IMG/VR virus record: IMGVR_UViG_3300038548_000276
Span: 1 to 32,533 of that record
Direction: 5' to 3' (one strand)
From: a virus
Length of the DNA: 32,533 nucleotides
Shown here one piece after another: positions 1 to 32,533 of this stretch. The notes under the pieces were generated by a model. It saw only the letters and a list, made by a program, of their open reading frames with translations, did not search any database and was not told the DNA's origin. The first letter of the stretch is position 1; each line of letters opens with the position of its first letter. The translations under genes were made by a program, and so were the position numbers.

Positions 1-4
1 AACG

Positions 5-265
5 ATGAAAACAATTTGGAAATATACATTAAATGTCACAGACACCCAGTCGATAGAGGTGCCAATGATGGCGCAGATACTAACTGCTCAACTCCAAAAT
101 AAAGAGCTTCAATTGTGGATGCTAGTCGATTCAGAAGAGGAGGGAAGTGAATATATTACTATCAGGGTTTATGGTACTGGACACTCAATCAATGAAGAAA
201 ACTTAGAATACATAAACACCTTTCAAGAGGGTTCGTTAGTGTTTCATGTATTTAAAGAACTGTAA
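5..265 (+). CDS. DUF7352-like small phage protein
   Basis: This 86-residue protein starts MKTIWKYTLNVTD and ends GSLVFHVFKEL. The order of a WKY beta start, a middle LQLWMLVD segment, an IRVYGTGHSI motif and a terminal LVFHVF strand is the pattern I associate with the small phage family DUF7352, whose function is unknown. It has no membrane segment or signal peptide. Only four bases precede the ATG, so its ribosome binding site lies outside the window and a longer upstream start cannot be excluded. It heads a run of five short same-strand genes separated by 10-20 bases, probably one transcript. The family call is from memory of the sequence pattern. Confidence 0.7.
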   Translation: MKTIWKYTLNVTDTQSIEVPMMAQILTAQLQNKELQLWMLVDSEEEGSEYITIRVYGTGHSINEENLEYINTFQEGSLVFHVFKEL

Positions 266-279
266 CCAAGGGGTTTTTT

Positions 280-495
280 ATGAAGACTGACAGGGAAATA
301 ATATCGTTTTTATTCGATTTAATTGATGATATTGATACGCAATCAGATGTTTGTAAGGGCGACCATAAGGCTTATAGAAAAAGAGTCGAGAAGCTTCAAT
401 TATTACGGTATGAAACAGGTATAACCAGTGATGGATATAAGTTATTTATGCCCAATGGCGAAGCTCTTCCAAACAGAGAAGTTTTTAGGCTTTAA
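280..495 (+). CDS. hypothetical phage protein, 71 aa
   Basis: This short protein follows the previous gene after 14 bases and has an AAGGGG ribosome binding site before its ATG. The N-terminal half (REIISFLFDLIDDID) is an amphipathic helix. It is followed by a charged helix (YRKRVEKLQLLRYETG) and an NGEALPNREVF tail. I do not recognise a named family. The length, spacing and codon use match its neighbours, which supports a real gene. No catalytic residues, cysteines in pairs or membrane segments are evident. Confidence 0.6.
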   Translation: MKTDREIISFLFDLIDDIDTQSDVCKGDHKAYRKRVEKLQLLRYETGITSDGYKLFMPNGEALPNREVFRL

Positions 496-513
496 CAACC
501 AAGGAAAGTTAAA

Positions 514-768
514 ATGACTAAATTACATATTAGTGAATCAACAGAAGCAAAGGCAGTTGCCACAATTTTAAACATGGGAGTAGAAAGCCTTGACCCTGAA
601 AATTATGAAAACTTAGAAAAAGCACTAGCTCAGTTATGTGAAACCAGAAGCATATTTAACCATTATATTAGAGTAGAGCATATTGCTTTGAGTGGCAGTA
701 AAGAGCATCGGCATGATTGCAATATTAGCGATTCACCTCCCGCCCCTTGCAACTGCAACCAATTATAG
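514..768 (+). CDS. hypothetical protein with His/Cys-rich C terminus
   Basis: This 84-residue protein has a GGAAAG ribosome binding site ahead of its ATG. Residues 1-60 are predicted helical and acidic. The tail carries EHRHDCN followed by PPAPCNCNQL, so three cysteines and two histidines lie within about 18 residues and could bind a metal ion. I do not recognise the family. It sits in the run of short genes at the left edge and is followed after 10 bases by the next gene. The metal-binding idea is inference from residue spacing only. Confidence 0.55.
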   Translation: MTKLHISESTEAKAVATILNMGVESLDPENYENLEKALAQLCETRSIFNHYIRVEHIALSGSKEHRHDCNISDSPPAPCNCNQL

Positions 769-778
769 GAAACTTTTA

Positions 779-964
779 ATGAAAATAGATAGCGAAAAAG
801 TGAAGGCGCGAATGAGATTGTTATCAGAAAAGGACAAAGATAACGGGTGTTTTTGTGGTGATGTTCTTGATGTAGCTGTTGTGCTAATTGAAGAGCTTGA
901 GCGTGAAAATAAACAGCTTCATACTTTGCTTGGCCCTAACAAACCATTCTTTAAAGAAACATAG
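779..964 (+). CDS. hypothetical coiled-coil-like small protein
   Basis: The chosen start is the ATG preceded by AGGAAAC. The reading frame is open further upstream to 692, but that part overlaps the preceding gene and has no ribosome binding site, so it was not used. The 61-residue product (MKIDSEKVKARMR...) has a helical charged N terminus, a GCFCGDVLD segment with two cysteines, and a LIEELERENKQLHTLL heptad-like helix that could form a coiled coil. No family was recognised. Confidence 0.55.
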   Translation: MKIDSEKVKARMRLLSEKDKDNGCFCGDVLDVAVVLIEELERENKQLHTLLGPNKPFFKET

Positions 965-974
965 GAGATTTTTA

Positions 975-1172
975 ATGGACATAGAGAAAAGAAATTTTGA
1001 TGAATTTGGCGGCGAACTCAGCCAAACGAATAAATTGGCAAAGCAAACAAGAATATCATTCTATTTTGATGATGGCGATAACTGGCATTTTCAATTAAAA
1101 AACAGCGCGTCAAAAGCAGAGCTAAGAGAGGCTTTACTTGGTGTTGTTGAGCTAATTAATAAACAAAAATAA
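975..1172 (+). CDS. hypothetical protein, 65 aa
   Basis: The start is the ATG after TAGGAG, giving MDIEKRNFDEFGG. The frame is open back to 888, but that extension lies inside the preceding gene. The product has an aromatic beta stretch (RISFYFDDGDNWHFQLKN) followed by a helix (ASKAELREALLGVVELINKQ). This is a small alpha/beta fold with no catalytic motif that I recognise. It is the last of five tightly spaced short genes. A promoter-like sequence and the lysis region follow. Confidence 0.55.
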   Translation: MDIEKRNFDEFGGELSQTNKLAKQTRISFYFDDGDNWHFQLKNSASKAELREALLGVVELINKQK

Positions 1173-1193
1173 TTACGGGGGAAGTTTAACGAT

Positions 1194-1222
1194 TTGTGCT
1201 TGTCAAGCAGATAAGTTAAAAT
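1194..1222 (+). promoter_or_regulatory. candidate sigma70 promoter upstream of the lysis region
   Basis: TTGTGC (1194-1199) and TAAAAT (1217-1222) are separated by 17 bases, the optimal sigma70 spacing. The -10 matches five of six consensus positions and the -35 is weak. It lies in the gap after the five-gene run and before the first micro-gene of the lysis region, so it could give that region its own transcript. Confidence 0.4.
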
Positions 1223-1263
1223 AAGTATTCAACTTAACAAGGTTAATCAATGAATTCAATACA

Positions 1264-1428
1264 ATGCATACTTTGTCAGCGAATAACAAGCGCTGGCGGA
1301 TCTCAAAAGGCCGTAATACCGTCCTTGAGGGTATCGGCACAGCACAACAAGCAGTAGCTTTAGCTCGACTGCACAGCATTGTATTAACTCATTTTTATGA
1401 CCTACCTAAACTAGAGAGTGTAGCGTGA
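1264..1428 (+). CDS. small hypothetical protein, 54 aa
   Basis: This frame in the 1173-1504 gap gives MHTLSANNKRWRISKGRNT followed by an alanine-rich helix (GTAQQAVALARLHSIVL) and a DLPKLESVA tail. It looks protein-like, with a basic beta start and then a helix. Its TGA overlaps the ATG of the next micro-gene (TGATG), which suggests translational coupling. There is no strong ribosome binding site at the ATG. A competing 35-codon frame starting at 1250 ends inside it and looks less protein-like. No family was recognised. Confidence 0.45.
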   Translation: MHTLSANNKRWRISKGRNTVLEGIGTAQQAVALARLHSIVLTHFYDLPKLESVA

Positions 1429-1505
1429 TGAAATATTTAGAGCCTGTTATGGGCGGCGATGATGATGACGGACCACCACCACCAAGAGAAAAAGACGGGT
1501 CGTAA
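1428..1505 (+). CDS. 25-residue acidic/polyproline micro-protein
   Basis: The reading frame starts at the ATG overlapping the preceding stop (TGATG) and ends with a TAA overlapping the next ATG (TAATG). It encodes MKYLEPVMGGDDDDGPPPP followed by REKDGS. Both junctions are typical of translationally coupled phage genes, which argues that it is translated despite its size. The composition is extreme: four consecutive aspartates, then four prolines, then a charged end. The role is unknown. Its position directly before the membrane proteins of the lysis region is the only functional hint. Confidence 0.5.
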   Translation: MKYLEPVMGGDDDDGPPPPREKDGS

Positions 1506-1996
1506 TGTTTCTCTATTACTGCATAATAATTGCGGCATTGCTTTACGGAAGTACGGTTAAAGATTATAAATTTATAGCTTTAGCTGTGCTTGTAGAGTTT
1601 CTCCTGCATAAGTTAGCCTATAACCACTTATTTTTGGACTTCAGGTCTGAGAATAGGTGGTTTATCTATTATATGTACGCAACAATTCAGCTACCAATTA
1701 TGTTTTTATTGTATAAGCTGAAATCTCATTTTGTTATAACAGCTTTGATTCTTATGAATATGACGTATAATCTTTCAGTTCCCTTAAGCTTTTTTGATTC
1801 AGAATACATGTACATTTATGATGCAAAGACAGCCGTTGTGAGGACGATAATGTTAATGGAATTAGCTTACTTGGGGTTACTAAACCAACATGTTAGAGCT
1901 TTTATTGAAAAACGATGGAGAGTTGATACCGATTATATTGATCGGATTTTTCGTGTCAGGGGTTGGAGTTGGAATATTAGCAGGAATATGGCATGA
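1505..1996 (+). CDS. polytopic membrane protein of the lysis region
   Basis: This 163-residue protein is very hydrophobic. About four to five membrane segments can be seen: residues 1-15 (FLYYCIIIAALLYG), 23-40, 52-70 (WFIYYMYATIQLPIMFLLY), 75-95 and 110-130. A basic C-terminal tail follows (AFIEKRWRVDTDYIDRIFRVRG). Its ATG overlaps the preceding TAA, and its TGA overlaps the next ATG (ATGA). I do not recognise the family. The location next to an M23 endopeptidase and a 3TM holin makes a lysis or envelope role plausible, but superinfection exclusion is also possible. Confidence 0.6.
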   Translation: MFLYYCIIIAALLYGSTVKDYKFIALAVLVEFLLHKLAYNHLFLDFRSENRWFIYYMYATIQLPIMFLLYKLKSHFVITALILMNMTYNLSVPLSFFDSEYMYIYDAKTAVVRTIMLMELAYLGLLNQHVRAFIEKRWRVDTDYIDRIFRVRGWSWNISRNMA

Positions 1997-2111
1997 ACGC
2001 AGATCACGTTACAAGGCAAGAGTTCGAGATTTCAAGAGAATCCCAAAAAGATCTAATAAAGATGATTGGGAGCGAGCTAAAAGAGATAAGCTTAGATATA
2101 AAGCAAACTAA
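1890..2111 (+). CDS. candidate out-of-frame overlapping membrane protein
   Basis: This 73-codon frame lies across the end of the preceding membrane-protein gene and the start of the next gene, in a third frame. It nevertheless encodes a textbook single-pass layout: a short acidic N terminus (LLKNDGELIP), one hydrophobic segment (IILIGFFVSGVGVGILAGIW), and a strongly basic tail (ERRSRYKARVRDFKRIPK). No good ribosome binding site precedes the ATG. Nested or overlapping genes are common in lysis cassettes, for example spanin pairs and antiholins. It may still be a by-product of the two other frames, so it is reported with low confidence. Confidence 0.3.
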   Translation: MLELLLKNDGELIPIILIGFFVSGVGVGILAGIWHERRSRYKARVRDFKRIPKRSNKDDWERAKRDKLRYKAN

Positions 2112-2367
2112 TATCCTTCTAAAAGAAGACATATCTATAACCAAAGGTATGATTAAAGAACACATCATTCAGTACAACAACGATAAAGAACAAAATTCAA
2201 TCACCTTCAGAGAGTTAAAGTCCGACAGCAAAGAGATAAAAGATTCAATACAAGAGCGTGAAGGTGTTTATAGTGCAGCTAAAAAGTTTTTTTGGGCTAT
2301 AGGGATAATATTAAGCGGGGTGCTGATTGCTTTTGGTAGCACTGTTTATGCGTGGCTATCAAGATGA
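1993..2367 (+). CDS. coiled-coil protein with C-terminal membrane anchor
   Basis: The ATG overlaps the upstream TGA (ATGA). The first 95 or so of 124 residues are charged helix with heptad-like spacing (DLIKMIGSELKEISLDIKQ and onward). The C terminus is a single membrane segment (FFWAIGIILSGVLIAFGSTV) with a short YAWLSR tail. The layout of a soluble coiled coil followed by one C-terminal membrane helix is like XhlA-type accessory lysis proteins, although no specific signature was seen. Its TGA overlaps the ATG of the endopeptidase gene, so the two are probably translated together. A lysis accessory role is inferred from this context. Confidence 0.6.
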   Translation: MNADHVTRQEFEISRESQKDLIKMIGSELKEISLDIKQTNILLKEDISITKGMIKEHIIQYNNDKEQNSITFRELKSDSKEIKDSIQEREGVYSAAKKFFWAIGIILSGVLIAFGSTVYAWLSR

Positions 2368-2759
2368 AGTTTATAGCACCACTAAGAGAAAGAGATTCTT
2401 TTGGCTGCGGACATTTCGGAGCAAGTAGAGGCTCTAGAATTCATAACGGTGTTGACCATGCTTGTGTACCAGGCTCGCAAATATTCTCACCGGTAGAAGG
2501 TGAAGTAACAAAACTCGGCTATCCTTATGGTAACGATCTATCATTTAGATACGTCCAAATAACTACCCAAGAAGGCTACAATGTAAGGGTTTTCTATGTT
2601 AAACCATTTGTATCACTTGGTGATTTCGTTACTGATAACGACATTATAGGATCCTCACAAAAGTTAGGCGGCAGATACCCAGAAATAACAGAGCATATCC
2701 ATCTAGAAATAAAAGATTTGCAAGAGAATTATATTGACCCAAAGGATTTAGGATTATGA
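2364..2759 (+). CDS. M23-family peptidoglycan endopeptidase
   Basis: The 131-residue product has the metal-binding motifs of the M23 (LytM/lysostaphin) family. They are HNGVD with H27 and D31, and HIHLEI with H111 and H113, together with the family-typical DSFGCGHFGASRG and VKPFVSLGDFV segments. Such enzymes cleave peptide cross-links in peptidoglycan using zinc. There is no signal peptide, so export probably depends on the holin encoded next door. The start chosen is the ATG at 2364, which overlaps the upstream TGA. An in-frame ATG at 2352 would add four residues. It ends in an ATGA overlap with the holin gene. This is probably the lysis endolysin. Confidence 0.88.
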   Translation: MKFIAPLRERDSFGCGHFGASRGSRIHNGVDHACVPGSQIFSPVEGEVTKLGYPYGNDLSFRYVQITTQEGYNVRVFYVKPFVSLGDFVTDNDIIGSSQKLGGRYPEITEHIHLEIKDLQENYIDPKDLGL

Positions 2760-3145
2760 GCATACCAATTCCAATTTTAGGCGGACTAATGGATATGGGA
2801 AAGCAGCTAATATCTAATTGGTTTCCTGACCCAGAAGAAGCAGACAGAAAACAGCTTGAATTTTTAGCAATTATCCAAAGCGGAAAGCTCAAAGAATTAG
2901 AAGCGGCCGCAAGCGTTATAACCGCAGAAGCTACAAGCGAGTCCTGGTTAACAAGAAGCTGGAGGCCTATCACCATGTTGACTTTTGTTGCTCTTGTTGC
3001 TGCTCACTGGCTTGGCTTTACTGCTCCAAACATAAGCCCTGATGAAATAGCCGCACTTTTAGATATTGTTAAAATTGGTCTGGGTGGCTACATGGTGTCT
3101 AGAGGTGCTGAAAAAAGCATAAAAGAATGGAAGAAAAACGATTAA
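2756..3145 (+). CDS. 3TM-type holin (Holin_3TMs-like)
   Basis: This 129-residue protein has an N-terminal region MSIPIPILGGLMDMGKQLISN, an acidic helical middle (residues 25-60), then SWLTRSWRPITMLTF. Hydrophobic segments follow around residues 70-87 and 97-115, and the tail is basic. The SWRP motif before the membrane segments and the overall order are those of the phage 3TM holin family (also called gene-transfer-agent holin). Holins permeabilise the inner membrane at the time of lysis and release the endolysin. The ATG overlaps the TGA of the M23 gene, which fits a lysis pair. Confidence 0.8.
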   Translation: MSIPIPILGGLMDMGKQLISNWFPDPEEADRKQLEFLAIIQSGKLKELEAAASVITAEATSESWLTRSWRPITMLTFVALVAAHWLGFTAPNISPDEIAALLDIVKIGLGGYMVSRGAEKSIKEWKKND

Positions 3146-3249
3146 AAACTGATTTAGATGAAGTTAGAGATATTAGGCGGAAACGCTATTTAAAACGAAA
3201 TAAAGAGTTAAACGAAAAGGTGAAGAAATGGCAGCATACACAGAGTTAA
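3127..3249 (+). CDS. short highly charged hypothetical protein, 40 aa
   Basis: The frame opens inside the end of the holin gene and closes inside the start of the next gene. It encodes MEEKRLKTDLDEVRDIRRKR followed by another basic helix (YLKRNKELNEKVKKW). The product would be a single, strongly charged helix, possibly a coiled coil. No ribosome binding site stands out, and both ends overlap neighbours in other frames. It fills an 82-base gap that would otherwise be empty. The call is tentative. Confidence 0.35.
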   Translation: MEEKRLKTDLDEVRDIRRKRYLKRNKELNEKVKKWQHTQS

Positions 3250-3521
3250 GGGGTTTATTTAACGACAGCGAATTATTAGGAAAGATTGAAGTTGCTACAA
3301 TTATAGCCGCTAACAATTTAATTGATAACATAGCTAACAATGCATGGGTTGCTCAAGCTTACACAAGCCCGAAGGCGGAAGCTAAAAAAGCACTAATGGC
3401 AGTTTTAGCAACAAATTCAAGCGCCACTGTAGCCCAGATACTAGAGGCCACAGACTCAACAATACAGACGGCTGTTGACGCGGCGGTAGAAACGCTAGTT
3501 AAAGCCAAGGCTGGTGCATAA
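3228..3521 (+). CDS. small phage protein, probable virion-module gene
   Basis: This 97-residue protein has a strong AGGTGAAG ribosome binding site. It reads as an all-helical fold: an N-terminal SELLGKIEVATIIAANNLID helix, then SPKAEAKKALMAVLATN, and a C-terminal alanine-rich helix ending VKAKAGA. I recall similar short proteins next to structural genes in several phages but cannot name a family. Its stop overlaps the next ATG (TAATG). Together with the next three genes it appears to form a surface-protein module lying between lysis and packaging genes. The function is unknown. Confidence 0.6.
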   Translation: MAAYTELRGLFNDSELLGKIEVATIIAANNLIDNIANNAWVAQAYTSPKAEAKKALMAVLATNSSATVAQILEATDSTIQTAVDAAVETLVKAKAGA

Positions 3522-3976
3522 TGACTATAGGTACTGATTCAGCAATAGAGTTTTTTGGAACTCAAGACACGCTTGGTACAACTAGTGCGGCGGTAGCAGA
3601 TGCGGCATTTAGTATTGCTGGGGATTTGTCAACATGGGTTAACGATGACGACGCGCCCCAGGCTAGCGTTATTTTACTAGCTAATTTCTCAGTCGCTCCA
3701 GATGCTAACAGTGTTATTAACCTATATCTCAGGCCGTTAAATATTGAATCAGCAAACGATCAAGATGTACCAGACGCTAATTTCCAACATACTTATGTTG
3801 GAAGCTTTCCATTGAACGATGTAACAACAGCGCAATATATAAACATTCAAATACCGCTACCAAACAACCAAACCTCACAAAACTATGAGTTTTATGTAGA
3901 GAATCAGTCTGGACAAAGCTTACCGGCTGGATGGGACATATTTGTCACACCTAAGACTATTGGGCCTCATGCGTAA
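3521..3976 (+). CDS. beta-rich putative virion protein
   Basis: The 151-residue product is almost entirely beta-type sequence. It has alternating hydrophobics (ASVILLANFSVAP, INLYLRPLNI, YINIQIPLPN, NYEFYVENQSGQ) and few charged residues, consistent with a beta-sandwich of the kind found in capsid decoration or fibre proteins. There are no cysteines, membrane segments or catalytic motifs. Its ATG overlaps the stop of the preceding gene, and a lectin-like gene follows two bases later. A structural role is inferred from composition and context. Confidence 0.55.
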   Translation: MTIGTDSAIEFFGTQDTLGTTSAAVADAAFSIAGDLSTWVNDDDAPQASVILLANFSVAPDANSVINLYLRPLNIESANDQDVPDANFQHTYVGSFPLNDVTTAQYINIQIPLPNNQTSQNYEFYVENQSGQSLPAGWDIFVTPKTIGPHA

Positions 3977-3978
3977 TC

Positions 3979-4803
3979 ATGGGCTTACTTACTTTACCAA
4001 AAGACTTTCATCCAGACTTCAAGGATAAATTAAAAAACCCTGTTGGACTAGTCGAAATAGATTGGTTAAATCCTCTTTCAAAAGGATTGGCTGAAGTTTA
4101 TCTTGCGGATAGTTCTGGTCGATTAGTTGGGCTATTGCATGGAGCATCCGAAAGCGTAGGGACCCAGCCTGGACACGCTAAAAGAGGTAGCTTTGTAGAT
4201 AGAAGTGAAGCGGATTCTATAGATGGAGGTAAGGACGATTGGATCCCTAAATCTGGACGTAATATGTCAATTATCCAGATATACGCGACTACTGACGGGA
4301 ACCATACTGTTATAACAAGGCGTGACGGTGGTTCAGAAAACTGGCACTTTTTCATACAAGACAGCGCAGGACAAATACAATACAGGGTAGGCGGCACTGC
4401 AAATACACTAGTAACAGGCGGATTAGATGCTTCGTGGTTTGATGGGAAAGTCCATACGATCGGTCTTTCTGTAGGAGAGTCAAGCTCAATACTATATAAA
4501 GATGGGATTCAAGAGGGTTCGGCTGGAGCAAACGGCGTGTCTTTGGAAACTTCCATAAATCTGGGGATCGGAAACAGATGGGCCGGCTATCCTACCCCCG
4601 CGTTCGGAATGGATAACGGTAATATATATGCAGTATTTCTATTTAATAGATCATTATCAGAAGCAGAGCAAAAGTCTTTACACTTTAACCCTTACCAAAT
4701 ACTAAAACCATCAATACCAGCTAGTTACTTCATACCTAGCGGTGTAGCTCCATCATTTACAATACCTGTTATAATGAATTCATACAGACAAAGAAGAGTT
4801 TAA
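3979..4803 (+). CDS. LamG/concanavalin-like lectin domain virion protein
   Basis: This 274-residue protein starts with a short proline-rich segment (MGLLTLPKDF). Its central domain (about residues 60-230) has the pattern of the laminin-G/concanavalin-A-like jelly roll: MSIIQIYATTDGNHTVITRR, WHFFIQDSAG, DGKVHTIGLSVG, SSILYKDGIQEG, INLGIGNRW, NIYAVFLFNRSLSEAEQKSL. The ending FNPYQILKPSIPASYF is typical of phage LamG proteins. Such domains bind carbohydrate or act as surface adhesins. Here it would be expected on the virion surface for host or mucus attachment, which is inference. Confidence 0.75.
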   Translation: MGLLTLPKDFHPDFKDKLKNPVGLVEIDWLNPLSKGLAEVYLADSSGRLVGLLHGASESVGTQPGHAKRGSFVDRSEADSIDGGKDDWIPKSGRNMSIIQIYATTDGNHTVITRRDGGSENWHFFIQDSAGQIQYRVGGTANTLVTGGLDASWFDGKVHTIGLSVGESSSILYKDGIQEGSAGANGVSLETSINLGIGNRWAGYPTPAFGMDNGNIYAVFLFNRSLSEAEQKSLHFNPYQILKPSIPASYFIPSGVAPSFTIPVIMNSYRQRRV

Positions 4804-4806
4804 AAA

Positions 4807-5700
4807 ATGGAACTAAGACAGTCTACATCACAGATAGTAAGGTTTGGGCCATTCCTTGACTCTACGGATGGGGTGACGCCTGAAACAGGTTTAACCATAA
4901 CTCAGGCTGATATGCAGTTATCCAAAGATGGCGGCGCTTTTGCTCAAAAGAACGCGGCTGGAAACGCCACGCATGATATAGATGGATATTATACAACAAC
5001 TTTTAATACTACAGATTCCGACACGACTGCAATTTTAAAGCTTAACGTTACCGTGGCGGGCGCTCTCCCCGTTTGGGATAATTTTGATGTTGTAACTCAA
5101 TCTTATTATGACGCAAAATATACTGGAACATTCAATAATCTAGGTGGTGTAGCTCAATCAGCCGATAACGACACTAAGATTTCAGCAATACCAACTACAG
5201 CAATGAGGGGGACAGATTCGGCTAACACAGTTGTGCCTCCATCAGTCTCACAATTTAACGCTAGAACATTGCCATCAGCCAGCTATTTTGATTTTACATC
5301 AGACGCCGTTCAAGTAGGCACCAATAATGACAAGACCGGTTACTCAATATTAGGAACTTTGAACACATTAGATGATTTAGAAAACCTAGCTCAGACTGAC
5401 GTTGTTACATCAGGGCCAATCCAGACAGCAGTAGGGGTAGTCGTTAACGTTGGGATAGTTCAAAATCTAAACACCATTGATGATGGTGCTATAAAAGCAA
5501 CTACTATTGCAGCAAATGCATTAGACGGTAAAGGTGATTGGAATATTGGTAAAACAGGTTATAGCTTAACCCAAACATTCCCTACAAACTTTGCAGCGCA
5601 AGTAATTTCTGGAGCTGGTGACGTTAATTCTGATGTAAACAAGATTAATGGCGTGGTTATCACTGGAAATGGCGATTCGGCACCATTTGATGTCGTCTAA
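4807..5700 (+). CDS. putative phage structural protein paired with the LamG protein
   Basis: This 297-residue protein begins three bases after the LamG gene. The N-terminal 95 residues (MELRQSTSQIVRFGPFLDS, then LTITQADMQLSKDGGAFAQK, then GYYTTTFNTTDSDTTAILKL) look like an immunoglobulin-like beta domain. I associate that domain with phage proteins encoded beside LamG-type adhesins. The remainder is low-complexity, threonine- and asparagine-rich, with repeated turn-forming segments. A fibre or surface component is likely. The reading frame ends in tandem stops (TAATGA) immediately before the inserted HNH gene. Confidence 0.6.
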   Translation: MELRQSTSQIVRFGPFLDSTDGVTPETGLTITQADMQLSKDGGAFAQKNAAGNATHDIDGYYTTTFNTTDSDTTAILKLNVTVAGALPVWDNFDVVTQSYYDAKYTGTFNNLGGVAQSADNDTKISAIPTTAMRGTDSANTVVPPSVSQFNARTLPSASYFDFTSDAVQVGTNNDKTGYSILGTLNTLDDLENLAQTDVVTSGPIQTAVGVVVNVGIVQNLNTIDDGAIKATTIAANALDGKGDWNIGKTGYSLTQTFPTNFAAQVISGAGDVNSDVNKINGVVITGNGDSAPFDVV

Positions 5701-5710
5701 TGAGCTTGTC

Positions 5711-6352
5711 ATGAGTAAATCAACCAATTTAAAAGGCCAGTCATTTGGTAGGTGGATTGTTTTGAGTGAAGATAACTCAAAAAGTGGCGGCAAATTAAAA
5801 ATGCTTTGTGGGTGCGTTTGCGGAGTGAAAAAATTAGTGCGCGCGGATCATTTGAGGTCCGGGGGATCTAGGTCGTGTGGATGCCTTAACTTAGAATCAA
5901 TAAAAGAAAGGAGCACTTCGCATGGATTGTCTGGAACTCCAGAGTATAAGATATGGTCAAAAATGAAAACAAGATGCCTTAATAAAAACAATGACAAATA
6001 TCACAGGTACGGCGGGAGAGGTATATCAGTGTGTGATAAATGGTTATCTTCCGTTGAGGCTTTTGTTGATGATATGGGGGAAAGGCCATCCATAAGGCAC
6101 TCAATAGACAGAATTAACAACAACGGAAATTACGAGCCTAAAAATTGCCGATGGGCAACGCACACGCAACAAATGAGAAATAGAAACTTTAATACTGTAA
6201 CTCACGATATTGCATCAATAATTAAAACGTATCTAAAATACAACCTACACACGCAAAAAGAAATAGCAGAGATATGCGGGGTTAGCAAATACTCTGTGTC
6301 AGATATAAAAAGAGGAAAAAGTTGGGGTGACGTATCATGTCTGCCGGTATAG
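5711..6352 (+). CDS. free-standing HNH homing-type endonuclease with HTH tail
   Basis: The 213-residue product has a GQSFGRWIVLSE start, then a zinc-ribbon-like cluster (C33, C35, C37, C56, C58). Next is the segment TPEYKIWSKMKTRCLNKNN, then YGGRGISVCDKW, and the HNH-like core H130-SIDRINN with N145-CRWAT. The C terminus (about 165-205) contains a helix-turn-helix (TQKEIAEICGVSKYSVSDI) likely to contact DNA. The start at 5711 was chosen because upstream codons overlap the preceding gene. These proteins are selfish nicking or cleaving nucleases that spread between phages. It sits between two apparently structural genes without an intron, so it looks like an insertion into an intergenic site. 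Confidence 0.82.
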   Translation: MSKSTNLKGQSFGRWIVLSEDNSKSGGKLKMLCGCVCGVKKLVRADHLRSGGSRSCGCLNLESIKERSTSHGLSGTPEYKIWSKMKTRCLNKNNDKYHRYGGRGISVCDKWLSSVEAFVDDMGERPSIRHSIDRINNNGNYEPKNCRWATHTQQMRNRNFNTVTHDIASIIKTYLKYNLHTQKEIAEICGVSKYSVSDIKRGKSWGDVSCLPV

Positions 6353-6364
6353 AGAGGGGTCGTC

Positions 6365-6577
6365 ATGTCACTAAGCGTTGATGGAGTTTGGAAAGCGAAT
6401 GTATGGCAGCCCTCAGTCTGGGCTGAAGGCGTTTGGAGAGAAGGGTCACCACCATCAGCACCTATCAACCCCAAAAATATATTATTTGTTAAGCGTAACG
6501 ACACACAGATCAATGTACGGCGAACAATGTCAAAGATAAGAGCACCTAGAAAATCAAACACAATCATCGTTAAATGA
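6365..6577 (+). CDS. small Trp-rich hypothetical virion-module protein
   Basis: This 70-residue protein has a GAGGGG ribosome binding site. Its first half repeats tryptophan at regular spacing (GVWKANVW, SVWAEGVWREG), the pattern of short beta repeats. A proline-rich linker and a basic tail (RRTMSKIRAPRKSNTIIVK) follow. Similar short VW-repeat proteins occur beside LamG and fibre genes in other phages, as I recall. It is probably the last gene of the surface module that the HNH gene interrupts. The function is unknown. Confidence 0.55.
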   Translation: MSLSVDGVWKANVWQPSVWAEGVWREGSPPSAPINPKNILFVKRNDTQINVRRTMSKIRAPRKSNTIIVK

Positions 6578-6587
6578 GGGAAAGATA

Positions 6588-6695
6588 ATGCCGCATAAAT
6601 TACCGGGTAGAGGCGAAAGAGCTAAGACTAATAAGAAAGCACAGAAGAAACGAAAGGTAGCTAGAAAGCCTATGAAAAAGCGCAGCGGATACTAA
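6588..6695 (+). CDS. 35-residue highly basic micro-protein
   Basis: A GAGGGAAAG ribosome binding site precedes an ATG that opens a frame encoding MPHKLPGRGERAKTNKKAQ followed by KKRKVARKPMKKRSGY. More than 40 percent of the residues are lysine or arginine. Such peptides can bind nucleic acid and might be packaged with DNA or neutralise it, but nothing in the sequence proves this. Good ribosome binding and tight spacing to the preceding gene support translation. The packaging-module promoter follows immediately. Confidence 0.55.
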   Translation: MPHKLPGRGERAKTNKKAQKKRKVARKPMKKRSGY

Positions 6696-6708
6696 TTAAT
6701 CTGTCTCG

Positions 6709-6717
6709 TGCTATACT
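6709..6717 (+). promoter_or_regulatory. extended -10 promoter before the terminase genes
   Basis: TG (6709-6710), one base, then TATACT (6712-6717) forms an extended -10 element that matches consensus at five of six positions. No good -35 is present at 17 bases, which is tolerated when the extended -10 is present. It lies in the 57-base gap between the basic micro-protein and the small terminase gene and would drive packaging genes. Confidence 0.4.
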
Positions 6718-6752
6718 GATAAGCACATTATGTGTCTAAACTGTGTCTAACT

Positions 6753-7238
6753 ATGCCAGCAAAAAAAACATCAGGGTCTCTCACTAAAGAAACCAGAAAG
6801 GAAATGCCCCCTAGAGGGAAGGCTAAAAAAACATTGATGTTAGATGCTATAAAAGCTGTCTGTGGAAATGAGAAAGAGTTTCTAGAGAAGGTAGTATCTA
6901 TTGGTCTTGGTGGGTGGACTCAGCCAGAACAGAAAGAAGATGAGCCGCCAGTTGATCCAGTATTTCATCCATCTAATCCAGCGTTATTAACTCTAATATT
7001 AAATCGAATTGAACCACCCCTAAAAGCTATCTCCCCAAATGTTGAGTTTACTTTCAGGAGTGACGCCAAACCTCATGAGCAAGCCAGTGACGTTATGTCG
7101 GCTATAGCTAACGGAGAAATACCCGCAGATATAGGGCAAATTTTTATAAATAGCATTTCATCAATGTTAAAAATCCAAGAGCTAACAGATTTCGAGGAAA
7201 GATTAAAGGCGATCGAAGATGCTAGCCAGCAGGATTAG
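6753..7238 (+). CDS. putative small terminase subunit (TerS)
   Basis: The 161-residue protein lies directly upstream of TerL and overlaps it by 20 bases, the usual TerS position. It has a basic N terminus (MPAKKTSGSLTKETRKE, PPRGKAKKTLMLDAIKAVCG), a middle helical core with LLTLILNRIEPPLKAI, and a C-terminal helical part (FINSISSMLKIQELTDFEERLKAIED). The size is close to P22 gp3 (162 residues). TerS oligomers recognise the packaging site on the genome and hand DNA to TerL. The ATG at 6753 was preferred over a GTG at 6732. Neither has a strong ribosome binding site. The assignment rests mainly on position and size. Confidence 0.65.
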   Translation: MPAKKTSGSLTKETRKEMPPRGKAKKTLMLDAIKAVCGNEKEFLEKVVSIGLGGWTQPEQKEDEPPVDPVFHPSNPALLTLILNRIEPPLKAISPNVEFTFRSDAKPHEQASDVMSAIANGEIPADIGQIFINSISSMLKIQELTDFEERLKAIEDASQQD

Positions 7239-8889
7239 CCGACTATCAAAATTAGAAGATGGTGTCTTATTTGCTACCGGTAAATTCAAATCTACAGTTA
7301 TAGGCTTTGTTAGCCCGATCACTAAAGAGCTTGTTAGTAGCTACCACTTAGTTAACAAGGCTTGGATAGCAACAATTAAAGAACCCACAGTATTATTCCC
7401 CGAAGCAGTAAAGCAGATGTTCTTAAAGCCTAAAAGATTTATGGCTTTAATTGGTGGTCGAGGTTCAGCTAAAACTCTTGTGAAAGGCGATCATGGTTTA
7501 ATCGGAATGCATGATTTAGGAAGGAATCTAATGTGTATTCGAGAGTTTCAATCTTCAATTGCTGATAGCGTCCATGCGGTCCTAAGTGATGAGATCAAAA
7601 GATTAGAGCTTGATAATTCTGACATAACAGAAAGAACCGTTAAGTTTACTCATAATAATGCTATGGCTCGATTTATGGGCCTTAGCAGGAATCCTGACTC
7701 AGTTAAGTCTGCATTCGGATTTCTTGACTGGTGGATAGAAGAGGCGCAGTTTTTAAGCGAGAAGTCACTAAGGACATTGACGCCAACAGCCAGAAAAAAA
7801 CCTATGAAGGGCTTACCGGGAAGACAAAAAGAATTAAATGTCAATGAGATTAATATGGACGATGTGCAAATGGTGTTTTGTGCCAACCCTGCATCAAGCG
7901 AAGACCCGTTCAGTAAAAGATTTATAGTTCCTTTTCAAGCCGAGTTAGACGCTAATGGTATCTATGAAGATGATATGCATCTGATAATAAAAATGAATTG
8001 GGATCAGAACCCCTGGTTTTTAGATTCAGGGCTTAACCAAGAGAGGTTATTTGATTTGGAAAATTTACCTCGTTCAACCTATGACTGGGTATGGGAGGGT
8101 GGCTTTAATGATGACATTGAAAATGGATTAATTAAGCCGGAATGGTTTGACGCCTGTATTGATGCTCATTTGAAGTTAGGGTTTAAATCTATTGGCGTTA
8201 CAAAGGTAACTCATGACCCTTCTGATATTGGTGGCGACCCAAAAGCTACAGTTATTAGAAAAGGAAATGTTATCACTAACGTTATCCAAAGAACTGATTT
8301 AGATGTCAATGAAGGTAGTGATTGGGCTTTAGGTGTGGCAATTAATGAAAATGCTGACCACTATGAGTGGGATGTGGGTGGATTAGGGTTAACTCTTAAG
8401 AAAGATGTTAACGCAGCTTTGGCAGGAAAGAGGGTTGGTGTCCACCAATTTAATGGAGCCTCTAAAGTTGACCATCCTAACGCTATTTATGAACCGTCAG
8501 GAGCAACCAACACGCGTAAACAAATGACCTGGGATATGGTCTGTTATAATCTCAGGGCTCAATGTTATCTTAAAACAAGGGATAGGATTTACAGAACGTA
8601 TAAAGCAATCACTGACAACGTAATGACCGACCCAGATACGCTAATTTCATTCAGCTCTGATTGTGAAAACCTAACAACACTAAGGTCTGAATTATGTAGA
8701 ATGCCAATCAAACCTAGAAGTGATGGAAGGTTCGAGTTATATACTAAGAAAGAAATGAGAGAAAAATTTAAGGTCCGCTCTCCTAACTGCTCGGACGGCT
8801 TAATGATGTCAGAAAGAATTCATGGTATTATTGACCAGACAATGAAAGCGAGAAGGCCAAAACCAATGAAACCAATGGGACGTAGATAA
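7219..8889 (+). CDS. terminase large subunit (TerL)
   Basis: This 556-residue packaging motor carries an ATPase domain with a Walker A motif GGRGSAKT (79-86), a Walker B-like LDWWIEEAQ (169-177, acidic pair E174/E175) and a coupling motif CANPAS (221-226). The C-terminal nuclease domain has acidic residues at D333 (VTHDPSDIGGD), D385 in HYEWDVGGLG, and D526 in SPNCSDGLMM, consistent with the RNase H-like two-metal active site. TerL cuts concatemeric DNA and pumps it into the prohead through the portal. The gene overlaps TerS by 20 bases and abuts the portal gene. The sequence resembles headful-packaging terminases, but that needs phylogeny. Confidence 0.93.
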   Translation: MLASRISRLSKLEDGVLFATGKFKSTVIGFVSPITKELVSSYHLVNKAWIATIKEPTVLFPEAVKQMFLKPKRFMALIGGRGSAKTLVKGDHGLIGMHDLGRNLMCIREFQSSIADSVHAVLSDEIKRLELDNSDITERTVKFTHNNAMARFMGLSRNPDSVKSAFGFLDWWIEEAQFLSEKSLRTLTPTARKKPMKGLPGRQKELNVNEINMDDVQMVFCANPASSEDPFSKRFIVPFQAELDANGIYEDDMHLIIKMNWDQNPWFLDSGLNQERLFDLENLPRSTYDWVWEGGFNDDIENGLIKPEWFDACIDAHLKLGFKSIGVTKVTHDPSDIGGDPKATVIRKGNVITNVIQRTDLDVNEGSDWALGVAINENADHYEWDVGGLGLTLKKDVNAALAGKRVGVHQFNGASKVDHPNAIYEPSGATNTRKQMTWDMVCYNLRAQCYLKTRDRIYRTYKAITDNVMTDPDTLISFSSDCENLTTLRSELCRMPIKPRSDGRFELYTKKEMREKFKVRSPNCSDGLMMSERIHGIIDQTMKARRPKPMKPMGRR

Positions 8890-10950
8890 ATGCTAGATCA
8901 CGCTGAATTACTAAGGCTTCACGAAACGGCATATAATAATAACTACGATACAAGGTTGAAGTCTGCCGATGATCTGTTATTTGCGTGGGTTACTCAATGG
9001 GATGACACCTATTTATCTGAGTCAGATTTAGGTTACCGCGGCGAATTCAATATTATCAGAAAGGCTATGAGGCAAATCATAACCGACTTAATCTCAAACC
9101 CTATTAGCGTAGACTTTGACCCGGTGGATGACACTGATGATAGTGCGGCTGACATTATGGACGGTATGTATAGAGCTGATATGAGGAATAATACATCTCA
9201 AGAAGCCAAGAAGAACGCTAATCAAGAAGCTGTTGTATGCGGTGTTGCTGCGTGGGAATTGCGCAACGAATGGAAGACTAACCGAATAGGTGACGAACGC
9301 CAAACAATTAAACGCTACCCACTTTATGAAGCAAACAACAATGTTATGTGGGACCCAAACGCAAAGCTACTTGACAAGAGTGATGCTGACTTTGTTTCTT
9401 GCCTGGTTCCTTATTCAACAGACGGATATAGAAAGTTAAGCAAAAGATTAACCGGCGAAGAGTCGGACGGTTCAAACTTCTCATACCCAGAGCATAGCTA
9501 TACCTTTCCTTGGATAAGCGAGTCTAAAAAAATATACGTGTCTCGATTTTTTCATCGTAAAGAAATAACGATTAAGCACTTAACCTATGTTGATTCATTT
9601 AATGAACAAATAATCATTGAGAAATCACAACTTGCCGAGCGTGAAGAAGAGCTAGCACAAAGAGGCGCGCAATTCGTATCTGAAAAATCAATTAAACGAT
9701 TTGAAATAACTAGATACATTGCAAGCGGCGAAGGTATTTTGGACGCAACAAAGGTCCCAGGTGAGTTTTTGCCTGTTATACCTCAATATGGTGAGCGTCA
9801 ATTTATAGAAGGCGAAGAGCATTATGAAGGGATTGTAAGGTTAGCGAAAGACCCTCAAAGATTAAGAAACTTTCAAATGTCTTATTTGGCCGACATCGTT
9901 AGTCGAAGCCCAAGAGAAAAGCCAATATTCACACAAGAGCAGGTTCAAGGCTTTGAAGATATGTATGAGCAATCAGGGGCAGATAATAATCTTCCTTACT
10001 TATTGCAAAATGCAACCGATGCAAACGGCGATCAAATTCCAGTGGGTCCGGTAGGTTACATTAAATCTCCAGAGGTCCCGGCTGGATTAATGGTGTCTAT
10101 GGGTGAGACTAGAGCAGCTGTTGATGATGTTGCAGGAGCAGGACTACCGGCAGATATAACTGATGTAGATATTTCTGGCAAAGCATTGAACGCACTTAAC
10201 AAGCGTTTAGATATGCAGTCTTACACTTATCAAGATAACCACAAGTTCGCTATGAGGCGTGATGGTGAGGTTTACGCTTCAATGATGAGAGATATTAAAG
10301 ATGTTGAAGAAAAGGTTGTATTGGTTAAAATAGACGGCTCTAAGTCAACAGAGACAATCAATCAAGTAGAGATTGTGTTTGATCAAAATAATGGCGTTGT
10401 TCAAAATATAAAAAACAATATCCAGGAGATGATCTTTGAAGTTTACGCCGATATAGGTCCAGCATTTGAATCTGTCAAGGCTCAGAACAAAGAAGAGATT
10501 AAGGAATTGTTGAACCAATTACCCCACGGAACACCAGAGCACACCATTCTATTAAACGAATATTTAATTATGACTGATGGAACGGCGTTCAAAGATTTGC
10601 GTGATTACGGTAGGAAGCAATTAATTATGATGGGTGTCAAACAACCTGAAACACCAGAAGAAATACAAATGGTTGAAGAAGCACAGCAACAGAATCAAGA
10701 CCAGCCCGACCCAATGGTGATGGAAGGTCAAGCCAGGATGATGGAAGGTCAAGCAGCCTTACAGAATGAGGTTAATGATGCTAACGCTAATGCGATTAAA
10801 CAGCACGAAGCAGAAACCAAGCGCATTGATGTATTAACCAAGGCTCAAGTTGCCGGAGTTAATATTCAAGATATACAAGCAGGCACCCAAGGAAAGTATA
10901 TTGACAACGCTCAAAAACTATCTCAAGGATTGATGCAAAGAGTAAATTAA
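8890..10950 (+). CDS. P22-type portal protein
   Basis: The 686-residue protein starts one base after TerL. The N terminus contains DLLFAWVTQWDD, LGYRGEFNIIRKAMRQI and the segment NPISVDFDPVDD. Further on it has AWELRNEWKT and PREKPIFTQEQVQGFEDMYE. This is the order of the P22 gp1 portal family, whose usual length is about 725 residues. The C-terminal 60 residues are glutamine-rich helix (MEGQARMMEGQAALQNEV), which in P22 forms the internal barrel. The portal is the dodecameric ring at one capsid vertex through which DNA enters and leaves. A hairpin terminator follows within five bases. Confidence 0.88.
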   Translation: MLDHAELLRLHETAYNNNYDTRLKSADDLLFAWVTQWDDTYLSESDLGYRGEFNIIRKAMRQIITDLISNPISVDFDPVDDTDDSAADIMDGMYRADMRNNTSQEAKKNANQEAVVCGVAAWELRNEWKTNRIGDERQTIKRYPLYEANNNVMWDPNAKLLDKSDADFVSCLVPYSTDGYRKLSKRLTGEESDGSNFSYPEHSYTFPWISESKKIYVSRFFHRKEITIKHLTYVDSFNEQIIIEKSQLAEREEELAQRGAQFVSEKSIKRFEITRYIASGEGILDATKVPGEFLPVIPQYGERQFIEGEEHYEGIVRLAKDPQRLRNFQMSYLADIVSRSPREKPIFTQEQVQGFEDMYEQSGADNNLPYLLQNATDANGDQIPVGPVGYIKSPEVPAGLMVSMGETRAAVDDVAGAGLPADITDVDISGKALNALNKRLDMQSYTYQDNHKFAMRRDGEVYASMMRDIKDVEEKVVLVKIDGSKSTETINQVEIVFDQNNGVVQNIKNNIQEMIFEVYADIGPAFESVKAQNKEEIKELLNQLPHGTPEHTILLNEYLIMTDGTAFKDLRDYGRKQLIMMGVKQPETPEEIQMVEEAQQQNQDQPDPMVMEGQARMMEGQAALQNEVNDANANAIKQHEAETKRIDVLTKAQVAGVNIQDIQAGTQGKYIDNAQKLSQGLMQRVN

Positions 10951-10954
10951 TGTA

Positions 10955-10981
10955 AGGAGCTTGACACGCTCCTATTCTTTT
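10955..10981 (+). terminator. terminator hairpin after the portal gene
   Basis: AGGAGC (10955-10960) and GCTCCT (10968-10973) form a six-base stem with the seven-base loop TTGACAC, followed by ATTCTTTT. It is a compact rho-independent terminator-like element four bases after the portal stop codon. Its loop contains the -35 of the promoter listed next, so the two elements physically overlap. Confidence 0.6.
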
Positions 10982-10989
10982 ACTATATT
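10961..10989 (+). promoter_or_regulatory. sigma70 promoter for the accessory cassette
   Basis: TTGACA (10961-10966, perfect consensus) and TATATT (10984-10989, five of six) are separated by exactly 17 bases. The start site would fall around 10996, ahead of the gene starting at 11022. The -35 lies in the loop of the terminator hairpin after portal, so readthrough is limited while new transcription starts on the accessory genes. Confidence 0.65.
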
Positions 10990-11021
10990 AGGCTGACTAA
11001 TCAGACAAGAAGAAACTTAAA

Positions 11022-11387
11022 ATGATAAATGCAAATAAACAGAAATGGATAGTACATCCTCACTCATATGCTGAAGTCGGGTATAGGTCAATATCGGTAA
11101 TACATGAGTCGTACACTCACGGCCTAAGATCATATGGCTGGTATAATAGCGATAAAAAATTGATTGCATATGATTCGATGTACGGAAGTCTTGAAGATGG
11201 CGCGTATGACTTGCTCATTAAATATGCCGAAGGTATGGCAAAAAAACTAAATTCTGATAACGTTCAGCCAAATCCAGAGGTTCTCGCTGAAACGGTAGCG
11301 CAAGAAGAAAACAATAGAAAGATGGGCGAAAGATTTGCAAATGATATTGAGAAAGCAATAACTAAGGTGTTCGGGGAAAAATTATGA
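11022..11387 (+). CDS. hypothetical protein, first gene of accessory cassette
   Basis: This 121-residue protein follows the promoter. The first half is beta-rich with many aromatics (WIVHPHSYAEVGYRSISVI, GLRSYGWYNSDKKLIAYD). The second half is helical and charged (DLLIKYAEGMAKKLNSDN, ENNRKMGERFANDIEKAI). No family was recognised and no catalytic motif is evident. Its stop overlaps the ATG of the next gene (ATGA). The cassette lies between portal and scaffold, where P22-like phages usually have no or few extra genes. Confidence 0.55.
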   Translation: MINANKQKWIVHPHSYAEVGYRSISVIHESYTHGLRSYGWYNSDKKLIAYDSMYGSLEDGAYDLLIKYAEGMAKKLNSDNVQPNPEVLAETVAQEENNRKMGERFANDIEKAITKVFGEKL

Positions 11388-11638
11388 CACAAAAATTAAA
11401 CTGGAAAGCTAAAGCGCTTTCACAATATAAAACAGCAATAGCCACAACTGAAGCAATGAAAGGCTCAGAAGATAAGCGGGATACAGCGCTAGCCTTGATT
11501 CAGGTTGGTCGAGCTATGGCGCTAGCTGAAATCCTTGAGGAGTACGGCGTCAATGTGGATGATGAGAAATTTAACGGTAAAGAGCCGTTCGCAGATTTAG
11601 ACGAAGGTCCTAAGATTCTTTTGCCTGGAGCTATGTAA
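11384..11638 (+). CDS. hypothetical helical protein, 84 aa
   Basis: The start overlaps the upstream TGA (ATGA). The product is mostly helical: LNWKAKALSQYKTAIATTEA, then RDTALALIQVGRAMALAEIL, followed by an acidic turn-rich end (DLDEGPKILLPGAM). No known motif was recognised. The next gene starts immediately after its stop codon. Function cannot be assigned from the sequence. Confidence 0.5.
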   Translation: MTQKLNWKAKALSQYKTAIATTEAMKGSEDKRDTALALIQVGRAMALAEILEEYGVNVDDEKFNGKEPFADLDEGPKILLPGAM

Positions 11639-12136
11639 ATGAGCAAAGGTGGTGAGCGAAGAACATTCAATAAAGAGGCTGAGGATAAGTTTCGGAAGAA
11701 TAAGTTTTGGGATAAAAAGATTGAACCATTTACTGTTGAGCACGTCAATGCGGTATTCAAAGAAGAATACAGGCGATTAGAAGGTGTCGAGGGTGGCAAG
11801 TTTGACATAACCAATCACAATTGGTTTGAAGGTGAATTATCCAAACCTTTTAATAAAATAGTTGAAGGTCGATCGTGTGCTTTTGGCGTTCTGGTTGAAG
11901 GTGATAGTTTTTCATTTGTTATTAATAAGCAAGACGCCATAGCCATTGCTAAACACTTTGGACTGATTCCAGAATTTAAAGATCATAACGGTCAGCTATA
12001 CACGTTCGGCGAATCAACAACAGAAATGGATAGGGGCGGAAGGTCGGCTTTTAGCAATTCGGCAGCTAAAGGCGTATTGAGAAGCGGATCAGATCTTAAT
12101 GATTTTCAAGGGCTAGTTGATAGGGGCGCCATTTAA
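11639..12136 (+). CDS. hypothetical protein, 165 aa
   Basis: The start abuts the preceding stop. The N-terminal 45 residues are basic and helical (RRTFNKEAEDKFRKNKFWDK). The middle is mixed alpha/beta (RSCAFGVLVEGDSFSFVIN, QDAIAIAKHFGLIPEF), and the C terminus is polar and glycine/serine rich (RGGRSAFSNSAAKG). I do not recognise a family. The central FGVLVEG/SFVINK strands followed by a DAIAIAKHFGL helix suggest a small compact domain. Its TAA overlaps the next ATG. Confidence 0.5.
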   Translation: MSKGGERRTFNKEAEDKFRKNKFWDKKIEPFTVEHVNAVFKEEYRRLEGVEGGKFDITNHNWFEGELSKPFNKIVEGRSCAFGVLVEGDSFSFVINKQDAIAIAKHFGLIPEFKDHNGQLYTFGESTTEMDRGGRSAFSNSAAKGVLRSGSDLNDFQGLVDRGAI

Positions 12137-12372
12137 TGAAAAATAATCCAGAAAAACTAATATCAACAGATGAGTTGAAGCTTATACTTGATGCAACTAT
12201 TGAGCTAACAAAGCTAAAGCAGGGCGTATGCAAGCATGTAGCTATAGAAAATGCAGCCCCTGAGATATTTAGGAATTTAATTGACGCCTACAGTGAGCAC
12301 TTATCAGGAAAATCATACCTTGTTAGTGATCCTTTTCCTTTAGACTTAGAGACCAACCATGAAAAAGTTTAA
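12136..12372 (+). CDS. hypothetical protein, 78 aa
   Basis: Start and stop overlap its neighbours: TAATG upstream, and a 14-base overlap with the next gene downstream. The product has helices ISTDELKLILDATIELTKLK and PEIFRNLIDAYSEHLSG, then an extended acidic end. No toxin-like catalytic signature was seen, which matters because the next gene resembles an antitoxin. Function unknown. Confidence 0.5.
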   Translation: MKNNPEKLISTDELKLILDATIELTKLKQGVCKHVAIENAAPEIFRNLIDAYSEHLSGKSYLVSDPFPLDLETNHEKV

Positions 12373-12646
12373 CGCCAGCGACCTATCAAAGAAGCCTAAA
12401 GAGTTATTCGAGGCAGCAAGGAGGGAAGGTGCAATAATTCAGCACAAGGACCGGCAAGGTGTGGTTGTCGAGGAGTTTATACTTCATTCTAAATCTATTG
12501 GGGTAGTATGCGCTTATGATGAATCAATGATTAACGCTTTAAGCGAGGCAAAAGATATTATGAATAATGCAAAAGTTTCAGGAGTTGATAGGATGGTTTA
12601 CGACGAAACTATAGGTTTTATAATGGAGGCTAAAACAATAAAGTAA
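12359..12646 (+). CDS. possible Phd/YefM-type antitoxin-like protein
   Basis: This 95-residue protein starts MKKFNASDLSKKPKELF, then EAARREGAIIQHKDRQGVVV and EEFILHSK. An N-terminal beta strand with ASDL, a helix with F/LF-EAA, and a hairpin with a basic turn and VVVEEF is the layout of the Phd/YefM antitoxin DNA-binding domain. The C-terminal half is helical (YDESMINALSEAKDIMNN), where antitoxins usually contact the toxin. No partner toxin is visible beside it. A solitary antitoxin carried by a phage could neutralise a host toxin-antitoxin defence. The family call is by eye and uncertain. Confidence 0.45.
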   Translation: MKKFNASDLSKKPKELFEAARREGAIIQHKDRQGVVVEEFILHSKSIGVVCAYDESMINALSEAKDIMNNAKVSGVDRMVYDETIGFIMEAKTIK

Positions 12647-12670
12647 CCGCTTACAATAAGTATCCACACT

Positions 12671-12696
12671 AAGCGTCTTAACTGGCGTTTTTTATT
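12671..12696 (+). terminator. candidate terminator after accessory cassette
   Basis: AAGCGTC (12671-12677) can pair with GGCGTTT (12684-12690), including two G-T wobbles, around a six-base loop, and a T-rich tail follows. It closes the accessory cassette 24 bases after the antitoxin-like gene. The remainder of this 193-base gap holds an inverted repeat and the scaffold ribosome binding site. Confidence 0.45.
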
Positions 12697-12788
12697 GCCT
12701 AAAACCTAGTAACTCTCACCACAAAATAATCACGCTCACCATCAATTGGTAATCCCAACCAAATAATAGTAGAATTGACCTACACCTT

Positions 12789-12810
12789 TATAGTTGGTGA
12801 ATTAACTATA
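12789..12810 (+). repeat. perfect inverted repeat upstream of the scaffold gene
   Basis: TATAGTT (12789-12795) and AACTATA (12804-12810) are perfect inverted copies separated by eight bases. The repeat lies 30 bases before the scaffold start, in a region where no convincing promoter was found. It could be an operator or an mRNA hairpin controlling scaffold synthesis. Its low GC content makes a terminator unlikely. Confidence 0.4.
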
Positions 12811-12839
12811 GTTATCGTTACACTACGAGGAAAATAAAA

Positions 12840-13910
12840 GTGGCTACATTAACTCTGAAACAGTTGAAAGAAGAAAACGCAACAGAAGAAGAAGTCAAGC
12901 AAGATTTACCAGTTGAAGATATTAAGGAAGATGTCAAAGGCGAAGAGATTAAGATTGATGATTCGATTGTAGCGGCCAATGAGGAAGCTGAACCCACCGA
13001 GGACGGGGGTGAGGAAAAATCAGAGGTTGAAAGCTGGATGCAAACTGAAGATACAGAGACTTCAGAAGATGATCATAAACCTGGTTTCGTACCAAATCAC
13101 GAAGCAGCCAAAAGGCGCAAACAAGCGCAGGCTCTTAAAGGTGATTTAAAGGAAGCCAAGAGCGAAAACGAAGAGTTATTAGCTAGGATTGCAAAGCTAG
13201 AGGGCGGAAACGCGCCAGTGATGCAACAGCAAGAGCAGAGTAATCAATTGCCTCCAAGACCAACTAGAGAGCAGTTTGATTTTGATGATGATGCTTATGA
13301 TACTGCTATTGATGATTGGAACGATAAGAAGTTTGATTTAAAACTCAATACACACTATCAAACCAACAATCAAAAGCAGCAAGAAAGCACTCAGGCTCAA
13401 GCGCAGCAAGTGGCACTCACGAAAAGCATAGATGATCATTATGATAGAGCAGCTAAGTTAGTTTCTGATGGCAAGGTATCGGAAGAGTCCTATAAAAACG
13501 CTGATAAAATCGTGCGTTTAAGTATGGATAATCTCAATAAAGGCCACGGCGACGAAATAACAAACGTGCTCATATCAACACTTGATAGCGCTGGCGAAGG
13601 TAGCGAGAAAGTAATGTACCAGCTAGGAGTTAACCCTCTGAAGCTGCAAGAACTACAAAATAGACTGATTTCTGACCCAACAGGGATAACAGCGGCGGTT
13701 TATTTAGGTCAATTACAATCTCAAATCCAAATGCCAGGCAAACGTAGAAGTCAAGCCCCTGCTCCTGGTGAAAAAGTTGAAGGCGAAGGTGGAGGTGGTG
13801 GTCCAGCAGGCTCAATGCAAAAGCAATATGCAAAGTCTGACAACCCATCATTCCGAGTAAGCCTTAAGCGGAAAGCCAAAGCAAGCGGCGTTGATGTAAC
13901 TAATTGGTAA
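12840..13910 (+). CDS. scaffolding protein
   Basis: This 356-residue protein lies directly before the coat gene, the standard scaffold position. It is highly acidic at the N terminus (EEEVKQDLPVEDIKEDVKGE), with a long coiled-coil region (KGDLKEAKSENEELLARIAK) and glutamine-rich middle. The C terminus is basic (SFRVSLKRKAKASGVDV), as in P22 gp8, where the C-terminal helix-turn-helix binds coat. A glycine run (EGEGGGGGPAG) precedes it. Scaffold directs procapsid assembly and leaves before packaging. It begins with GTG after an AGGA ribosome binding site. No ATG in frame near it fits better. Confidence 0.75.
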   Translation: MATLTLKQLKEENATEEEVKQDLPVEDIKEDVKGEEIKIDDSIVAANEEAEPTEDGGEEKSEVESWMQTEDTETSEDDHKPGFVPNHEAAKRRKQAQALKGDLKEAKSENEELLARIAKLEGGNAPVMQQQEQSNQLPPRPTREQFDFDDDAYDTAIDDWNDKKFDLKLNTHYQTNNQKQQESTQAQAQQVALTKSIDDHYDRAAKLVSDGKVSEESYKNADKIVRLSMDNLNKGHGDEITNVLISTLDSAGEGSEKVMYQLGVNPLKLQELQNRLISDPTGITAAVYLGQLQSQIQMPGKRRSQAPAPGEKVEGEGGGGGPAGSMQKQYAKSDNPSFRVSLKRKAKASGVDVTNW

Positions 13911-13928
13911 CTTAAAGGTAAATTTATT

Positions 13929-15188
13929 ATGTCTAGTACAGGTAAAATTGTAGAGGTTCTATATGAGAACGCTCTAGAAACATTCGAGACGCAAGATCAA
14001 ATGCTTGATATGGTGTCATTTTTTCAACCAGAAGCAGGAACCATGCAAAACAGCGACAACTTTATTTGGCGTCCTGTTGAGCAACACGCTCCAATTATCG
14101 AAGGTTGGGATATTACGGGTGACGAACAAGAAATTATTGAAGAAACTTATCCGGCAGTATTGGGTGAGCCTAAGAATGATTTCGTTAAGCAACGCGCAGA
14201 TCAATTACGTGACTTAACATTCTGGAATCGTCGCGGTAAAGAGTCAGGCCGAAGACAAGCATCTAATCTTAATCAGGGCATTGTTAATGCAATGGCTATT
14301 CAAGGTTCAATGTTTTATGAATCTACAGCTACAAGTGGATATCCATTTATAGCAGAGGCTCAAGCATTAATGAATGAGCGTCAAGGCTATGTAACCGAGC
14401 GCTGCTTCCTATTAAATGACCGAAGCACGTTAGACTTCTCGGCTGATTTAGCAGCTCGCCAAACGCTGCAGGGTCGTCCAGAGTCGGACGCATGGACAAA
14501 AGGCCAAATTGGTTCGAACGTTGCAGAGTTCAATGTTTATACCGGCTCTTACTTGCCTACGCTAGTTGGTGGGGCTTCTCCCGCAACTACCGTGACAGGT
14601 GATCAGTCGTTTAAGCCCGAAGGTGGAACAGTTGACCCGGTAACTGGCGTTTGTACTAACGTTGATTATCGTCAAGCAGTTATCCCGGTAGCAGCTTCAG
14701 CCTCTTATAATATTGGCGACAAGATCACCCTTGGTGTTAACGCTATTGGTTTAGATGATAAAACAGATACAGGTCAGTTAATGACTTTCACAATTGTAGC
14801 TAAACCATCAGGTACAAGTATTACTGTTTACCCTAAGCCTATCGCAGCAGATGACGCAGCTTTAACACCTACCGAGTTAGCTTACGCTAATATCGATACT
14901 GTTATTATAGGTACTACTGTAGTAGCTCGTGTTAATGTTGATGCAACAGCTAAAACCAATTTATTCTGGGACAAAGACGCGGTAGAAGTATTAGGCGGAA
15001 CTATACCGGCTGAATTAATGCAAGAGTTTGACGGTAAAAAAGTCATGACTGAGCGCATGAAGAACGGTTTAAACATGTATATGGTTTATGATGGAAACAT
15101 CAATGACATGACATTTAGATATCGTTTATTCACTTGGTATGGAATTACAATCAAAGATCCTTCACGTGTTGGTGTAGCAATTCAATAA
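13929..15188 (+). CDS. major capsid protein, P22 coat family
   Basis: The 419-residue product follows the scaffold and is close to P22 gp5 in length (430). The N-terminal region (STGKIVEVLYENALETFE) is followed by SDNFIWRPVEQHAPIIEGWD and VKQRADQLRDLTFWNRRG, features of the P22-type HK97-fold coat. A variable, glycine/threonine-rich beta region around residues 215-330 (TVDPVTGVCTNVDYRQAVIP and onward) corresponds to where P22 carries its extra domain. The ending MVYDGNINDMTFRYRLFTWY is also typical. A strong terminator 20 bases downstream is consistent with high expression. There is an AAGGT ribosome binding site. Confidence 0.88.
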   Translation: MSSTGKIVEVLYENALETFETQDQMLDMVSFFQPEAGTMQNSDNFIWRPVEQHAPIIEGWDITGDEQEIIEETYPAVLGEPKNDFVKQRADQLRDLTFWNRRGKESGRRQASNLNQGIVNAMAIQGSMFYESTATSGYPFIAEAQALMNERQGYVTERCFLLNDRSTLDFSADLAARQTLQGRPESDAWTKGQIGSNVAEFNVYTGSYLPTLVGGASPATTVTGDQSFKPEGGTVDPVTGVCTNVDYRQAVIPVAASASYNIGDKITLGVNAIGLDDKTDTGQLMTFTIVAKPSGTSITVYPKPIAADDAALTPTELAYANIDTVIIGTTVVARVNVDATAKTNLFWDKDAVEVLGGTIPAELMQEFDGKKVMTERMKNGLNMYMVYDGNINDMTFRYRLFTWYGITIKDPSRVGVAIQ

Positions 15189-15208
15189 GTGTTTGTGATT
15201 AGATAAAT

Positions 15209-15240
15209 AAAAAAGGGGTCTCACGGCTCCTTTTTTATTT
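15209..15240 (+). terminator. strong rho-independent terminator after the coat gene
   Basis: A 12-base stem (15209-15220 with 15225-15236, two G-T wobbles) with a four-base TCAC loop begins with six A residues and ends with six T residues then ATTT. Because both arms end in A or T tracts, it could work in either direction. The position just after the coat gene would cap coat-scaffold transcripts and limit readthrough into head-completion genes. Confidence 0.8.
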
Positions 15241-15281
15241 GTTCAAAACTGTGTTAAAATTAGTAAAAAGAGAGGTCCATT

Positions 15282-15533
15282 ATGTCCACTGTATTATATA
15301 AGCTAGTAAACGGAAAACCAGAACGTGAGTTAGTTGATGCTCTTGAGGTTGGCAGGCTGTTAAAAGCTGGTTACTCAACAACTCCAGAAAAGCTAATCAA
15401 AGTTAAAGAGGTTGATACAAATAAATCAGGCAAGCTGTCTAATTCTGAAGTAAAGGCCGCAGCAAAAAAAGCAGGAATATCAACTAAAAACAGATCGATT
15501 TCATCACTTAAAAAAGAGTTAGGTTGTGAGTAA
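15282..15533 (+). CDS. small protein with canonical EF-hand loop
   Basis: This 83-residue protein starts with an AGAGGTCC ribosome binding site. Residues of the segment DTNKSGKLSNSE match the EF-hand calcium loop at the ligand positions: D at 1, N at 3, S at 5, G at 6, a hydrophobic at 8, E at 12. It is flanked by helices (LIKVKEV before, VKAAAKKAGI after). The N terminus (VLYKLVNGKPERELVDALEV) is a separate small domain. Calcium binding near capsid completion genes would be structural. The next gene starts inside its end. The family is otherwise unknown. Confidence 0.55.
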   Translation: MSTVLYKLVNGKPERELVDALEVGRLLKAGYSTTPEKLIKVKEVDTNKSGKLSNSEVKAAAKKAGISTKNRSISSLKKELGCE

Positions 15534-16236
15534 AACTAAGATAGAGCATATCAACAAAGCTTATAAGCGCTTAAGGATTAGCGGGATAACCGTTAACCCA
15601 TCTAATAATCAGATTGAGGACGCTTTAGAGACTCTTGAAGATATGATGTATACGTTTTCTTCTCGAAATATCTGCTCTTCTTATATTTTCGAGGATGTAT
15701 TAGATCCAAATACCGACTCAGGAATAGATCCATCATTCAATGAAGCAACCGCTGACAACTTGGCTATTAGGCTTGGCTCTAATTTTGGCAAGGTCATACC
15801 TATGGAGCTGTCAAAATTAGCCAGGGCTGGATTATCTAACTGGTCCGCACGTACAGCAAGAATTAAACAGATAGCACCACCAAGACGCCAGCCAAAAGGA
15901 TCTGGAAATACATTTAGATTTATTAATTGGTTGAGATTTTTCCGAATTGAGGAAGGCTCACCAATATCATGTGATACGTTAGATTTAAAAGTTGATGAAA
16001 TAGACTCGTTTTCTATTGATTTCTCTAATTACCTGCTTGATGGTGCAACTATTGTAAGTGTTGTTTTATTGCCTACCAATGGACTGCAGATATTATCCGA
16101 CTCTTTCAATGATACCGTTGTAACAATGGAGTGCAAGGGGGTGGAGTGCGGCTCTCAAACAGTAAAAATAACTGTGACAACATCAACCGGAAGAGTTAAC
16201 CCTGAAACCGTCTACTTTAGCATCACAGAGGTTTAG
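15526..16236 (+). CDS. tail accessory factor, P22 gp4-like, with added beta domain
   Basis: Residues 1-125 have the P22 gp4 fold pattern (KTKIEHINKAYKRLRI, NQIEDALETLEDMMYTF, TADNLAIRLGSNFGKV). In P22 this protein extends the portal for tail attachment and has about 166 residues. Here a beta-rich C-terminal domain (about residues 145-236: DTLDLKVDEIDSFSIDFSNY and VKITVTTSTGRVNPETVYFS) is added, resembling the Ig-like domain seen in many phage structural proteins. It starts with GTG overlapping the previous stop by eight bases. The next gene is gp10-like, keeping the P22 order. Confidence 0.72.
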   Translation: MSKTKIEHINKAYKRLRISGITVNPSNNQIEDALETLEDMMYTFSSRNICSSYIFEDVLDPNTDSGIDPSFNEATADNLAIRLGSNFGKVIPMELSKLARAGLSNWSARTARIKQIAPPRRQPKGSGNTFRFINWLRFFRIEEGSPISCDTLDLKVDEIDSFSIDFSNYLLDGATIVSVVLLPTNGLQILSDSFNDTVVTMECKGVECGSQTVKITVTTSTGRVNPETVYFSITEV

Positions 16237-16238
16237 AT

Positions 16239-17648
16239 ATGCCTTCAGTTACATTTATCAAAGGCGATAAAGTAGATAATAATGTTGATTATCGTGACGC
16301 CTTACCTGTTAACTACTATGCTGTCCTTCGAAATATATATGGCGAAAAAGGATATATGCTTAATTATTACGGCCTGTCTGATTTTGCGGTAGGTCAAGGT
16401 GTAAGCCGTGGCGGTATTTGGGTGGCTAGAACAGGGTTTGAAGGTCAATATCGAGTTAGTGGAACATCATTTATCAAAATTGAGGATGATCAAAGTGTGA
16501 CCGTTTTAGGTGAAATACCTGGAACTGATCAGGCGTCATTAACATATTCACTTAACAATATAGCTATTGTTGCTAATTTAAGGCTTTACTATTACAACCC
16601 CACAGACGGATTCAGGCAAATTACTGACGATGACTTAGGTGATCCTATTGATATTGTTTGGGCTGATTTTCGTTTTGTTGCAACTGATGGCGAATTCTTA
16701 TTTCAGTCAAGCGAGTTAGATGAAGAGAAATTTGAACCGTTAGCCTTTAGCGGATCAGATTTCCAGCCTGATAAAATTTGGGGTGTTGGTTTAGATGAGG
16801 ATAATGAGCTAATAGCATTTAACGAATTAACTACAGAGTATTTCGTTAATTCTGGATTAGAAAATTTCACTTATACTAGAATTCCATTAAAAGCAGTGAA
16901 GGCCGGTATTGTTGGGACCTATGCAAAGGCTGAATATAAAGATCAGTGGTACGCATTAACCAGAAGGGTTAATACTCAGCCTCACTTTGCAGTGATTCAA
17001 TCAGGATCTTCTGAATCAATATCAAGCAGAGAAATAGAAAAACTTTTATCTCAGTTTACAGCGGAAGAGCTATCAAAAACTGTAGTTGAGGTTTTTATTA
17101 AAGACGCTGTTACATGGATGGTCGCACACCTACCCGGCTTAACATTGGCGTACAATGAGTCAGTCGCTAAAGACTACGGCATTAACTTAGCGTGGAGTAT
17201 CCTAAAGACTGATGTTTTAGGTGAAGCAACCTATCGAGGAAAAGATTTGGTTTTTGACCCAAGGTTCAAAGTGTGGTGTATAGGCGACAAGTTTGATTCA
17301 ACTATCGGATTTCTTGATGATTCAAAATGCACTCATTACGGGGATATTGTAGAGGGGCTTCTGTTTACTCCTACAATTGATCTAGAAACGCTTTCCATTG
17401 ATATGATTCAATTGGAAACAATCCCAGGAATAACTCAAGATAATGACGCGACTGTGTTCGTATCTCGATCAGATGACTTGCGTATAGATGGCTTTGAATG
17501 GACTCAAGAATATGGGACCAATTTTGATTACAACAAAAACTTTATTATCTGGGGTTTTGGATATGTAGCTCAAAATGTATCTATGAGATTAAGGACGGCT
17601 TCACGATCTAGAATGGCTTTCGTAAGATTTAAAATAGAGGCTTCTTAG
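16239..17648 (+). CDS. packaged DNA stabilisation protein, P22 gp10-like
   Basis: The 469-residue protein matches P22 gp10 in length (472) and in its motif order: a VDYRDALPVNYYAV start, GVSRGGIWVA, the segment KAGIVGTYAKAEYKDQWYAL, then SSREIEKLLSQFTAEEL and MVAHLPGLTLAYN. In P22 it forms the hexameric hub that closes the tail after packaging and holds the needle. It lies between gp4 and the needle-like gene as in P22. Its TAG overlaps the next GTG start by one base. Confidence is high from several collinear matches. Confidence 0.85.
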   Translation: MPSVTFIKGDKVDNNVDYRDALPVNYYAVLRNIYGEKGYMLNYYGLSDFAVGQGVSRGGIWVARTGFEGQYRVSGTSFIKIEDDQSVTVLGEIPGTDQASLTYSLNNIAIVANLRLYYYNPTDGFRQITDDDLGDPIDIVWADFRFVATDGEFLFQSSELDEEKFEPLAFSGSDFQPDKIWGVGLDEDNELIAFNELTTEYFVNSGLENFTYTRIPLKAVKAGIVGTYAKAEYKDQWYALTRRVNTQPHFAVIQSGSSESISSREIEKLLSQFTAEELSKTVVEVFIKDAVTWMVAHLPGLTLAYNESVAKDYGINLAWSILKTDVLGEATYRGKDLVFDPRFKVWCIGDKFDSTIGFLDDSKCTHYGDIVEGLLFTPTIDLETLSIDMIQLETIPGITQDNDATVFVSRSDDLRIDGFEWTQEYGTNFDYNKNFIIWGFGYVAQNVSMRLRTASRSRMAFVRFKIEAS

Positions 17649-18163
17649 TGGCCGACCCTAGGCGAACATCATCAAGAAGAGCTGCGCTAAGTTATGATCA
17701 GCTAAAAAGACTTACTGATGAAGCGGGTTTTAGATGGCCCGATTTATTAATTAAGGATTACCAGGGGATAATTCAAGATACTACGTTTCTTTCTGATGAA
17801 GTAGACGATTTAGAATTAAGGGTAGTTCAGAACGAGGAAGATATAGAAGTATTGCAAGCTGAAGTTTTAGATCTACAAGAAAGAGTTGAGGATTTAGAAT
17901 ATCGAGTTTTTGAAACGATATTAACGACAGCTAGTTTGACGGCTGAAGAGTTTCAAACAATTATATGTAGAAATACGTCACCAATTGAAATTTTACTAAA
18001 AACATTACCACTAAAGGATGACGAGATTAACATTAAAAGAAAACCGGAGGCGGCATCAGTTAAAGTTATAGGTGAAATTGATGGCGAGACATTTAAGGTA
18101 TTAAACGTTAGGAATTATTCAATGAAATTAGTATTTGATGGTATAGAGTGGAGTGAAATATGA
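17648..18163 (+). CDS. tail-needle-like trimeric coiled-coil protein
   Basis: This 171-residue protein starts with GTG overlapping the gp10 stop. After a 50-residue N-terminal segment (MADPRR...) come regular heptads (DEVDDLELRVVQNEEDIEVL, VLDLQERVEDLEYRVFE) typical of a trimeric coiled coil. A beta-rich C-terminal knob follows (RNTSPIEILLKTLPLKDDEI to LVFDGIEWSEI). P22 gp26 has the same position and a similar coiled-coil fibre that plugs the tail and penetrates the envelope. The knob fold resembles short fibre tips and could contact the host surface. The role is inferred from position and layout. Sequence identity to gp26 is not evident. Confidence 0.6.
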   Translation: MADPRRTSSRRAALSYDQLKRLTDEAGFRWPDLLIKDYQGIIQDTTFLSDEVDDLELRVVQNEEDIEVLQAEVLDLQERVEDLEYRVFETILTTASLTAEEFQTIICRNTSPIEILLKTLPLKDDEINIKRKPEAASVKVIGEIDGETFKVLNVRNYSMKLVFDGIEWSEI

Positions 18164-19626
18164 GCAATAATGCTGCGCCAGAAGTACAAAAAACAGCGTT
18201 TGGTGAAGCTACTTCCGCAGAGATAACACCTATCACTCAGATAAACGCCTCTTACGGTATATTTAGCGATGTTTTAACGGTAGTTGATTCTAGTCCGTCT
18301 GGAACCACGACAGTCGTGGATAATATGTATACGGTTCAAACAGGAACAGCACCAGATGGGCTAGCTAGTATATTATCATTTAGACAATTAAAATTTAGGC
18401 AGGGGCAGGGAGGCGCGGCGAGATTTACCGCTCTATTTACACTAGGTGTAGCCAACACCCAGCAGGCGGCTGGATTTATTACAGCAGAAAATGTATTTGC
18501 ATTTGGTTATATTGGGACTGCATTCGGCATAGTTCACGCGTTTGACGGAGAGGCGGAACACCAGGAGCTTACTGTTACCGTTGCTGGTGGCGCAGAGACT
18601 GCCACGGTAACTATTGATGGCGTTGCATACCCTGTTGTTTTGACGGTAGGATCTGGAACAGTTCAGCATACAGCCTTTGAGTTAGCGAGCGAACTAAATG
18701 GAACAGTCCCTAACTATACTATCACTTCGAATAACGATCAGGTCATTGCTCAAGCTTTAATATCTGGACCTCAAGGAGCCTTTACTTTTTCTAGCACAGG
18801 AACTGCAGCGGCGGCATGGTCACAAATTACCGCCGGAGTAGATCCGACTCTTAATTTTATACCCCAAGCAAGCTGGAATGGGGATACAAGATTAGATGGA
18901 GACTCTCAAGATGTTTTAGATCCAACAAAAGGGAATTTATATCAAATACAAGGGTGTATGGGTTTCGGTAGCGTTGGGTTTTTTATTGAAGATAGCAAAA
19001 GCGCTGAGTTGATTCTTGTTCACAGGATTCAATCTGCCAACACGAGAATAACACCAGTTACTAGCAACCCAGTTTATCGCGTTGGATGGCTGGTTAGGAA
19101 TTTGGGGAATACAAGCAACATAACCATTCAAGGTGATTCTGCCTCGTCTTATATTCAAGGCAAGATAGAGAGAGCAGGTCAACCCCGATCTGATTCAAAC
19201 AACCAATTAAGCGTTGGAGTTTTACAAACTAATTTAATAGCATTCAGGAATCGAGCGTCTTTTTCAGGAAGAGTTAACAGAATAGAAATCCTTCCAAATT
19301 TAATTACAGCTGCCAATGAAGCAAATAAATCAGCTGTATTTGAATTAATTATAGAGCCAGTATTCTCAGGGGACTTAGACTGGAGTTATTTAGATAAAAC
19401 CACTTCAGTTATGGAGGTCGCTACAGATGCCGTCACTTTGCTTGGCGGTCGGTCAATAGGGACTTTTGTTATCGCTACAAATTCCAATGATCAAGCGAGG
19501 TTCAATGTAACCAGGCAACAAATAACAGCGATACAAAACTCTCTAACTTTTGCAATTGTTGGAAATACTACTAGTGGCGCAGCGGGTGACTTGATAGCTG
19601 GCCTAGTTTGGATTGAGGATCACTAA
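18160..19626 (+). CDS. large beta-rich putative virion protein
   Basis: The 488-residue protein overlaps the needle gene (ATGA). It is beta-rich throughout, with repeated motifs (QELTVTVAGGAETATVTIDG, PVVLTVGSG) around residues 125-180 and a second half with GNLYQIQGCMGFGSVGFFIED, then ELILVHRIQSANTRI and later DWSYLDKTTSVMEV. The Y-Q-I-Q/GFG/IE-D/H-R-I-QSAN pattern recalls a structural protein I have seen in marine phage genomes, but I cannot name the family. Position among tail genes suggests an appendage or head/tail surface protein. No catalytic motif was identified. Confidence 0.55.
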   Translation: MSNNAAPEVQKTAFGEATSAEITPITQINASYGIFSDVLTVVDSSPSGTTTVVDNMYTVQTGTAPDGLASILSFRQLKFRQGQGGAARFTALFTLGVANTQQAAGFITAENVFAFGYIGTAFGIVHAFDGEAEHQELTVTVAGGAETATVTIDGVAYPVVLTVGSGTVQHTAFELASELNGTVPNYTITSNNDQVIAQALISGPQGAFTFSSTGTAAAAWSQITAGVDPTLNFIPQASWNGDTRLDGDSQDVLDPTKGNLYQIQGCMGFGSVGFFIEDSKSAELILVHRIQSANTRITPVTSNPVYRVGWLVRNLGNTSNITIQGDSASSYIQGKIERAGQPRSDSNNQLSVGVLQTNLIAFRNRASFSGRVNRIEILPNLITAANEANKSAVFELIIEPVFSGDLDWSYLDKTTSVMEVATDAVTLLGGRSIGTFVIATNSNDQARFNVTRQQITAIQNSLTFAIVGNTTSGAAGDLIAGLVWIEDH

Positions 19627-19961
19627 TGGCATTAAATGACGCATCAACAACTCGGACCAATACAGCTTCAAAAACACCAAGTGCCACGTTGAACGGCGCT
19701 GTAGGTGACGCTATCGGCGTTATAGTTGATACTGCAGCAGCAGCGGGAAGAACAAAAACCTCAACTTTCGATCTGGAAGCCGTAATAAACGGACGGACAA
19801 CGCCGGTGGAAATTGTTCAGTCTGGGGAGAATTTAGACCTAGGGGACGTATGTGCCGCATTGGCTGAAAAAGGCTACAGGGTCTCTTTTCGACCAAAAAA
19901 AGCTCATAGCGAAACAGGAAAGAGTAGAGTGACTTTTACAATAGCATGGGATTCAGTATGA
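19626..19961 (+). CDS. hypothetical protein paired with the beta-rich virion protein
   Basis: This 111-residue protein starts at the last base of the previous stop (TAATG). It has a polar threonine-rich N terminus (NDASTTRTNTASKTPSATLN), then a compact domain (RTKTSTFDLEAVINGRTTPV, GENLDLGDVCAALAEKGYRV, RVTFTIAWDSV). No known family was recognised. A small structural or chaperone role beside the previous gene is possible. Its stop overlaps the next start (ATGA). Confidence 0.5.
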   Translation: MALNDASTTRTNTASKTPSATLNGAVGDAIGVIVDTAAAAGRTKTSTFDLEAVINGRTTPVEIVQSGENLDLGDVCAALAEKGYRVSFRPKKAHSETGKSRVTFTIAWDSV

Positions 19962-20155
19962 ACGTTTGCGAACTAAATAAGTTTATCGATCTAGCTGGCG
20001 ACACCAAGATTGACTGCTATAATTTTAACCCAACTACAGAAAAAGCCACTATTTCAAAAGGTGAAAATAATGTAGTGATTGATTTGAACTTATCAAATGT
20101 AGAGCAGCTTTCATTATTCCAATTGTTTTTAGATGAGTTAACCACTGGTGATTAA
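19958..20155 (+). CDS. hypothetical protein, 65 aa
   Basis: The start chosen is the ATG overlapping the upstream TGA (ATGA), giving MNVCELNKFIDLAGDTKID. An earlier in-frame ATG at 19946 lies within the previous gene. The product is acidic and short, with an amphipathic C-terminal helix (LNLSNVEQLSLFQLFLDELT). No family was recognised. A promoter-like sequence begins over its stop codon. Confidence 0.45.
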   Translation: MNVCELNKFIDLAGDTKIDCYNFNPTTEKATISKGENNVVIDLNLSNVEQLSLFQLFLDELTTGD

Positions 20156-20180
20156 TAGTTTTTATGATTTATGTTAGAAT
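20152..20180 (+). promoter_or_regulatory. candidate promoter with extended -10
   Basis: TTAATA (20152-20157) and TAGAAT (20175-20180) are separated by 17 bases, and TG precedes the -10 (ATGTTAGAAT). The -10 matches five of six consensus positions. It lies in the 51-base gap before the gene at 20207 and could give ejection-protein genes separate transcription. Confidence 0.45.
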
Positions 20181-20206
20181 AGTTAAAATTGCAACGGGCT
20201 TTAATA

Positions 20207-20539
20207 ATGCTAACTCCTTACGCTGGCGAGCTTAACGGGCTCTGCACAACGGATACCCACTTAGTTTATAGGTGGGATAATGAAGATTGCAAGATACTAT
20301 TTTCAATGACTCGACACGGTAACGGTATGGCTTGTCATTTTTCTAGCGATAGGAAAGGCTTGAGAAAGTTAAGGGAAGCAATGGAAGATGCAGATTCGTT
20401 TATTTATGAAAATTTTGCTTGGTGTGAGATGGTTTTTGCAAACGTATCACTTAAAAGCGTAGAAAGGCTAGTTAAGAATATAGGTTTTATTCATATAGCT
20501 AATTCAAAAGATTGTAGGGTTTATGTGAGGGCGAGATAG
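20207..20539 (+). CDS. hypothetical protein, 110 aa
   Basis: The ATG at 20207 was chosen over an in-frame TTG six codons earlier. The product starts MLTPYAGELNGLCTTDTHLV and continues with beta strands (CKILFSMTRHGNGMACHFSS), a helix with basic residues (RKGLRKLREAMEDADSFIYE), and a C-terminal half (VSLKSVERLVKNIGFIHIAN then KDCRVYVRAR). This resembles small acetyltransferase-like or acyl-transfer folds in its alternation, but no catalytic or cofactor motif is clear. It is one base upstream of the ejection-protein gene. Function unknown. Confidence 0.5.
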   Translation: MLTPYAGELNGLCTTDTHLVYRWDNEDCKILFSMTRHGNGMACHFSSDRKGLRKLREAMEDADSFIYENFAWCEMVFANVSLKSVERLVKNIGFIHIANSKDCRVYVRAR

Positions 20540-20540
20540 T

Positions 20541-21365
20541 ATGGGCAGTGTAATGAATTCAATAACAGACGAAATAGGTCTGTCAAATACCAGCGAACAA
20601 GAAAGAGCTGGTAGAGAAGCTAGAGCCGCTTCCGAGACTACGGCTGGATATCAAACCGATGCTTGGAACTATATGCTAGAACAGGAGAGGCTACCATCCG
20701 AATTAAGATCGGGAGCATTGTCTCAACTAGGCGCTTTACAGGGGTTGGGTGGCGACCGAGAAGCAGCTATGCAAAACCTTCAAAACTCCCCCATATTTAA
20801 GGCGATAATGGCCGGGCAACAACAAGGCGAGGCGTCTATACTAAGAAATGCCGGGATGACTGGCGGAGTTCGTTCTGGAAATACTCAAGGTTCACTTGGA
20901 CAATATGCCCAAGGGTTGAATTTACAGGCGTTAATGGCATCTATGGGCGGGTTAACTGATTTATCACGACTACCGTCTTACGCTCCAATGATAGCAGGAC
21001 AGCAAGCAGGAATCGGCCAAACACTAGGTCAAGGCATGGTAGCAGAGTCTCAAGGCTACTTAGCTGGCTCTCAATCATACGTTGACGCAATGAGGCAAGA
21101 GCGCCAATACGCACATGAAGCTGGAATGTCTGCAATGGGTAACTCTGACTCTAGGCTGAAGAAAGATATTATTAAGACTGGCATAAAGAACGGATTCAAC
21201 ACTTATAAATGGGTTTGGAATTCAATAGCTAACAGTATTGGTCTTTCTGGTGAAGGCTTTGGTGTTATGGCTCAAGAGGTCGAGCTTATTAACCCGGATG
21301 CAGTGGGCGTCCTAAATGGATATAAAGCTGTAAATTATGACTTGATAGGAGTTAATCATGGTTAA
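20541..21365 (+). CDS. DNA ejection-type protein with C-terminal S74 chaperone-like domain
   Basis: Residues 1-195 are alanine-, glutamine- and glycine-rich helix (RAGREARAASETTAGYQTDA, RNAGMTGGVRSGNTQGSLGQ). This composition is typical of P22 gp7-type proteins that are injected with DNA. The last 74 residues (from 201) start NSDSRLKKDI and include GVMAQEV (241-247) and the ending YKAVNYDLIG. That is the pattern of the peptidase S74 intramolecular chaperone usually found at the ends of tail spikes. The domain self-cleaves after folding in known cases. The position matches the first P22 ejection gene. Confidence 0.7.
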   Translation: MGSVMNSITDEIGLSNTSEQERAGREARAASETTAGYQTDAWNYMLEQERLPSELRSGALSQLGALQGLGGDREAAMQNLQNSPIFKAIMAGQQQGEASILRNAGMTGGVRSGNTQGSLGQYAQGLNLQALMASMGGLTDLSRLPSYAPMIAGQQAGIGQTLGQGMVAESQGYLAGSQSYVDAMRQERQYAHEAGMSAMGNSDSRLKKDIIKTGIKNGFNTYKWVWNSIANSIGLSGEGFGVMAQEVELINPDAVGVLNGYKAVNYDLIGVNHG

Positions 21366-22602
21366 TCCGTTCTTAGTTAATCAAGCTGTTAAACCAATAG
21401 GCGTTAGAGGTAGCGGCTACTCTAATTTTAGCTTGCTTGGAGATAAGAGAAAGGCCGCTGCAGATCAAGCTAAAAGCGAAGAGTCTGCAAGAATGCAAAG
21501 GATAATGCGGGATGAGTTTGCAATAGCTTTAGATTCTCCAAATCCTAATGACATGGCTAAATTCTCGGTTAAATATCCTGGTATGTCGAAAATTGCACAA
21601 GACGCTTTTGGATTTGCTAGCGAGCAAACTAAAGATGTAGCTAAAAGATCTTTCGGCATGGCTATTGCTGCAAACAATGAAGAGGAAGCGGCTAGATACT
21701 TACTAGAAGGCGCTGAAGAGTTAAGAAGGATGGGAGCCAACCCAATAAACACAACAAAGACAGCTCAATCCTTACTGAATGGTGAGATAGACTTATTGAC
21801 ATTGAAAAAGCAAGTAGCTATGACTGACCCGGACACTTGGAGCAATTACCAAAAATTCACAGAGAGCCAGAAAGAAGGTGGCGCAGATCTTCCCGCTGAA
21901 GCTATCGCATTTAACGACTTAATTAAAGATTTTAGCCCTGCAGAAAAAAAGCTTGCCAGAAGAGTTAAAGCCGGTACAAAAGGTCGAGCTATTAGCAATG
22001 CTGTAATGACAGGAATAGAAGACGGAACAATTAAAAGCTATTCAAAAGCATTGGCCGACATAAAGCAAGAAGGAAAGTTTGCGGAAATGACAGGATCCTC
22101 AAGAGCCAAGGCCATTGATAAAGGGTTTGAAACTATAACTAAAATTGACGCAGGCGTTAGAAATATTGACCGGGCAATATCAGAGCTTGGGCGAGGCGCT
22201 GGAGTTGGCGTAGTTGAGAAAATGTGGCCATCAATTAAAGCGGCATCGGTTGCACTTGATAATATCAGAAGCTCAATGGCGCTTGATGTAGTTGGGGCGA
22301 CGACCTTTGGTGCCTTGTCTGCTGGAGAGTTAGCCTTAGCGAAAGATGTTGCGCTGCCAACCGGACTTGATACTGAAGAATTAATAATCTTTTTGAGCGA
22401 CAGAAAAGCAGCACAACAAAAGCTCCGTAATTATTACAACGAGCAAATACAGTTTTTAGATCAAGGCGGGACAGTTGCTGGCTTTCTTAGAAATAAAGAT
22501 GCTGAGCAACAAGCAGGAGCGCAACAACCTGTACAGGGTCAACCCGCAGCAACACAACAAGCTTTATCCGATGAAGACTTACTTAAAAAATACGGTGGTT
22601 AA
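21358..22602 (+). CDS. DNA ejection protein, P22 gp20/gp16-type
   Basis: The 414-residue product is helical with no membrane segment. It has a basic N terminus (MVNPFLVNQAVKPIGVRGSG), a long helical core (DEFAIALDSPNPNDMAKFSV and onward), a middle LIKDFSPAEKKLARRVKAGT, and a C-terminal GVVEKMWPSIKAASVAL segment. A glutamine-rich tail ends in LLKKYGG. Its position as second of three genes between the head-tail genes and tailspike matches P22 gp7-gp20-gp16, whose proteins form a trans-envelope conduit during ejection. It overlaps the previous gene by eight bases. The assignment is from composition and synteny. Confidence 0.65.
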   Translation: MVNPFLVNQAVKPIGVRGSGYSNFSLLGDKRKAAADQAKSEESARMQRIMRDEFAIALDSPNPNDMAKFSVKYPGMSKIAQDAFGFASEQTKDVAKRSFGMAIAANNEEEAARYLLEGAEELRRMGANPINTTKTAQSLLNGEIDLLTLKKQVAMTDPDTWSNYQKFTESQKEGGADLPAEAIAFNDLIKDFSPAEKKLARRVKAGTKGRAISNAVMTGIEDGTIKSYSKALADIKQEGKFAEMTGSSRAKAIDKGFETITKIDAGVRNIDRAISELGRGAGVGVVEKMWPSIKAASVALDNIRSSMALDVVGATTFGALSAGELALAKDVALPTGLDTEELIIFLSDRKAAQQKLRNYYNEQIQFLDQGGTVAGFLRNKDAEQQAGAQQPVQGQPAATQQALSDEDLLKKYGG

Positions 22603-24342
22603 ATGCCTGACTTAATGACAGCCTTAAGAAACGCTGATGCTGCCGGAGATACTGAGGCCGCTGCGCGTATTGCCAGAATGATTCAGGCCCAACAGTCCCA
22701 AGCCCCACAAGAGCAACCTATCCCTGAAGCCACGCCAAGAGAAGTTACACTTGGAGGTGAATTGTTGGGTGGTGCAGAAGGCGCACTTTCCTTAGCCTCT
22801 GGAGCAATAGCTGAGCCATTAGCTGGAATTGTTGGGGTTGCCCAATCTTTGAATCCTTTTGCTGAAGAAGGTGCAGGAGCCAGAGCAGTCGAAGCAACAA
22901 GAGAAGCGTTAACTTACCAACCAAGAACAGAGTCAGGCCAAGAGGCTATTGCAGATGTGGCCGGAGTTGTAGAGCCAGTTATTGAAAAGGTTCAGGAATT
23001 CAAACAATATCTTGGTGATGATACTTACGCGGCAACTGGAAGCCCATTATTAGCGTCTATTGCAACAACATTACCAGAGGCGACTTTATCCCTTTTGGGC
23101 GTTAGAGGCGGCAAACCAAGCGCGCAGCAACTATCCCAACAAAGAGCAACTCAAGCTATATCAAAAGGCACTAGCAAAGCACAGTCAGCAACGAAACAAA
23201 AGATAGGGCAAATGATACAGGAAGGTTCTGCAAACGCTGACACTGCACCGTTTAAGCTTGCTCAAAGCATAGAGAAAGGCGTTGTTAAGGTTGTTAAAGA
23301 TCCTGCCGCACAAAGCACTATTAAGCAAGGTTTTGATCCTGGCGTTATAGCGGCGGTAAAAGGTTCGACTAAATTAGACCAATCTAAGATGCTTAAAATG
23401 GTTGATATAATGGAGAAGGTAAAAAAGAACGCTTTATACGGCCAAAAGAATAGACCGGCTGATGTGGCTGGTGACACCTTAATGGAGCGAGTTAAAGATA
23501 TTGTCAGTGTTAACAAAAAGGCTGGTAAAGCGCTCGATGTTGAAGCAAGAAAACTAAAAGGTCAAAGGGTTGATAAGTCTCCTGCATTAAATCAATTTGC
23601 TGATGATTTGGATTCTATGGGGGTACAGTTTGACGCTAAAGGTAAGCCTAACTTTAAAGGCTCTGACATTGAAGGCATTCCAAGTGCTGAGAAAATTATC
23701 AATACTATGGTTAACCGACTAAGAAGTGCTCGGACTAATGATGCTTATGCGGTCCATCAGTTAAAACGGTTTATTGATGAGCATATATCCTACGGTAAAA
23801 AAACAGAAGGGCTAGGCGGTAAAACCGAAAGGGTTCTAAAAAGCCTGAGAAGAAATTTAGACGAGTCTTTAGATGTTGAATTCCCAGACTACAACAAAGT
23901 CAACACTGAATACGCTGAAACTATTGGGGCGCTTGATGCACTGAAAGATGTAACAGGCAAGAAGATGGATTTAACCGGGCCTAACGCAAGTAAAGCAACT
24001 GGCACGCTATTGCGAAGAATTATGGGTAATGCACAATCAAGAATCCCTTTAATGGATGCGATAGACAGCATTGAAAATGTAGCCCAAAAATACGGCAAGA
24101 TAGCAAAAGGCCAGGACGATATATTGTCTCAAATCCTATTTGCTGATGAGCTGGATAACGTTTTTAAACCTGTAGCTAGAACCAGCCTTAAAGGTGATCT
24201 CTCATCGGTAGTGTCTGAGATTCCAACTACTATGACGGGCTTGGCTGTGAGCGGTGGAAAAAAAGCAATTGAAGCAGTCAGAAATATAAACGAAGAGGCG
24301 GCGTTTAAATCAATAAAAGAACTACTGAAACAGAAAAACTAA
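22603..24342 (+). CDS. DNA ejection protein, gp16-type
   Basis: This 579-residue protein begins directly after the previous stop codon. Its N terminus (PDLMTALRNADAAGDTEAA) is a segment I associate with phage injection proteins, and it is followed by a hydrophobic glycine/alanine-rich stretch (LLGGAEGALSLASGAIAEPL) that could insert into membranes. The rest is long charged helix (e.g. RSARTNDAYAVHQLKRFIDE, ERVLKSLRRNLDESLDVEFP). In P22, gp16 is released with DNA and helps it cross the inner membrane. The third place in the ejection set and size near P22 gp16 (609) support the call. Confidence 0.65.
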   Translation: MPDLMTALRNADAAGDTEAAARIARMIQAQQSQAPQEQPIPEATPREVTLGGELLGGAEGALSLASGAIAEPLAGIVGVAQSLNPFAEEGAGARAVEATREALTYQPRTESGQEAIADVAGVVEPVIEKVQEFKQYLGDDTYAATGSPLLASIATTLPEATLSLLGVRGGKPSAQQLSQQRATQAISKGTSKAQSATKQKIGQMIQEGSANADTAPFKLAQSIEKGVVKVVKDPAAQSTIKQGFDPGVIAAVKGSTKLDQSKMLKMVDIMEKVKKNALYGQKNRPADVAGDTLMERVKDIVSVNKKAGKALDVEARKLKGQRVDKSPALNQFADDLDSMGVQFDAKGKPNFKGSDIEGIPSAEKIINTMVNRLRSARTNDAYAVHQLKRFIDEHISYGKKTEGLGGKTERVLKSLRRNLDESLDVEFPDYNKVNTEYAETIGALDALKDVTGKKMDLTGPNASKATGTLLRRIMGNAQSRIPLMDAIDSIENVAQKYGKIAKGQDDILSQILFADELDNVFKPVARTSLKGDLSSVVSEIPTTMTGLAVSGGKKAIEAVRNINEEAAFKSIKELLKQKN

Positions 24343-24372
24343 ACACCACAAACTAAATCAATAGGTGACAAA

Positions 24373-26247
24373 ATGGCTATAATCGACTTACCAATACTAT
24401 ATGTTCCTGATCCGTTAAAGGGTCGGCCATTATTTAATAGCCAGATATTTGTTGGCGAACCAGACTTTGATCCTGAAGTTGTAATCAATCAAAAGCAATT
24501 AAATGTAATTCAAGAAGATGGGACAGTTGTCCCTGTCGCACAGCCTTTTGTTGTTGGTGCTGGTGGTGTTCCAGTATATCTAGGTCAGACAGTTCGACTT
24601 GACGTTGATGGTAACTACTCGCTAAAAATATTGGATAGGCTTGGTGCTCAAAAATACTTTATTGAGAATGTATTGGAAGGCACGCCTATAACAATCGAAG
24701 AGATAAGCTCCTATACCGGATACGAAACATTAACTACATCTGACATGGCTAATTCGATACTTCATGATGGAACAGTAGTTGTAATGAAAGTTGGAGATAT
24801 CATACACAATAAAGCGTTCTCAACCGGAAACGATGGCGGAGGTACTTACGACGCTGTTTCAACCTCAAGCGTAACACCTAACACGTTTGATATTATTATA
24901 GGGGTAGCAGATGATTCAATCAGCTTTGAGTTGAGGATAGAGGCTGGTGGCGGCGTTAAGACTAGCACGATGGGTATTAACCCAGCCCAACCAGACAACC
25001 ATACAAGGTTAGAAAGAGCTAGCACGTTAGCTAAAGCATTGGGAACATTTATTAATCCTGATCACGTTTCTCCCTGCTTAATGTCTGAAACACCAACAAT
25101 AGAAGCGCCTATAGCATCAGACAGACCCATTAGAAGCGCGGTATTTGAGCAATCAGATAACACAAAATCAGTTTTAATATTTTCGGCTGGGATGGATTTT
25201 TTTCACACTCATAATTTCACCGCTAAATACACAACACCTTTGGCAGTTCACACGTTACCAGCGATATCGCTGCTGGGGGATAATCACAACGCCATGTTTT
25301 CCAATATCCATACAGATGGTGGTGCGTATGGAATATACAGTCAGAATGCAGGTTTCTTTCAGACTTACCTAATGTGTAGATTCGAAAATACCAGTACAGC
25401 ACATTTAAGGATAGATGGCCCAAGTACCACCGTCAATATAACTAATTGTGGTGGGTTTAATAATAAGACGACAACAGCAACGGCTTGTTTATGGCTTAAA
25501 GAGGTTGGTGAGGTTAATATAAACACTTATGAAACAGGTCAAGGAAAGGTTAATCAGCTTATAGTTTCTGACTCAGTTTTCAATCTAGAAATAACAGCGT
25601 TGCATTGGGAAAACACAGAGATAGTATCGAGCGCTTTTAACCTGTCTAATTGTTCAGCTAGTATAAGAGGGTTATACATGCAGAACATTAAAATACCCAC
25701 AGCAACAACTGTGCCTTTAATATCTAACTTTAAATCAACTATACAAATATCAAACATCACAAGGCGTGATCATGCTCCTGATGGTGATTTAAGTTTCATG
25801 GTAGCGGTACAAGCTGGAATTATGAATAACTCAGATACAGTGGTCGAATTGTCAGGATCTATTGATTTAGATGATTTTACTATGACAGGTACTTATACTG
25901 ATGTTGATGATGTTGATCAATCTATAACATCACAGCAGCTTATGAGATTAGATGCGCCTAAAACTAAGATATTTAGCGTGTCTAATGTAGCCCCTAATAC
26001 TGATATAGCCTTCCCTTTTAATGGCAGTAAACCCGCTTTTATGCAGGTTGTTTTGGGAGGTACAATACAAGGAATAACTGACATTTTTGATGGCTCTTTA
26101 GCAGTGCCAACGGCCTTAACCGGCGGTGGTTCAACCACGAATGCTAGTTTCAGGTATAGATGGGTCGAGGCCGATGGAACGCTAGGTGTGGCAAATAAGG
26201 ACATACAAATAATTTGCCACTACCCTAAAGGCTGGTTTGCTTTGTAA
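24373..26247 (+). CDS. tailspike with P22 gp9-like head-binding domain
   Basis: Residues 1-105 follow the P22 gp9 head-binding domain: RPLFNSQIFVGEPDFDPEVV, then VIQEDGTVVPVAQPFVV, GAGGVPVYLGQTVRLDV and AQKYFIENVLEG. These trimeric domains attach the spike to the tail hub. The remaining 520 residues differ from P22 and are rich in beta repeats and asparagines (INITNCGGFNNKTT-like segments), as in right-handed beta-helix receptor-binding enzymes. Active-site residues cannot be assigned from sequence alone. An AGGTGAC ribosome binding site precedes the ATG. It is the last late gene before the converging terminator. Confidence 0.8.
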   Translation: MAIIDLPILYVPDPLKGRPLFNSQIFVGEPDFDPEVVINQKQLNVIQEDGTVVPVAQPFVVGAGGVPVYLGQTVRLDVDGNYSLKILDRLGAQKYFIENVLEGTPITIEEISSYTGYETLTTSDMANSILHDGTVVVMKVGDIIHNKAFSTGNDGGGTYDAVSTSSVTPNTFDIIIGVADDSISFELRIEAGGGVKTSTMGINPAQPDNHTRLERASTLAKALGTFINPDHVSPCLMSETPTIEAPIASDRPIRSAVFEQSDNTKSVLIFSAGMDFFHTHNFTAKYTTPLAVHTLPAISLLGDNHNAMFSNIHTDGGAYGIYSQNAGFFQTYLMCRFENTSTAHLRIDGPSTTVNITNCGGFNNKTTTATACLWLKEVGEVNINTYETGQGKVNQLIVSDSVFNLEITALHWENTEIVSSAFNLSNCSASIRGLYMQNIKIPTATTVPLISNFKSTIQISNITRRDHAPDGDLSFMVAVQAGIMNNSDTVVELSGSIDLDDFTMTGTYTDVDDVDQSITSQQLMRLDAPKTKIFSVSNVAPNTDIAFPFNGSKPAFMQVVLGGTIQGITDIFDGSLAVPTALTGGGSTTNASFRYRWVEADGTLGVANKDIQIICHYPKGWFAL

Positions 26248-26251
26248 TCAA

Positions 26252-26270
26252 TAGCCCTGTAATGGGGCTA
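26252..26270. terminator. hairpin between converging late and early transcripts
   Basis: TAGCCC (26252-26257) and GGGCTA (26265-26270) form a perfect six-base stem with a seven-base loop, followed by an AT-rich stretch on both sides. It sits between the tailspike stop (26247) and the stop of the leftward NinG gene, whose TAG forms part of the stem. It may act on both strands. The T tracts are short, so termination strength is uncertain. Confidence 0.55.
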
Positions 26271-26834
26271 AATTAATTCAAACAACTTTTTCTTAAAGTG
26301 GTCTTCAATAGCTCGATAGTCATCAGGGGTACGCTTCATAGTGCCTCCAGCTAGGTTTCTAAGTTGGTTGACTTTGTCTAATCCAATTTTAGCTATCAAG
26401 TTTTCTTTGTAATCACCAGAATCACCACCTCGAAAGAAATTACAGTCTAATCGTTGGCCGTGAATATTATCTTCGTTATAACGTACCTGGGGATTGTTTC
26501 CTGATTCTAGCCAATGACCAGCATGATAGTTATTGCCTAATGGCTTGCCGCAGCAGATACACCCTTTTCCATTGTCTCTAGCTCTAATGTAATCATGGCA
26601 AGCTTTTTTTGCTGCATCTTTTCTAGTTTTAAGATTGTTTTTCTTCGCCTTGATAATCTCTTTGCGTTCAGATTGTTCAATTTTCTTCCTTCCTTTGGAT
26701 TGGTTTTCAATAGCCCACTCTATCCGATGCTCATTAGTACAGAATTTACCGCCAGGAGAAATAACCATGGTTTCATGTTTAAAGTATTCTCGACAGTGCT
26801 TACACCTTAGTTTTGAGTTAGCCAATTGATACAA
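26268..26834 (-). CDS. ninG: NinG-like recombination nuclease (Rap family)
   Basis: The 188-residue protein has an N-terminal zinc-binding segment (C11, C14, C32), a basic helical linker (RKKIEQSERKEIIKAKKNN), and a C-terminal nuclease-like part. That part carries GCICCGKPLG (C92-C95), YHAGHWLESGNN, and HGQRLDCNFFRGGDSGDY. This arrangement is that of phage lambda NinG (Rap), which cleaves branched DNA and Holliday junctions during recombination. It is the last gene of the leftward operon, overlapping the preceding gene by 17 bases. Confidence 0.85.
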   Translation of the reverse strand: MYQLANSKLRCKHCREYFKHETMVISPGGKFCTNEHRIEWAIENQSKGRKKIEQSERKEIIKAKKNNLKTRKDAAKKACHDYIRARDNGKGCICCGKPLGNNYHAGHWLESGNNPQVRYNEDNIHGQRLDCNFFRGGDSGDYKENLIAKIGLDKVNQLRNLAGGTMKRTPDDYRAIEDHFKKKLFELI

Positions 26835-27120
26835 ACCCTCTAAAATTCAACTTACGCAACGGAGCAACTATATAAATAAACGCTTTATCACAATCATTAC
26901 CCTTAATATCAATAAAATTCAAAACACCCAAATATTTATGCGGCTTACCTTTCTTTCCGTTTATTCTCTGTTTGGATATTTCAATAAGATTTCCCGATGA
27001 TAAAGCGAAAAGCTCTCTACCGATAATCTTGCAATCGCACCCAAACTTAACTAAATGAGAAACATTTGATTTTCTCTTGATTAATTGATTTGGCACTATC
27101 TGACCTTTTTTATACATCAT
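26818..27120 (-). CDS. hypothetical protein of the nin-like region, 100 aa
   Basis: The start at 27120 (MMYKKGQIVPNQL) was chosen because a GGAG sits ten bases upstream. A longer start at 27138 has no ribosome binding site, and 27117 is also possible. The protein has a beta-rich middle (SHLVKFGCDCKIIGRELFAL), a basic segment (QRINGKKGKPHKYLGVL), and an end with FIYIVAPLRKLNFRGF. It overlaps neighbours at both ends, a sign of a packed operon. No family was recognised. Confidence 0.5.
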   Translation of the reverse strand: MMYKKGQIVPNQLIKRKSNVSHLVKFGCDCKIIGRELFALSSGNLIEISKQRINGKKGKPHKYLGVLNFIDIKGNDCDKAFIYIVAPLRKLNFRGFVSIG

Positions 27121-27304
27121 CTTTAACGCACTCCACAATTTTAATAGTTCCTGGTAGCTTTGTTAATTTGCAGTGACCACAATCACACCTAACTAAAAAC
27201 CCCCACTCTAAGGTGTTATATTGAGGTCTGGGGCCGTACATGCTTAACGTGGTGTATTTATGCCTATGAAGTATTTTTTTAAATAAACTTATAACCTTTT
27301 GCAT
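27110..27304 (-). CDS. hypothetical protein with CxCxxC motif, 64 aa
   Basis: The start at 27304 was chosen for its AGAGGAT ribosome binding site. The longer open frame to 27352 overlaps the preceding gene. The product starts MQKVISLFKKILHRHKYTTL and contains VRCDCGHCKLTKLPGT, where three cysteines spaced CxCxxC plus a nearby histidine may bind zinc. A further cysteine lies near the end (IVECVKDDV). It overlaps both neighbours. The fold looks like a small zinc ribbon, but no family was recognised. Confidence 0.5.
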   Translation of the reverse strand: MQKVISLFKKILHRHKYTTLSMYGPRPQYNTLEWGFLVRCDCGHCKLTKLPGTIKIVECVKDDV

Positions 27305-27440
27305 AATTGATCCTCTTAACAAAAATAGCCTTAGCTTTTTTACCCAACTCACCCATCAAATCTAAAGCCCTAACTTTATCCATGTCTTCATAATGCCTGC
27401 GTAAACAGTCCTTACGGTGTTGCTCGTCATTAGTTATCAT
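27279..27440 (-). CDS. small DUF7696-like protein, 53 aa
   Basis: This frame starts at an ATG overlapping the NinB-like stop (ATGA) and encodes MITNDEQHRKDCLRRHYEDM followed by DKVRALDLMGELGKKAKAIF and a basic end. The pattern of an EQHRxxCxxRH start followed by a leucine-rich helix and lysines is that of small phage proteins I associate with DUF7696. The role is unknown. The stop overlaps the next gene by 26 bases. Confidence 0.5.
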   Translation of the reverse strand: MITNDEQHRKDCLRRHYEDMDKVRALDLMGELGKKAKAIFVKRINYAKGYKFI

Positions 27441-27763
27441 TTCTCATTACTCGGAAATATAACGCTAACGCCATGAGTTGATGAAATGTGACGATTAATC
27501 ACCTCGTAAACCTCGCTAACTTGCGTTGTATTGAGTTTTGTCGTTGAATCTATGTCAAACATAGCCTTTTGAACTCCCTTCCATATAAGCTCTTTAACGA
27601 GACTTTCAGACCACGGTATATCAAAGTCCTGCCTTAATGTTTTCTTGACGTCCAACCCTGCGTTATTGAGCGACTCAGCCAACATTGAAAAATACTTATG
27701 AATGGCCGCGTTTTGGGTTAATGTTCTAACTGGTTTATCTTCTGGCGTTGAGTAGCTACCCAT
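27437..27763 (-). CDS. NinB-like/recombination-associated protein
   Basis: This 108-residue protein begins MGSYSTPEDKPVRTLTQNAA and continues IHKYFSMLAESLNNAGLDVK and WSESLVKELIWKGVQKAM. It ends STHGVSVIFPSNEK. The RTLTQNAAIHKYF segment resembles the RSLDQNRKLW region of NinB/Orf, the lambda recombination mediator, and its neighbours include NinG. The family of short phage proteins with this start is widespread. The NinB relationship is uncertain. The ATG at 27763 was chosen over an in-frame TTG at 27772. It overlaps the HNH stop by eight bases. Confidence 0.5.
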   Translation of the reverse strand: MGSYSTPEDKPVRTLTQNAAIHKYFSMLAESLNNAGLDVKKTLRQDFDIPWSESLVKELIWKGVQKAMFDIDSTTKLNTTQVSEVYEVINRHISSTHGVSVIFPSNEK

Positions 27764-28244
27764 GATTAGCAAAACCCTTATGTATAAGCGATCTTCTTTC
27801 TCTAACGGCTTTCTCTGCGCACTTTATGGAGTCAAATAGACCTATATAAATCTTTTTTCCGTTAACTTGTATTTGAGCAAGCCATTTTTTGCTTGACCTA
27901 GAGAAGCTAACGCCTTTAATTCCTGACTTGTTATCTTTTCTGATGTTTGCGTTATGGCTATTTTCCGAAAGAGTGCAGACCCTTAAATTATCTATTCTGT
28001 TATTCAACTTATCTGCATCTATATGATCCAATATTGGAGGTAAATACCCATGACAATAAAGAAATATTATTCTATGGTTTTTGTATTTTTTGCCAGCTAT
28101 TTGACTTATTAAATAACCATTAGCATCTACATACCCAGCGGCAGCGCCTATTTTAATGCTGCAGTTTAGAGGTGCCTTCCACGTTAAATCGCCAGTCCGC
28201 TTGTCGTAATTAAACAACTCTTTAACCTGGTCTTGGGTAATCAT
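27756..28244 (-). CDS. HNH endonuclease with AP2 DNA-binding domain
   Basis: The 162-residue protein has an HNH nuclease core (H57-RIIFLYCHGYLPP, then LDHIDADKLNNRIDNLRV with H74, D76, N82, N86, and SENSHNANI). After it comes an AP2-like domain (about residues 108-150: GIKGVSFSRSSKKWLAQIQV, KIYIGLFDSIKCAEKAV). This domain order is the standard architecture of free-standing phage homing endonucleases. The start at 28244 is seven bases from an AGGAG. An alternative ATG at 28250 overlaps the upstream stop. It sits directly upstream of the NinB-like gene, as an insertion into the nin region. Confidence 0.85.
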   Translation of the reverse strand: MITQDQVKELFNYDKRTGDLTWKAPLNCSIKIGAAAGYVDANGYLISQIAGKKYKNHRIIFLYCHGYLPPILDHIDADKLNNRIDNLRVCTLSENSHNANIRKDNKSGIKGVSFSRSSKKWLAQIQVNGKKIYIGLFDSIKCAEKAVRERRSLIHKGFANHG

Positions 28245-28246
28245 AA

Positions 28247-28429
28247 TCATTCTCCTTTACCAAACAGTTCGCGCTCATTACCAATACGCTCAATAATCTC
28301 ACAGTCTTTCAATTGCGCATAGCTCATCGAAGTAAATACGCCGTCAAAATACCAGCACTCAACCTTTCGACCATTAACCAGAACAAGATACTTACATCTG
28401 CTCTCAAGAAATAAGTCTAGTTGATTCAT
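28247..28429 (-). CDS. small hypothetical protein, 60 aa
   Basis: The start at 28429 has an AAGG ribosome binding site. The longer open frame has no better site and overlaps the previous gene heavily. The product starts MNQLDLFLESRCKYLVLVNG and has a beta-rich middle (RKVECWYFDGVFTSMSYAQL), then an acidic helix (CEIIERIGNERELFGKGE). No family was recognised. The stop overlaps the first possible HNH start, suggesting coupling. Confidence 0.5.
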   Translation of the reverse strand: MNQLDLFLESRCKYLVLVNGRKVECWYFDGVFTSMSYAQLKDCEIIERIGNERELFGKGE

Positions 28430-28577
28430 TACAAGCCTTAATATGAGCGTCAACCGCATCTCTCACAAACTCTGAAAAGTTATTATGTATCTCTGCGACC
28501 TCGTTGATAGCTCGTCGCTCGAACCTGACAGGCTGCATTACTAACGGCTCTTTTTCTTTCTTTGTGTATTTACCCAT
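28404..28577 (-). CDS. ribbon-helix-helix-like micro-protein, 57 aa
   Basis: A GGAG lies eight bases before the ATG. The product (MGKYTKKEKEPLVMQPVRFE then RRAINEVAEIHNNFSEFVRD AVDAHIKAC) has the Arc/MetJ layout: a short beta strand (QPVRFERR), a helix, a turn, and a second helix (SEFVRDAVDAHIKA). Such dimers bind DNA operators. It overlaps the preceding gene by eight bases and the next by 26. A regulator of early transcription or of a nearby operator is plausible. Confidence 0.5.
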   Translation of the reverse strand: MGKYTKKEKEPLVMQPVRFERRAINEVAEIHNNFSEFVRDAVDAHIKACNESTRLIS

Positions 28578-28929
28578 TTAACTTAACCCACTCCAGCATT
28601 ATTTTATTAGTCTTCTTGCTCACTGTTATACCCTTGGTCTTTTTAACCTTTTTCATAAGGGTTAAATCGCTAAAATTACAATGATCTTTTTTCATAAGCT
28701 CATAAGCCTCCTTTGAAAATTCGGGCGCGCTAAACTCATGAGTACACTTCTTAGGCTTCATTGACTTGAATTCGAACTCAACATACCTATCAACTATCAA
28801 CTGCTTATCTGACTGATTTAATCGCTCGTTCTTTTTCAACTCAACAAAAATATCACTAAAGCAATCAGCCATTAACTTCTGGATCTTCTTCTTTGCCAAA
28901 GGCCTACTCTTACCATAAACACAAAACAT
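28570..28929 (-). CDS. hypothetical basic helical protein, 119 aa
   Basis: This gene has an excellent AGGAGG ribosome binding site nine bases upstream, lying in the loop of a small hairpin. The product begins MFCVYGKSRPLAKKKIQKLM and is rich in lysine, with helices such as QSDKQLIVDRYVEFEFKS and a middle PKKCTHEFSAPEFSKEAYEL. The C terminus is basic (KVKKTKGITVSKKTNKIML). No family was recognised. A nucleic-acid-binding role is possible from the charge. The regulatory region upstream suggests separately controlled expression. Confidence 0.55.
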   Translation of the reverse strand: MFCVYGKSRPLAKKKIQKLMADCFSDIFVELKKNERLNQSDKQLIVDRYVEFEFKSMKPKKCTHEFSAPEFSKEAYELMKKDHCNFSDLTLMKKVKKTKGITVSKKTNKIMLEWVKLNG

Positions 28930-28932
28930 AAT

Positions 28933-28947
28933 CTAACCTCCTGTTAG
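28933..28947 (-). promoter_or_regulatory. hairpin presenting the ribosome binding site of the gene at 28929
   Basis: On the leftward mRNA, CUAAC (28947-28943) pairs with GUUAG (28937-28933) around a five-base loop AGGAG, which is most of the Shine-Dalgarno sequence. The start codon is three bases after the stem. A five-base stem is weak alone, but a protein or RNA binding this hairpin would control translation. Confidence 0.45.
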
Positions 28948-28950
28948 AAT

Positions 28951-28970
28951 GGTAATACTACAGTAATACC
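28951..28970. promoter_or_regulatory. operator-like palindrome overlapping a leftward promoter
   Basis: GGTAATACTACAGTAATACC pairs at eight of nine positions around a central AC. TTGATT (28984-28979, leftward) and TAGTAT (28960-28955) form a promoter with an 18-base spacer, and the palindrome covers the -10. Related half-sites (TAATACT, AGTATTA) continue to 28980. This is the arrangement of a repressor-controlled promoter. The cognate regulator might be one of the RHH proteins encoded here. Confidence 0.45.
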
Positions 28971-28988
28971 TAAGTATTAATCAAGAAT

Positions 28989-29096
28989 TTAATAAGCTTT
29001 CTCAATATAAAAAGGCTGCAAATAAGAAACTACATATTCAGGCACACCAAACAAGCTAAATTCTAAAGCAAAATATATTGGCATTAATCTAATCAT
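28989..29096 (-). CDS. possible 35-residue hydrophobic micro-protein
   Basis: A TAAGAGGTGATT sequence gives a strong ribosome binding site seven bases before the ATG. The product (MIRLMPIYFALEFSLFGVPE then YVVSYLQPFYIEKAY) is hydrophobic and aromatic and may associate with membranes. No other gene explains this 200-base stretch between 28929 and 29130. The frame is short, so chance cannot be excluded. Confidence 0.4.
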   Translation of the reverse strand: MIRLMPIYFALEFSLFGVPEYVVSYLQPFYIEKAY

Positions 29097-29129
29097 AATC
29101 ACCTCTTAATCTATCTTTCTAATGGTTGG

Positions 29130-29432
29130 TTAGACTTCATCTGAAATCGCGCCAAAATCTTCAGGTTTAACCGATTTATCCTTAATTAATTCTTTCTCAA
29201 CTAGAAGCGCATAACCTGCGATGTCATGCCAATTATCGACTAGACTTGGATCTCCGTTCAGTATCCTTGCTATTTTGCAGAAGATCATATCTAACGCCTC
29301 TCTATGTAAGGGGGATATTCTTCCGTTCTTAGCAAACTTCATATTAGCTTTTAAATTAAAACTTATTGCGCAGTAATCAGCAAAGCTACCATATTTGCTA
29401 TCACGATCTTTTATTGTTTCTTCTACACTCAC
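29130..29432 (-). CDS. DUF6378-like phage protein
   Basis: The 100-residue product starts with GTG after GAGAGAAGGT. It reads MSVEETIKDRDSKYGSFADY, then SFNLKANMKF, REALDMIFCKIARILNGDPS and VDNWHDIAGYALLVEKEL. The R-x-x-K-YG-x-F start, the EALDMIFCKIARILNGDP helix and the D-N-W-x-D-I-A-GY motif are those of DUF6378, a widespread phage family. I believe the motif arrangement (acidic residues in paired helices) resembles all-alpha NTP pyrophosphohydrolases, which is inference. It lies among replication genes. Confidence 0.72.
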   Translation of the reverse strand: MSVEETIKDRDSKYGSFADYCAISFNLKANMKFAKNGRISPLHREALDMIFCKIARILNGDPSLVDNWHDIAGYALLVEKELIKDKSVKPEDFGAISDEV

Positions 29433-29480
29433 CTTCTCTCTCCAGTTTATTTAATCAAATCCCTAACATTTCTACCACGA

Positions 29481-29939
29481 TTAGCCTCTAACCAATCTAT
29501 GTGAATCAATCTCAATTTCACGATTTAAGGCTTCATCCCAATTACTATGAGGCCATCTTTGAGATAGTAGCGCAAAGTTACCTCTTAGAGTTTCTTCGCC
29601 TACCTGGAACTTGCTACCGCCAGCCATTGCTTTTTTCATCATATCCTTGCTTTCTTTCGACTGAGGTAAAGCTTTGTAATCAATTGATTGCTCTGCTGGC
29701 TTTTCGGTTGAGCAGAATTTTAATAGCTGATTAATCTTAGGGAAATATTCAAACTGCTCTCTGCACTTTTTGAAAGCAGTTTTAAGGGCCGATTCTGTTA
29801 GGTAACCAAGACTGTCATAATATCTCTCGGCAAATCTAAAATATAAATTCTTCCTGTCTTGATCTGAATCACCGGTAAACCGTTTGCCAGAAAATTCAAT
29901 TTCTTCATTCAGTATTTTTTGAAAGTCTTTTTTTAGCAT
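29481..29939 (-). CDS. possible helicase-loader-like replication accessory protein
   Basis: The 152-residue product overlaps the replication initiator stop (TAATG), so the two are probably translated together. Residues 15-75 (FSGKRFTGDSDQDRKNLYFR then YDSLGYLTESALKTAFKKCR and FEYFPKINQLLKFC) resemble the N-terminal domain of phage replication accessory proteins, which position a helicase or its loader. The rest is charged and ends HSNWDEALNREIEIDSHRLV. No ATPase motif is present. The assignment relies on position after the initiator gene, as lambda P follows O. Confidence 0.5.
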   Translation of the reverse strand: MLKKDFQKILNEEIEFSGKRFTGDSDQDRKNLYFRFAERYYDSLGYLTESALKTAFKKCREQFEYFPKINQLLKFCSTEKPAEQSIDYKALPQSKESKDMMKKAMAGGSKFQVGEETLRGNFALLSQRWPHSNWDEALNREIEIDSHRLVRG

Positions 29940-30568
29940 TACTTGAATTCCTCTTTCATAAAGTTATTGCTGTAAGGTTGATTAGGTGAGAATTTACTTT
30001 GCCTTTTACTCCAGCCTCTTGCTGCAGCCTTCCAGTCCTTCATAATATTTTTACCAACCTTCCAGCCGTTAGATTCATAGTAATCAAAGAATCCAGTTAC
30101 GTTTAAGCTTTCAGAATTAGAAAACATGAAAGTTTCTTCGCGGGTCGGTTTTGCAAAAACCTTTCTTTTACTCTTTTCTTTTATTGGTTTATGGTTATTG
30201 GTTATTGGTTTATGGTTAGCATTGCCTTCGCTATGCGTTCGCATTGCCTTCGCATCCCATCTAACCTTAGCTGAAAGCCTTGCCTTCTCTGACTTGTTGT
30301 TATATTTCTTAATTTGATCTGAGCACTTTTTGTGAGAGTAGCCTTTTTTTGTTAAAATAAAGAAATCATTTAACACATTTTTAAAGGCTTTTTCTTCATC
30401 ACTCGTACGTATGCAATGAGTTCGCATAAGAATCGCATTATCTTCGCATAAAGGGGACTCATTTAGATAATATGTGTCGAGTAATGATCTGTAAATACCA
30501 TGCTCTAACAAGCTTAAATGGCCTGTATCTCGACGGTAATCACCTATGTTAAATTGGTAGTAGTGCAT
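29939..30568 (-). CDS. DUF1376 replication initiation protein
   Basis: The 209-residue protein starts MHYYQFNIGDYRRDTGHLSL and continues LEHGIYRSLLDTYYLNE, the DUF1376 signature, a phage/plasmid replication-initiation winged-helix domain. A basic, asparagine-rich linker (THSEGNANHKPITNNHKPIK) follows, encoded by an iteron-like repeat. A C-terminal part ends WKVGKNIMKDWKAAARGWSK, as is typical. The ATG at 30568 was preferred over a TTG at 30586 because family members begin here and an AAGG site precedes it. It should bind origin DNA and recruit the helicase machinery. The leader and an internal repeat array are listed separately. Confidence 0.85.
   Translation of the reverse strand: MHYYQFNIGDYRRDTGHLSLLEHGIYRSLLDTYYLNESPLCEDNAILMRTHCIRTSDEEKAFKNVLNDFFILTKKGYSHKKCSDQIKKYNNKSEKARLSAKVRWDAKAMRTHSEGNANHKPITNNHKPIKEKSKRKVFAKPTREETFMFSNSESLNVTGFFDYYESNGWKVGKNIMKDWKAAARGWSKRQSKFSPNQPYSNNFMKEEFK
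30181..30255. repeat. iteron-like repeat array inside the replication initiator gene
   Basis: TTATTGGTTTATGGTTA occurs twice without error (30181-30197 and 30202-30218), 21 bases apart. GCATTGCCTTCGC occurs twice (30219-30231 and 30241-30253), 22 bases apart, and TTCGC recurs at 30227, 30238 and 30249, 11 bases apart. Spacings of whole helical turns are typical of initiator-binding iterons. A pyrimidine-rich AT tract (30149-30190) adjoins it. As in lambda, where iterons lie inside O, this is a candidate origin. Confidence 0.5.
30421..30451. repeat. paired TTCGCATAA repeats
   Basis: TTCGCATAA occurs at 30421-30429 and 30443-30451, exactly 22 bases apart, with an imperfect TCGCATT copy between. 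The same TTCGCAT core occurs at 30238 and 30249 in the main array, so it may be a further part of an origin or initiator-binding region. Confidence 0.4.
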
Positions 30569-30573
30569 ATTTG

Positions 30574-30664
30574 GCCTTTGTGTCAATTACCTTTGTTTGA
30601 GAAAAAATACGCGGGCGGCACAAAGGCAGAGGCAAGAAAAGGGATCAATCAATTCACACCCGCG
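30574..30664 (-). promoter_or_regulatory. pseudoknot-like 5' leader of the replication initiator gene
   Basis: In mRNA order: CGCGGGUG (30664-30657), GCCUUUGUG (30627-30619), CGCCCGCG (30617-30610) and CACAAAGGC (30582-30574). The first pairs with the third (eight pairs, one wobble) and the second with the fourth (nine pairs), so the two helices interleave as in a pseudoknot. The last element contains the AAGG site seven bases before the start. The first helix is nearly all G and C in an AT-rich genome. Translation control is inferred. Confidence 0.5.
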
Positions 30665-30675
30665 ATATAATTATC

Positions 30676-30861
30676 TTACTTATCACTCCCCTCTGCAAGT
30701 TTATTTTTAACAGACCAGTAATCAACATAAAACTTATCATGATTCAAGTTTCTACTAACACCTTCAGCTATCAAAATAGCCCTTCTTTCACTAGTTGGCT
30801 CACCTATCATTGTTTCTTCTCTAGAGCCTAGCTCAATGACTTTAACTTGGTATGTGATCAC
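30676..30861 (-). CDS. small hypothetical protein, 61 aa
   Basis: The start is a GTG with an AGGAG six bases upstream. The product has a beta strand start (MITYQVKVIELGSREET), then a helix (TSERRAILIAEGVSRNLNHD), then FYVDYWSVKNKLAEG. No in-frame ATG offers a better start. The small alpha/beta layout recurs in phage early genes, but no family was recognised. It lies directly before the initiator leader. Confidence 0.5.
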   Translation of the reverse strand: MITYQVKVIELGSREETMIGEPTSERRAILIAEGVSRNLNHDKFYVDYWSVKNKLAEGSDK

Positions 30862-30870
30862 ATTTCTCTC

Positions 30871-31029
30871 CTATTCAAAACTAAGAACAATACCCCGAAC
30901 CACTCCGATCGGGAATATCATAAAATTAAAAAAAGCCCACATAGGCCGGTTACAAGTATAATCAATAATGACAGCGTAAAACCAAAGGCCAACACTCATA
31001 AGGATGACAAAGTTAATTAAAATATCCAT
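30871..31029 (-). CDS. small membrane protein, 52 aa
   Basis: The ATG is one base after the stop of the previous gene. The product reads MDILINFVILMSVGLWFYAV, then IIDYTCNRPMWAFFNFMIFP and a basic/hydrophobic end (IGVVRGIVLSFE). Two short membrane segments around residues 4-24 and 31-48 are likely. Small early-expressed membrane proteins of phages often affect host membrane processes, but nothing specific can be assigned here. Confidence 0.5.
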   Translation of the reverse strand: MDILINFVILMSVGLWFYAVIIDYTCNRPMWAFFNFMIFPIGVVRGIVLSFE

Positions 31030-31030
31030 T

Positions 31031-31240
31031 TTATTCTCTACCCCAATTAATCAAATCACGAATAATCTTATCTACACATTCTTGAGCGTTTGCCAAAACC
31101 CTCATAACCTCTTCTTCAGGGCAAGCTATTAAGTAGTCGTCATGAATAAACCAGTTGCCACATGGAGTCACTGAAAAGTCGCTGTGAATAGCTATATGAC
31201 CTATATCGCATGGCTCATTGTCAAGCTTAATGAATTTCAT
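31031..31240 (-). CDS. hypothetical protein, 69 aa
   Basis: GGTGAG precedes the ATG. The product starts MKFIKLDNEPCDIGHIAIHS and continues DFSVTPCGNWFIHDDYLIAC. It carries three cysteines and three histidines in the first 40 residues, then a helical end (EEVMRVLANAQECVDKIIRD). A metal-binding fold is possible. It overlaps the previous gene by 14 bases. No family was recognised. Confidence 0.5.
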   Translation of the reverse strand: MKFIKLDNEPCDIGHIAIHSDFSVTPCGNWFIHDDYLIACPEEEVMRVLANAQECVDKIIRDLINWGRE

Positions 31241-31367
31241 CGTTACTCACCATGCAGCTATCAATAAAATCATGAATCATTAAATACAAGCAGCCCAAGC
31301 CTACAACCCCTGAAAATACCAACACGATGAATAAAATATACATTGCTGTTGGTATCATGCATTTCAT
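31227..31367 (-). CDS. small membrane protein, 46 aa
   Basis: The ATG overlaps the upstream TAA (TAATG). Residues 7-30 (TAMYILFIVLVFSGVVGLGC) form a membrane segment, followed by LYLMIHDFIDSCMVS. It is one of two small single- or double-pass membrane proteins in this early operon. It overlaps the next gene by 14 bases. Function unknown. Confidence 0.5.
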   Translation of the reverse strand: MKCMIPTAMYILFIVLVFSGVVGLGCLYLMIHDFIDSCMVSNDEIH

Positions 31368-31600
31368 TATATGGCCTGAACCTGTAAATACAATGACAAG
31401 TCCTTGACGTGCTTTTTAAGTTCTACACGCTCAAGCTCAAATTGCTCAATCTTCTCAAAAGCTAGCGCAAGACGTTTTTCAAGGGAGTCGATAATGCTAT
31501 TAGTAACTGTAGATAACTCGGTGTATGACTTGGCTGAAGCTATAACTCTGAGTTTAAGCCTGTCAATATCGTTTTTTAGTTCGTTAGGTGAGTCACTCAT
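31367..31600 (-). CDS. coiled-coil hypothetical protein, 77 aa
   Basis: The start overlaps the upstream TGA (ATGA). The product is one long charged helix with heptad spacing: ELKNDIDRLKLRVIASAKSY, then SIIDSLEKRLALAFEKIEQF and ELERVELKKHVKDLSLYLQV. A parallel coiled-coil dimer is likely. No enzymatic signature was seen. It may be an early host-interaction factor, which cannot be tested from sequence. Confidence 0.5.
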   Translation of the reverse strand: MSDSPNELKNDIDRLKLRVIASAKSYTELSTVTNSIIDSLEKRLALAFEKIEQFELERVELKKHVKDLSLYLQVQAI

Positions 31601-31776
31601 CCTTGCTTCTCCTTAAAGTATTCTCGACGCTGCTCTAGGCTCTTGCTGGCCGCTGATTGCTTCATGTTACTAGTTTTCTCTGAGCCAGACATAGAGACTT
31701 GCTGAACAGGCCTGCAGACCTTTAGCGTGCGCTTTGACGTAACTGTGTTGGCGCTTTCTAATCTAAGGCAGCTCAT
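31597..31776 (-). CDS. small hypothetical protein, 59 aa
   Basis: Both ends overlap neighbours as ATGA. The product is basic and serine-rich: MSCLRLESANTVTSKRTLKV, CRPVQQVSMSGSEKTSNMKQ and SAASKSLEQRREYFKEKQG. Its C terminus looks like a basic helix. No known family was recognised. The two ATGA overlaps strongly suggest translation as part of the early operon. Confidence 0.5.
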   Translation of the reverse strand: MSCLRLESANTVTSKRTLKVCRPVQQVSMSGSEKTSNMKQSAASKSLEQRREYFKEKQG

Positions 31777-31934
31777 GATTTACATTCCTTTTTATGAGCT
31801 TTATCAATTAAATCAGCAACGATAGCTTCCTGGGTTTTGATTAACGAATGCTTATCCTTCCTTACTTGCACTAAATCTTCAAGCTTGGGGCGGCTGTTAG
31901 GGTAAATTTTAATTGTTGTTGCTATATTCTTCAT
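31773..31934 (-). CDS. ribbon-helix-helix-like early regulator, 53 aa
   Basis: This is the first gene after the leftward early promoter. MKNIATTIKIYPNSRPKLED is followed by LVQVRKDKHSLIKTQEAIVA and DLIDKAHKKECKS. A short beta strand (TTIKIYP), a helix, a turn and a second helix with AIVADLIDKA fit the Arc/CopG ribbon-helix-helix fold. Proteins of this type bind operators as dimers. Its position next to divergent promoters and an inverted repeat suggests it regulates its own operon. Its stop overlaps the next start. Confidence 0.55.
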   Translation of the reverse strand: MKNIATTIKIYPNSRPKLEDLVQVRKDKHSLIKTQEAIVADLIDKAHKKECKS

Positions 31935-31964
31935 TGTTGAGCCTTGTTTGATTTAAGATGCCTA

Positions 31965-31993
31965 ATATTAATCTTTATTATGTATATTGTCAA
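31965..31993 (-). promoter_or_regulatory. leftward early promoter
   Basis: Reading leftward, TTGACA (31993-31988, perfect consensus) and TAATAT (31970-31965, four of six) are separated by 17 bases. The predicted transcript would start near 31958 and begin with the RHH gene at 31934. It should drive the early operon through the replication genes. Confidence 0.65.
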
Positions 31994-32027
31994 TAACCTA
32001 ATGCAGAATAAAATACATAAAATAAAG
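31973..32027. promoter_or_regulatory. inverted repeat between the divergent early promoters
   Basis: CTTTATTATGTAT (31973-31985) and ATACATAAAATAAAG (32013-32027) are inverted copies differing by a two-base insertion. The left copy lies in the leftward promoter spacer, and the right copy lies next to the rightward -35. A dimeric repressor bound to both could silence or switch the two promoters. The spacing between centres is about four helical turns. Confidence 0.5.
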
Positions 32028-32028
32028 C

Positions 32029-32057
32029 TTTACAATGAAATCAAACGGGCGTAGATT
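32029..32057 (+). promoter_or_regulatory. rightward promoter for the gene at 32098
   Basis: TTTACA (32029-32034, five of six) and TAGATT (32052-32057, four of six) are separated by 17 bases. The transcript would start near 32064, with the gene following at 32098 after an AGAGGAAAG ribosome binding site. Confidence 0.55.
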
Positions 32058-32097
32058 AGATTCATCGAAACAAAACATTAACTAAGAGGAAAGAAGA

Positions 32098-32355
32098 ATG
32101 TTTATAGCTCAACACATAGGCGGAACTATTTACAAAGGCTTTACGCTATCAAGAATTGACGACATGCTTTATAACCACCAAATAGATAATGGAAGCGCTT
32201 ATAGTGAATGGTTGGTTGTCGAGGCAAATAAAGAGCTTAAGTCTAGCGCTGAACTAATATTAGAGACCTATCATAATGATGGGTACATCGGCGATAGCAT
32301 GCCAACAAAAGAGGCGCAGAAAGAATACGACATAGCAAGACTTAGACTTAAATAG
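32098..32355 (+). CDS. hypothetical early protein, 85 aa
   Basis: This is the only rightward gene seen in the right part. The product starts MFIAQHIGGTIYKGFTLSRI and has a helix SAYSEWLVVEANKELKSSAE followed by LILETYHNDGYIGDSM. It ends with a basic helix (EYDIARLRLK). No helix-turn-helix was recognised, so a repressor role cannot be claimed. It is driven by its own divergent promoter and closed by a terminator 21 bases after the stop. Confidence 0.55.
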   Translation: MFIAQHIGGTIYKGFTLSRIDDMLYNHQIDNGSAYSEWLVVEANKELKSSAELILETYHNDGYIGDSMPTKEAQKEYDIARLRLK

Positions 32356-32375
32356 TTAATGCGCCAGCACTCACC

Positions 32376-32406
32376 AAGCCCGTACTATTAGATTAGACGG
32401 GCTTTT
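32376..32406 (+). terminator. rho-independent terminator after the rightward gene
   Basis: AAGCCCGT (32376-32383) and ACGGGCTT (32397-32404) form a perfect eight-base stem with a 13-base loop, followed by TT. The start of the stem lies 21 bases after the stop codon. The loop is long but the stem is GC-rich relative to the genome. Confidence 0.7.
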
Positions 32407-32413
32407 CAGGTGC

Positions 32414-32433
32414 TAAGCCTTACCAGCGGCTTA
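32414..32433 (+). terminator. second hairpin after the rightward gene
   Basis: TAAGCC (32414-32419) and GGCTTA (32428-32433) form a perfect six-base stem with an eight-base loop, followed by TTAGATT. It comes eight bases after the first terminator and could be a back-up terminator or a processing site. Confidence 0.4.
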
Positions 32434-32471
32434 TTAGATTTGAATAGCTGAGACCTCAAGAGGGCAAGACG

Positions 32472-32533
32472 ATGCAAAAGCAGGGCGAAAGCCTTAGAGA
32501 TGGGTTAGCACATGGAGTGCTTAAGATTCTTCG
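32472..32533 (+). CDS. possible partial gene at the right edge
   Basis: An ATG after AAGAGGGC opens a frame that runs to the window end: MQKQGESLRDGLAHGVLKIL. The first 20 residues are too few to recognise a family. The preceding terminator and ribosome-binding-like sequence make a new gene plausible. The stretch between 32434 and 32471 shows nothing else. Confidence 0.3.
   Translation, partial: MQKQGESLRDGLAHGVLKIL

Follow-up and report, generated by a model that had tools for sequence, protein, structure and literature searches.

An int-alpA-like leader upstream of a phage DUF1376 gene: candidate same-strand antisense control of a putative replication initiator

Introduction

In the viral record IMGVR_UViG_3300038548_000276, of which we analyzed the whole stretch of 32,533 nucleotides (hereafter the window), the leader of a DUF1376 gene contains two interleaved stems, the second of which overlaps the ribosome-binding site. 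This locus raises the question of whether the stems constitute a genuine control of initiator translation and, if so, whether this control is peculiar to one phage or belongs to a more general design. A pseudoknot combined with antisense control is known for the replication initiator repZ/repA of IncI/IncB plasmids, in which the pseudoknot is considered an activator of translation and the opposite strand encodes the antisense RNA. A previous sequence-only reading of the window had cited this plasmid leader as a precedent; in the window, by contrast, the pairing covers the ribosome-binding site.

Results

The DUF1376 leader of the window

Both stems are found on the minus strand where the sequence-only reading had located them, with 8 bp (one G-U) between A and A' and 9 Watson-Crick bp between B and B' (table 1). 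The order A-B-A'-B' and the single base separating B from A' were correctly described, and the AAGG within B' ends 6 nt upstream of the ATG (30568), within a base of the seven-base spacing given earlier. Three other parts had been overlooked: ACAAAGG (R1), which repeats the core of B' and is complementary to the same loop B; a U-run, UAUUUUUU, adjoining A'; and a GATAAT box. The notion of a pseudoknot-like switch is thus retained for its two helices and for the position of B' (hereafter R2) over the ribosome-binding site, but not as a lone pseudoknot, since B is complementary to R1 as well as to R2, and since most relatives present B as a hairpin loop, that of P3, within a P1-P2-P3 junction of which stem A is the P1.

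Table 1. Features of the DUF1376 leader in the window and of the gene that follows it.
Feature	Position	Strand	Evidence or remark
-10-like box, GATAAT	30670-30675	-	Ends 5 nt before stem A; L001 counterpart TATAAT
P1, 5' strand (stem A), CGCGGGTG	30657-30664	-	Compensatory changes in L001
P2-corresponding region, contains GATTGATCCC	30631-30656	-	Putative homology
Antisense loop B, GCCTTTGTG	30619-30627	-	9 Watson-Crick bp with R2, 7 with R1
P1, 3' strand (stem A'), CGCCCGCG	30610-30617	-	Compensatory changes in L001
Terminator-like U-run, UAUUUUUUC	30601-30609	-	Directly 3' of P1
R1, first target, ACAAAGG	30590-30596	-	Complementary to B; swap and sister-pair tests
R2, second target (B'), CACAAAGGC, holds the AAGG ribosome-binding site	30574-30582	-	Swap and sister-pair tests
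DUF1376 gene, 209 aa, putative replication initiator/primosomal protein	29939-30568	-	PF07120, E 4.3e-25; PHROG primosomal proteins

Taken alone, the two-stem observation is suggestive. Stems of at least the observed length recur in the same order in 13 of 5,000 dinucleotide-preserving shuffles of the 107-nt leader, 10 of which place B' within the last 25 nt, and the stability of the leader folded without pseudoknots is ordinary (z = 0.30). It is therefore the comparison with relatives, not the window by itself, that makes the case for more than chance. According to fold predictions, a nested structure without P1 reaches -21.5 kcal/mol and the pseudoknot fold -27.6 kcal/mol before penalty, the two being about equal once the penalty is applied, so that P1 and the B:R2 pairing may compete.

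Compensatory changes in the nearest relative

The nearest relative, L001, encodes a DUF1376 protein 88% identical over the part available. Its P1 reads CGCGGCTG/CAGCCGCG, which differs from that of the window by one G-C to C-G swap on both sides and by one G-U to A-U change, and its loop B, R1, and R2 are each one base shorter (GCC-TTGTG, AC-AAGGC, and CAC-AAGGT, respectively). As the alignment of relatives proposed by the sequence-only reading was meant to reveal, both helices are maintained in L001 by compensatory change; when the pairings of the window and of L001 are compared with the crossed ones, own pairing is better by 8.5 kcal/mol summed, for R1 and for R2 each. An exact search of viral contigs for the 17-base P2 motif GAATTGATTGATCCCTT returned, beyond the contig of L001, only three sites, with no visible leader structure, and the motif by itself therefore proves little.

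A plan shared by DUF1376 leaders

Further DUF1376 leaders have a common plan, made of a P1 starting with CGGCTAG, a P2 hairpin, GAAAAG, a P3 hairpin, CCTGCCG, a U-rich linker, and two downstream copies complementary to the P3 loop, the second of which precedes the ATG. R1 lies 5-17 nt from P1 across relatives and R2 directly before the start codon in nearly every case, with R2 helices that are short (3-5 bp) in some relatives. Recurring P2 loops include GGATTGATCCCC, GAAGTCATGAGC, and GGTAGCTCC among others, and the GATTGATCCC of the P2 region of the window is also the P2 loop of the int-alpA-like leaders L016, L070, L284, L362, L366, and L368. The same plan is also found upstream of some HNH genes and island genes. 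The design is not peculiar to this phage: it is common upstream of phage DUF1376 genes, recurs in dozens of other phages and in bacterial genomic islands, and probably represents a widespread control of expression.

An alignment of 31 sequences, with 90% of cells paired, shows covariation of all three helices, P1, P2, and P3 (0.649 vs 0.176 when shuffled), and within the DUF1376 set covariation is strong for P2 and P3 and weak for the outer half of P1, both alignments being biased to some degree towards structure, the DUF1376 one because it was fitted to the model. The 24 nt preceding P1 contain a match to TATAAT at five or more of six positions in 13 of 20 nonredundant DUF1376 leaders, against 0-1 of 20 in other windows, which are less AT-rich than this stretch; most island copies have no clear -10 box. 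Likewise, a U-rich tract follows P1 in 17 of the 20 DUF1376 leaders, against 1 in control windows, and in 14 of 35 leaders of other genes. The -10-like box and the U-rich tract fit a short terminated RNA, and the missing U-run in the leader of L002 implies that termination would not be universal.

The P2 loops of int-alpA-like leaders are drawn from a small number of interchangeable types. Several of these have at their core four bases that are self-complementary (GATC, AGCT, CATG, AATT), through which one copy of the RNA could pair with another.

Loops match their own targets

If loop B and its targets are functional partners, each loop should fit its own leader better than those of others. 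Pyrimidine loops fit purine-rich ribosome-binding sites in general, which is accounted for by exchanging loops between leaders; in a first set of 23 leaders, none of 100,000 permutations reached the observed fit. Among 59 nonredundant leaders, own pairing energy at R1 was -9.7 against -6.8 when permuted (z -11.1; 0 of 20,000 permutations), and that within the last 20 nt before the start codon (R2) -12.3 against -9.7 (z -8.0; 0 of 20,000), a result that holds separately in 24 DUF1376 leaders and in 35 leaders of other genes. An effect of relatedness is guarded against by a sister-pair test on 42 independent pairs with a similar scaffold and a different loop, in which own pairing was better in 32 pairs versus 9 at R1 (p 0.0002) and in 29 versus 11 at R2 (p 0.003). 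This test replaced a fixed-register count for R1 (14 compensatory, 59 broken), which is weak because indels separate the leaders.

The loop thus shows specific complementarity to the start region of the following gene, as a same-strand antisense leader RNA would. The earlier view that B' covers the ribosome-binding site is supported, and across relatives changes in the loop strand go together with changes in the site preceding the start codon. Near-identical scaffolds carry differing loops with matching targets (e.g., L029, L037, L049, and L060), as in specificity systems.

Relationship to the int-alpA family

Most RNAs of the shared plan resemble Rfam int-alpA (RF02996; gathering cut-off 35.8 bits), a family reportedly described by Weinberg et al. 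in 2017. In an Rfam search of eight loci, five leaders were named int-alpA, just below the cut-off; of 26 related phage records, six contain one or more RF02996 matches above it, five of them at the DUF1376 leader (L024, L034, L037, L060, and L061). The window has no Rfam match at the gathering threshold, only noise at E 10, and no RF02996 match up to E 10 in 30400-30800. Covariance models in Rfam cannot hold pseudoknots, and a printed structure line therefore does not exclude pseudoknot annotation elsewhere in that database.

Search model R1 left the window leader unmatched except at noise level. Search model R2, built from DUF1376 leaders, scored L036 at 42 bits, L054 at 25.8, L011 at 25.6, L002 at 19.0, L001 at 10.7, and L020 at 8.7, each at the leader, and the window at 6.6 bits at 30601-30666, in the right place; the scores of L001, L020, and the window are noise level if taken alone, their positions being correct. 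By reading, the window leader lacks the CUAG...GAAAAG core and the P3 hairpin that most relatives possess, and its B adjoins P1, unlike in int-alpA; it has in common with this family a closing stem P1 with a U-run after it. We conclude that the window leader is int-alpA-like by plan, and probably by descent too, but not a member by score.

Among the papers searched, one mentions int-alpA, as a genome match, and none links DUF1376 to an RNA motif. In named phages with DUF1376 genes (Vibrio phages Seahorse, 1.003.O, vB_VaM_H2, and 234P9; Methylophilaceae phage P19250A), no int-alpA core was seen in the leaders inspected.

Discussion

A candidate same-strand antisense leader RNA

The comparison of sequences speaks for the helices, for a pair of targets overlapping the start region, and for the promoter-like and U-rich flanks; repression, termination, action in trans, and a role for R1 are what we infer beyond them. 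The reading that we favor, with some confidence, is that of a same-strand antisense leader RNA repressing translation of the initiator in cis and, in the form of a short terminated transcript, probably in trans as well. Transcription would probably start at the first bases of P1, which would close a domain displaying loop B, itself complementary to R2 at the ribosome-binding site and to R1, a near copy located some 10-13 nt beyond P1. Repression is suggested by the position of R2 over the ribosome-binding site: B:R2 pairing would block the ribosome and the initiator would not be made. In the full-length mRNA, this pairing would form the cis pseudoknot recognized by the sequence-only reading. 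The U-run after P1 would probably end a share of the transcripts, yielding an RNA of ~65 nt that contains B, mostly unpaired according to fold prediction, and neither target. This short RNA may act in trans on read-through mRNAs by binding their R1 and R2, as the C4 RNA of phage P1, the P4 CI RNA, and IsrK do with their own targets, R1 acting as a decoy, a second landing site, or a termination signal. Such a trans-acting form is made likely by the promoter-like box, the U-run, and the loops that vary on a fixed scaffold together with their targets.

The closest known RNAs are not the IncI/IncB RepZ leader cited earlier, but int-alpA, C4, P4 CI, and IsrK-type same-strand phage RNAs. With int-alpA, the likeness consists of a P1 enclosing two hairpins, a U-run after P1, and a location before a gene, and the present analysis found that the int-alpA P3 loop is itself complementary to a pair of sites further downstream, of which the second lies at the ribosome-binding site. 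The C4 RNA of phages P1 and P7 (RF01695) is a same-strand antisense RNA whose loops pair over the ribosome-binding site of its target (PMC5320573), as proposed here, but with another scaffold and another target gene. As a family assignment, C4 was rejected, with no match at E 10 in any of the 26 related phages and none in the window. P4 CI and Gifsy-1 IsrK are short phage RNAs from the leader of the operon that they control (PMC4825925). The former also has two target sites (PMC4825925), but these flank the RNA whereas both lie downstream here; the latter exists in short and read-through forms (PMC4825925) and activates translation via a small upstream ORF, unlike the repression proposed here.

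Among the alternatives, a pure cis switch would dispense with any trans RNA: the pseudoknot would exist in the mRNA only, and its opening or closing would depend on a ligand, on a protein, which might be DUF1376 itself, or on the ribosome, R1 and R2 being alternative partners of B. The limited distance between R1 and P1 is what a cis fold would need, and GAAAAG, CUAG, and a few P2 loops are strongly conserved, as binding pockets are; yet a ligand switch would not require loops that diversify on an unchanged scaffold with matching targets, and the window copy has neither the conserved GAAAAG nor P3, which leads us to regard this explanation as rather unlikely. Still less probable in our view is a control of transcription resembling P4 immunity, where B:R1 and B:R2 would cause premature termination or processing instead of blocking the ribosome. 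One antisense loop with two targets does recall seqA and seqC of P4 (PMC4825925), and a U-run follows P1, but the flanking arrangement of the P4 targets contrasts with the two downstream sites here and with an R2 lying almost always just before the start codon. Finally, chance complementarity or an ordinary terminator before the gene, to which the 13 matching shuffles and the unexceptional single-copy fold lend themselves, is very improbable in view of the swap and sister-pair tests, the covariation of P1, P2, and P3, and the compensatory changes in L001.

If the antisense reading that we favor is true, int-alpA, so far a candidate RNA family, would have a testable function, and phages would have a common way to restrain their replication initiator. 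It predicts that control is kept when loop and targets are changed together and lost when one is changed alone.

Distribution and possible specificity groups

Of the 369 genomes sampled from the class to which a Pseudomonas belongs, 39 (about a tenth) contain typical int-alpA RNAs, as do 23 of 151 genomes of one family, and similar cores occur in 158 of 5,426 Escherichia coli genomes. In E. coli strain D5, the int-alpA RNA is bordered on one side by an integrase and on the other by a hypothetical protein, after which comes a helix-turn-helix regulator; isrK and C4 RNAs are present in the same element. One E. coli island, L383, combines int-alpA, isrK, C4, and c4-a1b1 RNAs (3995-4061 and 7052-7253).

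In two phages, L082 and L085, an int-alpA RNA directly precedes an HNH endonuclease gene (minus strand, 1501-1566 in each) and another precedes DUF1376, and the RNA may thus move as a cassette. The loop core of the HNH copy of L085, TTCATCACC, is identical to that of the DUF1376 leader of another phage, L079. The window contains two HNH endonuclease genes, at 5648-6352 (+) and 27756-28250 (-), and a search with model R1 detected no int-alpA RNA upstream of them.

It is tempting, although we advance this tentatively and with less confidence than the antisense mechanism, to consider int-alpA-type RNAs as a specificity system, in which a fixed scaffold with a fast-changing loop and two target copies would stand in front of genes for replication initiators, of HNH endonuclease genes, and of island genes. 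Mutual silencing of the target gene in trans would be confined to phages and islands that share a loop, giving rise to immunity or incompatibility groups. Were this true, the int-alpA family would gain a function.

Other leader classes before DUF1376

A second class of leaders was seen ~130 nt before the DUF1376 start in L007, L008, L031, L045, L058, L080, L246, L248, L252, L257, L258, L261, L262, L270, L276, L285, L291, and L295; four of its loci scanned against Rfam gave no relevant match. Here TTGGC.. and its partner, ..GCCAA or GCCAG, pair with the 5' arm of a long stem lying between them, again in pseudoknot order; the stem ends in a T run, and the letters vary (e.g., GGCAG/CTGCC and GGTCG/CGACC). 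In L012 (1150-1296) and L013 (2860-3000), the leaders have a P1 of GTGTGGG/CCCACAC or TTGTGGG/CCCACAA and a P3-like hairpin, lack the CTAG core, and carry a loop (CCGTAAT, CCGATT) whose complement is found at the ribosome-binding site; they perhaps form a further branch.
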